Shown here: in pieces, positions 1 to 51,718 of the stretch
Position numbering within the stretch: position 1 is the stretch's first letter
Layout of the letters: every line of letters begins with the position of its first letter
DNA from: Planctomycetota bacterium
GTDB taxonomy: Bacteria; Planctomycetota; Phycisphaerae; UBA1845; UTPLA1
NCBI GenBank assembly: GCA_003576905.1
Contig: QEVG01000035.1
Location: 1-51,718 of the forward strand
DNA: 51,718 nt
Reading direction: 5' to 3'
Notes under the pieces: generated by a model
Told to the model about the DNA's origin: nothing
Databases searched by the model: none
What the model saw: only the letters and a program-made list of their open reading frames with translations
Translations under genes and position numbers: made by a program

Positions 1-366
<366 letters not shown>

Positions 367-615
367 CATTTATCAATCGCTGACAGTTCCCTTCACCCGC
401 CCTTTCAGGTGGGTGGCGTGTCCTGAAAGCAATTGAATGTCCTCCGTCGGCGGAGGACCTCCTGATGATCCTATTCGTCAATCCCCAATCTATTCCCAGT
501 ATTCAGGGATGCCCTCCCTGCTGTTTGGGCGACGGCTCTCAAACCGTCGCCATGATGTCCGGGAGAGGCACCTCTAGGCTTGTCCCATGCGGCCGGCAAG
601 GCCGCATGGGGCCGT
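367..615 (+). other. 23S-5S intergenic spacer with stem-loops
   Basis: This 249 nt spacer contains no tRNA and no credible coding frame. It holds several inverted repeats: a cctccg/cggagg pair near 440-457, a gacgg/ccgtc pair near 529-546, and a perfect 11-bp hairpin at 584-610 (cccatgcggcc, 5-nt loop, complement). That hairpin ends 5 nt before the 5S gene. The likely role is rRNA precursor processing, which is inference. The spacer is longer than in many bacteria. Confidence 0.6.
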
Positions 616-722
616 GCTGGTGCCCTTACCCAGGGGGAAACACCTGATCCCATTCCGAACTCAGAAGTGAAGTCCTTGGGGCCGATGGTAGTCCAACAGG
701 GCGAGAGTAGGTTAGTGCCAGC
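616..722 (+). rRNA. rrf: 5S ribosomal RNA
   Basis: The conserved 5S core is present: ccgaactcagaagtgaa at about 655-671, then gccgatggtagt and gcgagagtagg. The ends were set by pairing the terminal helix, gctggtgcc at 616 with the 3' ttagtgccagc. The resulting length of 107 nt is slightly short for 5S, so the termini may be a few bases off. A strong terminator follows at once. Confidence 0.9.
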
Positions 723-728
723 TTTTTT

Positions 729-769
729 GAGGCCCGGGCGTCGCAAGACCCCCGGGCCTCTCCTTTTTT
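729..769 (+). terminator. Rho-independent terminator of the rRNA operon
   Basis: A 10-bp perfect GC-rich stem (gaggcccggg at 729-738, complement at 751-760) has a 12-nt loop and is followed by tcctttttt. It lies 6 nt after the 5S gene. Confidence 0.9.
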
Positions 770-834
770 GTAGGTAACGTACTATGCTCTGGGTCCGCCC
801 TGACCTGCCCCTCTTTTCTTGCAATCGAGAAGAT

Positions 835-2871
835 CTACCCCCGCCCCTCTACGCGACTGCTTGGCACTGGGGCTGATCGACGCGGAACCTGAAATCTGAG
901 CAGCCTCAGCCCGTTCGCCACGACCAGCAGGGTACTCCCCTCATGACCCACGACGCCCAGTGGCAGCGGTAGAGCAAACCCCACCGCCCCAAGGACCAGC
1001 AGCCCGATCACCAAAAGGGAGAACGACAGGTTTTGCCAAATGATCCGCCGGGCCTGTCTGCTAAGAGCCATGGCGTGCGGAACCCGCTCCACGGCGTCGG
1101 ACATCAGCACCAGGTCCGCCGTTTCCAGGGCGACGTCGCTGCCGGCGGCGCCCATCGCCGCCCCGACGTCGGCACTGGCCAAGGCCGGCGCGTCGTTTAC
1201 CCCGTCCCCCACCATAAGAACCGCACCGTATTCACGGCGAAGTCGTCCGATTGCCTCAACCTTCTCCTCGGGAAGCAGGTCCGCGAAGTATGCGTCGACA
1301 CCCGTGCGCTCAGCAACGCCGCGCGCCACGACCGGATTGTCCCCCGTAAGCATCACGATCTTTTGCACGCCGAGTTGCTTAAGGGCACGAATCGACTCGC
1401 GGGCCGCCGCACGAGGCTGGTCCGCCACGGCCAGCAGCCCGAGCCAGCCACCGGTCTCCTCGTGAGTCCCGACATTGTCTTCCCGGCGCAGCTCGCGATG
1501 TACGACAAGCACCGTCTTTCCCTGGGCTTGCAGCTCCGACTTTCTCTCCAGCAGTTCGGGCGAGATCGCTTCCCCGTGCTCGCGGTACATGCGCTCGCCT
1601 CCGATCCAGATAAGGTACCCGTTCGATCGGGCGTGAATCCCCCTGCCCGGCAGATTCTGAAAGCTCTCCAGATCGGGCAGCTTCAGCCCGCGCTCCCGCG
1701 CCGCGTGCGTAACGGCCCGGGCGATGGGATGTTCGGAGCGGGATTCAAGCGCGGCGGCCAGCGCCAGGAGTTCCGACTCGCCGAAATCCGGCGGACACCT
1801 GACGGATACGAAAATGTCGGTGACGCGCATGACTCCTTCGGTCAGCGTGCCGGTCTTGTCAAATGCCACAACTTGGACATCAGCAAGGCGTTCGAGGTGC
1901 GACCCCCCTTTGAAGAGAATCCCTCGACGCGCCCCGTTGGCGATTGCCGAGAGAATCGATGCCGGCGTGGAGATGACCAAGGCACACGGAGATGCCACGA
2001 CGAGGAGGACCATTGCCCTGTAAAAGCTCGCGGCAAACTCACGGTGGCCCAGGGCCGGCGGCAGGACGGCGACCATCGCCGCCAAACCAAGGACGACAAC
2101 CGCGTAAGGCCCCTCGACACGCTCGAGAACGCGCTGTGTCCGAGCCTTTCGAGACTGGGCGGCCTCGACCAGGCGGATAATCTGAGAGAGCGTCGAATCG
2201 CTGGCTGGGCGTGACACTTCGACTTCAATCGCCCCGCTGCCGTTGATGCTCCCGGCCAGCACGACCTCGCCCTCACCCTTTTCAACGGGCACCGACTCGC
2301 CGGTGATGGAAGCCTGGTTCAAATCGGTCCTCCCCGCGACGATGCGTCCGTCCGCGGCCACCATCTCGCCCGGCCGAACGAGCATGCGGTCGCCCGCCCG
2401 AAGCGATTCAATGGACACGCGGCGCGGTCCGCCCTCGGTGAGCAAGGTCGCCTCGGTCGGGCGCAGCTTCAAGAGACTTGATATGGCCCGCGCGGACCGA
2501 TCGAGGGCATAGGTCTGAAGGGTGTTGGAAAGCGAGAACAGAAATAGCAGCGTGAGTCCTTCGTGCCATTGATTGATGATCGCCGCGCCGATTGCCGCGA
2601 GGATCATCAGCAGATTGATGTCGAGCTTGCGCGCCCGCAGCGAGGAGAATGCATCCTTGAGGCCAAACCATCCGCCCGCGATATACCCCGCGACGCTGAC
2701 CGAAGCGACAGCCCTCGGCGACCAGCCGGCGGACTCGCCCCAAAGACTGATAATCAGAAACACGAGTGAAGCAGAGGTAAGGGCTGCTTCGAGAAATCGG
2801 CGGTCCAGCCGCACGGTCAGGAGACCGAGCGACGATGACTTCGGACCTTCAATGGCAGCTGCGTCACTCAC
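835..2871 (-). CDS. P1B-4 type heavy-metal translocating P-type ATPase
   Basis: A 678-residue inner-membrane metal-export ATPase. Using the GTG start at 2871, visible motifs are the TGES actuator loop (190-193), the SPC metal-site motif in a membrane helix (294-296), the phosphorylation site DKTGT (338-342), the HP pair (381-382), TGDN and GDGVNDAPA, and HEGST in the last helix. SPC together with HEGST, and the absence of an N-terminal CxxC metal-binding domain, is the P1B-4 signature (Co/Fe/Zn/Ni exporters such as CoaT, CtpD and PfeT). Which metal is moved cannot be read from the sequence. An ATG at 2958 is in frame, but the GTG at 2871 has an agagg ribosome-binding site 7 nt upstream and removes an Arg/Gly-rich extension. 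The gene converges on the rRNA terminator. Confidence 0.9.
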   Translation of the reverse strand: MSDAAAIEGPKSSSLGLLTVRLDRRFLEAALTSASLVFLIISLWGESAGWSPRAVASVSVAGYIAGGWFGLKDAFSSLRARKLDINLLMILAAIGAAIINQWHEGLTLLFLFSLSNTLQTYALDRSARAISSLLKLRPTEATLLTEGGPRRVSIESLRAGDRMLVRPGEMVAADGRIVAGRTDLNQASITGESVPVEKGEGEVVLAGSINGSGAIEVEVSRPASDSTLSQIIRLVEAAQSRKARTQRVLERVEGPYAVVVLGLAAMVAVLPPALGHREFAASFYRAMVLLVVASPCALVISTPASILSAIANGARRGILFKGGSHLERLADVQVVAFDKTGTLTEGVMRVTDIFVSVRCPPDFGESELLALAAALESRSEHPIARAVTHAARERGLKLPDLESFQNLPGRGIHARSNGYLIWIGGERMYREHGEAISPELLERKSELQAQGKTVLVVHRELRREDNVGTHEETGGWLGLLAVADQPRAAARESIRALKQLGVQKIVMLTGDNPVVARGVAERTGVDAYFADLLPEEKVEAIGRLRREYGAVLMVGDGVNDAPALASADVGAAMGAAGSDVALETADLVLMSDAVERVPHAMALSRQARRIIWQNLSFSLLVIGLLVLGAVGFALPLPLGVVGHEGSTLLVVANGLRLLRFQVPRRSAPVPSSRVEGRG

Positions 2872-3117
2872 TCGCCAACCTCTCGCTGGCACCGGACTTC
2901 CGCGCTCGCGTCCTTCGCGTCGCCGTCCTCCGATCCCGGCAATTCGCGCGCCGCGCACGCATGTCCACTCCGCTTTCCCAGGGCAACCGCTCCGAGGCTG
3001 AACTGATCTTGAAACTCATTTCGCCAGGCACCGGTCGTCTCGCGAGTCATCGCCGGCCAATCTATTCCTTCGACCAGGGGTGTCACGCCCCAAGCACCTG
3101 TGCGCGCAAACCGTCGT

Positions 3118-3678
3118 TCAGCCGGGCAGACAATATGGAAAGAGTTCCGGGCGATGCCCGGGCTTTTCATCCGCAGTCACTCGCACGGCCGTATAATAGG
3201 CCTCCACGCGATTGAGGAAACCTGCGACTTCGAGGCCCATAAACCGGTGATCGCCCACGGCAGCCCGCACGTCGCACAAATACGTTCGGCTGCTCTCCAG
3301 AAGGCGCGACACTCCGTCCATGTGTCCAAGGCGCAGCTTCAGATGACAAGCCGACACTTGTATCAGCCCCTGAAGGAATTTCCTCTGAAGGCTTCCCCTC
3401 TCCGGAAGATGCCAGAGACCCTCCCACGCCTCGTGCGCCTCCCACCAGTATGCATGGTTGTACAGGTCGCAGCCGTAGAGATATTCCTCGCTAACGCGCC
3501 AGGCGTCCGGCGCAACCGGGCAAACCGCGGGCTCTGCATGACCCGGCCCCGCATAGCTGTGTCCGAGCGGACTCGCCGTCGGGTGTGGATGCCGCCCCGG
3601 AACGAAACGATAGGGCGGGAATGGCCTCGACGAGTACCGCGGCTGGGCGAACGATTCATAAAGGGCGTCATCGTTCAT
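3118..3678 (-). CDS. DUF309 family protein
   Basis: A soluble 186-residue protein. Residues 73-89 carry the DUF309 hallmark, YNHAYWWEAHEAWEGLW, followed by a helical segment with QGLIQVSACHLKL. The first 60 residues are Pro/Arg-rich and look disordered. DUF309 proteins are small all-helical proteins of unknown function. The 246 nt to the downstream ATPase gene contain only an imperfect palindrome at 3077-3091. The gene is divergent from lpxI, and a TATGAT/ATCATA element near 3788 could serve either direction. Confidence 0.85.
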   Translation of the reverse strand: MNDDALYESFAQPRYSSRPFPPYRFVPGRHPHPTASPLGHSYAGPGHAEPAVCPVAPDAWRVSEEYLYGCDLYNHAYWWEAHEAWEGLWHLPERGSLQRKFLQGLIQVSACHLKLRLGHMDGVSRLLESSRTYLCDVRAAVGDHRFMGLEVAGFLNRVEAYYTAVRVTADEKPGHRPELFPYCLPG

Positions 3679-3860
3679 CGCGGTCCCGCCTCGCCGAAGC
3701 GCGTGCGAAGTGCATGCCCCGGTTTCACTTCCGATCCGCCTTCAGGCCCTGTTTGTTCATCACTGATCGGCCGGTCCGACATTGCGTTATGATACCCGCG
3801 TGCGTCGGCCGGCTCACTTCAGCCCGCCGACCGCGTGTTTGCTTGACCGATATGTAACGC

Positions 3861-4733
3861 ATGACGTCCAGCCAGAATACCATCGGCCTTATCGCCGGAC
3901 AGGGCGATTTTCCCAAGCTCGTGCTTCGCGGTGCGCAGGCCGCGGGCCTGCGCGTCGTGGTTGTCGGACTTCGAGGTAACTGCCCCGACGAAGTTCGCGA
4001 GGAAGCGGACGTGTTCTATTCCGCGGGCGTAGCCAGGCTGGGCCGTTGGATTCGCGTGCTTCGCCGGGAGGGCGTCAGCCGTGCAATCCTGGCCGGCCGC
4101 GTCCGAAAAAGCCAAATGCTGGAGATGCCGAAATGGCGACAGATGTTGGCGTATCTGCCCGATTGGACTAGCATCCGGGTCTGGTTTTTCAGGTCCGGTG
4201 ACCGCCGGAACGACACGCTTCTGAGGGCGGTCGCCGACGAAATGCAGGCAAAGGGCGTCGAATTGATAGACTCCACCGCATACTGCGCGGACGCGATGGC
4301 CTCGGAGGGTCGGCTCGGCCGGATAAGCCTAACCACCTCCCAAGCCGCCGACGTCGAACTGGGCTGGCGCATTGCCAAGGAAATGGGCCGTCTGGACATC
4401 GGACAGTCGGTCGCCGTGAAGGACAAAGACATCATCGCGGTGGAGGCGATCGAGGGCACCGACGCCATGATTTCCCGGGCCGGATCGCTGTGCAGGACCG
4501 GCGGCTGGGTCCTGGTAAAGGTCGCCAAACCGAACCAGGACATGCGTTTCGACGTCCCTACGGTTGGACCGGATACCGTGCGCAAGATTGTCGATGCCCG
4601 CGGAAGTGCGATCGTTATCGAAGCGGGCAAGACGCTGATGCTCCAGAAGGAAGAATTGCTCGAACTCGCCGATCGCCACGGAATCGCCGTAATTGGTCGC
4701 TGCGACGCGACACCGGGAGGGGTTAAGAGTTGA
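3861..4733 (+). CDS. lpxI: UDP-2,3-diacylglucosamine diphosphatase LpxI
   Basis: A 290-residue member of the DUF1009/LpxI family. It hydrolyses UDP-2,3-diacylglucosamine to lipid X and UMP in lipid A synthesis, replacing LpxH. Family features are the N-terminal IGLIAGQGDFP (8-18), the central DDT-like segment after FRSGDRRNDTLL, and the C-terminal VDARGSAIVIEAGKTLML block. Length and the position of the N-terminal motif support this ATG even though no Shine-Dalgarno sequence is visible. The stop codon overlaps the start of the following epimerase gene, so the two are co-translated. An lpxI gene implies an LPS-type outer membrane. Confidence 0.93.
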   Translation: MTSSQNTIGLIAGQGDFPKLVLRGAQAAGLRVVVVGLRGNCPDEVREEADVFYSAGVARLGRWIRVLRREGVSRAILAGRVRKSQMLEMPKWRQMLAYLPDWTSIRVWFFRSGDRRNDTLLRAVADEMQAKGVELIDSTAYCADAMASEGRLGRISLTTSQAADVELGWRIAKEMGRLDIGQSVAVKDKDIIAVEAIEGTDAMISRAGSLCRTGGWVLVKVAKPNQDMRFDVPTVGPDTVRKIVDARGSAIVIEAGKTLMLQKEELLELADRHGIAVIGRCDATPGGVKS

Positions 4734-5671
4734 CGGATTTTCTCGTTACCGGCGGCGCCGGGTTCATTGGCTCGCACATCGTGCAACGACTGGTGGAACA
4801 GGGCCGCCGCGTCCGCGTTTTGGACAATTTCGCAACCGGCAGGCGGGAGAATCTGACCGAGGTTGCCGGCAGGATTGAGCTCATCGAAGGCGACATGGCC
4901 GATCCGCAGATCGCGCAGCGCGCCTGCCAGGGTGTCGACGTCGTCCTTCATCAGGCAGCCATCCCGTCTGTGCCAAAGTCCGTAGCCGATCCTGCAACGA
5001 GCCATCGCGCAAACGTGGAGGGCACTTTTCAACTCCTCGTGGCCGCGCGCGAGGCGGGCGTGCGCCGCTTCGTCTATGCCGGAAGCAGCTCGGCCTATGG
5101 AGAGTCCAAAACGTTGCCCAAGGTGGAGACCATGGCAACGGACCCGCTCAGCCCCTACGCCGTCCAGAAACTCACGGGCGAATACTACTGCCGGGCGTTC
5201 GCGCGCTGCTATGGAATGCAGACGCTAACCATGCGCTATTTCAACGTGTTCGGCCCGCGGCAGGACCCGAAAAGCCAGTATGCCGCGGCAATTCCCGCCT
5301 TCGTGACAAGCATCCTGCGCAGCCAGCCCCCTACCGTGTACGGCGACGGCGAACAGACGCGCGACTTTACCTACATAGAAAACGTGGTTGAGGCCAACCT
5401 TCTGGCCGCCACCGCGCCCCGGACCGCCGGAGAAGTGATCAACGTCGCATGCGGCGGACATGTGACGGTTAACGAGATTATCCGCGACATCAACAAGCTG
5501 CTTGGCAAGGACATTCAGCCCAGCTACGTACCGGCCCGCAACGGCGATATTCGTCATTCCTGGGCCGACATCAGCCTCGCCGAGAAAGTGATCGGCTACA
5601 GGCCCAAGGTCACCTTTGCCGAAGGCCTCCAGCGCGCGATCAACTGGTACGCCCGGAATCTCTCCGTTTGA
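4730..5671 (+). CDS. NAD-dependent nucleotide-sugar epimerase/dehydratase
   Basis: A 313-residue extended short-chain dehydrogenase. The NAD-binding TGGAGFIGSH is at 7-16, the catalytic SSS at 119-121 and YAVQK at 143-147. The segment RYFNVFGPRQDP resembles the WbpP/Gne group of UDP-GlcNAc/UDP-GlcNAcA C4-epimerases more than GalE, although substrate cannot be assigned from sequence alone. Translation starts at TTG 4730 inside the lpxI stop region (agtTGAcgg) behind a gggagggg ribosome-binding site. The overlap suggests a shared role in envelope glycan or LPS supply. Confidence 0.88.
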   Translation: MTDFLVTGGAGFIGSHIVQRLVEQGRRVRVLDNFATGRRENLTEVAGRIELIEGDMADPQIAQRACQGVDVVLHQAAIPSVPKSVADPATSHRANVEGTFQLLVAAREAGVRRFVYAGSSSAYGESKTLPKVETMATDPLSPYAVQKLTGEYYCRAFARCYGMQTLTMRYFNVFGPRQDPKSQYAAAIPAFVTSILRSQPPTVYGDGEQTRDFTYIENVVEANLLAATAPRTAGEVINVACGGHVTVNEIIRDINKLLGKDIQPSYVPARNGDIRHSWADISLAEKVIGYRPKVTFAEGLQRAINWYARNLSV

Positions 5672-5696
5672 CGCAGACGAAGTCCGCATATAGAAA
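5668..5696 (+). promoter_or_regulatory. Candidate promoter for glgP
   Basis: TTGACG at 5668-5673 overlaps the epimerase stop codon. It is followed after 17 nt by TAGAAA (or after 15 nt by TATAGA). A leader of about 150 nt would precede glgP. Confidence 0.4.
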
Positions 5697-5789
5697 ATCG
5701 TCCCGAGCCTGCGGCCGTGCCCTCAGTGGCCGCCGCGGTTGGGCGCGACAGACTCTTTTTCGACCAAGACACGGGCAGTCGCCGTGAAG

Positions 5790-5809
5790 TCCTTCCACGG
5801 ATGGAAGGA
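5790..5809 (+). promoter_or_regulatory. Perfect stem-loop in the glgP leader
   Basis: tccttcca pairs perfectly with tggaagga around a cgga tetraloop and is followed by gtatttt. It could be a weak terminator for the upstream pair or an mRNA-stability element. The 3' arm contains a GGAAGGAG ribosome-binding-site-like sequence, but the nearest in-frame ATG is 43 nt downstream. Confidence 0.35.
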
Positions 5810-5851
5810 GTATTTTCCCCCGCGGCTCGCCCGGTTTCAGGGAATATTGAG

Positions 5852-8407
5852 ATGTATCATCTCCGCACGTATACCGTCGTTCCTGCCCTGCCCGCCCCGC
5901 TGGCGCGCCTGCGGGACCTGGCATACAACTACTGGTGGTCCTGGAACGGTGATGCCCGGGAGCTGTTCCGTCGGCTCGACCCTGACCTCTGGGAAGACGT
6001 CGTTCACAACCCCGTGAAGTTTTTCGCGCACATCGCCCAGCGCCGGCTGGATCAGGCCGCGGGCGACAAGGCCTTCCTGTCTCACATGCAGCGCGTGCTG
6101 GCCGCCTTCGACAACTACATGACGCGCGAAGGATGGTTCACGAAGAACTTTCCGGATGCCAGGGACGGACGCATCGCCTATTTCTCGATGGAGTTCGGGC
6201 TGCACGAATCGCTCACGATTTACTCGGGCGGCCTCGGCATTCTGGCGGGCGATCATCTGAAGAGTGCCAGCGATCTGGGAATTCCGCTGGTGGGCGTCGG
6301 GCTGCTTTACAGGCAGGGCTACTTTCAACAGCGGCTCACCACGGACGGCTGGCAACTCGAGGAGTATCCCGCGCTCGATTTCTTCCAGACGCCGCTCAGC
6401 CAGGTGCTGGGTGAAAACGGCGCCCCCGTCACGATTGTGCTGCCCGTCGGCGAGCGAGAGGTCAGGGTTCAGATCTGGCGATGCCAGGTCGGCCGGGTTC
6501 CGCTCTTTCTCCTCGACGCGGATATCCCGCAAAACGACCCGCGCGATCGGGAGATCACATATCGCCTTTACGGCGGCGATGACGAGATGCGCATTCGCCA
6601 GGAGGTCATCCTCGGCATCGGCGGTGTCCGGGCGCTGGCGGCGATCGGCCAGACGCCGGACGTTTGCCACATGAATGAGGGACATGCCGCATTCCTCGCT
6701 GTGGAGCAGATTCACCAGCGCAGGAAAGACGGCAATCTCGATTTCGGCGAGGCGCGCGAGGCCGTCACGTCCTCGCTGGTCTTCACGACTCATACGCCGG
6801 TGCCCGCGGGAATCGACCGGTTTGAAGAAGACCTTCTAAAGAAGTACCTCTCGCCCTATCTGCCCAGCATCGGGCTCACGCTCAAGGAGTTCTCGGCGCT
6901 GGGCAAGGTGGACGCCTCCGACCCGAAGGAGGAGTTCTGCATGGCCGTTCTCGCCCTTCGACTGGCGGGCGGTTCCAACGGCGTCAGCGCGCTGCATGGC
7001 CACGTCTCGCGGGAGATGTGGTACCCGGTATGGCCGGGCGCTCCCCGCGAGGAAGTGCCCATCACGTCGATAACGAACGGCATACATACGAACACGTGGA
7101 TTTCTGCGGAAATGGCCGAACTGCTGGACCGATACCTCGGTCCGACGTGGATGGAGAATCCGGTCGACCATGACGTCTGGCGGCGCGTCGATGAGATTCC
7201 CGATCTTGAGCTCTGGCGCGTACACGACCGTCGGCGCATCGCCCTGGTCGCGTTCGCCCGAAAGCGCATGAAGGAGCAGTTCCGGCGGCGCGGCGCTCCA
7301 CCCGCCGAGGTGAAATCCGCTGATGAACTCCTCGATCCCGACGCCCTGACGATCGGCTTTGCCCGGCGCTTTGCGCCCTACAAGCGCGGGGCCCTTCTTT
7401 TCAGCAACCTGGATCGCCTGTTGCGCATTCTCAAGAATCCGGAACGCCCGGTCCAGTTTGTCTTTGCCGGCAAGGCCCATCCGCGCGACGAGGTGGGCAA
7501 GGCCGTCATCAAGGAGATTTTCAACAAGCTTCAGTCCGAGGAGCTGCGCCGAAAAATCGTCTTCATTGAGAATTACGACATCACCGTCGCACGCATGCTC
7601 GTGCAAGGGGCGGATGTGTGGCTCAACAACCCGATCAAACCCCGCGAAGCGTCCGGCACAAGCGGCATGAAGGTCGTTCCCAACGGCGGGCTGAATCTTT
7701 CGGTTCTTGACGGTTGGTGGCCGGAGGCCTACGACGGCGAAAACGGCTGGGCCATCGACGAAGGGCGAATCTACGACGATCCCGCCTATCGCGATCACAT
7801 CGAAAGCGAAGCAATCTACGATCTCCTCGAAAAGGAGATTATCCCCTTGTTCTACGATCGGGCGGCTGACGGCGTTCCGCGAGGATGGACCGAGCGCATG
7901 AAGGCCTCCATGCGCACCATAAGCCCCATGTTCAACACCAACCGGATGCTCGAGGAATATGCCGGGCGGCTCTACGTGACGGCGATCCACCGTTGGCGCC
8001 ACCTATCCGCGAACCAGTACGCCGGCGCGAAGTCACTCTCGCAGTGGAAGCGAAAACTTGCCGCCGATTGGGCGGGCGTCCGCGTTGAAAACATCGAGGC
8101 TGACGATGGCAGGGAGCTGCCAGTGGGATCCGAAGTCGGCGTCCGGGCGCAAGTGCATCTGGGCGGCGTCCGTCCCGAGGATGTCGCTGTAGAGCTGTAC
8201 CACGGCCGCATCGACCCCAACGGAATGCTGGTCGAAGGCAGTTGCGAGGAAATGAAGTGCGGGGACCATCTGGACAACGGATACTTCCGCTACGAAGGCA
8301 GAATCCCCTGCCGCCGCAGCGGGCAACACGGATACGCCATACGCGTCGTCCCCAGGCATCCGGACCTCGTCCACCGGTACGACACGGGGCTGATTTGCTG
8401 GAGTTAG
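5852..8407 (+). CDS. glgP: Alpha-glucan (glycogen) phosphorylase
   Basis: An 851-residue GT35 phosphorylase that releases glucose-1-phosphate from alpha-1,4-glucan in the cytoplasm. The N terminus (residues 1-120, with YNYWWSWNGDARELF) is the DUF3417 domain of the bacterial/archaeal branch (TIGR02094 type). The catalytic core follows, with YSGGLGILAGDHLKSASDLG, and GTSGMK places the pyridoxal-phosphate lysine near residue 607. A GTG at 5717 would add 45 residues, but DUF3417 homology begins at MYHLRTY, so ATG 5852 is preferred. The gene has its own leader and no adjacent glycogen genes. Confidence 0.95.
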   Translation: MYHLRTYTVVPALPAPLARLRDLAYNYWWSWNGDARELFRRLDPDLWEDVVHNPVKFFAHIAQRRLDQAAGDKAFLSHMQRVLAAFDNYMTREGWFTKNFPDARDGRIAYFSMEFGLHESLTIYSGGLGILAGDHLKSASDLGIPLVGVGLLYRQGYFQQRLTTDGWQLEEYPALDFFQTPLSQVLGENGAPVTIVLPVGEREVRVQIWRCQVGRVPLFLLDADIPQNDPRDREITYRLYGGDDEMRIRQEVILGIGGVRALAAIGQTPDVCHMNEGHAAFLAVEQIHQRRKDGNLDFGEAREAVTSSLVFTTHTPVPAGIDRFEEDLLKKYLSPYLPSIGLTLKEFSALGKVDASDPKEEFCMAVLALRLAGGSNGVSALHGHVSREMWYPVWPGAPREEVPITSITNGIHTNTWISAEMAELLDRYLGPTWMENPVDHDVWRRVDEIPDLELWRVHDRRRIALVAFARKRMKEQFRRRGAPPAEVKSADELLDPDALTIGFARRFAPYKRGALLFSNLDRLLRILKNPERPVQFVFAGKAHPRDEVGKAVIKEIFNKLQSEELRRKIVFIENYDITVARMLVQGADVWLNNPIKPREASGTSGMKVVPNGGLNLSVLDGWWPEAYDGENGWAIDEGRIYDDPAYRDHIESEAIYDLLEKEIIPLFYDRAADGVPRGWTERMKASMRTISPMFNTNRMLEEYAGRLYVTAIHRWRHLSANQYAGAKSLSQWKRKLAADWAGVRVENIEADDGRELPVGSEVGVRAQVHLGGVRPEDVAVELYHGRIDPNGMLVEGSCEEMKCGDHLDNGYFRYEGRIPCRRSGQHGYAIRVVPRHPDLVHRYDTGLICWS

Positions 8408-8490
8408 ATCGCGTTCCGGCCCCCGTTTTCGGGCCTCTCGGCGTAACCTTACCGGCCTCTGGGGTTTACGAAACGAAGCGGCCGCCTCGC

Positions 8491-8519
8491 TTGACACGTT
8501 TCGCACTTCCATGTACGGT
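8491..8519 (+). promoter_or_regulatory. Promoter of tRNA-Asp
   Basis: A consensus TTGACA (8491-8496) is followed by 17 nt and TACGGT (8514-8519), about 50 nt upstream of the mature tRNA. Confidence 0.6.
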
Positions 8520-8568
8520 TGATCGTCCGCGATTCGGTCCTTCGGCCCGGATCGCTTGCCTCTTAATT

Positions 8569-8642
8569 GGGGCTGTAGCTCAATTGGTCAGAGCGCCGGC
8601 CTGTCACGCCGGAGGTTGCGGGTTCGAGCCCCGTCAGCCTCG
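8569..8642 (+). tRNA. tRNA-Asp (anticodon GTC)
   Basis: A 74-nt cloverleaf. The acceptor stem ggggctg pairs with cagcctc (one G-T pair). The D arm is gctcaattggtcagagc, the anticodon stem gccgg/ccggc carries a ctGTCac loop, and the T arm is gcgggttcgagccccgt. The discriminator is G and CCA is not encoded. It has its own promoter and terminator. Confidence 0.97.
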
Positions 8643-8652
8643 TTCGATCATG

Positions 8653-8695
8653 GGGCCTTTTCGTTGGCTGACGACGAAAAGGCCCTTGTTTTTTT
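8653..8695 (+). terminator. Rho-independent terminator of tRNA-Asp
   Basis: A 12-bp perfect stem (gggccttttcgt, 8653-8664, with complement 8674-8685) is followed by ttgttttttt. Confidence 0.9.
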
Positions 8696-8881
8696 CACGT
8701 TGCAGCGGGACAGAGGGTGGACCGTCGGGGCCGCCGAGCCATGCATCGGCATGGCGTGACGAACCCTAAGCGACCCCCTGTCCGGACCCGCCCTTGCGAT
8801 GCTGTGCGGGAATCGGCATACCGCGCTGCCGAAGCGGCCCGGCCTATGTAGAATGCCCCTGCCGGGAGGACAACGCAGCGG

Positions 8882-9751
8882 ATGCCCGATCGCATTCTCT
8901 CAATTCGTAATCTGCGCAAGACCTTTAGAGGCCGCGACGGCCGGCTGCAGACCGTGCTCGATGACGTTTCATTCGACGTCCATCGGGGAGAAACGCTGAT
9001 CATCATGGGCGGCAGCGGGTGCGGAAAAAGCACGCTGCTCAACTGCCTGATCGGCGAGTACGTGGTCGACTCGGGACACATCGCGTTTCACACGAAGGAC
9101 ATGAAGGAGCCGGTTGACATCGTCGGGGTCGACGAAAAGCGAATGAACGAGATTCGCAAGAAGTTCGGCATCCTCTTCCAGAGTGGCGCGTTGTTCAACT
9201 CGATGACTCTCGCCGACAACGTGGCCCTGCCGCTTCAGGAGCACAGCATCGTCGATCCATCGATTATTGACATCGTCGTGACGCTGAAACTTCAGCAGGT
9301 CCACATGCTTCCACATCGCGACAAGCTCCCATCGCAGCTTTCCGGCGGGCAGAAAAAGCGGGCCGGCCTCGCACGCGCCACCGCCCTGGACCCGGAAATA
9401 CTCTTTTACGACGAGCCGTCGGCGGGCCTCGATCCCGTGACAAGCGCTTCCATCGACGAGCTAATCATGGACCTTTCGAAGAAGCTGAGCGTAACGAGTA
9501 TCGTCGTCACGCATGAGATGGACTCCGCGTTCCGAATCGCCGACCGCATGGTCATGCTCGACAAGGGACGGGTTCTTCGTATCGGTACGCGCGAGGAGTT
9601 CGACGAGTTGAGAAAAACACCGACGGATCACCTGACTACCAGGGAGGACAAGCTGATCTGCCAGTTCCTGAACGGGAACACGTCGGGCCCCTTGACGGAC
9701 GCCGAGGGCCTGAGCGAATATGAAAAGCTTCTGGTAGCCGGAGAGGAGTAG
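8882..9751 (+). CDS. MlaF-like phospholipid ABC transporter ATPase
   Basis: A 289-residue ATPase of the Mla/Ttg2A class, which drives lipid traffic between inner and outer membranes. Walker A is GGSGCGKS (43-50), the signature is LSGGQKKRAGLARA and Walker B is ILFYDEPSAGLDP, the Mla-type form. The D-loop and switch His (VVTHEMDSAF) are present. A gccgggagga ribosome-binding site precedes ATG 8882. The MCE gene follows after 7 nt. The permease partner is not here; a MlaE homologue lies 12 kb away on the other strand. Confidence 0.92.
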   Translation: MPDRILSIRNLRKTFRGRDGRLQTVLDDVSFDVHRGETLIIMGGSGCGKSTLLNCLIGEYVVDSGHIAFHTKDMKEPVDIVGVDEKRMNEIRKKFGILFQSGALFNSMTLADNVALPLQEHSIVDPSIIDIVVTLKLQQVHMLPHRDKLPSQLSGGQKKRAGLARATALDPEILFYDEPSAGLDPVTSASIDELIMDLSKKLSVTSIVVTHEMDSAFRIADRMVMLDKGRVLRIGTREEFDELRKTPTDHLTTREDKLICQFLNGNTSGPLTDAEGLSEYEKLLVAGEE

Positions 9752-9758
9752 CCTCGCG

Positions 9759-11087
9759 ATGAATGCCCGGCGCAATGCCCTGAAGGTCGGAGTCGTCACG
9801 GTCATCGTCGCGGCTGCGTTCTTTACAATCCTGCTTTGGATCAGCCAGTCCAGCGGCGGCGCTACCCAGACCATTTCGGTTCGATTCAGGTCGTCGCCCG
9901 CCATGCCGACTCTGTCGCCCGGTTCCGGCGTAATGGTCGGCGGGCAACGGGTCGGCCGCATTACGCACGCCAAGCTCGACCGATACGAAGTATTGGATGA
10001 GAAAAGCGGTAAGCCGGTAGAGCGATACTTCGTATGGGTGGAAGCGGAGATTCGCGAAGACCTCAAGTTGCGCACGGATTGCCAAGCCATTGCAGAGGGC
10101 CCCCCTCTCGGCGGCGATGGCATTCTCAAGCTTGACCTGGGCGTGGCCGCCAGGGAGTTTGAAGGCGAATACATCGTTGGCTCCGATCCCGCGGGTTTTG
10201 CCGCTATCCTCTCCACGCTTCAAGGTGAGTTCGATGGCAGCAATTCCGAAAGCCTGCTCGGCCAGATCAAGGCCCAACTCAACCCCGAAGAGAACAACTC
10301 TCTGCTCGCCAAGCTGCTCAAGAGCGCCGACGACGTCAACGCCATGACCGCCGCGCTCGGAAAAGAGCTGTCCGCCCAGGACAAGGCCACCCTGCTCGCC
10401 AAGATTCATGGAATCATCGACAACATGAACGGCATGACCGGCTCGCTCAGGGCCGAGATGGAAGCCGGAAACCGCGACGCGCTGATCGGCAAGGTCCACA
10501 TCGCGATGGACTCCGTGACCAGCGGCCTTTCGACGGTCACGCGCATCCTGACTTCCAACGAAGCCAGCATCAATCAATCCCTCAAGAACATCGAGACCAC
10601 GACGGGCAACATCGCCGTTGAAACCGATGCCTCGCGGCCGGGCAGCCTGCTGGCCCAGTTCAAGAAAGCCGGCGAAGAACTGACCAGAGCGCTGGAGGAC
10701 ATTCACACCGTAACGAGCACCACGCGCGAAGTCGTCATTCTCAACCGCGAAAACATCGACAAGATGCTCATGAATTTCAAGGAGTCTTCGGACCACCTGA
10801 AAAACGGGCTCAAGTACGTCCTGCGACACCCCTGGCGAATCTTCAACGAGCCGGCGCTAAAGGACATTAAACAACAGGCCATTTTCGACGCCGCCCGGAG
10901 CTTCGCGGAGGCCGCGACTCGGGTTGATGACGCCGCTTCGCAACTTCGCGCCCTGGCCGAACTGCACGGCGGCAAGATACCCTCCAACAGCCCCGAATTG
11001 GCCAGGATCGAGGCGGACCTGGCCCAAACGCGGGAAAAGTACAAAAAGGCCGAGGATCAGCTGTGGGAGCGGCTGAAGGTCGATTAG
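9759..11087 (+). CDS. MlaD-like MCE-domain protein
   Basis: 442 residues. One N-terminal membrane helix (about 9-28) is followed by a single MCE domain (about 38-125, with SGVMVGGQRVGRI), then a long helical tail with repeated amphipathic segments. The tail ends in a coiled coil (ARIEADLAQTREKYKKAEDQLW). This is the substrate-binding, periplasmic component of a lipid ABC transporter, anchored in the inner membrane. The tail is far longer than in E. coli MlaD (183 aa) and is closer in design to PqiB/YebT or chloroplast TGD2 type proteins that reach across the periplasm. It is co-transcribed with the ATPase. Confidence 0.88.
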   Translation: MNARRNALKVGVVTVIVAAAFFTILLWISQSSGGATQTISVRFRSSPAMPTLSPGSGVMVGGQRVGRITHAKLDRYEVLDEKSGKPVERYFVWVEAEIREDLKLRTDCQAIAEGPPLGGDGILKLDLGVAAREFEGEYIVGSDPAGFAAILSTLQGEFDGSNSESLLGQIKAQLNPEENNSLLAKLLKSADDVNAMTAALGKELSAQDKATLLAKIHGIIDNMNGMTGSLRAEMEAGNRDALIGKVHIAMDSVTSGLSTVTRILTSNEASINQSLKNIETTTGNIAVETDASRPGSLLAQFKKAGEELTRALEDIHTVTSTTREVVILNRENIDKMLMNFKESSDHLKNGLKYVLRHPWRIFNEPALKDIKQQAIFDAARSFAEAATRVDDAASQLRALAELHGGKIPSNSPELARIEADLAQTREKYKKAEDQLWERLKVD

Positions 11088-11124
11088 TCGGATTACGCAG
11101 GCATACCTCGAACGGGCTTCGCCA

Positions 11125-11847
11125 TTAATCCAAATCACCCGATTGAGACGTGGAGGGCAGCGCCTCCGTGTGGCCGGCCGGCGCGCTGGACGTGGGCTTG
11201 GCGGCAGCGGTTCGCGACGCATGGTCTCGCCCTTCCTCCGCGAAGGGTCGCCCGAACTCCTGCACCCAGAACGGCCCGCTGCCGACCCCCACTTTGACCG
11301 CCAGGCCGATTTCGGTGAACGCGGGATCCAGAATGTTCATCCGATGGCCGGGTGAATTCATCCAGTCACGGAGCACTTCGCTTACGCTCTGTTGCCCAAC
11401 AGCGAGGTTTTCCCCGATCTTCATGAACGGGTATCCAAAACTCGTGGCCCGTGAATCCACCGTAGAAGCGTCGTAGGGATCGACATGGGAGAAGAAACCG
11501 CCTTCGGCCAGGCGGCACGCATAAAAATCCGCGATCTGCATCAGCGTGGACTCGGTCCGCAGCGGCGGCAGATCGTGCCTGGCCCGTTCGGCATTTACTG
11601 CCTCAAGCATTTCACGAATTCTCTCTTCTGCCGACGGCGCGTCGGTGCAGGCATCCAGCCTCAAAAGGCGCGCCGCGGCAGCGCCGGGGGCCGCAAGATC
11701 CGCCTTCGACAGCCCCCCTGTCGGGTCATCCTGGCAGGCGCCGAGGAACAGCCCCGCCAGCAGGGTCGGAACGGCCAACCGCCGCCATCGGGCGTCAGCC
11801 CCCGGAGTAACGATCGGACCTGGATGCGGTCGAAACGGTGAAGACAT
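11125..11847 (-). CDS. CAP/SCP-domain lipoprotein
   Basis: 240 residues. A lipoprotein signal has its lipobox LGAC with the modified Cys at 38. A CAP (SCP-like, CAP/PR-1) domain spans about 68-205, with VNAERARHDLPPL, FFSHVDP, GENLAVG and WMNSPGHRMNILDPAFTEIGLA. Bacterial CAP proteins are secreted and mostly of unknown activity. The last 35 residues are Ala/Ser/Pro-rich. ATG 11847 is chosen because a promoter (11870-11898) sits directly upstream, which rules out a longer in-frame extension to 12135 that overlaps pcm. Confidence 0.88.
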   Translation of the reverse strand: MSSPFRPHPGPIVTPGADARWRRLAVPTLLAGLFLGACQDDPTGGLSKADLAAPGAAAARLLRLDACTDAPSAEERIREMLEAVNAERARHDLPPLRTESTLMQIADFYACRLAEGGFFSHVDPYDASTVDSRATSFGYPFMKIGENLAVGQQSVSEVLRDWMNSPGHRMNILDPAFTEIGLAVKVGVGSGPFWVQEFGRPFAEEGRDHASRTAAAKPTSSAPAGHTEALPSTSQSGDLD

Positions 11848-11869
11848 CCCGTATAAAACCCCTCGAATC

Positions 11870-11898
11870 AGTTTATTACTTCTATCGGCCCCGAACAA
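11870..11898 (-). promoter_or_regulatory. Promoter of the CAP lipoprotein gene
   Basis: On the minus strand, TTGTTC is followed by 17 nt and TAAACT. Transcription would start near 11863, about 16 nt before the start codon, with gagggg in the leader. Confidence 0.5.
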
Positions 11899-12011
11899 TG
11901 CATGTTCACGCGAGATCTTTAGGGATCGATAAGCAATGCGGCGGCAAGGACCTATCGTCGCTAAGATTCCATCGCTCCTGCGAGGTGGCACGCCCGCACA
12001 AGGATTCTGGT

Positions 12012-12683
12012 ATGCATGCCGCAGCCTTATCCGCCGAGCCCGACCGCTTTCTGGAACGCAGACACCGCATGGTTGATGAGCAGATCTCCGCTCGTGGAAT
12101 ACGAAATCCCGCCGTCCTTTCCGCAATGCGGTCAATCCCGCGCGAACTTTTTGTTCCGCGCGAGGGGGCCGATTCTGCCTATGAGGACCGCGCCCTGCCC
12201 ATTGGTCTTGGCCAGACGATCTCCCAGCCCTACATCGTCGCCTTCATGACGGATGCGCTGGTGCCGGCGCCGGGCCATCGGGTCCTTGAGATCGGCACGG
12301 GATCCGGCTATCAGACGGCCGTCCTCGCCATGCTTTGCGGGTCAGTCATTACGATCGAGCGCATTGAGGAACTGTCCCATGGCGCGCGTCAACGGACTCG
12401 AATGCTCGGGCTATCGAACATCGAGTTCTTCGTCGGCGACGGCTCCTGCGGCTGGCCGGAACGAGCTCCCTACGACCGAATTATCGTGACTGCCGCCGCA
12501 CCCGGCATTATTCCCAGCCTTGCCCAACAGCTTGCGCCCGGGGGAAGGATTATCATGCCGATCGGAGGCGAGAATACCCAGCAGGTCACGCTGATTGAGG
12601 TATATCACGCGCGCATCGTCGAACGGCCGCTGCTTCCCGTGCGGTTTGTAAAGCTGATCGGCAAAGAGGGATTCAGTGAATAG
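12012..12683 (+). CDS. pcm: Protein-L-isoaspartate O-methyltransferase
   Basis: A 223-residue cytoplasmic repair enzyme that methylates isoaspartyl residues using S-adenosylmethionine. The family blocks are ARGIRNPAVLSAMRSIPRELFVP (28-50, N-terminal substrate region), LGQTISQPYIVAFMTDAL, the SAM motif VLEIGTGSGYQTAVLA (91-106) and YDRIIVTAAAPGIIP. Upstream in-frame ATGs exist, but ATG 12012 has aagga 9 nt before it and gives the normal family length. It is divergent from the CAP lipoprotein gene. Confidence 0.94.
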   Translation: MHAAALSAEPDRFLERRHRMVDEQISARGIRNPAVLSAMRSIPRELFVPREGADSAYEDRALPIGLGQTISQPYIVAFMTDALVPAPGHRVLEIGTGSGYQTAVLAMLCGSVITIERIEELSHGARQRTRMLGLSNIEFFVGDGSCGWPERAPYDRIIVTAAAPGIIPSLAQQLAPGGRIIMPIGGENTQQVTLIEVYHARIVERPLLPVRFVKLIGKEGFSE

Positions 12684-12748
12684 GCGCCGCCGCGTGCCGA
12701 TTCGGCGGACGCAAAGCGCCTGTCCCGAATGGCACCGCGCAGCGGACG

Positions 12749-14002
12749 CTACTTGACCGGCTTCGCCGATAACAGCACGGGCCCGATCCGCTCCATTGCC
12801 CAGTCAATATCATTCTTGTCGATGACCAGTGGCGGAGCGAAGCGAATGACGTCCTCGTGGGCATCCTTGCAGAGGATCCCCTCTTCCATGAACTTTTCGC
12901 AGAACCACCGTGCTTTCGGGTAATTCGAATGGATCTGCACGCCTATGAGCAGGCCCCGGCCGCGCACTTCCTTGACGGCCGGTGCGCTTACTGCCTTGAG
13001 CTTTGAGCGGAAATGCTCGCCGAGTTCCCTTGCTCGATGCTCCAGACCTTCTTCGCGAATGATCTCCATCGCCGATCGCGCCACGGCGCACGCCAGCGGG
13101 TTGCCGCCGAACGTTGAACCATGATCACCGGGCTTGAATACGTCCATAATTGCGCGGGATGAGACAACGGCCGAGATCGGCAGGATTCCGCCGCCGAGGG
13201 CCTTGCCGAGGCACATCGCATCCGGTCGCGCCTCCGGCCCGTCGTGCTGCCAGGCGAACCGATAGCCCGTACGGCAAAGGCCCGTCTGAATCTCATCCGC
13301 AATAAACAGAATATTGTGCTTGGTGCAGATCTTTCGGATTTCGCGAAGGTAGCCATCCGGCGGCACGAGGATTCCGCTCTCCGCCTGGATGGGCTCGACG
13401 AAAAACGCCACGGTGTTTTTGGTGATGGCCTTTTCGAGGGCCGCCGGATCGCCGAACTTTACCAGCGGAAAGCCCGGCGTATAGGGTCCAAACCCGTCAC
13501 GGTACTGAGCATCAGTGCTGAAGCTGATGATGGTCGTCGTTCGACCATGGAAGTTGCCCTCGGCGCAGATGATCTCCGCCTTGTCCTTTTCCACGCCCTT
13601 GACGTAATAGCCCCACTTGCGGGCCATCTTGATCGCCGTCTCGCACGCCTCGGCGCCGCTGTTCATCGGCAGGACGGCTTCATATCCGGACAGTTCGCAC
13701 AACTCCTTGCAGAACGGCCCAAGCTGATCGTTGTGAAAGGCCCGGCTGGTCAGCGTCACCTTGTTGAGTTGCTTGGTCGCGGCGGCGATGAGCTTTTCGT
13801 GGGAATAGCCGAAATTCAGCGCGCTGTACGCGGACAACATGTCGAGATAGCGATTGCCGTCGACGTCCGTGACCCAGCATCCCTCGCCGGACTCGACGAT
13901 CACCGGCAGCGGGTGATAGTTGTGCGCGCCGTACTTGTCGGCGGTCTTGAGATGCTGTTGCGTCTTCGATTCCGGAGGAGTACTCGTCGCGCTGGTCGCC
14001 AT
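12749..14002 (-). CDS. rocD: Ornithine--oxo-acid transaminase (class III aminotransferase)
   Basis: 417 residues. This is a class III PLP aminotransferase with the ornithine aminotransferase signatures YGAHNYHPLPVIVESGEG and DMLSAYSALNFGYSHEKL. It also has NSGAEACETAIKMARKWGY, the D of DEIQTGLCRTG and the PLP lysine in CLGKALGGG. It converts ornithine and 2-oxoglutarate to glutamate semialdehyde and glutamate. An open frame extends far upstream, even through a tRNA gene, but a promoter at 14076-14104 excludes that extension. ATG 14002 has aaggcgac upstream. Confidence 0.93.
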   Translation of the reverse strand: MATSATSTPPESKTQQHLKTADKYGAHNYHPLPVIVESGEGCWVTDVDGNRYLDMLSAYSALNFGYSHEKLIAAATKQLNKVTLTSRAFHNDQLGPFCKELCELSGYEAVLPMNSGAEACETAIKMARKWGYYVKGVEKDKAEIICAEGNFHGRTTTIISFSTDAQYRDGFGPYTPGFPLVKFGDPAALEKAITKNTVAFFVEPIQAESGILVPPDGYLREIRKICTKHNILFIADEIQTGLCRTGYRFAWQHDGPEARPDAMCLGKALGGGILPISAVVSSRAIMDVFKPGDHGSTFGGNPLACAVARSAMEIIREEGLEHRARELGEHFRSKLKAVSAPAVKEVRGRGLLIGVQIHSNYPKARWFCEKFMEEGILCKDAHEDVIRFAPPLVIDKNDIDWAMERIGPVLLSAKPVK

Positions 14003-14075
14003 AGGGGTCTCGTCGCCTTGGAGTAAGCAATACACCTGTTTTCGGCCGGCATCGGCCAGCCTCTCAAGCGGCAGA

Positions 14076-14104
14076 ATCATAATCAGGCCCTCCGGCGGCG
14101 GCAA
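14076..14104 (-). promoter_or_regulatory. Promoter of rocD
   Basis: On the minus strand, TTGCCG, 17 nt, TATGAT. This predicts a start near 14069 and a leader of about 65 nt. An alternative ATG start codon lies inside the -10 hexamer and so is unlikely to be used. Confidence 0.55.
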
Positions 14105-14165
14105 TATTGGTGTGTAACCCACGATTGCGGGGCATTCGGTACAGGCTTCGCAGGCCGGCCGCATC

Positions 14166-14193
14166 TTGCCCGGAAGACCCGCGAAGTTAGAAT
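14166..14193 (+). promoter_or_regulatory. Promoter of tRNA-Arg
   Basis: TTGCCC (14166-14171), 16 nt, TAGAAT (14188-14193), 27 nt before the mature tRNA. Confidence 0.5.
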
Positions 14194-14220
14194 ACTCGCA
14201 CCTGACCCGATCAGGCCGCT

Positions 14221-14294
14221 GTCCTCGTAGCTCAATTGGATAGAGCGTCGGCCTCCGAAGCCGAAGGTTGCAGGTTCGAGCCCTGCCGGGGACG
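14221..14294 (+). tRNA. tRNA-Arg (anticodon CCG)
   Basis: A 74-nt cloverleaf. The acceptor gtcctcg pairs with cggggac (one T-G pair). The D arm is gctcaattggatagagc, the anticodon stem tcggc/gccga has loop ctCCGaa, and the T arm is gcaggttcgagccctgc. The discriminator is G and CCA is not encoded. It reads CGG, a codon expected to be common in a high-GC genome. No clear terminator follows. Confidence 0.97.
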
Positions 14295-14348
14295 AATTCC
14301 CGCCGATAGTGGTTTTCGGATGGGCCGGGCTGAATTCGGCTCGCGAGC

Positions 14349-15719
14349 CTAGCTGGCGGGTGCCGATGCGGGTGCACTTGTGGCCGGCTGCGTGACGGCC
14401 GGTTGCGCAGCGGGCTCTTTCTCCGGAAGCCCCTTTTCGATCAGATCGCCGATCGCATCGCAGAAGATATCAAGCTCCTGGGTCGTCGAATAGACGTTCG
14501 GGGTGACGCGAATCCCCTGGAAATCCTCGTGCACAATGGGCGTCACGATGATCTTGTGCTGTCGCCACAGCCGCTGCGCCAGGTCGTTTGGGGCAATGCC
14601 TTCGATGCCGAAAGTCGCGATGGCACAGGAATGCGCCGGGTCGAGATTGGTGTGAAACCGGACCCGTTCATATTTGGACAGCCGCTGCGCCCAGTAGTCG
14701 CGGAGCCATCGGAGGCGGGCCTCCTTCCGCGCGGGACCAATACCCTGGTAAAAAGTCAGCGCCTCGCCGATCGCGAGGCGCGGCGCGGTCGGATGGGTTC
14801 CGATCTCCTCGAATTTGCGGATGTTGTCATCCTTCTCGATCGGCGCAGCCTGCAGGGGCCAAAGGCTCTTGATCAATTCCTTTCGTACGTAGAGAAAACC
14901 CGTCCCAATCGGCGCGGTCAGCCATTTGTGAAGGCTTACCCCGTACATGTCGCAGTCGATGTCCGCGCACTGATAGGTAATCTGCGCGAATGCGTGGGCC
15001 CCGTCGACGATCGTCCGGATTCCCCGTTCCCGAGCCATCCGGCAGATTTCCGCCACCGGCAGTATCTGCCCCGTAATGTTTACGACATGACAGACAAGTA
15101 TGGCCTTTGTCTTTTCCGATATTCCTTCTTCAAAGAGCTTGATCACCTGGTCGGCGGACTGTATCGGAACGGGCAGTCTGAGTTGCTTGAGCACGATGCC
15201 TTCCCGCCGTTCGCGCTGCCGCAGCGTGTTCAGCATCCGCGGATAGTCCTGCGTGGTGGTCAGCACCTCGTCGCCGGCCTTTAGATCGAGCCCGTTGAGG
15301 ACAATCTGGAGCGACTCGCTCGCGTTCCGCGTGATCGCCAGCTCTTCCGGATCGCACCCGAACTGGCGGGCAAGCCGGACGCGGATTAGCTCGACCTGTG
15401 GATCCTGGTCTTCCCAAAGATGGCGCGACGGAGCGTGGTTGGCCCAGTCGAGCTGCCGTTTCATGGCTTCATGAACGACGCGCGGCGACGGGCAAACACC
15501 GCCATTGTTCAGATTGATGATCGAGCGATCGATGTCGAACGCCTGCTGGATGTGAAACCAGAAGTTCTCATTACCGGCGGCAACCGACGGAGGCTGGCTC
15601 GACGGCGCGGCTTCCTGCGCGCGCGCCAGGTGCACCGCCCAGTCGTCCTTCAACCAGGCAAATGCAAGCAATCCGGAACCTGTAAAGGTGCGGAGAAACG
15701 CTCGACGACTGGGTTCCAT
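14349..15719 (-). CDS. Tat-exported class V aminotransferase-fold protein (isopenicillin N epimerase-like)
   Basis: 456 residues. The N terminus is a twin-arginine signal (SRRAFLR at 4-10, then GSGLLAFAW). The rest is a class V PLP fold: NNGGVCPSPRVVHEAM near 71-86, RNASESLQIV, VDGAHAFAQ (Asp 239, His 242) and the PLP lysine in SLHKW (Lys 265). It is closest in layout to isopenicillin-N epimerase and cysteine-desulfurase-like proteins. Export by Tat fits a cofactor-loaded enzyme working outside the cytoplasm; its substrate is unknown. The C terminus (about 425-456) is an Ala/Pro/Gln/Thr-rich low-complexity tail. ATG 15719 has aggag 9 nt upstream. Confidence 0.88.
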   Translation of the reverse strand: MEPSRRAFLRTFTGSGLLAFAWLKDDWAVHLARAQEAAPSSQPPSVAAGNENFWFHIQQAFDIDRSIINLNNGGVCPSPRVVHEAMKRQLDWANHAPSRHLWEDQDPQVELIRVRLARQFGCDPEELAITRNASESLQIVLNGLDLKAGDEVLTTTQDYPRMLNTLRQRERREGIVLKQLRLPVPIQSADQVIKLFEEGISEKTKAILVCHVVNITGQILPVAEICRMARERGIRTIVDGAHAFAQITYQCADIDCDMYGVSLHKWLTAPIGTGFLYVRKELIKSLWPLQAAPIEKDDNIRKFEEIGTHPTAPRLAIGEALTFYQGIGPARKEARLRWLRDYWAQRLSKYERVRFHTNLDPAHSCAIATFGIEGIAPNDLAQRLWRQHKIIVTPIVHEDFQGIRVTPNVYSTTQELDIFCDAIGDLIEKGLPEKEPAAQPAVTQPATSAPASAPAS

Positions 15720-15745
15720 TCAAGGAGACTCCTGGCAATTCGGAC

Positions 15746-15773
15746 ATTGTATCGCCCGCTCGGAGAAGGAAAA
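15746..15773 (-). promoter_or_regulatory. Candidate promoter of the Tat aminotransferase-like gene
   Basis: On the minus strand, TACAAT (plus positions 15746-15751) is preceded by TTTTCC 16 nt upstream. The -10 is good and the -35 poor. Confidence 0.35.
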
Positions 15774-15790
15774 CATGCCCGTCGGCCGGT

Positions 15791-15820
15791 TTGGCCTTGG
15801 TCCGAAAAGAAGGATAAGAT
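15791..15820 (+). promoter_or_regulatory. Candidate promoter of the M28 peptidase gene
   Basis: TTGGCC (15791-15796), 18 nt, TAAGAT (15815-15820), about 48 nt before the peptidase gene's gaaggagt ribosome-binding site and start. Confidence 0.45.
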
Positions 15821-15874
15821 GCCCCGGATCGGGCCCTGAGTCGGAATTCATCGTTCTTCCTTGAAGGAGTCTGC

Positions 15875-17356
15875 ATGCCCATGCCGTTTCTGCAATCACC
15901 TTCGCCCGGCCTTCTGACCGCAACAATCCTCGTGCTTGTCAGTGGCCCGGCCTTCGCGTCCGGCGGGACCGGCATCGCCGAGCAGTACCTGGATCCAGCC
16001 CGCAGGATCATGGATCACTCCCTCTCTTCCGTGGACGGCTGGCACAAATTGGAGGAACTCTGCGACGGGATCGGTCACCGATTGAGCGGATCGCCGCGCC
16101 TCGAAAAGGCCTTGAACTGGGCCATTGCAAAAATGAAGGAGGACGGCCAGGAAAACGTCCGCGGAGAGCCGGTCAAGGTGCCAAAGTGGGTGCGTGGTCG
16201 AGAATCCTTGACGATGCATTCGCCCCAGGAATACGACATCGCCATGCTCGGCCTCGGAATGTCCGTCGGGACGCCGCCCGAGGGGATTACGGCAGAAGTG
16301 CTCGTTGTGGCGGACGAAAAGGAGTTGGAGGCGGCCGGGACCGCCCCCAAGGGAAAGTTCGTGCTTTTCAACAATCCGATGCCCGCGTATGACGAGGCGA
16401 AGGGCTCGGGATATGGGAGCGCCGTACGTTTCCGCCATAAGGGTGCGCAACTCGCGGCGGCCCGGGGCGCGGTCGCCTGTCTCGTTCGCAGCGTCACCGC
16501 CAAGAGCCTGCGCACTCCTCACACAGGTGCGATGAGTTATGGCGACGCAGGTGTTCGCATTCCGGCAGCGGCCGTGTCCATCGAGGACGCGGAAATGATC
16601 TCGCGGCTCTGCCGCCGGGGAGAACGGGTGCGCCTGACGCTCAAGATGGAAGCGCGCGACGAGGGAATGGTGGACTCCGCCAACGTCATCGGCGAACTTC
16701 GCGGCCGCGAAAAGCCCGAGGAAGTCGTCGTCATCGGCGGACACATTGACGCCTGGGACGTCGGCCACGGGGCCCACGACGACGGCGCCGGGTGCGTCAT
16801 GGCCATGGAGGCGATCAACGTCCTGCGAAAGCTCAAGCTCATTCCGCGCCGGACGATTCGCGTCGTCCTCTGGACCAACGAGGAGAACGGCCTCGGGGGA
16901 GGCCGGGAATACGCCCGGGCTCACGCCGCAGAGCTCGACAATCATATCGCGGCTATCGAATCCGATTCCGGGTGCTTCGCGCCGAAGGGATTCAGCGTTG
17001 AGTGCGCTGACCCCGCCCGCGAGGAGCTGGCCTCGCGGCAGCTCGCGGAGATTGTGCGACTGCTTGAGCCGATCGGGGCCACGAAGGTGTCACGCGGAGG
17101 CTCCGGGGCGGATATCAGCCCGATGAAGCCCGCCGGTGTGCTCCTGATGGGCTTTTCCGTCGATGGCTCCCGGTACTTCGACTATCACCATTCCCACGCC
17201 GACACGCTCGACAAGGTTGACCCGAAACACCTTCAGCAATGCGTCGCCGCGATGGCAGTCACGGCCTATGTCCTCGCCGACATGCCGGACCGCTTAGGCG
17301 GGCCTCCGACCCGGTCGCCCGAGAACGCCGCCGCGGATTCTCATCCGGATCATTGA
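15875..17356 (+). CDS. Exported M28 family metallopeptidase with PA-like insert
   Basis: 493 residues. A Sec signal peptide (about 1-30, ending near AFASGG) precedes a mature protein that begins with a helical region. A protease-associated (PA)-like segment (about 140-240) comes next, then the M28 zinc peptidase core: GGHIDAWDVGHGAHDDGAG with zinc ligands near His 290 and the downstream Asp, TNEENGLGG with the catalytic and ligand Glu near 336-337, and HHSHADTLDKVD near 438. The architecture matches plasma glutamate carboxypeptidase-like aminopeptidases. The gaaggagt ribosome-binding site supports ATG 15875. The tail is Pro/Asp-rich. Confidence 0.92.
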   Translation: MPMPFLQSPSPGLLTATILVLVSGPAFASGGTGIAEQYLDPARRIMDHSLSSVDGWHKLEELCDGIGHRLSGSPRLEKALNWAIAKMKEDGQENVRGEPVKVPKWVRGRESLTMHSPQEYDIAMLGLGMSVGTPPEGITAEVLVVADEKELEAAGTAPKGKFVLFNNPMPAYDEAKGSGYGSAVRFRHKGAQLAAARGAVACLVRSVTAKSLRTPHTGAMSYGDAGVRIPAAAVSIEDAEMISRLCRRGERVRLTLKMEARDEGMVDSANVIGELRGREKPEEVVVIGGHIDAWDVGHGAHDDGAGCVMAMEAINVLRKLKLIPRRTIRVVLWTNEENGLGGGREYARAHAAELDNHIAAIESDSGCFAPKGFSVECADPAREELASRQLAEIVRLLEPIGATKVSRGGSGADISPMKPAGVLLMGFSVDGSRYFDYHHSHADTLDKVDPKHLQQCVAAMAVTAYVLADMPDRLGGPPTRSPENAAADSHPDH

Positions 17357-17395
17357 CATTATGGGCGATTCCGGGCGCTTCGGGCCGCTGATCCT

Positions 17396-17424
17396 TTGTG
17401 AACGCTTGCCCGATGGGATAAGAT
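17396..17424 (+). promoter_or_regulatory. Promoter of the molybdenum hydroxylase cassette
   Basis: TTGTGA (17396-17401), 17 nt, TAAGAT (17419-17424). The predicted start is near 17431, giving a leader of about 30 nt. Confidence 0.5.
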
Positions 17425-17461
17425 CAGGCGGTCGGAACAGTCGGGTACACATGGGGCGACC

Positions 17462-20185
17462 ATGGCCATTGCACCGGGCACTGAAGCAATCTGTTTCACC
17501 CTGAACGGCGCCGAAGTCGCCATTGAGCAAGCCGCGGACTTGTCGCTGCTCGATCTTCTTCGCGATCGGTGTGGAATCACTTCGCCCAAGGACGGATGCC
17601 AGCCCCTTGGCCAATGCGGCTGTTGCACGATCCTGATTGATGGGAAGCCACGTCTATCCTGCACCCTGAAGGCCACCATGGCCGCGGGTAAAGAGATCAC
17701 CACCCTCGAGGGCCTCCCCGAAGAAACACGAAAACGTATCGCCGATTGCTTTGTCCAGGCGGGCGGCGTGCAGTGCGGATTCTGCATTCCCGGCATTGCC
17801 ATGCGAAGCCACGCCCTTCTGGAAAAAAATCCCTGGCCGACGCGCGAAGAGATCGCCAATGATCTGCGGGCCCACCTCTGCCGATGCACGGGGTACACCA
17901 AGATTGTCGATGCCGTCGAATTGCTTGCCGCGGCTCGGAAGGACGGCGGGTCGCAGCCAGCTGCCGCGAATGGGAGGTCTCTCGCTCCGGCGGGCCCGAT
18001 CGGAACCAGCCTGCCCCGCTACCACGGCGCGGCCTGCGTCCTGGGGACCCATCTTTACATCGATGACATCGCGATTCCCGGCATGATCTTCGGAGCGATG
18101 CGCTACAGCGACCACCCGCGCGCCCGAGTCCGCCGAATCGATACTTCCCGTGCCGAGGCCCTTGAGGGCGTGGTCCGTGTTGTGACGGCAAAGGATGTGC
18201 CCGGCGCGCGATATGTCGGGCTGATTATCAACGACTGGCCGATCTTCGTCGCCGAGGGAGAGGAAACGCGCTGCGTCGGCGATATTCTGGCCGCCGTGGC
18301 AGCGGTCGATGAAAAAACCGCCCGAGTCGCCGCGGAACTCATCGAAGTCGACTACGAGGTCCTTTCGCCGGTTTGCACGCCGGAAGACGGCCTTAAGGCC
18401 GATGCCCCGAAGATTCACCCGGGGGGAAATCTGCTTTCAAGGTCTTCGCTCGTCCGTGGTGACGTGGATGCGGCATTTGCCGCCAGCGCGCACGTCGTCG
18501 AGGGAACGTGGCAAACGCAGCGTGTCGAGCACATGTACCTCGAACCCGAGGCCTCCATCGCCATTCCGGTCGCCCTGAACGCGGATGGCCATGCGCCCCG
18601 TGAGTCATGGCGGGAGACCATTCGGCGCCTGCCCGCGCGGTGCGACAGCTCCGCCCGCGGACTTCACATCCTCTCACAGGGCCAGGGCATCTACGACGAT
18701 CGACGGCAGATTGCCTCCGTGCTCGGCTGGACCCTCGAGCGCATTCATGCCGAACTCGTCACCAACGGCGGCGCCTTCGGCGGCAAGGAGGACATGTCGA
18801 TCCAGGCCCAGACCGCCCTCCTGGCGCACCTGACCGGCCAGCCGATCAAGACCGTTCTCACCCGCCCCGAAAGTCTGCGCCTGCACCCGAAGCGGCACCC
18901 CGTGACGTCGCACGTCAAAGTAGGTTGCGACGCCGAGGGCCGCATCACGGCGCTTCGGGCGCGGATCATCGGAGACAAGGGCGCATATGCGTCCGTCGGC
19001 GCAAAGGTACTGGAACGCGCCGCCGGGCATGCGGCCGGGCCCTATCGCATTCCCAATGTCGATATCGAGGCACTCGCCGTCTATACGAACAACCCGCCCT
19101 GCGGGGCGATGCGCGGCTTCGGGGCAAATCAGTCGGCCTTTGCCATCGAAGGCTGCCTCGACATGCTCGCAGAACGGATCGGCGTTGATGGATGGGAAAT
19201 CCGCAGCAGGAACATCCTTGAGCCGGGCGATCGGTTCTGCACCGGGCAGAAGCTCATCAAGCCTTTCGGCCTGCGAAAAACGCTGGAAGCCGTCAGAGAA
19301 ATCTACCGCGGCGCAAAGTACGCCGGCATCGCATGCGGAATCAAAAACGTGGGCATTGGAAACGGCCTTCCCGAGGCGGGCCGCGCCACGCTTACCGTTG
19401 AGCCGGGCGGCCGCGTGACCATCCGCACCGGATTCACCGAGATGGGACAGGGGCTGTTCACGGTACTGGTGCAGACGGCCGTGACGGAGACGGGCCTGCC
19501 GGCCGAAATATTCGATGTCCTCGCAGATACGGCACACAGGAACGACTGCGGTCAGACGACCGGCAGCCGCGGGACGGTCCTCGGCGCGTATGGCGTCCTT
19601 GAAGCCGCACGCAAGCTCAAGGCCGACCTCGACGCCGGCCGGAGGCTATCCGACCTGTCGGGCAGAACCTATGAGGGCGAATGGGTCTGCTACAAGACGG
19701 ACAAGTTCGGCGCGGACGTGCCCGACCCGAAGACGCACCTGACGTACGGCTTCGCGACGCAGGTGGTGATCCTTGACGACGCCGGCCGGCTGAAGAAAGT
19801 CGTCGCGGCGCATGACGTCGGGCGTGTCATCAATCCGACGCTCCTCGAAGGCCAGGTCGAGGGCAGCATTCACATGGGCCTTGGCTATGCCCTGACGGAG
19901 GAGTTCCCCTGCGAGGGTGGCCGGCCGCTCTATGAAGACGTCAAGAGCTGCGGTGTGCTCCGGGCGCACCACATGCCGGAAGTCGAAGTGATTCTCGTCG
20001 AGGAGCCGGACCCGGAGACGCCTTACGGAGCCCGGGGCGTGGGAGAGATCGGACTTGTGCCCACGGCCCCAGCCGTGGCTTCGGCCCTCTACGCGTTCGA
20101 CAAGATCCGCCGAACCACTCTGCCGATGAAGAATTCACCCGCGGCCCGGGCGATCCTCGGAAACAAGACTGCCAGACAACCATGA
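17462..20185 (+). CDS. Fused molybdenum hydroxylase, selenium-dependent xanthine dehydrogenase-like
   Basis: A 907-residue fusion of the small iron-sulfur subunit and the large molybdopterin subunit, with no FAD domain. Residues 1-75 are a plant-type [2Fe-2S] ferredoxin domain (Cys 46, 52, 55, 67). About 80-160 is the second [2Fe-2S] domain (QCGFCIPG, HLCRCTGY). After a short linker the molybdenum-binding part carries GGAFGGKEDMSIQAQ, MRGFGANQSAFA and the catalytic Glu in GVGEIG (Glu 862). This architecture and these motifs fit the TIGR03311 group, whose Enterococcus member needs selenium and SelD. The neighbouring XdhC-like and MocA-like genes support this. Selenium use here is inference, since no selD is in the window. 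The substrate could be xanthine or another N-heterocycle. Confidence 0.88.
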   Translation: MAIAPGTEAICFTLNGAEVAIEQAADLSLLDLLRDRCGITSPKDGCQPLGQCGCCTILIDGKPRLSCTLKATMAAGKEITTLEGLPEETRKRIADCFVQAGGVQCGFCIPGIAMRSHALLEKNPWPTREEIANDLRAHLCRCTGYTKIVDAVELLAAARKDGGSQPAAANGRSLAPAGPIGTSLPRYHGAACVLGTHLYIDDIAIPGMIFGAMRYSDHPRARVRRIDTSRAEALEGVVRVVTAKDVPGARYVGLIINDWPIFVAEGEETRCVGDILAAVAAVDEKTARVAAELIEVDYEVLSPVCTPEDGLKADAPKIHPGGNLLSRSSLVRGDVDAAFAASAHVVEGTWQTQRVEHMYLEPEASIAIPVALNADGHAPRESWRETIRRLPARCDSSARGLHILSQGQGIYDDRRQIASVLGWTLERIHAELVTNGGAFGGKEDMSIQAQTALLAHLTGQPIKTVLTRPESLRLHPKRHPVTSHVKVGCDAEGRITALRARIIGDKGAYASVGAKVLERAAGHAAGPYRIPNVDIEALAVYTNNPPCGAMRGFGANQSAFAIEGCLDMLAERIGVDGWEIRSRNILEPGDRFCTGQKLIKPFGLRKTLEAVREIYRGAKYAGIACGIKNVGIGNGLPEAGRATLTVEPGGRVTIRTGFTEMGQGLFTVLVQTAVTETGLPAEIFDVLADTAHRNDCGQTTGSRGTVLGAYGVLEAARKLKADLDAGRRLSDLSGRTYEGEWVCYKTDKFGADVPDPKTHLTYGFATQVVILDDAGRLKKVVAAHDVGRVINPTLLEGQVEGSIHMGLGYALTEEFPCEGGRPLYEDVKSCGVLRAHHMPEVEVILVEEPDPETPYGARGVGEIGLVPTAPAVASALYAFDKIRRTTLPMKNSPAARAILGNKTARQP

Positions 20186-21141
20186 ACCCTTTCGTCAGTC
20201 TTTTCCGCTCCCTCTCCCGGCAGGTTCAGCAGCACCGCCGTGTAGCCCTCTGCACCGTCGTCGGCGCATACGGCTCCACGCCCCAGGCGGCCGGCGCGGC
20301 GATGCTCCTGCATGAAAACATGACGACCGAAGGGACCCTCGGAGGCGGCTGCGTTGAGGCCGAAGTCCGCAAACGCGCCTTCGAGTTGCTTCAGCGTGAC
20401 CGGTCCGCGCTGCTTACATTCAAGCTTGATCACGATTACGGATGGGACGATGGATTGATCTGCGGCGGCACAATGCGCGTCGCAGTCACTACGATCCGGA
20501 ACCCGAACGCGCTGCCGCCGTTCGAACATGCCGCCGATCGCCTCGAACTCGGCCTGCCCGCGGAGGTCCTGCTGCGCGTGGACCACAACGGCGCGCCCGA
20601 GTCCTATCGCCTCGAGATCGAACCCCCGGCGAAACTCGTGATCGCAGGCGCGGGACATGTCGGCTGCGAAGTCGCGCGGCTCGCGATCGGGCTCGACTTC
20701 GACGTCACTGTCATCGACGACCGCGCCGACCTGTGCAGCCCCAGCCGTTTGCCTCCGCCGATACGGCCCGTCGTCGGCGACATCGTGGCGACCCTGCGCG
20801 AGCTGCCAATCGACGCCAACACCTTTGTCGTCGTCGTGACCCGCGGACACAATCACGATGAACAGGCCCTGCACGCCGTGATCGACTCTCCGGCACGCTA
20901 CCTCGGCATGATCGGCAGCAGGCGCAAGGTCAAGCTCATCTTCGACGATCTGGCGGCCCTCGGCGTCACGCGCGAAAAGCTCGACCGCGTGCATGCCCCG
21001 ATCGGGCTGCCAATCGGCGGCGTCACCGTACCCGAGATCGCGGTCAGCATTCTCGCTCAGCTCGTGCTGGTTCGCCGAAAACAGATGCCTACGCGCGTGA
21101 CCGGCCCCCTGCCCGCCGACTCGACCACCGCCATGCAATGA
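20182..21141 (+). CDS. XdhC/CoxI family molybdenum cofactor maturation protein
   Basis: 319 residues. An N-terminal XdhC/CoxI domain (GAYGSTPQAAGAAMLLHEN, LGGGCVEAEV) precedes a C-terminal Rossmann domain (VIAGAGHVGCEVARLA near 153-168, then YLGMIGSRRK). In known systems XdhC binds the molybdenum cofactor, helps add the terminal sulfido ligand and inserts the cofactor into the hydroxylase. The start codon overlaps the stop of the hydroxylase gene (ATGA), so translation is coupled and the partnership is close to certain. Confidence 0.92.
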   Translation: MNPFVSLFRSLSRQVQQHRRVALCTVVGAYGSTPQAAGAAMLLHENMTTEGTLGGGCVEAEVRKRAFELLQRDRSALLTFKLDHDYGWDDGLICGGTMRVAVTTIRNPNALPPFEHAADRLELGLPAEVLLRVDHNGAPESYRLEIEPPAKLVIAGAGHVGCEVARLAIGLDFDVTVIDDRADLCSPSRLPPPIRPVVGDIVATLRELPIDANTFVVVVTRGHNHDEQALHAVIDSPARYLGMIGSRRKVKLIFDDLAALGVTREKLDRVHAPIGLPIGGVTVPEIAVSILAQLVLVRRKQMPTRVTGPLPADSTTAMQ

Positions 21142-21237
21142 TGCAGGATTGCCGTGCCTGGGCCGGGCTCCAGCCGTACAATGCTGAAGGGTACCCGCCG
21201 GCCTGATCATTTACGCGGGCCGGTGAAAGGCTGTGCC

Positions 21238-21852
21238 ATGAGTCGTCGTGTATTCGCACTTGTTCTCGCTGCCGGTCAGGGCCGCCGCATGGGGCGCATC
21301 AAGCAGCTCCTGCCCTATCGCGACGGCACCATTCTCGAGGCGGTTATCGACGCGGTTCTCGAGTCCACCGTCGATGGCGTATGCGTCGTGGCCAATCACG
21401 CGGTGCGTGATTTCCTCGGCGACGATCTACCCGAGCGGTTTATCGTGGCCCGGAACGACGCGGCAGAAAGCGAGATGATTGCCTCCATCCAGGTCGGCGT
21501 GAAGGCGATTCGCGATCAATTCGAGGCGCAGGATGATGACGGGATCATGATCCTCCTCGCCGATCAGCCTCAGATCACCGGAGGGATCATCACCACCTGC
21601 GCCGAAGCCTGGAAGCTGCCGCGCAAGACGCCGCCGCCCATCCTGATTGCGACCTATCGCGGCCGGCGCGGCCATCCGGCCATCTTCTCCGCCGCCTTGA
21701 TGTGGGAGGTCGAAACCTGGACAACGGATCGCCGGCTCAATGAACTTGCCCGGCGCTCACCGGAAAGCGTTCGAGAGCTGCCGATCACGACTTCGCCGAT
21801 GCCGATCGACGTAAATACACCGGAAGACTACGAACGCCTCACGGGAAAGTAA
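21238..21852 (+). CDS. mocA: MocA-like molybdenum cofactor cytidylyltransferase
   Basis: 204 residues of the NTP-transferase fold. LVLAAGQGRRMGRIKQLLPYRDG (about 6-28) is the nucleotide-binding signature, LADQPQIT the metal site, and RGRRGHPAIFS the family C-terminal block. MocA enzymes attach CMP to molybdopterin for xanthine-dehydrogenase-type hydroxylases. As third gene of the cassette, it likely prepares the cytosine-dinucleotide cofactor for the hydroxylase. ATG 21238 gives the family N terminus; a further upstream in-frame start would add 28 unrelated residues. A TACAAT hexamer at 21177 may allow separate expression. Confidence 0.87.
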   Translation: MSRRVFALVLAAGQGRRMGRIKQLLPYRDGTILEAVIDAVLESTVDGVCVVANHAVRDFLGDDLPERFIVARNDAAESEMIASIQVGVKAIRDQFEAQDDDGIMILLADQPQITGGIITTCAEAWKLPRKTPPPILIATYRGRRGHPAIFSAALMWEVETWTTDRRLNELARRSPESVRELPITTSPMPIDVNTPEDYERLTGK

Positions 21853-22062
21853 TTGACTGGGTGCTGATCCTGTTTTGCCGCGGCCGCAGCGGATTTAAGC
21901 CCGATAAGGGAAGACGCCCTGAACCACCGGCCGTCCATATCATCCCACGCAGGGCGAATCATCGCCGAGGAGATATCCCAATACCCGCCCTGTCTTGCCA
22001 AGGATGTGAGGCGATACGCGATGTCCAGCGAGCGCATTTGTACATTTTCGCCCCGCGCGTTG

Positions 22063-22605
22063 TCAATCCAGCGGCCTATAGAAAATCACGGCGTCATGAA
22101 ACGTCTGCCCATCCGGGTTTACGGCGAAGTTCGGAATGACGCCGACATACGTCCACCCCATGCGCCGGTACAGCCGCTCCGCGGCGCCGCCCCGTTTGGC
22201 ATCGAGCGTCAGCAGACGATATCCCGTAGCGCGCGCCTCCTCCTCGATGTCGTGCATGAGTCGCGCGCCAAGCCCTGCGCCGCGCCGCCGGTGGTCGACG
22301 AGCAGTTTCACGACCTCTGCCCGGTGAGGCTGGTTCGGCGCCCATGCCGGGTGCATTTGAACGGTCCCAACGATCTCCCCGCCCTCGCGGGCCACCAGGA
22401 ATACTGCTTTCGGATGCGATTCCGCCAGGGTCTTTCGCCACCATTGCTCCGCCTGTTCCAGTGTCAGGGGGCGCACAAAACTCACCGCGTCTCCTGATTC
22501 CACCGTTTCAACGAGTATGCGCGCTAGAGCGCGAAGATCGCGCGCACGCGCCGGATGGGCCAATCGTTCGATCAATATCCCCGGCATCGCCGCGTCGTTC
22601 GACAT
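22063..22605 (-). CDS. GNAT family N-acetyltransferase
   Basis: 180 residues of a GCN5-related acyltransferase. The acetyl-CoA site is VVKLLVDHRRRGAGLGARLMHDIEEEA (motif A, near 98-124), preceded by VGTVQMHP and followed by LTLDAKRGGAAERLYRRMGWTYVG. The substrate is unknown. It is the last gene of a minus-strand run, 28 nt after the crotonase gene. The 210 nt beyond its 3' end (to mocA) show no gene and no clear terminator. Confidence 0.88.
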   Translation of the reverse strand: MSNDAAMPGILIERLAHPARARDLRALARILVETVESGDAVSFVRPLTLEQAEQWWRKTLAESHPKAVFLVAREGGEIVGTVQMHPAWAPNQPHRAEVVKLLVDHRRRGAGLGARLMHDIEEEARATGYRLLTLDAKRGGAAERLYRRMGWTYVGVIPNFAVNPDGQTFHDAVIFYRPLD

Positions 22606-22633
22606 GCTGATAGACGGCTGCTCCCGTTGCCGT

Positions 22634-23473
22634 TCATTTCATTTCGCGGCGCATTTTCTCGTAATCAACCGGCCGCTTCTCGACAAATGCTTGCATCCCC
22701 TCGGCGACCTCAGGCGACAAGTTGTTGATCGACAGCCAGTCCCGTGCGTGGCCGATGGTCAAGTGCCACGACAAATCGCGCCAGAAATTGAGCTGCTGTT
22801 TGGCGTATCGGATGCAGCCCGGCAGCTTGTTCGCGAGCTTCGTCACCATTCTATCAACGGCGGCGTCGAGCTGCGCGCGTGGCACAACCTCATTGACCAA
22901 TCCCCACTCGAGCGCTTTTTTTGCGGGAATCTCTTCGCAGAGGAAAAGAATCTCCCGGGCCCGGCGGTCACCGACAATCAGCGGCAGAAACTGCGTTGCA
23001 CCCGCGGCGGCCACACTGCCCCGCGCCGCGCCGACCTGACGGATGATGATGTCGTCCGCGGCAATGGCCAGGTCGCACGACATGTTGAACTCATTGCCTC
23101 CGCCCACGACCATTCCGTTGAGTCGTGCGATGGTCGGCTTGCCAATGTTTCGGAGCCGCTCATGCGCCTCGCAGAAAAGGCCCATCCATTTCCAGTATTT
23201 CCCGGGCCGTCCGACGAATTCCTCCGCCTGCTCCTTGACGTCCGCACCCGTGCAGAATGCACGATCGCCCGCGCCGGTGAGCACGAGCACGGCGATGTCG
23301 TCATCCCACGATGCATCCTGAAACGCGGCGTTCAGTTCGACCAGCGTGTCCCCGCAAACCGCGTTGAGCACGTCCGGCCGGTTGAACGTGACCGTCGCGC
23401 GGCCATTCTTTTTTTCGTATTTGATGTACTTGAAGCCGAAAGACTCGGCGGGTTTCGGGTCCGTCACCGACAT
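22634..23473 (-). CDS. Crotonase-superfamily acyl-CoA enzyme with MenB/BamA-like active site
   Basis: 279 residues of the enoyl-CoA hydratase/isomerase fold. GDRAFCTGADVKE and NGMVVGGGNEF form the CoA and oxyanion pockets. The first catalytic Glu of hydratases is kept (GGGNEF). The second is replaced, since the usual PEI.lG segment reads QVGAARGS. That QxGxxxGS pattern is seen in MenB and in 6-oxocyclohexene-carbonyl-CoA hydrolase (BamA/Oah), as is GRPxxYxxxM in the latter. A simple hydratase role is therefore doubtful and the reaction is unknown. ATG 23473 has a ggag ribosome-binding site. The gene is 26 nt after the MlaE permease gene. Confidence 0.85.
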   Translation of the reverse strand: MSVTDPKPAESFGFKYIKYEKKNGRATVTFNRPDVLNAVCGDTLVELNAAFQDASWDDDIAVLVLTGAGDRAFCTGADVKEQAEEFVGRPGKYWKWMGLFCEAHERLRNIGKPTIARLNGMVVGGGNEFNMSCDLAIAADDIIIRQVGAARGSVAAAGATQFLPLIVGDRRAREILFLCEEIPAKKALEWGLVNEVVPRAQLDAAVDRMVTKLANKLPGCIRYAKQQLNFWRDLSWHLTIGHARDWLSINNLSPEVAEGMQAFVEKRPVDYEKMRREMK

Positions 23474-23499
23474 GGATAGATCTCCGGAAACAGGCGCGG

Positions 23500-24363
23500 T
23501 TACAACTCGAATGCATACAGCAGACTCGTCGCAATCACATCCGCGGAGATGAGCGCAACGATGCATTTGACGACGGTGTTTGTCGTGGCCCGCCCAACGC
23601 CGGCCGCCCCCCCGGTGACGTTCAGGCCTTCATAGCAGGCGATCAGAGCGATCAGCATCCCGAACAAGGGCGCCTTCGCCACGCCGGACAAGAGGTCCTT
23701 GTGCGTGATGGCCATGCGCGTGGTATTGATGTACGTATCGCTTCCGATGTCGAGGATCAATGTGCCGGTCAGGTAGCCGCCGAACACGCCTACCACGTCT
23801 GCAATGATCGTCAGCACCGCAAGCATGAAAACAGTCGCGAGAAACCTGGGGACCACGAGGAATCGAACCGGATCCAATGCGCTGGCCCTCAGCGCCTTTA
23901 TCTCCTCGCCTTCGACCATCGTGCCCAGCTCGGCGGCGATCGCGGCCCCGGCAAAGCCTGACAGGACGATCCCCGACAGAAGCGGCGCGAGTTCGCGTGT
24001 CATGGCAATCGCGACGATCGTGGCGATCTGCTCGATCTGCCCGTATTTCTGCATGGTCGGGGCCATCTGCAGGGAAAGGATGATCCCGATGAAAACCTGC
24101 ACGAGGGCAATAATCGGAATGCTCTGGATGCCCACCCGAACCATCTGGTAAAGCAGATGGTCCATGCCGAACTTGACCTGCCGGAGAATCAGGGCACGGT
24201 AGACCCATCGAACCGTGTCGGTCATCAGATACACCATGCCGCCGAAGAACTCGAAAAGGCCGAGCGCTCGCCTTCCCTGTTCAATCGTGCCGGTACCGAT
24301 CGTTTCCAGAGCGGCGACGACCGGCGAACGGGATTCTTCTGGCCTAGTAGGGATGTCACTCAT
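23500..24363 (-). CDS. MlaE-family lipid ABC transporter permease
   Basis: 287 residues. An N-terminal amphipathic region is followed by five or six membrane helices. The MlaE (DUF140) block is GAAIAAELGTMVEGEEIKALRASALDPVRFLVVPRFLA, with GIQSIPIIALVQVFIGIILSLQMA before it. It forms the inner-membrane core of an MCE lipid transporter. Its ATPase and MCE partners are probably the pair at 8882-11087, since none is adjacent here. It lies 17 nt downstream of the STAS gene, as MlaE and the STAS protein MlaB are neighbours in E. coli. Confidence 0.92.
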   Translation of the reverse strand: MSDIPTRPEESRSPVVAALETIGTGTIEQGRRALGLFEFFGGMVYLMTDTVRWVYRALILRQVKFGMDHLLYQMVRVGIQSIPIIALVQVFIGIILSLQMAPTMQKYGQIEQIATIVAIAMTRELAPLLSGIVLSGFAGAAIAAELGTMVEGEEIKALRASALDPVRFLVVPRFLATVFMLAVLTIIADVVGVFGGYLTGTLILDIGSDTYINTTRMAITHKDLLSGVAKAPLFGMLIALIACYEGLNVTGGAAGVGRATTNTVVKCIVALISADVIATSLLYAFEL

Positions 24364-24380
24364 GCCACAAGCCGCCTGCG

Positions 24381-24737
24381 CTATGCCTTCAGGGCCTGCT
24401 CCTCCGTGTCGCAGATGATAAAAAACTTGTCGAGCTTGGTGATCTCGAACACGCTCTTGACCCGGCTCGACAGACCGCAGAACACCATTTTTCCCTTGTA
24501 GGCGGACACCCGTCGGAACACCTCGACAAAAGTCCCGACGCCAGAAGAGTCTATGTAAGGCACGTCCGCGAGATTCAGGATCATTCGGCGCGGCCGCTCG
24601 CCGGCGACTTCCACCAGCGCGGCGTGCAGCGCCGGGCTGTGATGCAGATCCACGTCTCCGGTCAGCGCGACGACAGTCCCCTCGGGTGTACGCCGGACTT
24701 CCTTCACCAGGTTGTTGGTTCTCTGGTTGTCAGCCAT
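24381..24737 (-). CDS. STAS-domain protein, anti-sigma factor antagonist type
   Basis: 118 residues forming one STAS domain. VVALTGDVDLHHSPALHAAL and LADVPYIDSSGVGTFVEVF contain the DSSG motif (Asp 63, Ser 64-65). Its serine is the site phosphorylated by RsbW/SpoIIAB-type kinases in SpoIIAA/RsbV proteins. It lies 29 nt after a RsbW-type gene and 17 nt before the MlaE permease gene. It may thus be a partner-switching antagonist, an MlaB-like transporter subunit, or both. The intact DSSG favours the first, because E. coli MlaB lacks that serine. Confidence 0.9.
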   Translation of the reverse strand: MADNQRTNNLVKEVRRTPEGTVVALTGDVDLHHSPALHAALVEVAGERPRRMILNLADVPYIDSSGVGTFVEVFRRVSAYKGKMVFCGLSSRVKSVFEITKLDKFFIICDTEEQALKA

Positions 24738-24766
24738 GACAGTCTTCGCCTCTTTCTCTGGGCCGG

Positions 24767-25240
24767 TTAGGACCCGGAAAGTGTCGTGGGCCGGTCCGTC
24801 GTACTGCCGCCCGAGCCAACGTATTTGACCATTCGCAGGAGCATGCCGCCGCCCTCCCCCTGCCGGTATTCCACTTCATCCATCACCGAGCGGATGATGT
24901 GAACACCGAGACCGCCGGGCCGAACTTCGCCGAGGTCCCGCCCGACAATGCTGTCGGGATCCACCTGCCGACCCTGATCCCGCACCGACACTTCGATACC
25001 CAGCCGTCCATCCGTCGAACGGACCGACGCAAGGACAATCCCGATAGGCTGATCTGCCGCTCCGCCGTACCCGTGCTCAATCACGTTCGCCAGCGCCTCG
25101 TCAATGGCCAGAACGAGCGCGTGCGCATCGGCATCGCCAAACCCCTCAAGGCGCGCCATTCGCTCGACGGCGCTGCGCACCACCGGCAGGCTCCGCGCGT
25201 TGCTCGTGATGTTCAACTCTATGCGGCTCGTGTCGCTCAT
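24767..25240 (-). CDS. RsbW-type serine kinase / anti-sigma factor
   Basis: A 157-residue GHKL ATPase domain. The N-box is AIDEALANVIEHGY, the G1-type box is VRDQGRQVDPDS, and G2 is GGLGVHIIRSVMDEVEY. In partner-switching systems such proteins phosphorylate the STAS antagonist and sequester a sigma factor or other target. ATG 25240 is preferred over the GTG three bases earlier, because ggag then sits 5 nt upstream. The target is not identifiable; a sigma factor exists at 47861-48637 but is not linked. Confidence 0.88.
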   Translation of the reverse strand: MSDTSRIELNITSNARSLPVVRSAVERMARLEGFGDADAHALVLAIDEALANVIEHGYGGAADQPIGIVLASVRSTDGRLGIEVSVRDQGRQVDPDSIVGRDLGEVRPGGLGVHIIRSVMDEVEYRQGEGGGMLLRMVKYVGSGGSTTDRPTTLSGS

Positions 25241-25321
25241 CACGACTCCACTCGCGGGCCGACGGACGCGCGGAAGCCCGGCGTACCGTGCGCTTCCTCT
25301 TTCACGGACCGCCCGCCGGAT

Positions 25322-25720
25322 TCATGCGCCGGGGTTCTCGGCATCCTCGCGATCCGACCCGCTCTCAGGTCGCTCGGCCGCGGAAAGATGCTCTCCACGC
25401 TTGATGTAGAGACGCCATTTCTGCACCGCGGCCGCCCGATCGCGGCTTATTCGGGCGTAATCATACCCGAAGCGCTCGCCCGTTATCCTCTCCAGCGCCA
25501 AGATTGCGTAAAAACGAACTCCGTCGTCTTCGTCTTCCAGGCGATCCACGATCAACGGAACCGCGCCGTAGTCCCGATTGTCCGCGGCCATCTTGATTCC
25601 GCGGATTCGCGCTTCCACGTCTTCCGAGGCGATGGCCGCGCGGTATTCCCTGGTCGACGTGCAGCCGTGCAGGGCTATCACAGACGTAAGGAACCATCCA
25701 CGAAAGGACCGCCGCCTCAT
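25322..25720 (-). CDS. Small HEAT-repeat lipoprotein
   Basis: 132 residues. An Arg-rich start and hydrophobic stretch end in LHGC, with a lipidation Cys at 20. One or two HEAT-like helix pairs follow (AVPLIVDRLEDEDDGVRFYAILALERITG, about 54-82), then an acidic tail rich in Glu/Ser/Asp. Such lipoproteins are typically scaffolds. It appears to be first in the run with the RsbW, STAS, MlaE, crotonase and GNAT genes, with spacers of 17-81 nt. Confidence 0.78.
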   Translation of the reverse strand: MRRRSFRGWFLTSVIALHGCTSTREYRAAIASEDVEARIRGIKMAADNRDYGAVPLIVDRLEDEDDGVRFYAILALERITGERFGYDYARISRDRAAAVQKWRLYIKRGEHLSAAERPESGSDREDAENPGA

Positions 25721-25946
25721 GGCGCGCCATGGTAAGCGGCGCGCGCGGCAACGGCAACGACCCGAACGCGGCGGACGATGCCAACGCCTTGTCTGGATGC
25801 TACGATTGCAGTACGACGGCCGGGTGATTTCGGGTCGGTTGGCCGAAATTTCGGAGCGAGAGGTCTTGCCTGCGGCCGGGCATCACCGATTCAGCCCGCA
25901 GGACCGATTCGACCCTACGCCGTTTTTTGATTGGGAGCCTGAGCGC

Positions 25947-26699
25947 ATGAGCACGCAACTGGATGTCATTTTCACCGCGCCGCACCCTGACGATCTCGAA
26001 ATCGGCTGTGGCGGGACGATCGCCAAGCTGGTGAAGCAGGGACATCGGGTCGGAATGGTTCATATGACCAATGGGGAGCCGACACCGCTTGGCGATCCTG
26101 AAACGCGCATGAAGGAGATGCGAGCCGCCGCGGACATTCTCGGCGTGCAGGTGTGCGAGATGGTCGGCCTGCCGAACCGCGTGCTAATGGACGGGCCCGA
26201 AGCACGATTCGCGCTCGCCAGCGTTGTTCGTAAGTACCGCCCCCGTGTCCTCGTGGGGCTTGCCGGGCGTACCGTCGCCGCTTCGCCCGATCATTACCAG
26301 GCGCAGCTCATTACCGAGGCCGTGCGGTTCTATTCCCAGCTAACGAAATGGGACGACCGATTCGCAGGCACGAAACCGCACCGGGTTGACCACTTGATCT
26401 ATCGTCCCATTGCCCGATCTGCGGAAATCCCCCACTGGCACAGCCAGTTCGTGGTCGATATCACCGACACGATTGACCAGAAAATCGCCGCGGTAGCCTG
26501 CTATAAGTCGCAGTTCCCGCCGCAGCGATTTGAAGGGCTTAAGCACTGGATGCTCTCGGCCAGTGGCTACGACGGAGGCGCATGCGGCTACAACTACGGC
26601 GAACTGTACGCGCTGCCTCGTCCGCTTGGTGTCAGCGATCTGCTTTCGCTCTTTGGAAACTGGCCCGTTCCGTCACCGATCGATCCGCCGAAGGTCTGA
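25947..26699 (+). CDS. PIG-L/LmbE family deacetylase
   Basis: 250 residues of the zinc-dependent GlcNAc-type deacetylase family. The zinc motif is APHPDDLEIGCGG (about 11-23; His, Asp, Asp), and a later His-x-x-His lies in the ASPDHYQAQ region. This is the family of BshB, MshB and teicoplanin deacetylases; it resembles BshB1 at the N terminus, but the substrate (bacillithiol precursor, a sugar or an antibiotic) cannot be set. The frame is open far upstream, but homology begins at ATG 25947, preceded by ttgggag. Confidence 0.88.
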   Translation: MSTQLDVIFTAPHPDDLEIGCGGTIAKLVKQGHRVGMVHMTNGEPTPLGDPETRMKEMRAAADILGVQVCEMVGLPNRVLMDGPEARFALASVVRKYRPRVLVGLAGRTVAASPDHYQAQLITEAVRFYSQLTKWDDRFAGTKPHRVDHLIYRPIARSAEIPHWHSQFVVDITDTIDQKIAAVACYKSQFPPQRFEGLKHWMLSASGYDGGACGYNYGELYALPRPLGVSDLLSLFGNWPVPSPIDPPKV

Positions 26700-26842
26700 T
26701 CGGAAGCCGATCCGCATGCAACGGACCCGCACGCGCATGCAACGGGCGTACAGGCACCGCCCTTTTCCACCGCGACGCCGTTGCCGTCGAAGGGAAGGGA
26801 CATCTCCGCAGGAACGCGCTCCCCGCGGATACCCAGGGTGTC

Positions 26843-26986
26843 TCACATCTTTTCCTTGACGTTGACGCGCCGGCCACGCTTTCGCTTCCGCGCGATCACC
26901 TTGCGCCCGCCGGCGGTTCGCATCCGTGCGCGGAAACCCTGCTTCCTCTTGCGCTTGCGGTAGCTCTTGCGATGGGGGTAATGCAT
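26843..26986 (-). CDS. rpmH: 50S ribosomal protein bL34
   Basis: A 47-residue, highly basic protein found by reading the minus strand. It begins MHYPHRKSYRKRKRK and contains the bL34 core GFRARMRTAGGRKVIARKRKRGRR. bL34 is a small core protein of the large ribosomal subunit. The N terminus departs from the usual MKRT(Y/F)QPS form, and the C terminus (VNVKEKM) is a few residues longer. A ccaggag ribosome-binding site lies 11 nt upstream, and a near-consensus promoter at 27058-27086 supports it. The usual neighbours rnpA, yidC and dnaA are absent. Confidence 0.9.
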   Translation of the reverse strand: MHYPHRKSYRKRKRKQGFRARMRTAGGRKVIARKRKRGRRVNVKEKM

Positions 26987-27057
26987 GGCGTGTTAACTCC
27001 TGGGGCAGCCTCAAGCGGTGGTGATTGCCTCTCCGGGGGTTCATTAATGAGCCGCGC

Positions 27058-27086
27058 AGTTTAACACCCCTCGGCACGCCCTTCAA
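27058..27086 (-). promoter_or_regulatory. Promoter of rpmH
   Basis: On the minus strand, TTGAAG, 17 nt, TAAACT, about 70 nt before the bL34 start codon. Confidence 0.55.
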
Positions 27087-27258
27087 TCCCCTTTAGGGTG
27101 GCAAGTGCGCTACGTGCGGATAGCCCTCGCAGGACGCCGATAAGGGGCGGTCCAGTGCAGTCCACCCGCACTAGGAGTGCAAACCGCTGAGATTCGACCA
27201 GACCACTATCGCCCATCCGGGCGGCCAACCCCGTTTTTGACCCCGAAATCGCGGTTTT

Positions 27259-27292
27259 TTGACTTTAAGAACGCCCGCTCCTCTGCTAAACT
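27259..27292 (+). promoter_or_regulatory. Candidate promoter of the histone-like gene
   Basis: TTGACT (27259-27264) and an extended -10, TGCTAAACT (hexamer 27287-27292). The 22-nt spacing is too long, so the extended -10 may act without the -35. Confidence 0.35.
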
Positions 27293-27370
27293 CCTCGCCC
27301 ACTGAGGGCAGGAGGCCGTTTTGGTTGACCTGGAACGAATTCGGGCATTGCAGGGACAGGAGAATCATCA

Positions 27371-27553
27371 ATGCAGGATTACGAAACCCTGAAGCGGCTT
27401 GTGGAAGCAGTTGCGGACGACGTCGCCAAGGCCGAGGGCGGAAACAAGGCGGCAGGCACGCGCGTCCGCAAGGCCATGCAGGAAATCAAGAACGCCGCTC
27501 AAACCGTGCGCAAGAAGATTCTGGAGGTTCGATCTTCGGAGCCGAACCAGTAG
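27371..27553 (+). CDS. Histone H1-like (Hc1-type) DNA-associated miniprotein
   Basis: A 60-residue helical protein. The block GGNKAAGTRVRKAMQEIKNAAQTVRKKIL (23-51) matches the KGNKAAGTRxRKxxxEIxxxxKxxRKxI pattern of the short Hc1-type histone H1-like proteins of Bacteroidota, Chlamydiota and Planctomycetota. The N-terminal third is acidic (DYETLKRLVEAVADDVAKAE) and the C-terminal part basic. The likely role is DNA binding or nucleoid organisation. An aggag ribosome-binding site lies 8 nt upstream and supports ATG 27371. Confidence 0.82.
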   Translation: MQDYETLKRLVEAVADDVAKAEGGNKAAGTRVRKAMQEIKNAAQTVRKKILEVRSSEPNQ

Positions 27554-27748
27554 CCCGATCCGCTCATCGCGAAACGCATCCTCCAAAATGCGGCCTACAT
27601 GGGACCGCCGCCGAGGCGGGCGGCCGTGGTCTCCTCGGCATACAGGTGAACGTTCGGAGTTTCCCAGGCTGTTTAGGCACGCCGGGCGTGCTTCAGACTC
27701 GCCCCGCATTTCCGAACCAATGGTCGTCGATCAGGAGTAATCAAACCA

Positions 27749-28243
27749 ATGCCGCCGCTCCCCATCGTCGATCCCGCGACCCTGGACCCCACGCGCGTTA
27801 TCCGCACCAAGGATCAGATCTACCAGCACCTCCCGCAGCGGTATGAGTTCGCCCAACTGGACGGGATTATTCACATGGACCCCGCCGTCGGCACGGCGGC
27901 GGGAATACGCGAGATTCGCGCCGATGAATGGTGGTGCCGCGGCCACATGCCGGGCCGTCCCCTCTTTCCCGGCGTTCTGATGATGGAGTGCGCCGCCCAG
28001 CTCGCCGCCTTCGTGCAGCACGAATTCGCCCCGATCATGGAACAGGGAACATTCATGGGCTTCGGCGGCGTGGATCGCTGCAAGTTCCGCGGCGGTGTCG
28101 TACCACCGGCACGAATCATCCTAGTCGGCCGAATGGTCGAGGCCCGGACCCGGCGGTTTGTCTGCGACGTCCAGTCCTACGTCGAGGGCACGATGGTCTT
28201 CGAGGCCCTGATCACCGGCATGCCGCTCAAGATGGAAGCCTAG
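27749..28243 (+). CDS. FabZ-like 3-hydroxyacyl-ACP dehydratase
   Basis: 164 residues, a hot-dog-fold dehydratase. The active site reads GHMPGRPLFPGVLMMECAAQ (65-84), giving the catalytic His 66 and Glu 80 of FabZ. FDG-type features follow at VDRCKFRGGVVPPARI. It may be the fatty-acid FabZ or a paralogue for a specialised acyl chain; no other fatty-acid genes are adjacent. tcaggag lies 11 nt before ATG 27749. Confidence 0.87.
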   Translation: MPPLPIVDPATLDPTRVIRTKDQIYQHLPQRYEFAQLDGIIHMDPAVGTAAGIREIRADEWWCRGHMPGRPLFPGVLMMECAAQLAAFVQHEFAPIMEQGTFMGFGGVDRCKFRGGVVPPARIILVGRMVEARTRRFVCDVQSYVEGTMVFEALITGMPLKMEA

Positions 28244-28312
28244 GTCCCGAACCCGTGGGGCACAGTGTTTGACCGTCCGGGCGGAATCTTGCTCACATTC
28301 CCGGTGCCGCGA

Positions 28313-29098
28313 ATGCCAGTCTCCCGGATCATCGCTCAAATCAGTTTTATGGCTATCCTTGCCGTCGGCGGATGCGCTCGCGCCAACCGCTGGGCGTGCC
28401 GCGTCGAGCAGTGGGGCACAATGCGCGAAGTCATGCGCGACGGGAAGTCCGATGCCCGGATCGCGCTGTCCGAATTCGTCGGAAGGCCGGAGAAATTTGC
28501 GATTGGAGCGCTCGAGTCCCTGAACGGTGAAATCCTGATTGTCAGCGGCGTCTGCTGGACCAGCCGTGTGACGGCCGATCGCACACTTGCCACGACCTCC
28601 GTAGCTGGCACGCAAAAAGCCGCCCTTCTGACAGCCGCCGACGTCTCACTCTGGAACAACATCGCCATTCCGAACGATATCGCTGCGAACGATGTGGAAC
28701 CCTTTATCGAACAGGCGGCGCGAATATCCGGCCTGGACATTTACCGACCCTTTCCATTCATAGTGCGGACGCGGCTTTCGAACCTTAAGGGGCACGTCGT
28801 ATCCGGGGCATGCGCATGGCTCACGCCGGATGCCGATCTGAAGCCGGAGACCAGACCTCTCCGTATCGTGCGAGATGAATGCGATGGCATTCTGCTCGGT
28901 TTTTTTGCGCGTGATTCAGCAGGCGAGATGACCCACCACGGATCCTCGACCCACATGCACGTACTGATCCGCGAGTCGCCCCCGATCGTTGCGCACGTCG
29001 ATCATGTGACCCTCAGAGGAGGCGGTCGGCTTCAACTCCCCGCGCCCGACTGGCCCCCGTCGCCCACCGCGGGGTCAGGAAAGGCATCAGGCCGATAA
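28313..29098 (+). CDS. Acetolactate decarboxylase-like lipoprotein
   Basis: 261 residues. The N terminus is a lipoprotein signal with lipobox AVGGC (Cys 21). The rest resembles alpha-acetolactate decarboxylase (BudA family) in order of motifs: an early block ALESLNGEILIVSGVCW, a middle PFPFIVRTRLSNLKGH, then GILLGFFARDSAGEMTHHGSSTHMHVLI and VAHVDHVTLRGGGRLQLP. Family zinc ligands are an HxH pair and a later His; here His 214/His 216 and His 228 or 231 could serve. Identity is low, the reaction is unproven, and the enzyme is normally cytoplasmic. A GTG at 28265 is an alternative start. The 3' end overlaps mnmG tail to tail by 12 bp. Confidence 0.6.
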   Translation: MPVSRIIAQISFMAILAVGGCARANRWACRVEQWGTMREVMRDGKSDARIALSEFVGRPEKFAIGALESLNGEILIVSGVCWTSRVTADRTLATTSVAGTQKAALLTAADVSLWNNIAIPNDIAANDVEPFIEQAARISGLDIYRPFPFIVRTRLSNLKGHVVSGACAWLTPDADLKPETRPLRIVRDECDGILLGFFARDSAGEMTHHGSSTHMHVLIRESPPIVAHVDHVTLRGGGRLQLPAPDWPPSPTAGSGKASGR

Positions 29099-30973
29099 AC
29101 GCCGGCGTCGTTCGACGTAAAGCAGCACGATGGCGATATCGGCGGGCGTAATCCCGCTGATGCGCTGGGCCTGTCCAATGGAGCGCGGCGCGACACGGCT
29201 GAGCTTTTCGCGGGCTTCGAACCGCAGCTCGCGGATCGAATCGAAGTCGAAGTCCTCCGGTATGCGGCACACTTCGGCCTTTCGGAATTTCTCAACTTCC
29301 TTCAATTGCCGGCGGATGTACCCGCCGTACTTGACCTCGATCTTGACCGCCTCGATCGCCTGATCGACAAGCGCGGCGTCCAGCAACCGCAGCCGTTCGG
29401 GCAGCGCATCCCGCGATCGGAGAAGCAGCCGGCTCATCTCCCTGGTCTCGCAGCCACCCCAGTCGAGGTCGGTTCGATTGAACCACTCAAACAGCGTCTT
29501 GCCATCGACGCGGTGCGAACGGCTCCACTCGGCGATCGACGAGATCGCCCGCTGCTTTTCAGAAAAGCGAGTCCAACGTTGGTCATCGACAAGCCCGACC
29601 TCGCGGCCAAGCGTGGTCAGCCGGGCGTCCGCGTTGTCGCTCCTCAAGAGTAGCCGGTACTCGGCACGGCTGGTGAACATGCGGTACGGCTCGATCGTGC
29701 CCTTGGTCACGAGGTCGTCGATCATGACGCCGATGTACGCCTGGTCGCGCCGCAGGACGATCGGCTCCCGTCCCTGCACGCCGCGCGCGGCGTTGATACC
29801 TGCCAAGAGCCCCTGGCCGGCCGCCTCCTCGTAGCCGCTGGTTCCGTTGATCTGCCCGGCAAGGTAGAGCCCGGCGACGCGCTTTGTCTCAAGCGAAGGC
29901 CGCGTCTGGTGCGGCGGGACATAGTCGTATTCGACGGCATATCCCCATTGGAGGACGCGCGAACGCTCCAGCCCCTGAATGCTGCGCACCATCGGTTCCT
30001 GTACGTCCGGCGGGAGGCTTGTGCTGATGCCGTTGCAGTAAATACGCTCGCTGTCGTATCCTTCGGGCTCGAGAAAAATCTGGTGCCTGTCCTTGTCGGC
30101 GAAGCGAACCACCTTGTCTTCGATGCTCGGACAGTACCGCGGCCCGGTAGACGTGATCTGCCCGCTGTACATCGGCGCTCGATCCAGATTTCCCCGAATC
30201 AACTCGTGAGCGACCGGTCCCGTCCATGTAATCCAGCAGTTCACCTGAGGCTGCCCGATCGCGTCGTTCAGGTACGAAAACGGCACAGGCGGATTTTCGC
30301 CGGGCTGAAGCTCGAGCCGGTCATAATCTATGCTGTCTCGATGAAGGCGCGGCGGCGTGCCGGTCTTGAGGCGGCCAAGCTCGAATCCCATTCCGGCGAG
30401 CGCCGCGCTCAGACCCACGGCGCTGCCTTCGCCGATTCTCCCCCCCTCGGTCTTTTGCTCGCCGCAATGCATCAGGGCGCGGAGGAATGTGCCCGTCGTA
30501 ATGATCACGCACCGGCATGCAAACCGACGACCGTCGGTCAGCGTAAGCCCCGTAACGCGCAGGGCATGCCCGCCGCCTGTTTCACGCCGCGTCTCGATCG
30601 CCTCTACGGTACCCGTCGTGATGTCGAGATTGCGGCACGTTGCGAGCAGTTCCTGCACCGATTTTTCGTACAGATGCTTGTCGCATTGAGCCCGCGGGGC
30701 CCAGACCGCAGGCCCCTTTCTCCGATTGAGCATTCGAAATTGGATGCCCGCTCGATCCGTTGCCAGGCCCATAAGGCCCCCGAGCGCATCGATTTCTCGG
30801 ACCATCTGCCCCTTGCCTATCCCGCCGATGGCCGGATTACAGCTCATCCTTCCAATCGCCGTGGGGTCCATCGTGACTAGAAGCGTGGGAATGCCCAGGC
30901 GCGACGCCGCCCACGCCGCCTCCGCCCCGGCATGACCCCCGCCAATCACGATAATCTCGTACGGTCCAAACAT
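29087..30973 (-). CDS. mnmG: tRNA uridine-5-carboxymethylaminomethyl modification enzyme MnmG (GidA)
   Basis: A 628-residue FAD protein. With MnmE it modifies U34 of several tRNAs in the cytoplasm. The FAD motif VIGGGHAGAEAAWAASRLG is at the N terminus. GidA signatures are PAIGGIGKGQMVREIDALGG, GTFLRALMHCG, GRLKTGTPPRLH, YCPSIEDKVVRF and the C-terminal IPxDFDFDSIRELRFEAREKLS. ATG 30973 is chosen since homology starts at FGPYEIIVIGGG. An ATG at 30997 would lie within the promoter spacer. Confidence 0.96.
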   Translation of the reverse strand: MFGPYEIIVIGGGHAGAEAAWAASRLGIPTLLVTMDPTAIGRMSCNPAIGGIGKGQMVREIDALGGLMGLATDRAGIQFRMLNRRKGPAVWAPRAQCDKHLYEKSVQELLATCRNLDITTGTVEAIETRRETGGGHALRVTGLTLTDGRRFACRCVIITTGTFLRALMHCGEQKTEGGRIGEGSAVGLSAALAGMGFELGRLKTGTPPRLHRDSIDYDRLELQPGENPPVPFSYLNDAIGQPQVNCWITWTGPVAHELIRGNLDRAPMYSGQITSTGPRYCPSIEDKVVRFADKDRHQIFLEPEGYDSERIYCNGISTSLPPDVQEPMVRSIQGLERSRVLQWGYAVEYDYVPPHQTRPSLETKRVAGLYLAGQINGTSGYEEAAGQGLLAGINAARGVQGREPIVLRRDQAYIGVMIDDLVTKGTIEPYRMFTSRAEYRLLLRSDNADARLTTLGREVGLVDDQRWTRFSEKQRAISSIAEWSRSHRVDGKTLFEWFNRTDLDWGGCETREMSRLLLRSRDALPERLRLLDAALVDQAIEAVKIEVKYGGYIRRQLKEVEKFRKAEVCRIPEDFDFDSIRELRFEAREKLSRVAPRSIGQAQRISGITPADIAIVLLYVERRRRLSA

Positions 30974-30980
30974 AACCCTG

Positions 30981-31009
30981 ATTTTAGTCCGTCCCACGGA
31001 GAATCACAG
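30981..31009 (-). promoter_or_regulatory. Candidate promoter of mnmG, near-leaderless
   Basis: On the minus strand, CTGTGA, 17 nt, TAAAAT. The -10 ends 7 nt before ATG 30973, so the mRNA would begin at or next to the start codon. Confidence 0.4.
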
Positions 31010-31111
31010 GCGCGGGTGATTGGACGGGCAAGGGGGCAGCCGTAGCGTGTGGCGCCTCGGACCGTATGGGCAGAATCATGGAGCGAATCCGCGCGCCCTC
31101 GCGCACCGTAT

Positions 31112-31140
31112 TTCGCATTGGGTGCCACCCTGACTATCAT
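31112..31140 (+). promoter_or_regulatory. Promoter of the cfa-like gene
   Basis: TTCGCA (31112-31117), 17 nt, TATCAT (31135-31140). The gcgggagg ribosome-binding site follows at 31144, so the leader is only about 13 nt. This excludes an upstream start at 31049. Confidence 0.5.
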
Positions 31141-31159
31141 TCTGCGGGAGGCACGGATC

Positions 31160-32398
31160 ATGATTCTCCAGACCAGGGCCACCGATCGACCTTCACCCCC
31201 GATTCGCCCGGAACCGGCGCGAAGGCTTAATCCGCTCGAACGCGGCCTGGTCTTGCGTCTGTTGACCGGTTTCGGCAATCCGCCTGTCAAGCTGATCCTC
31301 TGGAATGGCGAGGAGCTGTGTGCCTCAGCCGAGCCGATCGCGGCCGTCGTCCGCGTTCCCGACCGGCCATCTCTCTTGCGGATGTTTGTCGATCCCTACC
31401 GCTTCTTCGGCGACGCCTATGCCGACGGCCACGTGGACCTGACAGGCGACCTGGTTCAGCTCCTGGAGCGCATCTACCGAAGCTCCGGCGACGCAGCGCC
31501 CAACCCCCGGCGCTGGCTAAGGCGCAATCGAAACACAGTCTCGGGCTCAAGAAAGAATATCCACCATCATTACGATATCGGCACGTCCTTTTACCGACTC
31601 TGGCTCGACTCGCAGCTTACTTATACGTGCGCTTATTTCCCCGACGAGAGTACCGGGCTGGAAGACGCGCAGATCGCCAAGATGGACCATGTTTGCCGAA
31701 AGCTGCGACTTCGGCCCGGCGAGCGCGTGGTCGAGGCAGGCTGCGGATGGGGTTCACTCGCCCTTCACATGGCGCGCCGCTACGGTGTGAAGGTCCAGGC
31801 ATGGAACATCTCGACGGATCAGGTTTCGCATGCCCGGCAGCGCGCCCGCGAAGAGGGCCTGGAAGACCGCGTCGAGTTTATCCAGGACGATTATCGCAAC
31901 ATCGCGGGAAGCTTCGATGTGTTCGTTTCGGTCGGGATGCTCGAGCACGTCGGCACCGAGAACTATCGCAGCTTTGGCGGGATCATCAGCCGCTGCCTGA
32001 CCTCGGCCGGCCGCGGACTGATCCACACAATCGGCCGGCACCGGCCAATGGATTTCAACAAGTGGATGGACTCGCGCGTTTTCCCCGGCGCGATGATCCC
32101 CTCCCTGAGCGAAATGATGCAGGTCTTCGAGCCGAATAATCTCGCTGTCCTTGACGTCGAAAACCTCCGCCTGCATTACGCCCTGACCCTGCGGCACTGG
32201 CTCACGCGATTCGAGGCGGCGGCGGACACGATTGCCGAGATGTTTGACGACCGCTTTGTCCGAATGTGGCGTCTGTACCTGGCCGGTTCCATGGCCGCTT
32301 TCACCACCGGCTGGACCCAGCTCTACCAGGTCGTCTTCAACCGCTTCACAGACAATCAGGTGCCCTTGACCCGCGCCCACCTTTACCGGGAGCCGTAG
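31160..32398 (+). CDS. cfa: Cyclopropane-fatty-acyl-phospholipid synthase family methyltransferase
   Basis: 412 residues. The N-terminal lipid-binding region (about 15-120) is followed by HHYDIGTSFYRLWLD, TYTCAYFPDESTGLEDAQIAKM, the SAM motif VEAGCGWGSLALHMARRYG (near 192-210) and SVGMLEHVGTENY. The C-terminal TTGWTQLYQVVF is typical of Cfa. It uses SAM to add a methylene or methyl group across or near a cis double bond in membrane lipids. The flavoprotein gene begins 5 nt after it, suggesting a joint pathway rather than simple cyclopropanation. Confidence 0.92.
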   Translation: MILQTRATDRPSPPIRPEPARRLNPLERGLVLRLLTGFGNPPVKLILWNGEELCASAEPIAAVVRVPDRPSLLRMFVDPYRFFGDAYADGHVDLTGDLVQLLERIYRSSGDAAPNPRRWLRRNRNTVSGSRKNIHHHYDIGTSFYRLWLDSQLTYTCAYFPDESTGLEDAQIAKMDHVCRKLRLRPGERVVEAGCGWGSLALHMARRYGVKVQAWNISTDQVSHARQRAREEGLEDRVEFIQDDYRNIAGSFDVFVSVGMLEHVGTENYRSFGGIISRCLTSAGRGLIHTIGRHRPMDFNKWMDSRVFPGAMIPSLSEMMQVFEPNNLAVLDVENLRLHYALTLRHWLTRFEAAADTIAEMFDDRFVRMWRLYLAGSMAAFTTGWTQLYQVVFNRFTDNQVPLTRAHLYREP

Positions 32399-32403
32399 CC
32401 GCA

Positions 32404-33510
32404 ATGCCCGATCGCTGCGACGTCCTGATTGTGGGTGGCGGGCCGGCCGGTTCGTCCTGCGCAGCGCGGCTTTGGGCCGCAGGTCTTGACGTCGTTGTAG
32501 TCGATAAGTGCAGGTTCCCTCGCGATAAGTCCTGCGCCGGCTGGATTACGCCACCCGTTCTGGAACATCTTCGGATTGACCCCCGGGAACACGAACAAGG
32601 CCGCGTTCTTCAGCCTATCAAGGGATTCAGTGTCTGCCGACTCGGTGGCCCGATGGTCGAGACCGATTATGGCACGGTGGTCAGCTACGGCATTCGCCGC
32701 TGCGAGTTCGATACCTATCTCCTGCATCGATCCCACGCGCGCCTCCGCCTGGGCGCGCCGCTGAAAACGCTCGAACGGGTCGGGCGCGCCTGGCTCATAA
32801 ATGGCGAACTGGAGGCTCCGATGGTCGTCGGCGCGGGCGGCCATTTCTGCCCGGTCGCCCGGCATCTTGGAGCACGAACCAGCGGCGATCGGACGGTCGT
32901 CGCGGCGCAGGAGACGGAGTTCAAGCTGAGCCGGGAGCAGGCGCGGATTTGCCGCGTTCGCCCTGAGGTTCCTGAACTCTTCTTCTGCGAAGACTTGCAG
33001 GGTTACGGCTGGTGCGTGCGCAAGGGAGAGTACCTCAACGTGGGCATGGGCCGTGAAGATTCCACACGACTGTCCGACCATCTTCGCGCGTTCGTGGAAA
33101 CGCTGCAAAGCCAAAATCGAATCCCGAAGGACATCCCCACTCGATTTCAGGGACACGCCTATACGCTCTACGGCCACGCGCCACGCGAACTTCTCGGCGA
33201 CGGCCTCCTGCTCGTCGGTGACGCGGCGGGGCTTGCGGCTGCATACAGCGGAGAAGGTATTCGCGCGGCAGTGGAGTCCGGCCTGCTCGCCGCGGAATCA
33301 ATCCTTTCGGCCGGCGGAAACTACGAGCGCGAAGCCCTTGCGTCCTACCTCAAGAGCCTGATAGATCGGTTCGGCCCCCCTGAATCAAGCGACGGCTGGA
33401 TTGCGCACATCCCCACGCGCATCAAGCTTGCCGTCGCCGGACCGCTTTTCGCCTCGGCCTGGTTCACGCGCCGAATCGTTCTAGATCGGTGGTTCCTTGC
33501 GCGGAACTGA
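32404..33510 (+). CDS. Geranylgeranyl reductase-family FAD-dependent oxidoreductase
   Basis: 368 residues. The FAD-binding VLIVGGGPAGSSCAARLWAAG (8-28) and VVDKCRFPRDKSCAGW mark the geranylgeranyl reductase family, which hydrogenates isolated double bonds in lipids. GDGLLLVGDAAGLAAAYSGEGIRAA is the second FAD block. C-terminal residues are hydrophobic (LAVAGPLFASAWFTRRIV), suggesting membrane association. It starts 5 nt after the Cfa-like gene, so it probably reduces a product or intermediate of that enzyme. It converges on metK. Confidence 0.87.
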   Translation: MPDRCDVLIVGGGPAGSSCAARLWAAGLDVVVVDKCRFPRDKSCAGWITPPVLEHLRIDPREHEQGRVLQPIKGFSVCRLGGPMVETDYGTVVSYGIRRCEFDTYLLHRSHARLRLGAPLKTLERVGRAWLINGELEAPMVVGAGGHFCPVARHLGARTSGDRTVVAAQETEFKLSREQARICRVRPEVPELFFCEDLQGYGWCVRKGEYLNVGMGREDSTRLSDHLRAFVETLQSQNRIPKDIPTRFQGHAYTLYGHAPRELLGDGLLLVGDAAGLAAAYSGEGIRAAVESGLLAAESILSAGGNYEREALASYLKSLIDRFGPPESSDGWIAHIPTRIKLAVAGPLFASAWFTRRIVLDRWFLARN

Positions 33511-33520
33511 TCCGCCCGGA

Positions 33521-34759
33521 TTACATCCAGCGGGCGGCGGCCTTCTTCAACTTCGGGGCGACATCCGTTCGTTCCCACGTGAAGCCCGGACCCGACCGAC
33601 CGAAATGCCCATGCGCGGCCGTTGGACGATAGATGGGCCGCTTAAGCTGAAGGTGCTTGATGATTCCCGCAGGCGTAAGTTCGAAATGTTCGCGTACGAT
33701 CTTCTCGATGCGTTCCTCGGGGATTCGCGCAGTGTTCTCTGTGTCCACCAGTACGCTGACGGGCTCCGCCACGCCGATGGCGTACGCAAGCTGGACCTCA
33801 CATACATCGGCCAGCCCGGCCGCAACGATGTTCTTCGCGACGTAGCGCGCCATGTAGGTCGCCGAACGGTCCACCTTGGACGGATCCTTACCGGAAAAAG
33901 CCCCCCCCCCATGGGCCCCGCGGCCTCCGTAGCTGTCCACGATGATCTTGCGACCGGTCAGACCCGTGTCGCCGTGGGGGCCGCCAATTACGAATCTCCC
34001 CGTGGGGTTGATGAGAAACTTGACCCGGTTGTTCCAGAGCTTGGGACATTCGGCCATGCAGACCGGCTTGATGACTTTCTCGATGATGATCTTGCGGAAC
34101 TTGTCGTTCACATTGCCGTGCCTGTCGAGCAGTTCCGCGCGCTCCTGGTGCTGGGTCGAAATCACGATCGTGTCAAGCCGAACGGGGATCGGACCGTCGT
34201 ATTCCACGGTCACCTGGCTCTTGCTGTCAGGCCGGAGCCAGTCAATCTCGCCGCTGGCCCGGACGTGTGCGAGCCTTTCAACAAGGCGATGCGAAAGGTG
34301 AATCGGCAGGGGCATGAAAGCCTTCGTTTCGCGACACGCGAAGCCGAACATAAGCCCCTGGTCGCCCGCCCCCTGCTTCTTCTTCTTGGTGGCGGTCACT
34401 CCCTGCGAAATGTCGGCCGACTGGCTGTGAATCGTGCGAATCACGGCGCAGCTCTTGTGATCAAACTGGCAAGCGGGATCGGTGTAACCAATGTCGGCGA
34501 TCGTCGCCCGAATGCGTTCCTCGATATTGTTCAGGGCAAGTTCAGCCTCCCTGTTATGGACCGTCACTTCGCCGGCCACCACGACGAGTCCCGTCGTGAC
34601 GAGCGTCTCACAGGCCACACGGGCGTCCGGGTCCTTGGCGATCAGTGCGTCGAGCACGGTATCGGAAATCTGGTCCGCGACCTTGTCCGGATGTCCCATG
34701 CTGACTGACTCGGACGTGAAAAGATGGCGTCCCCGATGAAGCTTGCCGTTTGATCCCAC
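33521..34759 (-). CDS. metK: S-adenosylmethionine synthase
   Basis: 412 residues. It makes SAM from methionine and ATP in the cytoplasm. The signatures are [20 protein letters not shown] (14-33), the ATP motif [13 protein letters not shown], and [22 protein letters not shown]. It starts at GTG 34759, set by an excellent aaggag ribosome-binding site 6 nt upstream. Length is slightly above the usual 385-400 because of a short insert after the [11 protein letters not shown] region and a C-terminal extension. It has a strong promoter in the short divergent spacer. Confidence 0.97.
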
Positions 34760-34828
34760 TGGTAACTCCTTCTAAGCTGCAATCTCTGTGGTCGCAGGAC
34801 CGTTTGCCTGCCGAATGATGAATCAGGC

Positions 34829-34857
34829 AATATAGGGTTTCACCCGGTCCGTCGCAA
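34829..34857 (-). promoter_or_regulatory. Promoter of metK
   Basis: On the minus strand, TTGCGA, 17 nt, TATATT. The transcript would begin near 34822, inside a ttgcctg/caggcaa hairpin (plus 34804-34830), leaving a leader of about 60 nt before GTG 34759. Confidence 0.6.
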
Positions 34858-34893
34858 GGGTTTCGGCGGTTCGGGACTTCGAGAGCTGGCCAG

Positions 34894-36501
34894 ATGGCGA
34901 AGAGAATCTGCGCGGTGGGAGTCGGTCGCTGGGGCAGCCGGCATGCGGCGACGCTTCACGAACTGGGATCGCTGGCGGGTGTGGTTGATTCCGACCCCGC
35001 GGCGCTTGCGCGGGCCCGGGAATCATGGCCCCAGGCTGCGGCATTTTCCGATCTCGATACCGCACTCGCGTCGGGCTTCGACGGGTACACCGTCGCCACG
35101 CCGGCGGCCTCCCATGCGGCCATGGCGCGACGAATCATCGATGCCGGTGGATCGGTGCTGGTCGAAAAGCCCCTCGCCCTCAGCGCCGCAGAGGCGCGGC
35201 AACTCGTCGAACTGGCCGGGCGCAAGGGCGTCCACCTCATGGCGGGCCATGTACTGCTCTTTCACCCGGCGATCCGGCGAATCCGCGAGTTGCTGGACGC
35301 GGGCCGACTCGGCAGGCTTCAGTATCTGTACAGCAACCGGCTCAACCTCGGCGCGGTGCGCTCGGAAGAGAACATTCTCTGGAGCTTTGCTCCCCACGAT
35401 ATCTCAATCTTCCAGTATCTGATCGGCGCGCCGCCTGTCGAGGTCGTCTCACGCGGCGCGGCCGTCCTGCAAGCCGATATCCATGACTCGACTCTCACGC
35501 TCCTCAAGTATCCCGGAAACGTGACGGGGCACATCTTCGTAAGCTGGCTTCATCCCTTCAAGGAACACCGCCTCGTCATTATTGGTGCGAAGGGTATGTT
35601 TGTTTTCGAAGACGGATCAGACGGCGGAAAGCTGCACTACTACGAAAAGGGAATCGACTGGATTCGCGGCGAGCCGATTCCACGCGAAGGGCCGACCGAG
35701 ATAATCGACTTTGAACGGCGCATGCCGCTGACCGTCGAGTTCGAGTACTTCATTCGGCGGCTCAACGGCGGCCCGTCGGACATCGCCGACGGAGCAAGTG
35801 CGGTCGAGGTGCTTGAGATCCTCGAAGAGGCCACCGCCAGCCTGCTGACCGGCATGGAGGTGCGTCCCCGGCGCACCGGCGGCCGTGATTACTTCGTGCA
35901 CCCATCCAGCTATGTCGACGAAGACGTGACCATCGGCAAGGGGACCAAAGTATGGCATTTTTCCCACGTCCAGCCCGGCGCCCGGATCGGGGAGAACTGT
36001 TCGATCGGTCAAAACGTCAACATCGGCTGCAACGTGCGGATCGGCAACGGCTGCAAGATTCAGAACAACGTATCCGTCTATGAAGGCGTTGAGCTGGAGG
36101 ATCACGTCTTCTGCGGCCCGTCCATGGTGTTCACGAACATCGTCGATCCACGGTGCAAGTATCCCCAGCGCGGCAGCCGCCATTATGTCCGCACTGTTGT
36201 CAGGGAAGGGGCAAGCATCGGCGCAAACGCCGCCGTCGTGTGCGGCCATACGCTGGGGCGGCACTGCTTCATCGCCGCCGGCGCAGTGGTGACCACCGAC
36301 GTACCCGACTACGCCCTTATGGCCGGCGTCCCGGCGCGCTGCATCGGCTGGGTGTGCGAGTGTGGCGGGCGTCTGGGAAAGATTTCCCGGCGGGCGACCT
36401 GCGCTCGTTGCGGACGCACGTACGAGCGCGCGGGCGCCGGTCTCAGGGAGACCAGGATTTCCCCCAAGAAAAAGTCGCTTCGGCCGCGAAAACGCAAATA
36501 G
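34894..36501 (+). CDS. Fused sugar-nucleotide dehydrogenase / hexapeptide N-acetyltransferase with zinc ribbon
   Basis: 535 residues in three parts. About 1-320 is a Gfo/Idh/MocA dehydrogenase (GVGRWGSRHAATLHELG and the catalytic-loop VEKPLAL with Lys 92), like WlbA/WbpB, which oxidise C3 of UDP-GlcNAc uronate. About 335-480 is a left-handed beta-helix acetyltransferase (repeated IGxxxxIGxxVxIG) ending MAGVPARCIGW, like WlbB/WbpD, which N-acetylates the 3-amino sugar. About 488-511 has two Cys pairs (CECGG, CARCG), a zinc ribbon, then a basic tail. The two activities flank a transaminase step usually encoded by wlbC/wbpE, not seen here. ATG 34894 starts the Rossmann motif. Confidence 0.9.
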   Translation: MAKRICAVGVGRWGSRHAATLHELGSLAGVVDSDPAALARARESWPQAAAFSDLDTALASGFDGYTVATPAASHAAMARRIIDAGGSVLVEKPLALSAAEARQLVELAGRKGVHLMAGHVLLFHPAIRRIRELLDAGRLGRLQYLYSNRLNLGAVRSEENILWSFAPHDISIFQYLIGAPPVEVVSRGAAVLQADIHDSTLTLLKYPGNVTGHIFVSWLHPFKEHRLVIIGAKGMFVFEDGSDGGKLHYYEKGIDWIRGEPIPREGPTEIIDFERRMPLTVEFEYFIRRLNGGPSDIADGASAVEVLEILEEATASLLTGMEVRPRRTGGRDYFVHPSSYVDEDVTIGKGTKVWHFSHVQPGARIGENCSIGQNVNIGCNVRIGNGCKIQNNVSVYEGVELEDHVFCGPSMVFTNIVDPRCKYPQRGSRHYVRTVVREGASIGANAAVVCGHTLGRHCFIAAGAVVTTDVPDYALMAGVPARCIGWVCECGGRLGKISRRATCARCGRTYERAGAGLRETRISPKKKSLRPRKRK

Positions 36502-36511
36502 GAGCCGCGTC

Positions 36512-38116
36512 TTATTGCAACGATCGCAGACGCTGAATCTGCCTGACAGGCGACGACAAATCCGGCCGCGCGGCGTGCAATGCCTCGTACACAAAAACAG
36601 CGTCGTCCGTGCGCCCGGTCTCCTCAAGAAGCCTCGCCAGCCGGTGATAAGCCGGCGGGTAACTGGGACGAAGCCGGATCGCCTCGCGGTACTCCGATTC
36701 CGCGGACTTGGTTTCGCCGCGTTCCGCCAGTACCGCGCCCAGCATCGTGCGCAGGGACGCGACCCTGGGCGCGTGCCCGACCGTGTGTCGGTACAGGGTC
36801 TCGCTATCGCTCCACGTCGCAATCTGCCGCCGCGTCAAAGAAAACTCGCAAAGCAAAACAAGCAATGCGAGCGCCGTGCCCGCCGCAAGCATCCCTCGCC
36901 GTGCTGCGAAGCGATTGGCCCACTGTATGATCTCGTGCGCCAAGATCATCAGCAGCCCGATCGCCGGAAGATAGACGTACTTGTCCGAGGCGGCAACCCG
37001 AGAGAACCCCACGATTTGCATTGCCGGAAGCAGAAGGATGACAAACACGACAAACCCGCAGGGCGCGGCGCGGACCCTTCGGCGCAGGAACAGTAGCAGG
37101 AGCGACAAGGCGAGGGCAATCGCCGCAACCACGCTCCACAATACGACGGGGTTCGTGAGGCGAATCGCATCGGGCCACGGATAGTAGGCCGAAAGATCGA
37201 CCGGCAAGACAAGCTTCCGCAGGTACAGAACCAGCGAGTAACAGAGTTTCAGGGGGATAAGCTGAAAATCACCGAATTCGGGCGGATCAACGACCGCGGT
37301 GCGTTTCTGGGACACATACGCAACGACCGTGAAGGCCCCGGAAATCACGAAGAGGGGCACCTTCTCAAAAATGCGCCGCGCGTCGAACCGCCGTAACGGC
37401 CAGACATCCAGGACAAGGAGCGCCAGCGGAAGCGGCATGCTGCTCGGCTTCGCCGCGAGCGATAGGACATGGCATACGCATACTCCCGCAAAGAGAAATG
37501 CTCTCCTGTATCGATGGGCACCCGCGTTTCCTACCGCGCTCGCGGGAGGCGAAAGATCACCGCCGCCGCGCGCGAAGTGCAGGTAAAGCAACATCGCAGT
37601 GAGCGCAAAAAACGCGGACAAGTGCGTCTTTCGGTCGGAGATCCACGCAATCGTCTCAACCGTCATCGGATGCAGGCCAAAGACCAGGGCGGTCAGCGTC
37701 GCCACCACGGGCTTTCCAAACACTCGAAAAAGAATCAGAGCGACCAGCCCGACATTGGCGAGGTGGATTACCAGGCTGGTGCGATGTATGGGCCGGAAAT
37801 TGTCCGGACCCGCCCCCATCGCGCAGTCCAGCATGAGCGAGATCATCGCCAGCGGCTGGTAATAGCCACCCACTGTGGACGGCTCCAGCACTTCGCGAAG
37901 AAAGACGCCGGCGCTTTCCCAACCGGGGTCCCGCACGTGCGCGTTGTTGAGAAGATACTGGTCGTCGTCGAAATAGACCGCGCGCACGTCCAGCACGGGC
38001 CGGTATGCCGCCGCAACAACTGTAACTCCGATCAGCACGCTGACGAAGAGCGGACCCGATACACCGCGCTCACGTAAACTGTCGTGCATGCGTTCGTTCT
38101 CTCGATGTGTGGCCAT
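36512..38116 (-). CDS. Multi-pass membrane protein with C-terminal TPRs (TMTC-like)
   Basis: 534 residues. About ten membrane helices (first near 25-43) with loops typical of GT-C/TMTC-type glycosyltransferases: FDDDQYLLNNAHVR after the first helix, GLHPMTVETIAWISDRKTHLSAFF, and SDKYVYLPAIGL. Two or three TPR motifs follow from about 440 (RTMLGAVLAERGETKSAESEYREAIRLRPS). The DDD in the first periplasmic loop is the usual acidic catalytic feature of GT-C enzymes. It may transfer a sugar from a polyprenyl carrier to exported proteins, which is inference. The gene is 32 nt after the next, related gene. Confidence 0.8.
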   Translation of the reverse strand: MATHRENERMHDSLRERGVSGPLFVSVLIGVTVVAAAYRPVLDVRAVYFDDDQYLLNNAHVRDPGWESAGVFLREVLEPSTVGGYYQPLAMISLMLDCAMGAGPDNFRPIHRTSLVIHLANVGLVALILFRVFGKPVVATLTALVFGLHPMTVETIAWISDRKTHLSAFFALTAMLLYLHFARGGGDLSPPASAVGNAGAHRYRRAFLFAGVCVCHVLSLAAKPSSMPLPLALLVLDVWPLRRFDARRIFEKVPLFVISGAFTVVAYVSQKRTAVVDPPEFGDFQLIPLKLCYSLVLYLRKLVLPVDLSAYYPWPDAIRLTNPVVLWSVVAAIALALSLLLLFLRRRVRAAPCGFVVFVILLLPAMQIVGFSRVAASDKYVYLPAIGLLMILAHEIIQWANRFAARRGMLAAGTALALLVLLCEFSLTRRQIATWSDSETLYRHTVGHAPRVASLRTMLGAVLAERGETKSAESEYREAIRLRPSYPPAYHRLARLLEETGRTDDAVFVYEALHAARPDLSSPVRQIQRLRSLQ

Positions 38117-38148
38117 CTACTCGCGCAATCGCCCGCAACGGACCTGAT

Positions 38149-40098
38149 CTATCGTTCCGGTGCAGGCTCGCCGCTTCGAACACCGAGTGCCGCCAGCCGC
38201 GAACGCGCCCCGGCGTGGTCCGGCCGCAATCGAAGCGCCTCGTGATAGGCGACGGTGGCCTCGCTTGTCCGCCCGCGCTGCTCCAGGACGCCCCCGAGCG
38301 CGAACCATCCATCCGGGTCACGGGGCCGCTGTGCCAGCGCCGTGCGGTGAGCCTCTTCGGCTTCCTCCAGCCTGCCCAGCGCCCGCAGGGCCGCGCCCAT
38401 GTTGTGCCGCGGGCCTGCCTGTCCCGGATCGGCCGAAAGCCCGATGCGGTAGTGCTCGACCGCCTCGGCGTTACGACCCTTCATCTGAAGGACCAGCGCG
38501 AAGTTCAGATGCACATGGGTAAGCCGTGGATCGCGGGCCAGAATCTTCTCGTAGATCGGAATCGCCTCGTCAAGACGCCCGGACTGCGCGAGCGCATTGG
38601 CGAGGTTGTTCTCGACGACCGTCAGGTTCGGGTTGATTCGGATCGATTCGCGATACTCCGCGATCGCCTCGTCCCTTTGCCCCGCTTCCATCAGGGCGTC
38701 GCCAAGATAGCTCCGCGCCCGAGCGTTCTCCGGACGGGTGGTCACTACGGACTTCCACATGGCCAGTGCGCTGCGGTAATCCCGGTTTCGCAGGGTGGTG
38801 CCGGCGGCAAGCACGACGATCGCGACACAGGCTCCGCCGATCAGCACGCACCGCGCCGCATTCAGCGAAAGTCGCCTCTTCTCCGCCGCCCGCTCACATG
38901 CGAACCTCAGCCCCGTCGCCGTCAATACCAGCACGGCCGCGAGGGATACGTACATTCGATGTTCGACGCACAGATCCGCAATCGGCACGAAACTGGAAGT
39001 CGGAGCGAGGACGGCGAAGAACGCCAATACCGTGAACCCCACGGGGGGGCATCGAATATAGAGCCACACGCCGACAGCGACCATCGCGGCGACCGCTACG
39101 ACGGCCGCGGCGGCCTGCGCAAGTCCTGACACCGGAGTCCACATGTAGTCAAACACGAGCGGCTGCGGCCAGTAGCACAGTCGGATGTAATGAAGAATTA
39201 CTCCGCCCTGCGAAAGGAAGTACTGCCACGGGGTGACCGATGCGACGTTGAAGCCCACCGTGCCGGAGGCATATGCCGAGGGGTCGTAAAGGAGCTTCAA
39301 GGCCCCGAGTGCGAGCGGCACGCCGAGCGTCGCGAACAGACCCAGGTGCAGCCACCATCGGCGACGAAATGTCTCCCGCCATCCTGTCGCCAGCACCGCG
39401 CGGTCGTAGAGCAGCGCGATGACCGGCGCCGTGACCATGACCGTCTTGCAGAGCATGCCCGCGGCACAGGCGCTTATCGCTGCCACACCCCACGCGCGGG
39501 ACCCCCGCGTCCCATCGTAGCCGTGGATCGAATCGCGACGCGGTACCGCCGCGCGAGAAACGCAATACAGCGTCAGCAGATAGAACATCCCCATCATGGA
39601 TTCGGCCCGCTGGATGACGTAGTTTACGCTCTGCGTCTGAAGCGGATGCACAAACCACGCCGCCGCCACCATGAGCCCCATCGCCTTCGGCGACAAGATC
39701 ATGACTCCTGAATCGCGCCCATGTGCATCGGCTCGATAAGCACCGAGAATCTGAAGCGAACCCCCCACCAGCCCATAGAGCACGAGCGCGGCCAGAGCGT
39801 GCACACAAATATTCAACACGTGGTAGCCTGCCGGCGCAAGTCCCCCAAGCGAATAATTCACCGCGAGTGACAGATCGACAAGCGGCCGGGCACTGTCCCT
39901 GAAGAACGCCGCAATCGGCGTCAGACGCGTGATGCGCGGATTGCCGACGATGTGCACGTAATCGTCCAGCAGAAACACGCCGTCATAGGGATGCATGGCG
40001 ATAACAAAAAGGCATGCGAGCACCGCCACCGTGCAGAGCGCAAGGCTCAATATCGGCTGCAATGGTTCTGGATTCCGATTGGAACGGCGCGGCGACAT
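38149..40098 (-). CDS. TMTC-like membrane protein with five or six TPRs
   Basis: 649 residues. The layout matches its downstream neighbour: an acidic loop FLLDDYVHIVGN after the first helix, WFVHPLQTQSVNYVIQRAESMMGMFYLL, and VEHRMYVSLAAV, spread over about ten membrane helices. A long TPR domain begins near 430 (ALAMWKSVVTTRPENARARSYLGDALMEAGQRDEAIAEY) and runs to about 640. These are paralogues, probably an operon of two. The function is likely O-glycosylation or glycan transfer at the inner membrane; no experimental close homologue is known to me. Confidence 0.8.
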   Translation of the reverse strand: MSPRRSNRNPEPLQPILSLALCTVAVLACLFVIAMHPYDGVFLLDDYVHIVGNPRITRLTPIAAFFRDSARPLVDLSLAVNYSLGGLAPAGYHVLNICVHALAALVLYGLVGGSLQILGAYRADAHGRDSGVMILSPKAMGLMVAAAWFVHPLQTQSVNYVIQRAESMMGMFYLLTLYCVSRAAVPRRDSIHGYDGTRGSRAWGVAAISACAAGMLCKTVMVTAPVIALLYDRAVLATGWRETFRRRWWLHLGLFATLGVPLALGALKLLYDPSAYASGTVGFNVASVTPWQYFLSQGGVILHYIRLCYWPQPLVFDYMWTPVSGLAQAAAAVVAVAAMVAVGVWLYIRCPPVGFTVLAFFAVLAPTSSFVPIADLCVEHRMYVSLAAVLVLTATGLRFACERAAEKRRLSLNAARCVLIGGACVAIVVLAAGTTLRNRDYRSALAMWKSVVTTRPENARARSYLGDALMEAGQRDEAIAEYRESIRINPNLTVVENNLANALAQSGRLDEAIPIYEKILARDPRLTHVHLNFALVLQMKGRNAEAVEHYRIGLSADPGQAGPRHNMGAALRALGRLEEAEEAHRTALAQRPRDPDGWFALGGVLEQRGRTSEATVAYHEALRLRPDHAGARSRLAALGVRSGEPAPER

Positions 40099-40166
40099 TC
40101 AGGCTCCGGTTGACCGTCCACGCTGAAAGGCCGCCGGGCTATCGGTCTTCGACGGCGAACCACTCC

Positions 40167-41945
40167 CTATCTTGACCACACACATTGGCCCGCCACATAA
40201 GTCGCCGTCACGCGAACCGATTCAAGATCTTCCGCAGCGATCGCCAGCGGGTCCTCTTCAAGCAACACGAAGTCCGCCGTATAACCCGGCGCAAGTTTTC
40301 CCAGGCGATTTTCATCTCCGGCCGCCCAAGCCGCTCCGCTTGTGTATGCCCGAAGCGATTCTTCGACCGTGATGTTCTGCTCCGGGACGAAGACCTTCCC
40401 GTCGAGCGAACGGCCCGTGACGGCGGCGTGGATGCCGAGGAACGGGTTGAGCGAGACGACCGGCCAGTCGCTGCCGAAGGCGAGCGGCGCGCCAGCGTCG
40501 AGCAGCGAGCGGAAAGCGTAACTCGTCTTGCAGCGCTCGGGACCGATGGCCTTTTCAGCGTAGCGGGCATCGTCGGCCTTGTGATAGGGCTGCATCGAGG
40601 CGACCACGCCAAGGCGGGAAAACCTTCCGATATCCGCGGGGAGCAGGTGTTGCGCGTGTTCAATCCGATGACGGGACGACCCCAACGCACGTGTGGCGCT
40701 CTGGCGCTCTTCGGAATGTTGGCGATGCCTCGCCGCGCCTTGCACACGTTCATATGTGTCGAGTACTAAATGATTTGCCTGATCACCGATCGCATGCACC
40801 GCAAGCGACAGGCCGATCGAGGATACACCGAGACATTCCTGCTCCAGCGGTGTCTGAACTCTACCTGGCGTGCTGCCGGTTTGCCCTGCGACTCCGAGCA
40901 CCGCTCTCGGAAGCCCGCGCCAGCCGGCGTTGTCATGCGGATTGTCGGCAAACGGTTTCGCCATGTACGCACTGCGCGACCCAAGCGACCCATCCGCGTA
41001 TTGCTTGAATCCGCGCACGCGGACCATGTCGTCGGCCTTGTGCGCATTTGCCTTGTCGAGGTAATCCTCCCAGTTGTCTTCGCTGATGTAGAACCGAACG
41101 CGCAGGCTCAATGTGCCCGCCGCCCTTGCCCGGTCGATGGGGGCGAGTTCGTGGTACTCCGACATCGTGTGAACGCAGGTAATGCCGTGGCGGTGCGCCT
41201 CAACCTGGGCCGCCGCCAGCGCCGCGTCCAGCTCCGCATCGGACGGGCGAGGGACGTGCTTCGAGACCAGTTCGATGGCCGTGTCTTTCAGGATGCCCGT
41301 CGGCTCGCCGGTTACCGGGTCGCGTTCGATCGCCCCGCCGGGCGGGTCGGGCGGGCCCTTCCTGTCGATGCCCGCGATGCGGAGCGCCGCGGAGTTCGCC
41401 AGCGCCCCGTGGCCATCCATGCGGGAGAGCAGGACCGGGTGCTCGCCGGTGGCGGGGTCTATCCACGATTTGATCGGCTGGGACGGGTCGGGCCAGCTTT
41501 CGGTGGACCATCGCCCGCCGGTGATCCAGTGGCCTTTCGGCGTTGCCTTTGCGCGCTCGGCCACGGCGGCAATGAAGGCAGCCCGGTTCGGGACATCTCG
41601 CAGGTTGAGCCGCGAAAGCTGGAGCCCCCCGCCGAGAAGATGAAGATGTGCGTCAATCAATCCAGGGACAACCCGCGCCCCCTTCGCATCCACGACGACG
41701 GGCTTGTCCAAATCCTTCCGATCACTTCCGTTCGGCTCGGGTCGAATGCCGTTGCCCACGGCGACGATCGCGCCGTCGCGAATGTGCATCGCGCCCGCCG
41801 TCGGGCGGACCGGATCGTTCGTCCATATCTTCGCATTGATGACGTAAATGTCCTGCGCGCCGTGGAGAGCGGCTGAAGAACCCCGATGGGCAATGACCGC
41901 AAGGATCGCAACGACGCAATACCTTCGAAGCGGACGACCGGTCAT
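40167..41945 (-). CDS. Exported YtcJ-like amidohydrolase
   Basis: 592 residues. It begins with an N-terminal signal peptide (PLRRYCVVAILAVIAHRGSSAALH). The metal-dependent amidohydrolase barrel has GLIDAHLHLLGGG (HxH ligands), HRIEHAQHLLPADI and a late SDWPV with the catalytic Asp. The architecture is of the YtcJ/LAF3 family, whose substrates are mostly unknown. A TTG two codons earlier (41951) is possible, but the ggagg site sits 10 nt before ATG 41945. Its promoter is not obvious; an ABC exporter gene diverges 62 nt upstream. Confidence 0.87.
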   Translation of the reverse strand: MTGRPLRRYCVVAILAVIAHRGSSAALHGAQDIYVINAKIWTNDPVRPTAGAMHIRDGAIVAVGNGIRPEPNGSDRKDLDKPVVVDAKGARVVPGLIDAHLHLLGGGLQLSRLNLRDVPNRAAFIAAVAERAKATPKGHWITGGRWSTESWPDPSQPIKSWIDPATGEHPVLLSRMDGHGALANSAALRIAGIDRKGPPDPPGGAIERDPVTGEPTGILKDTAIELVSKHVPRPSDAELDAALAAAQVEAHRHGITCVHTMSEYHELAPIDRARAAGTLSLRVRFYISEDNWEDYLDKANAHKADDMVRVRGFKQYADGSLGSRSAYMAKPFADNPHDNAGWRGLPRAVLGVAGQTGSTPGRVQTPLEQECLGVSSIGLSLAVHAIGDQANHLVLDTYERVQGAARHRQHSEERQSATRALGSSRHRIEHAQHLLPADIGRFSRLGVVASMQPYHKADDARYAEKAIGPERCKTSYAFRSLLDAGAPLAFGSDWPVVSLNPFLGIHAAVTGRSLDGKVFVPEQNITVEESLRAYTSGAAWAAGDENRLGKLAPGYTADFVLLEEDPLAIAAEDLESVRVTATYVAGQCVWSR

Positions 41946-41970
41946 GAACAAGGTGCCTCCGGTAATCGGA

Positions 41971-41999
41971 CTTTCGGTCCTGGATACCCGCGCTACAAT
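41971..41999 (+). promoter_or_regulatory. Candidate leaderless promoter of the ABC exporter
   Basis: TACAAT (41994-41999) ends 8 nt before ATG 42008 and no Shine-Dalgarno sequence precedes that ATG. The -35 at 17 nt is poor (ctttcg). Confidence 0.35.
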
Positions 42000-42007
42000 A
42001 CCGCCGA

Positions 42008-42916
42008 ATGTACGTCATCGAAACCCGCCGCCTCGCCAAGCGCTATGGCACGATTCACGCCCTGGGCGGTATTGACCTTTGCGTTCCACGGGGATCCATC
42101 TTCGGTTTCCTCGGTCCGAACGGCGCGGGCAAGACGACCACCATGCGCATTCTTGTCGGACTGCTCCGCCCGACGGCCGGTCGGGCCGACGTGCTCGGCC
42201 TGGATGCGGTCAGGAGATCAACCGAGATTCGCCGCCGGATCGGATATCTGCCCGGCGACGTGCGCCTGTATGAGTGGATGACCGGACGGCAGTTGCTTTC
42301 TTTCTGCGACGCGGCCCGCGGAGGCGGGGCCGGAAACGAGATCCACCGGCTGCGAGAGCGATTCGACCTGAACCTCGATCGGCGGATTCGGGACTATTCC
42401 CGGGGCATGAAGCAGAAGCTCGGCCTCATCGCCGCCCTCGCCCATCGTCCGGAGCTGCTCGTTCTCGACGAGCCGACCACCGCGCTCGATCCTCTTGTTC
42501 AGCAGACGCTCTACGACGAATTGCGCGCCGCGGCCGCAGAGGGCCGCACCGTGCTGTTCTCCAGCCACACCCTCAGCGAAGTGGAACTGCTCTGCGATCG
42601 TGTGGCCATTATCCGCAGTGGCCTGCTCATCGAGGACGACACGATCGAACGCCTCCGCGGGCGGGCTGTGCGCCATGTGACGCTTCGGCTTCGCGGGGGC
42701 GCCGCCGCAGGACTCAGGCTACCTGACGGCGCCGCCACGACCGCCCTCCACGACGGCGAGATTTCCATGAGCTGGAAGGGCGAAATCGGACCGTTGATCG
42801 GCTGGCTGGCCGGGCTTGATCTTGCCGACGTGGCCATCGGCCCGCCGGATCTTGAGGATCTGTTCGCCGCGTACTATCGAAACGACCAGGACGACTCCCC
42901 GGAGGCCCCACGATGA
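42008..42916 (+). CDS. ABC-2 type exporter ATP-binding protein
   Basis: A 302-residue ATPase. Walker A is GPNGAGKT (36-43), followed by a Q-loop region (IGYLPGDVRLYEWMTGRQLLSF), the degenerate signature YSRGMKQKLGLI and Walker B LLVLDEPTTALDP. The switch His is in SHTLSEVELLCD. The C-terminal domain, about 230-300, is typical of NatA/CcmA-like exporters. The substrate is unknown. The stop codon overlaps the permease gene start (ATGA). Confidence 0.9.
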   Translation: MYVIETRRLAKRYGTIHALGGIDLCVPRGSIFGFLGPNGAGKTTTMRILVGLLRPTAGRADVLGLDAVRRSTEIRRRIGYLPGDVRLYEWMTGRQLLSFCDAARGGGAGNEIHRLRERFDLNLDRRIRDYSRGMKQKLGLIAALAHRPELLVLDEPTTALDPLVQQTLYDELRAAAAEGRTVLFSSHTLSEVELLCDRVAIIRSGLLIEDDTIERLRGRAVRHVTLRLRGGAAAGLRLPDGAATTALHDGEISMSWKGEIGPLIGWLAGLDLADVAIGPPDLEDLFAAYYRNDQDDSPEAPR

Positions 42917-43728
42917 TCAGCCTCTCGCTTGTCCGCCGGACGATTCGCGATTACCTGCTCATCGGCTCGGCCGTTTTCGTCGTCATCTGCGGATTCGTAG
43001 TCCTGTTCAACTTCGCGCTCGACGCTTTTCCCAGGCAGCAGACCCAGAACTGGATCGAGGTGCCCTGGGTACGGAAATTCATTGTGGCCCTCGTCGGGGC
43101 CGATGTCATGGAGCTGACCAAGCCCGAGGGCATGCTCAGCATCGCCTTCAGCCACCCGCTCGTATGGGTGCTGCTTGTGTCGTTTACATTGACACTTGCC
43201 AGCGGAGTTCTCGCCGGTGAAGTCGATCGCGGAACGACGGACCTGCTTGCCGCGCTGCCCCTCTCGCGCCCGGCGATCTATAGCTCGGTCAGCGTGTCGC
43301 TCCTGCTGATGGGTTTGCCCCTCTGTTGGGCCGTCTGGCTCGGCGCAAAGATCGGCATCGCCCTGACCGGCTTCGCCGAAGTCCGGATGAGCCTGCTGGC
43401 CATCGTGACCTGCAACTTGTGCGCGGCCTTTGTTTCCATCAGCGGACTGGCCCTGATGATCTCCGCCGCCTCCAGCCGCCGGGGAATGGCCGTCGCCCTC
43501 GCCTTCGGAATCCTGTTCTACTCTTTCGTGATCAACTTCCTGGCGACGCTATGGCCTGCCCTTCAGGCAATCTCGTTTACCAGCTTCCTTTCCTATTACG
43601 CCCCGCTCATGATCATCCGCGAGGAAGTCTGGCCCTGGCGGCATATGGGAACGCTGCTCGCGACCGGCGCGGTCCTCTGGGCTGCCGGTCTCGTCGTATT
43701 CATACGCCGGGACATACCCGCGCATTGA
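42913..43728 (+). CDS. ABC-2 type exporter permease
   Basis: 271 residues with about six membrane helices: one near 12-30, then a long extracytoplasmic loop, then clusters near 75-95, 105-135, 150-180, 190-215 and 240-265. It carries the ABC2 permease pattern VDRGTTDLLAALPLSR just after the second helix. It forms an exporter with the overlapping ATPase. Nothing indicates its cargo. It converges with the DUF1549 gene 18 nt away. Confidence 0.85.
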   Translation: MISLSLVRRTIRDYLLIGSAVFVVICGFVVLFNFALDAFPRQQTQNWIEVPWVRKFIVALVGADVMELTKPEGMLSIAFSHPLVWVLLVSFTLTLASGVLAGEVDRGTTDLLAALPLSRPAIYSSVSVSLLLMGLPLCWAVWLGAKIGIALTGFAEVRMSLLAIVTCNLCAAFVSISGLALMISAASSRRGMAVALAFGILFYSFVINFLATLWPALQAISFTSFLSYYAPLMIIREEVWPWRHMGTLLATGAVLWAAGLVVFIRRDIPAH

Positions 43729-43746
43729 AAGTGCCGGTCCGGCCCC

Positions 43747-45459
43747 TCAACGCACGAACTGAAACTCGCGCGTGTTGACCAGGGCCCATTGCAAGTCTTC
43801 CCATGCCCATTCATTTGTCCCCCATCCAATATAATTCAACGCCCATCGGCGTTCCTGGGGCGTCGGCAGTCGCGTCAGGAACTGCACAAACAGCGCATCG
43901 ATCATCTGCGGCGGCGTCAGGCCGCGCTCGCGTTCCCACGCAATCAGCGGATGATCGGCGTGCAGCACAACAGCCCGATTCACCAACTCCCCATTCAGCA
44001 ACGTGAGCGACTGCTGAATGCTGCTCGACGCCGAACGAGGCAGAAGCGTGTCTCGATCCGATGCGCCGAACACCGCCAGAAAATCGCGCGGCGGCGGCGG
44101 GTAGCTCCGTGTGATCGCCGGGCGCAGCGGGCCCTCCCGTTTCCAATAATGACCGGTGGCGGCAAGGATGGAATCGTGAATCTGCTCGGCGTTCATCCGC
44201 CGAAGGGGCATCTTCTCAAACAGCGCTCCGGGGGCGGTTAAGCTATCAATGCCGGCCAGGTGCCGAGACCCGTCGAGGCGGCGGACCGTCCCCGCCGTCT
44301 GCTGCTGGTAGGTCCGCGAGTTCGCCAGCAGGCGAAGCATGTGCTTGAGGTCGTATCCGCTCTCGATGAACTCCAGTGCCAGCCAGTCGAGCAGTTCCGG
44401 GTGCGACGGCGGATTCAGCGTACTGAAATGGTCCGGCGGATTCACCAGCCCCGTGCCCATCAGTTTCTCCCACAGGCGATTTACGGCGACGCGCGCGAAA
44501 TAAGGGTTGTCGCCCCGCGTAATCAGGTCGGCGAGCGCCTCGCGCCCGGCTCCCTTCTCCGACACGGCGCCCGTAATAAAACGCCCGCCCCCGCGGCGCT
44601 CATTCGTCCGGACACCAAGCAGCGGTCGATCCGGCGCCCCCGGGCGCATGGCTGGCAGCGTGCCGACCGGCCGGGCACGCGTCCCTCGCCAGAAGGCCGA
44701 CATGTCCTGGAATTCCCTCTGGGTCCACCAATCGTACGGATGATCGTGGCACTGGGCACATTTGAGTTGTATGCCGAGCAGGCTCTGTGAAACCGAAACC
44801 GTCAAGGCGTCGGCGTCTCCGCGGTCGCGTAGGAAGAAGGCCACCGCACCGTTCTCGTCGGCCGAACCCGAGGCGGCGATCAGCTTCCGCACCCATTCAT
44901 CAAAGGGCAGGTTTTCGCGGAGGCTGGCGTGCAGAAATCCCTTCAGTGCGTCGGGCGGCGCTCCCGGAACGCGTCCCTGCTCACGAAGGAGATCACCCCA
45001 GAAGACGGTCCAATGATCGGCGTACTGCGGCTGGCGAAGAAGATGGTCCACCCATTTTGCGCGCCGCTCCTTCGCCTTCCATCTGAAATACGACTCGAGG
45101 TCGGATGCCGTCGGTATGACCCCCACAAGATCGATACTCGAGCGCCGTGCGAAATCCCAGTCATCGCAGAGCCGGGCGGGCCGGATCTTCTCCTTCTGAA
45201 GCCTCGCCAGGATGAAGTTATCGATCGGGTTATGCGGAATGAAGTTCCCGAATCGAATTTTCGGGACTATGGGCCGCTCGTACGGCACCCGCGGATAGGG
45301 CTTCGGCTCGCCCTTCGGCCGGGTATGCGTGAAATCCGGAATGTTCTCCCCGGCCTGCACGGCGGCCATGCACAATGCAGCCCCCATCGCTCCAAGCGAG
45401 CGAATGGCTCGTCGCAACCCGCTTCGATGCGATTTGTCCGGCACTGCCATGGGGGGCAT
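43747..45459 (-). CDS. DUF1549/DUF1553 domain protein
   Basis: About 570 residues. A signal peptide (GAMGAALCMAAVQA) is followed by a DUF1549 domain (DNFILARLQKEKIRPA, RRSSIDLVGVIPT), then LKCAQCHDHPYDWWTQREFQDMSAFW with a CxxCH motif, and a DUF1553 domain (YFARVAVNRLWEKLMGTGLVNPPDHFSTLNPPSHPELLDWLA...). This is a Planctomycetota/Verrucomicrobiota hallmark family of unknown function, normally paired with DUF1501, which is not adjacent here. The start is uncertain (45513, 45459 or 45450); none has a good ribosome-binding site. Confidence 0.88.
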   Translation of the reverse strand: MPPMAVPDKSHRSGLRRAIRSLGAMGAALCMAAVQAGENIPDFTHTRPKGEPKPYPRVPYERPIVPKIRFGNFIPHNPIDNFILARLQKEKIRPARLCDDWDFARRSSIDLVGVIPTASDLESYFRWKAKERRAKWVDHLLRQPQYADHWTVFWGDLLREQGRVPGAPPDALKGFLHASLRENLPFDEWVRKLIAASGSADENGAVAFFLRDRGDADALTVSVSQSLLGIQLKCAQCHDHPYDWWTQREFQDMSAFWRGTRARPVGTLPAMRPGAPDRPLLGVRTNERRGGGRFITGAVSEKGAGREALADLITRGDNPYFARVAVNRLWEKLMGTGLVNPPDHFSTLNPPSHPELLDWLALEFIESGYDLKHMLRLLANSRTYQQQTAGTVRRLDGSRHLAGIDSLTAPGALFEKMPLRRMNAEQIHDSILAATGHYWKREGPLRPAITRSYPPPPRDFLAVFGASDRDTLLPRSASSSIQQSLTLLNGELVNRAVVLHADHPLIAWERERGLTPPQMIDALFVQFLTRLPTPQERRWALNYIGWGTNEWAWEDLQWALVNTREFQFVR

Positions 45460-45512
45460 AACGACGGATTGTACACCCTTATTGGCAGGTCTCGAAGCGC
45501 ATGCCCTCCCCA

Positions 45513-46001
45513 TCAGGGATAGGGCGCGTTAAGGTAAATCACAGCGGACTCTTCCTGGATTCCGTCCTCCTCGCGCGGGCTGGGCAGGAACAGGGTAATG
45601 GTTACCGTCTCGTTGCGCTGCACCGTCTCGACTATGATCCGACCGTCGCCCCCGAGAACGCCCCGATCGACACGGCCCTCGGGCTGAAGCGGCTCGATGC
45701 GCACCTCGTAGGGAACATCGCGAAGTGGCTCCGGCGGGCTGGGATTCGCTGGATCCTCGGCGAACAGGGAACTCTCGCGATACACGTCGATCGCCAGGAC
45801 ACAGCCTTCCGTGGCCATGAACTCAGGTGTCGCGAACGGCGTACTCGCGGGGAGTTTGACGCGTTCCTCCCATTCCGTGCGCTGGTCAAGCGGGCGTTGT
45901 GGCCCACAATTCTGAAACACCCGGAAATCGACAACCCAGTTACATCCGCAGACCACGGCCAGAATTGACGGAATGAACACTGTGCGAGCGGGAGGAGACA
46001 T
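45513..46001 (-). CDS. Small predicted lipoprotein, unknown function
   Basis: 162 residues. The signal ends in a lipobox-like VCGC (Cys 20). The mature part is acidic, with beta-rich spacing and no recognised domain, and it contains a Cys pair that might be oxidised (CGP near 32, GCVL near 66). An ideal aggaggt ribosome-binding site 5 nt upstream makes ATG 46001 convincing. The DUF1549 gene follows about 53 nt later and may form an operon with it. Confidence 0.75.
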   Translation of the reverse strand: MSPPARTVFIPSILAVVCGCNWVVDFRVFQNCGPQRPLDQRTEWEERVKLPASTPFATPEFMATEGCVLAIDVYRESSLFAEDPANPSPPEPLRDVPYEVRIEPLQPEGRVDRGVLGGDGRIIVETVQRNETVTITLFLPSPREEDGIQEESAVIYLNAPYP

Positions 46002-46046
46002 GAAGACCTCCTGCCGACCCGAACTAATCGATCATAGCGATCCGAA

Positions 46047-46068
46047 GCGCGGGGAATTCGCCCCGCGC
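46047..46068. terminator. GC-rich inverted repeat, possible gdhA transcript end
   Basis: gcgcgggg and ccccgcgc, 8-bp perfect arms around aattcg. It lies 14 nt past the gdhA-like stop codon. No T-tract follows, so it may be a hairpin stop or an operator near the next gene. Confidence 0.4.
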
Positions 46069-46081
46069 GGGCCACAGCCCA

Positions 46082-47332
46082 TTAGACCCAGCCGCGCAGC
46101 TTGCACGCCTCCGCCACGCGCGTCACCGCAACCATGTACGCCGCCAGACGCATGTGAACCTTTGCACGCTCGCGCGTCGAATAAACCGCCTCAAACGCGT
46201 CCGTCATGCGGCGGTCGAGCTGGCTGTGGATATCATCCAGCGACCAGTAGTAGTTGTAGGTGTTCTGCACCTGTTCAAAATAGCTCACGGTCACGCCGCC
46301 GGCATTCGCCATGAAGTCCGGTAGGACCATGACGCCGTTCTTGTGGAGAATCGCATCGGCCTCCGGCGTCGTCGGGCCGTTCGCCAGCTCACAGATGACT
46401 TTCGACTTGATGTTGCCGGCATTGGCCCCCGTGATGACGCCCTCGAGCGCCGCGGGATAAAGAATGTCCACGGGCAGTTCGAGCAGGTCGCTGTTTGAGA
46501 TCGGCGTCGTGCCGGGAAAGCCCTCGACCTTGCCCGTCTCCAACTTGTACTTCACGATCGCCGCGCCGTCGATGCCGTTCTTACTCATGACACCGCCGCG
46601 CGAGTCGCTCACCGCGATGAGCTTGCCGCCGCCGAGAATCTCGCCATGAAGCGTCGCCGCGAACTGCCCGGCATTCCCGAAACCCTGGATTGCGAATGTC
46701 GCCTTGCTGGGATCGAGCTTGATCTTCTTGCATGCCTCGCGCACCGTGTACACGCCGCCGCGTGCCGTCGCGTCTCCACGGCCCTCGCTGCCGCCAAGGG
46801 CGATTGGCTTGCCCGTGATCATGCCGGGATGGCTCTCGCCACGGATGGTCTCGAATTCATCCATCATCCACGCCATGATCTGAGGCGTCGTATAAACATC
46901 CGGCGCGGGCACGTCGCGGTGAACGCCTAACTCACGGGCGACCGCGCGAATGTAAGAGCGGGCCAGGCGTTCCTTTTCGCCCTCGCTCATCTCCTTCGGG
47001 TTGCAGGTCACTCCGCCCTTGCCGCCCCCGAGCGGGATGTTCACGACTGCGCACTTCCAGGTCATCCAGGCCGCCAGCGCGCGAACCGTGTCAATCGTCT
47101 CATCGGGGTGCCAGCGGAGGCCGCCCTTCGTCGGACCGCGCGCCGCGTTGTACTGCACGCGGTAGGCATGAAAGATCCGCGTCTGGCCGTTGTCCATCTT
47201 CACCGGGAGCGTGAAGCGGTACTCCCGCATCGGCCAGCGCAGCAATTCGTGCGTAGCCGGGTCTAATCCAAGCTTCTTTGCAGCCTCATCAAGTTGCTGT
47301 TGCGCGATCCTGAATGGATTCATTTCCGACAT
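46082..47332 (-). CDS. gdhA: Glutamate dehydrogenase family protein
   Basis: 416 residues. The Glu/Leu/Phe/Val dehydrogenase core has GLRWHPDETIDTVRALAAWMTWKCAVVNIPLGGGKGGV (substrate and catalytic Lys), PAPDVYTTPQIMAWMMDEF, and an NAD(P) Rossmann motif FAIQGFGNAGQFAATL. It interconverts glutamate with 2-oxoglutarate and ammonia. The family includes NAD and NADP types and amino-acid dehydrogenases, so cofactor use is open. ATG 47332 has aaggag 8 nt upstream. Confidence 0.92.
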   Translation of the reverse strand: MSEMNPFRIAQQQLDEAAKKLGLDPATHELLRWPMREYRFTLPVKMDNGQTRIFHAYRVQYNAARGPTKGGLRWHPDETIDTVRALAAWMTWKCAVVNIPLGGGKGGVTCNPKEMSEGEKERLARSYIRAVARELGVHRDVPAPDVYTTPQIMAWMMDEFETIRGESHPGMITGKPIALGGSEGRGDATARGGVYTVREACKKIKLDPSKATFAIQGFGNAGQFAATLHGEILGGGKLIAVSDSRGGVMSKNGIDGAAIVKYKLETGKVEGFPGTTPISNSDLLELPVDILYPAALEGVITGANAGNIKSKVICELANGPTTPEADAILHKNGVMVLPDFMANAGGVTVSYFEQVQNTYNYYWSLDDIHSQLDRRMTDAFEAVYSTRERAKVHMRLAAYMVAVTRVAEACKLRGWV

Positions 47333-47781
47333 CTGGGCGGCTCCTTTACCGTGTTTACCGACATCGGCCTCTTGCCTCATGTCGAGCGGCCGACGGCATC
47401 GTTCCCATGAATCGGGACGACGTCCGAGTGGCATTCCTGCAAGTCATATACCAAATACGGAACGATTCACCTCGCCCAACCGGTACCTTTCGACCCGGCT
47501 CCGCGGACAACCGCATCGTACATCGCCGACGGGAATGCCCACAAGACAACGCGTTACCGGCAACCGGAACACGATCCCCCCCCAACATGCCGGCCGGACG
47601 GTCCCCGCGGCTCGGTCTGCCAGGGCCCGGCCGTGAAAAAAACAGCGGATTTTCCCCTTGTCTCGCGGGCAATTCCCCAATCCCTGCTCTAGGCGTACAG
47701 ACTTCCGATCGCATCCTTGGTCTTCGACGCGCCGCCGCGATCCCGCCCCGCTCCCGCACATGCGCCGCGGACAACCCCCCT
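47333..47781. other. Intergenic region upstream of the glutamate dehydrogenase gene
   Basis: About 450 nt with no credible gene. It holds an extended -10, TGGTATATG, on the minus strand (plus 47445-47453), placed to drive gdhA with a leader of about 105 nt. The -35 is weak. The left and middle parts are Arg/Pro-codon-like GC-rich sequence with no family match I recognise. Confidence 0.4.
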
Positions 47782-47812
47782 AAAAAAACGCCCCGGGTAA
47801 GGCCCCGAGGCG
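47782..47812 (-). terminator. Rho-independent terminator of the sigma factor gene
   Basis: On the minus strand, the hairpin cgcctcgggg, ccttac, ccggggcg is followed by ttttttt. It lies 48 nt after the stop codon. Confidence 0.75.
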
Positions 47813-47860
47813 ATGCAGTCTTATGAGCGATTTCTTGCAGTCAGACCTGCACATCAGTCC

Positions 47861-48637
47861 TTACGCGACCATCTCCATTGCTTCATCCTTGAAGCGGCGC
47901 CGAAGACGGGCAATGACGTCCTTATGAATCTGGCTGACTCGGGACTCTGACAGGTCCAGCACGAGGCCGATCTCCGCCATCGTAAGACCTTCGGTGTAAT
48001 ACAGTACCAGGACAAGCCGCTCTTCGCGGTTCAACCCCCGCGTGATGTATTCCGTCAGCATCTGCCGACTCACCTTCTGCGAGGGGTCCACCGCCCGGAT
48101 GTCACTGATGTCCCATCCACCGGGCGACCCGCGATGATGCCCGTCGTCGTCATTCTGAACGGCCGAGAGGTGGACCTCGTGCCCCAGCCGCGAGAGCCGG
48201 GACAGCTCGGCATAGCGGTCGTAGCTCATGCCCATTTTCTGGGCTACTTCCTCATCGGTCGGCGGCCGGCCCAGGTCCGCGTCGAGAACGTCGCGATTCT
48301 GCATCCGCTGCTTTTCAAAGCTCCGAACCGTTCGCGACTGACCATCCAAGGCCCGCAACCAGTCCATCACGGCGCCGTGAATACGCTGCTGGCAAAAAGT
48401 TTCGAATTTCGCCTTGTGCTTCGGGTCGTACGCCTGAACCGCCTCGAGCAGTCCGTCGTATCCGGCAGAGCAGATCTCGTCATAACTGATCTGAGCCGGG
48501 AGCTTCTGAGAAAGGCGGGCAGCCTGCATGTGAACGAGCGGACGGTAATTCTCAATGAGCAGGTTTCGAAGCTTGATGGACCTGGATGTGAGGTACTTTT
48601 TCCAGAGCTGGTCGATCTCGCGCCGGGAAGTCTTCAT
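47861..48637 (-). CDS. FliA/WhiG-type sigma factor
   Basis: 258 residues of a group 3 sigma-70 factor. Region 2 holds NLLIENYRPLVHMQAARLSQKL, ISYDEICSAGYDGLLEAVQAYDP and FETFCQQRIHGAVMDWLRALD. Region 3 has GRPPTDEEVAQKMGMSYDRYAEL, and region 4 LNREERLVLVLYYTEGLTMAEIGLVLDLSESRVSQIHKDVIARLRRRF. Factors of this type transcribe motility, sporulation or development genes. ATG 48637 has aaaggag 7 nt upstream; a longer frame to 48838 has no support. A 416-nt leader region separates it from the kinase gene. Confidence 0.93.
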   Translation of the reverse strand: MKTSRREIDQLWKKYLTSRSIKLRNLLIENYRPLVHMQAARLSQKLPAQISYDEICSAGYDGLLEAVQAYDPKHKAKFETFCQQRIHGAVMDWLRALDGQSRTVRSFEKQRMQNRDVLDADLGRPPTDEEVAQKMGMSYDRYAELSRLSRLGHEVHLSAVQNDDDGHHRGSPGGWDISDIRAVDPSQKVSRQMLTEYITRGLNREERLVLVLYYTEGLTMAEIGLVLDLSESRVSQIHKDVIARLRRRFKDEAMEMVA

Positions 48638-49053
48638 GCGAACACTCCTTTGTTCACGGGGGCCTGCGCACGAAAAAGTGCAGAGCCCGAGGCCGTCCAT
48701 GCCCGACCTGATATGCGGATGGTGTTTGGCGGTTTTGAGTGCCTCGGCGTCCTTGCCGAGGTCTGGAGCGAGCGAGTGGGTCAGTAACCTCCTTGAGCGC
48801 TCTTCGATGCGGCGTCGGCATACTACCGACCGGCACATTCGATTGCCAGCAAAATCTCAACCAAATCCAAAAAATTTTTTCCGGCCTCCGCCGATGACCC
48901 CGGCACGCCTCGGATCTTTGGACTGCGAGCCGACGGGCACGGTCAACCGGTTCCGTCCCGATCCGCCAAGGTCAGCGGTGTGGCATGGCAAATCGCGCGC
49001 CGCGTCCGACGACCGGATCGATTTCCCCGAAGTGTCCTTGTGGCCCGGCCGAT
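48638..49053. other. Long leader/intergenic region of the sigma factor gene
   Basis: No gene is seen in these 416 nt. Structure present: a gcac/gtgc hairpin near 48667, a 7-bp hairpin cctcggc/gccgagg (48742-48761), an unused strong ribosome-binding-site-like aaggaggt (minus, near 48787), a TAGTAT -10-like element near 48820, and a 12-nt A6T6 tract at 48869-48880. Confidence 0.4.
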
Positions 49054-50328
49054 TTACTTCATTATCAGCACAACGAGGAGGATGATGATAAGCACGCCTT
49101 CGACGATCGCCGCAGCAACGAGCCCGGCATTCACGCCGGACTTGCCGGCGCCCGGCATGTTTTGCGCATAGCCCGATCCGACCCCCTCTGCCGCTTCGTC
49201 CCCTGTGGTGAGATTCTCCAGGAGCTTGTCGTCGAAACCTTCGCGGGCCTGGAGCGGAGCCTCGCCCCGGGCGATGCGCTCCAGGTCGGTCAGCAAATCG
49301 CTCGTGGAGGCGTACCGCTTGTTCCGGTCCTTGGCCATCATCCGCTCGACCACCTCGGCAAGCCCGGTCGAGAGCCTTGGATTGAGGTGATCCGGTGGGA
49401 TCAGCGGCTCTTTCAGGTGCTTCTGCATGATCGCCGCCGGCGACGCTCCCTCAAACGGCACCTTTCCCGTGACCATGTGGTAAAGCGTTGCCCCCAGCGA
49501 ATAGATATCCGCCCGGAAGTCCACGTCGGGCACGCCCCGCACCTGCTCCGGCGAGATGTAGTACGGCGTTCCAAAGGCCCGGCCCTTCTCCGCCTCGGCG
49601 GCGGCGGCGTCGTTCGCCTGCCTGGCAAGACCCATGTCGGCGAGTTTGGCCGTGCCGTCCTTGGTGAGCATGATATTCTTGGGCTTTACATCGCGGTGGA
49701 TGAACCCGCGCTCATGGGAATGCTGAAGTGCCTTTGCAATCTGGATGATGATATCGAGCGCGGCCTTCTCCTCGTACACCCGCTGTTTTGCCATCTCGTC
49801 GTAAACGGTCCGGCCGTCCACGAATTCCATGACGAAATAGTGGTACCCGGCATACTCGCCGACATCGATGGCCTGCACGATGTTGTTGTGGTTGAGCTTG
49901 GCAGCCGCCCGGCCCTCGGCAATAAATCGCTTTACGAACTCCGGGTCCTCGCTGAGCCGCTTGGGCAGGATCTTGACCGCGACGATCCGGTCCAGTGAGA
50001 GCTGTTTGGCCTTGTAAACGCTCGCCATCGCGCCCGAACCGATCTTCTGCATGATCTGGAAGCCGGGAATCTGCTGAAGCGACTGCGACATGGAATCGTC
50101 GGCCGGATTCGCGATTCGCTTCAACTGGCTCGCGGTCACGACGCCCGTCCGAACCAGGACTTCCGAAAGCTGCATCGGTGTGCCGGCGGCGGCCAGCTTC
50201 TGCTGCTTGTTGATGCAGGCCTGTACCTCTTCGGCAGTCGCAAGGCGCGCATCAACCAGCGCCCGGGCCAGATAGGTATCTGAGCCCGTGCCGGTTTTCT
50301 GCCCCACTGGAATGGGCTCGGTCGCCAT
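49054..50328 (-). CDS. Membrane-anchored Ser/Thr protein kinase (Pkn type)
   Basis: 424 residues. Residues about 14-75 form a small helical domain (LARALVDARLATAEEVQACINKQ, LVRTGVVTASQL) like the GspE/MshE N-terminal domain. The kinase follows: GSGAMASVYKAKQ (P-loop), VAVKILP (catalytic Lys), HRDVKPKNIML and a DMG variant of DFG (LADMGLARQ), then GTPYYISPEQ. The C terminus has a single membrane helix (LVAAAIVEGVLIIILLVVLIMK), so the kinase faces the cytoplasm. ATG 50328 has a ggtggag ribosome-binding site. Its targets are unknown. Confidence 0.93.
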   Translation of the reverse strand: MATEPIPVGQKTGTGSDTYLARALVDARLATAEEVQACINKQQKLAAAGTPMQLSEVLVRTGVVTASQLKRIANPADDSMSQSLQQIPGFQIMQKIGSGAMASVYKAKQLSLDRIVAVKILPKRLSEDPEFVKRFIAEGRAAAKLNHNNIVQAIDVGEYAGYHYFVMEFVDGRTVYDEMAKQRVYEEKAALDIIIQIAKALQHSHERGFIHRDVKPKNIMLTKDGTAKLADMGLARQANDAAAAEAEKGRAFGTPYYISPEQVRGVPDVDFRADIYSLGATLYHMVTGKVPFEGASPAAIMQKHLKEPLIPPDHLNPRLSTGLAEVVERMMAKDRNKRYASTSDLLTDLERIARGEAPLQAREGFDDKLLENLTTGDEAAEGVGSGYAQNMPGAGKSGVNAGLVAAAIVEGVLIIILLVVLIMK

Positions 50329-50374
50329 TCTCCACCTCATGCGCCGAACGAATTCCGACCTTCGAACACCTTCA

Positions 50375-50403
50375 CTTTACGTTTTACTCTATGCAGCGTA
50401 AAG
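50375..50403. repeat. Inverted repeat over the kinase promoter
   Basis: ctttacg (50375-50381) and cgtaaag (50397-50403), 7-bp arms with a 15-nt spacer that covers the -10 hexamer. This is a possible regulator-binding site. Confidence 0.35.
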
Positions 50404-50414
50404 GGTTAAGTCAA
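50386..50414 (-). promoter_or_regulatory. Promoter of the Ser/Thr kinase gene
   Basis: On the minus strand, TTGACT, 17 nt, TAGAGT, with a leader of about 50 nt. Confidence 0.6.
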
Positions 50415-50528
50415 AGACCACCCTCCGAGGTTGTGATATGCGCCCGTTCCCGGTGCGCAATAATAAAGGCCGGGATGTGCCCCTCGTCGCCCAACCCGGC
50501 CAATCATTAATCCCGGAAAAGTCCGCGT

Positions 50529-50954
50529 CTATTGGACTAGCGGATTCAAATCGTCGGCATCGCAAGCCGCGCCGGCGCTGTCGCCGTCGGCGTTCTCCTG
50601 CCCCGGATTCGAGTCGTCAGGGCAGTTGTCGCAGACATTCCCCACGCCGTCTCCGTCGCTGTCCGCCTGATTGGGGTCCGAAGTCGCCGGGCAGAGGTCA
50701 CATGCGTCGCCCACGCCGTCGCCGTCCCCGTCCGACTGGTTGGCATTTACGACATAGGGACAGTTGTCCGCATTGTTGAAGATACCGTCGCCGTCGATGT
50801 CGCCCGCGATGAACAGAAACGGGTTACAGCCTGCCATCAGCGTGACGACCATGCCCATGAGTGCCACCGCGACGATCCTCCCGGCAAGCTGCGAGGCGCC
50901 GGGATTCGCGGGCGGCGTCTTCTTCCATGCCTGTCCATTCGTCATAGGAAACAT
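50529..50954 (-). CDS. Thrombospondin type 3 repeat lipoprotein
   Basis: 141 residues. A lipoprotein signal ends in LMAGC (Cys 43). Three or four calcium-binding thrombospondin type 3 repeats follow ([50 protein letters not shown]-like), with paired cysteines. It is a surface or periplasmic Ca-binding lipoprotein, probably structural. ATG 50954 has a ggaggt ribosome-binding site. Confidence 0.88.
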
Positions 50955-51201
50955 GTGGAACCTCCGATCGAAAAGAAGCAGCGAGGAACCAAATAGGAGA
51001 GATTGTTGCGGGCCGTCGCAGGAGAGTTCATGGCGACGGGCACGGGCAACCGCATCGCGTATCGGATTCTATGCCCGCCGCGCGCGGAGAGTCAACGAAC
51101 ACAAGCCCATACCGCATCAGGGATTGCGAGTGTAAACCTGGCGCGCGAATATGAACTTCGGTCTCGCGCGGAATTGAAACATGGGGCGACGATGTCTGGC
51201 C

Positions 51202-51718
51202 TTAGTTCATGATCGCCTTCATGAATGCCGCGGTGCCGGCTCCCAAGTCGAATTTGTAGCCCTGTTCGGCGAGTGTCCACTCCATGGCCGCAATCGCTCC
51301 CGCGGTGTCGACCTCGTCCACGTAGCCCATGTGGTTCAGACGGATCATCTTGCCCTTCAGCTCGCCCTGCCCGGCGGCGACATGGATCCCGTACTTCGAG
51401 CGCATCGTCTTGCGCCACTTGTCGTCCTCGACCCCGGCCGGAATGTTGAGCCCCGTCACGCTGTCCACGGGATCGGCCGCGTAGATCGAAATGCCGAGTG
51501 CCTTTGCCGCGGCACGTGTTGCCTTCGCAAGCCGGGCCGTCCGGCTCCAGACGTTCTCGAGGCCCTCCGCCTTGATCTGCCGCAGGGTGTATCGCAAGCC
51601 CTTCACAAGCTGATTGTTCGGCGTCCACGGCACGTCGCTGTCCCTCTGGCTCTTGCGAAACGCCTTGAAATCGTTGTAAAACGACGGCGAATCGTGGGAT
51701 TCGATGACCGCCCATGCC
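51202..51718 (-). CDS. Class V aminotransferase, C-terminal part (partial)
   Basis: The gene runs off the right edge, so only about 171 C-terminal residues are present. The frame is open to the edge (AWAVIESHDSPSFYNDFKAF). It has the small-domain features of alanine/serine-glyoxylate-type class V aminotransferases, with TPNNQLVKGLRYTL, LNIPAGVEDDKWRKTMRSKYGIHVAAGQGELKGKMIRLNHMGYVDEVD and a conserved terminal helix. Likely substrates are serine, alanine or phosphoserine-type donors, which the fragment cannot resolve. The plus side, 50955-51201, shows no gene. Confidence 0.85.
   Translation of the reverse strand, partial: AWAVIESHDSPSFYNDFKAFRKSQRDSDVPWTPNNQLVKGLRYTLRQIKAEGLENVWSRTARLAKATRAAAKALGISIYAADPVDSVTGLNIPAGVEDDKWRKTMRSKYGIHVAAGQGELKGKMIRLNHMGYVDEVDTAGAIAAMEWTLAEQGYKFDLGAGTAAFMKAIMN

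Follow-up and report, generated by a model that had tools for sequence, protein, structure and literature searches.

The molybdenum hydroxylase cassette

The window, by which we mean the whole stretch of 51,718 nucleotides analysed here (contig QEVG01000035.1 of a Planctomycetota bacterium), carries three forward-strand genes for a molybdenum hydroxylase, an XdhC-like maturation factor and a MocA-like cytidylyltransferase. The hydroxylase open reading frame (17462 to 20185) spans 907 codons and encodes two [2Fe-2S] domains followed by a molybdenum domain, with the Pfam domains Fer2_2, Ald_Xan_dh_C, MoCoBD_1 and MoCoBD_2 and all eight [2Fe-2S] cysteines present. A Pfam scan of the 907-residue protein found no FAD domain, in line with the preliminary description of a fused iron-sulfur/molybdopterin hydroxylase lacking FAD, and its fold is settled from the sequence alone. 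In alignments, the linker between the two halves of the molybdenum domain (approximately residues 371 to 402, codons at about 18572 to 18667 on the forward strand) is some 23 amino acids longer than in most relatives; two of the relatives, L130 and L117, have long linkers at this place too.

The XdhC-like gene (20182 to 21141, 319 residues) starts within the ATGA that closes the hydroxylase frame, so that the coupling described earlier is confirmed. Its product contains XdhC_CoxI and XdhC_C domains, matches the XdhC-like part of E. coli YqeB (residues 1-253) and scores best with NF045664, an aldehyde-oxidoreductase maturation model, below the cut-off. The third gene was listed with a GTG start at 21154, 28 residues ahead of an ATG at 21238. 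The match to the MocA family begins just past this ATG; counted from there, the gene spans about 21238 to 21852 and encodes 204 residues. Its MobA-like NTP transferase domain (PF12804) is above cut-off and its TIGR03310 (MocA) score of 121 bits is below the cut-off of 186, which agrees with the MocA-like assignment made earlier at the level of the domain. Neither accessory protein reaches the cut-off of any NCBIfam model listed.

No FAD subunit was found among the four scanned neighbours of the cassette (an M28 peptidase, a GNAT protein, a class-V aminotransferase and an enoyl-CoA hydratase). The promoter that had also been proposed is not supported: a scan of positions 17200 to 22100 returned no sites (shuffled sequences gave a mean of 1.0), and the candidate near 17396, TTGTGA and TAAGAT separated by 17 nt, matches the consensus at only 8 of 12 positions by eye.

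Family assignment and phylogenetic position

TIGR03311 is the top family for the hydroxylase, at 941.3 bits against a cut-off of 830.45, and models of xanthine dehydrogenase, aldehyde oxidase and CO dehydrogenase score far behind, as the preliminary description had anticipated. Ordinary XdhA/XdhB, CO dehydrogenase and 4-hydroxybenzoyl-CoA reductase were rejected as identities, all being far under their cut-offs. The closest overall resemblance among solved structures is to the MOP-type aldehyde oxidoreductases of Desulfovibrio (1SIJ and 1DGJ), which are the top matches of the whole protein, align over most of its length and share its single-chain design of 907 residues, domain order, lack of FAD and XdhC- and MocA-type helpers; the best score of the XdhC-like protein points the same way. 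However, the hydroxylase reaches only 417 bits on the MOP model NF045668 (cut-off 1100) and has a glutamate, Glu443, where MOPs carry phenylalanine. On these model scores and the Glu443 position we reject a MOP identity, and function as an aldehyde oxidoreductase of this type is very improbable. For the molybdenum domain alone, the best-scoring solved structure is nicotinate dehydrogenase (3HRD), a selenium enzyme, which differs in having separate subunits and a leucine at the Glu443 position. The positions that bind the purine in xanthine dehydrogenase, which we take to be Glu802 and Arg880, are Glu and Arg in all 39 clade A and all 59 clade B sequences of the family.

These two clades were recovered in both trees that we calculated. 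FastTree gave clade A (39 sequences) a support of 99 and clade B (59 sequences) a support of 100, and IQ-TREE, run on 44 family and 5 outgroup sequences, gave SH-aLRT values of 99 and 100. In both trees clade B is the sister of clade A, the Enterococcaceae and Clostridium members belong to clade A, and the window hydroxylase lies outside clade A and within clade B, nearest to the hydroxylases of two Phycisphaerae MAGs (L108 and L130). It is 39-46% identical to the clade A members compared. Clade B members were met in planctomycetes, Bacteroidota, Actinomycetota, Pseudomonadota, Chloroflexota and other groups. EF2570 of E. faecalis, which PMC11448449 reports to be a xanthine dehydrogenase dependent on selenium, was not itself in the trees and presumably belongs to clade A. 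The window hydroxylase resembles the EF2570 type in combining two [2Fe-2S] clusters and a molybdenum domain in one chain, in its Glu and Arg positions and in the presence of a SelD in the genome, but differs in its place in clade B and in the lack of yqeB or yqeC matches in its genome.

Selenium-related genes

The cassette had been assigned to the selenium-dependent type. Neither of the two findings named beforehand as speaking against this, a better score to aldehyde oxidase or ordinary XdhA/B families or the lack of selD from the genome, was made: the genome contains a selD of 359.9 bits with one in-frame TGA, whose locus gave no match in an Rfam scan. However, yqeB and yqeC, which had been named as genes to look for, had no match at E 0.001 in this 97.16% complete genome. 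Near the hydroxylase, yqeB occurs in 12 and yqeC in 11 of the 39 clade A loci and neither occurs in any of the 59 clade B loci. Genome-wide, yqeB is above cut-off in 2 of the 17 clade B genomes of our planctomycete sample and in 9 of 42 named clade B genomes, versus 7 of 8 clade A controls.

The distribution of selD is less one-sided. Within the sample of 294 planctomycete genomes, a TIGR03311 match above cut-off is present in 19 (17 of these proteins being clade B members) and a selD above cut-off in 196, so that such a system is less unusual in planctomycetes than had been supposed. All 17 clade B planctomycetes carry selD (hypergeometric p = 8e-4 relative to the 196 of 294, ignoring kinship), and of the 22 genomes from the class of the window's genome, three have a strong selD, both hydroxylase carriers being among the three (p = 0.013). 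As a within-family control, several hydroxylase-bearing planctomycete families are entirely selD-positive in the sample, and the association is for this reason weak evidence. Selenocysteine enzymes that supply electrons could also lie behind the co-occurrence. The in-frame TGA means that selenocysteine use already accounts for the presence of selD in the window's genome. The named clade B genomes have selD above cut-off in 29 of 42 cases, including that of the nearest relative L108; the other 13, including those of L130 and L111, are MAGs whose completeness is not known.

Taken as a true selenium-dependent enzyme, the hydroxylase would receive labile selenium on its molybdenum from SelD-derived selenophosphate through the XdhC-like protein or through some factor that has escaped recognition. 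The TIGR03311 score and the selD occurrences are consistent with such a route, while the missing yqeB and yqeC, the position outside the clade of the Enterococcaceae enzymes and the clade B genomes without selD above cut-off argue against it. We regard selenium dependence of the window hydroxylase as somewhat doubtful. This question concerns the ligand of the molybdenum and overlaps with the uric-acid substrate discussed below.

Reductive uric-acid genes around clade B hydroxylases

Neighbouring genes of clade B hydroxylases were called by codon scoring, longest-ORF calling being unusable in these GC-rich genomes. At least one of eight genes of the reductive uric-acid pathway is present in 41 of the 59 loci and at least two in 30. 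SsnA is found in 36 loci, two PALP families in 20 and 21, YgfK in 13, YgeW in 10 and YgeY in 8. The pathway-neighbour counts were unchanged after other amidohydrolases and E. coli proteins were added as probes; inflation of the SsnA count by other amidohydrolases was rejected, with 36 of 59 retained when 8-oxoguanine and guanine deaminase competed as probes. The remaining 18 loci, the window included, have no pathway neighbour, some of these stretches being short. The nearest relatives of the window hydroxylase both lie among pathway genes: the L108 hydroxylase is beside YgeY (542 bits, above cut-off), a YgeW-like protein (290 bits, under 500) and a carbamate-kinase match, and the L130 locus holds an SsnA-like protein (379.5 bits, under 455.5), carbamate kinase, YgeW- and YgeY-like matches, a PALP piece and MocA. 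The XdhC-MocA pair, previously considered part of the gene set of this group, is by comparison rare, with XdhC in 2 and MocA in 4 of the 59 loci (window counted); L111 carries both.

In the window itself no pathway gene adjoins the hydroxylase. Its genome does contain a YgeY (532 bits, above cut-off, 68% identical to that of L108), an SsnA-like protein (375 bits, below the curated cut-off, 49% identical to that of L130) and a short YgfK-like protein (355 bits, 47% identical to that of genome G278) in which the middle of E. coli YgfK, approximately residues 423-903, has no equivalent. Each of the three genes is on a different contig, none of them that of the window, and is surrounded by unrelated genes. 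Some 113 kb of sequence from this genome, searched for a uric-acid operon around any of them, showed none; HyuA, YgeW, carbamate kinase and PALP lyase had no match in these stretches, which cover part of the genome. For comparison, nine of the 20 same-class genomes without a TIGR03311 match above cut-off were searched: in all nine, SsnA matches stay at or below 55 bits, and the N-terminal part of YgfK is unmatched among the matches listed. Across the planctomycete sample, YgeY is above cut-off in 7 of 19 TIGR03311-positive versus 8 of 275 other genomes. YgeY goes with other hydroxylases too, since 6 of these 8 carry yqeB.

The reductive pathway was described recently (PMC12507026, the source of the scheme used here). 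According to this account, uric acid is reduced to 2,8-dioxopurine by E. coli XdhD, an enzyme that was purified together with a putative FAD subunit, and the C. difficile counterpart was assigned from gene proximity. Many clade B relatives resemble XdhD in adjoining ssnA, ygfK, ygeY, ygeW or PALP genes, and the C. difficile form has no FAD partner beside it, as in the window. In contrast, the window hydroxylase shares only 27% identity with E. coli XdhD, Glu606 of XdhD sits in an insert without counterpart in the window protein, and the partner genes are scattered in the window's genome.

On balance we favor the interpretation that the window hydroxylase is a purine hydroxylase working reductively, probably using ferredoxin-type electrons to convert uric acid into 2,8-dioxopurine. 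The purine part of the earlier proposal of a purine-oxidising system is thus supported, whereas oxidation is probably the wrong direction given the many relatives in reductive uric-acid loci. For substrate, direction, electron donor and molybdenum ligand alike, we infer the following scheme. The hydroxylase would take an oxygen off uric acid to give 2,8-dioxopurine (yanthine), the first step of the oxygen-independent pathway, with electrons entering through its two [2Fe-2S] clusters; ferredoxin is the likely source because no FAD subunit lies beside the enzyme. The short YgfK-like protein would then reduce 2,8-dioxopurine, SsnA would open the resulting product and YgeY would cleave it further. 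Of the two accessory proteins, MocA would provide the cofactor in its cytidine form and the XdhC-like protein would equip the molybdenum with its terminal ligand, more likely sulfur than selenium.

The enzyme could instead oxidize xanthine or hypoxanthine. The report on EF2570, presumably a clade A enzyme, makes xanthine oxidation by the window hydroxylase conceivable, and TIGR03311 membership by score and the conserved purine-binding Glu and Arg positions agree with it. However, the genome already encodes another hydroxylase, with a FAD subunit, that adjoins an 8-oxoguanine deaminase above cut-off, and the neighbours of clade B are genes of uric-acid breakdown; we therefore consider the oxidative direction unlikely. 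The 8-oxoguanine deaminase beside that second hydroxylase would produce uric acid.

Combining both questions, clade B might consist of selenium-loaded uric-acid reductases, most of them matured by SelD and an XdhC-like protein without YqeB and YqeC, a second route for placing selenium on molybdenum that we put forward as quite unlikely. Should clade B enzymes indeed contain selenium, there must be other means than YqeB of inserting it. The curated model TIGR03311 is named selenium-dependent and is passed by the 17 clade B planctomycete members; because yqeB is above cut-off in only two of their genomes, this label may overcall selenium use and is probably too broad. The section on variants in PMC12507026 names neither Planctomycetota nor Bacteroidota. 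The genes beside clade B hydroxylases suggest that planctomycetes and other environmental phyla share the reductive breakdown of uric acid demonstrated in gut bacteria.

Architecture and family membership of the hydroxylase

The molybdenum hydroxylase is encoded by a 907-codon ORF (17462-20185, forward strand) with Fer2_2, Ald_Xan_dh_C, MoCoBD_1 and MoCoBD_2 domains, and a domain scan found no FAD domain in the 907-residue protein. The XdhC-like ORF (20182-21141) starts within the ATGA that ends the hydroxylase ORF and is followed by a MobA/MocA-like ORF listed from a GTG at 21154, with an ATG at 21238 as the more likely start, and ending at 21852. The genes, coupling and FAD-less architecture of the preliminary description were thus recovered; the promoter was not, as a sigma-70-type scan found no site in 17200-22100. 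In an alignment of 103 rows, the eight cluster cysteines of the hydroxylase are each conserved in 98 or 99. Its Mo-domain linker carries ca. 23 additional residues, and the hydroxylases of loci L130 and L117 have long linkers at the same place, so this loop is merely variable. The XdhC-like protein matches the XdhC-like portion of E. coli YqeB (residues 1-253) at 29% and lacks the YqeB part. Elsewhere in the window, a tRNA-Arg(CCG) gene (14220-14295, forward strand) lies within the upstream part of a 542-residue aminotransferase-like ORF (12749-14377, reverse strand), whose true start is therefore probably further in.

In profile searches the hydroxylase scored 941.3 bits against TIGR03311 (cut-off 830.45), followed by PucD (483 bits) and the MOP-type aldehyde oxidoreductase model (417 bits, cut-off 1100), which bears out the proposed family membership by score. 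The XdhC-like (248 bits against NF045664, cut-off 350) and MocA-like proteins (121 bits against TIGR03310, cut-off 186) remain below cut-off. The TIGR03311 cut-off is exceeded in 19 of 294 planctomycete genomes, two at ca. 1430 bits (G197 and G230) and 17, including the window's, at 833-953 bits; the next best planctomycete match reaches 566 bits.

Relatives for trees were the best 80 of at least 588 matches from one scan of species genomes. A FastTree analysis took in the window together with 80 named loci and 19 further planctomycete rows, 100 rows in total, and resolved two clades. Clade A (39 rows, support 99) is made up mostly of Bacillota and Spirochaetota and also contains Synergistota, two Actinomycetota and the planctomycetes G197 and G230. 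Clade B (59 rows, support 100) comprises the window, 16 other sampled planctomycetes and 42 named loci. Locus L182 and genome G012 fall outside both. An IQ-TREE analysis of 44 rows of the same kind and five outgroup rows, one of them G012, gave SH-aLRT values of 99 and 100 for clades A and B, with an unsure root due to long outgroup branches. EF2570 of E. faecalis, reported to be a selenium-dependent xanthine dehydrogenase (PMC11448449), is absent from both trees; the Enterococcaceae member L156 was placed in clade A. The rows nearest to the window hydroxylase are L108 and L130, two Phycisphaerae MAGs.

Glu443, Arg519 and Glu862 align with xanthine dehydrogenase Glu802, Arg880 and Glu1261. The first two positions are Glu and Arg in all 39 clade A and 59 clade B rows, and the third is Glu in 38 and 58 rows, respectively, with one gap in each clade. 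E. coli XdhD and XdhA carry Gln at the Glu443 position and no Arg at the Arg519 position. At the Glu443 position, MOPs carry Phe, and Leu is found in nicotinate dehydrogenase. The clades differ at two places near these positions. At 550, clade A rows have Phe or Tyr and clade B rows Met (46) or Phe (13); at 556, Asn occurs in all but three of the 59 clade B rows, and 37 of the 39 clade A rows have Thr, Cys, Pro or Ser.

Uric-acid genes near related hydroxylases

XdhD is reported to turn uric acid into 2,8-dioxopurine in a pathway that also includes YgfK, SsnA, HyuA, YgeY, YgeW and YgeX (PMC12507026). Clade B loci (n = 59) encode SsnA-like (36), YgfK-like (13), YgeW-like (10), YgeY-like (8) and HyuA-like (7) proteins, carbamate kinase (8) and two PALP families (20 and 21). 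Any pathway neighbour is present at 41 loci, two or more at 30 and three or more at 23, with 25 of 39 clade A loci having any. No pathway neighbour was found at 18 clade B loci, including those of the window and nine other sampled planctomycetes. Most probes were drawn from the same loci, their representatives being named by NCBIfam, some below cut-off: SsnA-like at 314-394 bits (cut-off 444-455), YgeW-like at 290 (cut-off 500) and YgfK-like at 391-413 (cut-off 835), the last because the match covers the first 400 positions only. YgeY of L108 (542 versus 321.5 bits) and the hydantoinase of L147 (499 versus 393 bits) exceed theirs. Widening the probe set by E. coli proteins and two further amidohydrolases left single counts unchanged, gave 24 of 59 clade B loci with three or more pathway genes, and detected true YgeX matches at two clade B and four of 39 clade A loci. 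Against E. coli YgeX, neither the L109 nor the L130 PALP protein gave a match at E 1e-4, making the lyase step a guess.

The L130 order is PALP piece, ssnA-like, carbamate kinase, ygeW-like, ygeY-like, hydroxylase and MocA-like, the latter product 37% identical to the window's. At L108, ygeY, ygeW-like and carbamate-kinase-matching genes adjoin the hydroxylase, and at L111 it is flanked by YgfK-, SsnA-, XdhC- and MocA-like genes. In G278, a genome from the same class as the window, the hydroxylase has an ssnA-like gene and two PALP genes nearby and a ygfK-like gene at a distance of 3.5 kb.

Among Actinomycetota, LLM-class, F420-type oxidoreductases occur near clade B hydroxylases from Acidimicrobiia and related groups (loci including L123 and L124; e.g. 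L124:8602-9579), at eight loci by clustering and two by a stricter probe. These loci recall a Chloroflexota variant of the pathway (PMC12507026). In planctomycete G065 (L054:6150-9757), the clade B hydroxylase adjoins another hydroxylase whose FAD, FeS and Mo parts are encoded by separate genes.

Uric-acid genes in planctomycete genomes

On contig C5, the window's genome encodes an SsnA-like protein (375 bits; 49% identity to that of L130). Its YgeY, on C17, passes the cut-off at 532 bits and is 68% identical to the L108 protein and 53% identical to that of E. coli. Contig C62 carries the gene for a short YgfK-like protein (355 bits; 47% to G278's). None of the three is clustered. The YgfK-like protein matches E. 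coli YgfK residues 7-422 at 36% and has a ferredoxin-like tail, the middle part missing. Its gene adjoins one for a deoxyhypusine-synthase family protein (L196:11546-12931; 257 bits).

The YgfK N-terminal part is present in 14 of 17 clade B planctomycetes, in two pieces in G065, and was not found in G123, G158 and G161 (59, 76 and 88% complete). SsnA matches of 219 bits or more occur in 15 of the 17, and in six an SsnA-like gene adjoins the hydroxylase. In G019 and G192 this gene is in pieces, the best reaching 115 and 134 bits, similar to the 128 bits of the 8-oxoguanine deaminase of the window's genome. YgeY exceeds its cut-off in five of 17. Of the 20 genomes of the window's class that do not pass the TIGR03311 cut-off, nine served as comparison; their best SsnA match was 54 bits, and the YgfK matches listed for them covered later positions of the model and never its N-terminal part.

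A second hydroxylase of the window's genome, on C29 (L061:1633-9657), is a three-gene xanthine dehydrogenase with separate FeS, FAD and Mo genes. It adjoins an 8-oxoguanine deaminase over cut-off (599 versus 532 bits), and no XdhC or MocA match was found at E 1e-5 in the 15-kb stretch containing it. An arginine deiminase is also encoded nearby.

Selenium genes and the proposed function

SelD together with YqeB and YqeC marks the selenium-cofactor trait, according to two studies (PMC2276186, PMC5029168). The genome to which the window belongs is 4.7 Mb in size, with a completeness of 97.16% and a contamination of 2.07%. It contains selD (359.9 bits; L001, G000:C48:154742-155659) and has no yqeB or yqeC match at E 0.001. 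Its selD has one in-frame TGA (..CAGUAGK..), presumably the codon for the active-site residue, so the product is probably itself a selenoprotein. The gene is accounted for by selenocysteine use. Such use in planctomycetes is published (PMC4807772).

A strong selD match occurs in every one of the 19 planctomycetes that pass the TIGR03311 cut-off, versus 196 of 294 over cut-off overall, the call for G023, G065, G071, G164, G214 and G278 coming from E-values of 6e-69 or better. Chance co-occurrence has a probability of 3e-4 for the 19 genomes and of 8e-4 when the 17 clade B genomes are taken alone, uncorrected for kinship. Across the 294 planctomycetes, 21 have yqeB over cut-off, among them four of the 19 (G037 and G071 of clade B; G197 and G230 of clade A) and six of the eight other planctomycetes with YgeY over cut-off. 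The 50 named genomes searched cover all 42 of clade B and eight of the 37 of clade A. Among them, selD passes its cut-off in 29 clade B and seven clade A genomes, and yqeB in nine and seven, respectively; individual absences carry little weight here because completeness figures are not given. selD is over cut-off in the genome of L108, not in that of L130 and not in that of L111 (G297). Within ca. 6 kb of the hydroxylase, yqeB and yqeC occur at 12 and 11 of 39 clade A loci and at none of 59 clade B loci (mean stretch 12.6 and 12.1 kb). Clade B as a group is mostly without the known selenium-cofactor marks, and selD is common among its carriers. Of the selenium-dependent type proposed in the preliminary description, the TIGR03311 match and selD stand; with yqeB and yqeC unmatched, the gene evidence leans against selenium dependence of the window hydroxylase.

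The open-licence literature, outside which most subscription journals lie, yielded, among the papers listed, no description of the reductive uric-acid pathway, its product or such enzymes in planctomycetes. The purine assignment made earlier is strengthened, while the probable role shifts from oxidation to reductive uric-acid breakdown. From gene content and homology we infer a chemistry in which the hydroxylase would probably bind uric acid through Glu443 and Arg519, Mo would receive electrons from a ferredoxin-like donor by way of the two [2Fe-2S] clusters, and uric acid would lose its C6 oxygen, with MocA supplying the cytidine cofactor and the XdhC-like protein inserting the Mo ligand.
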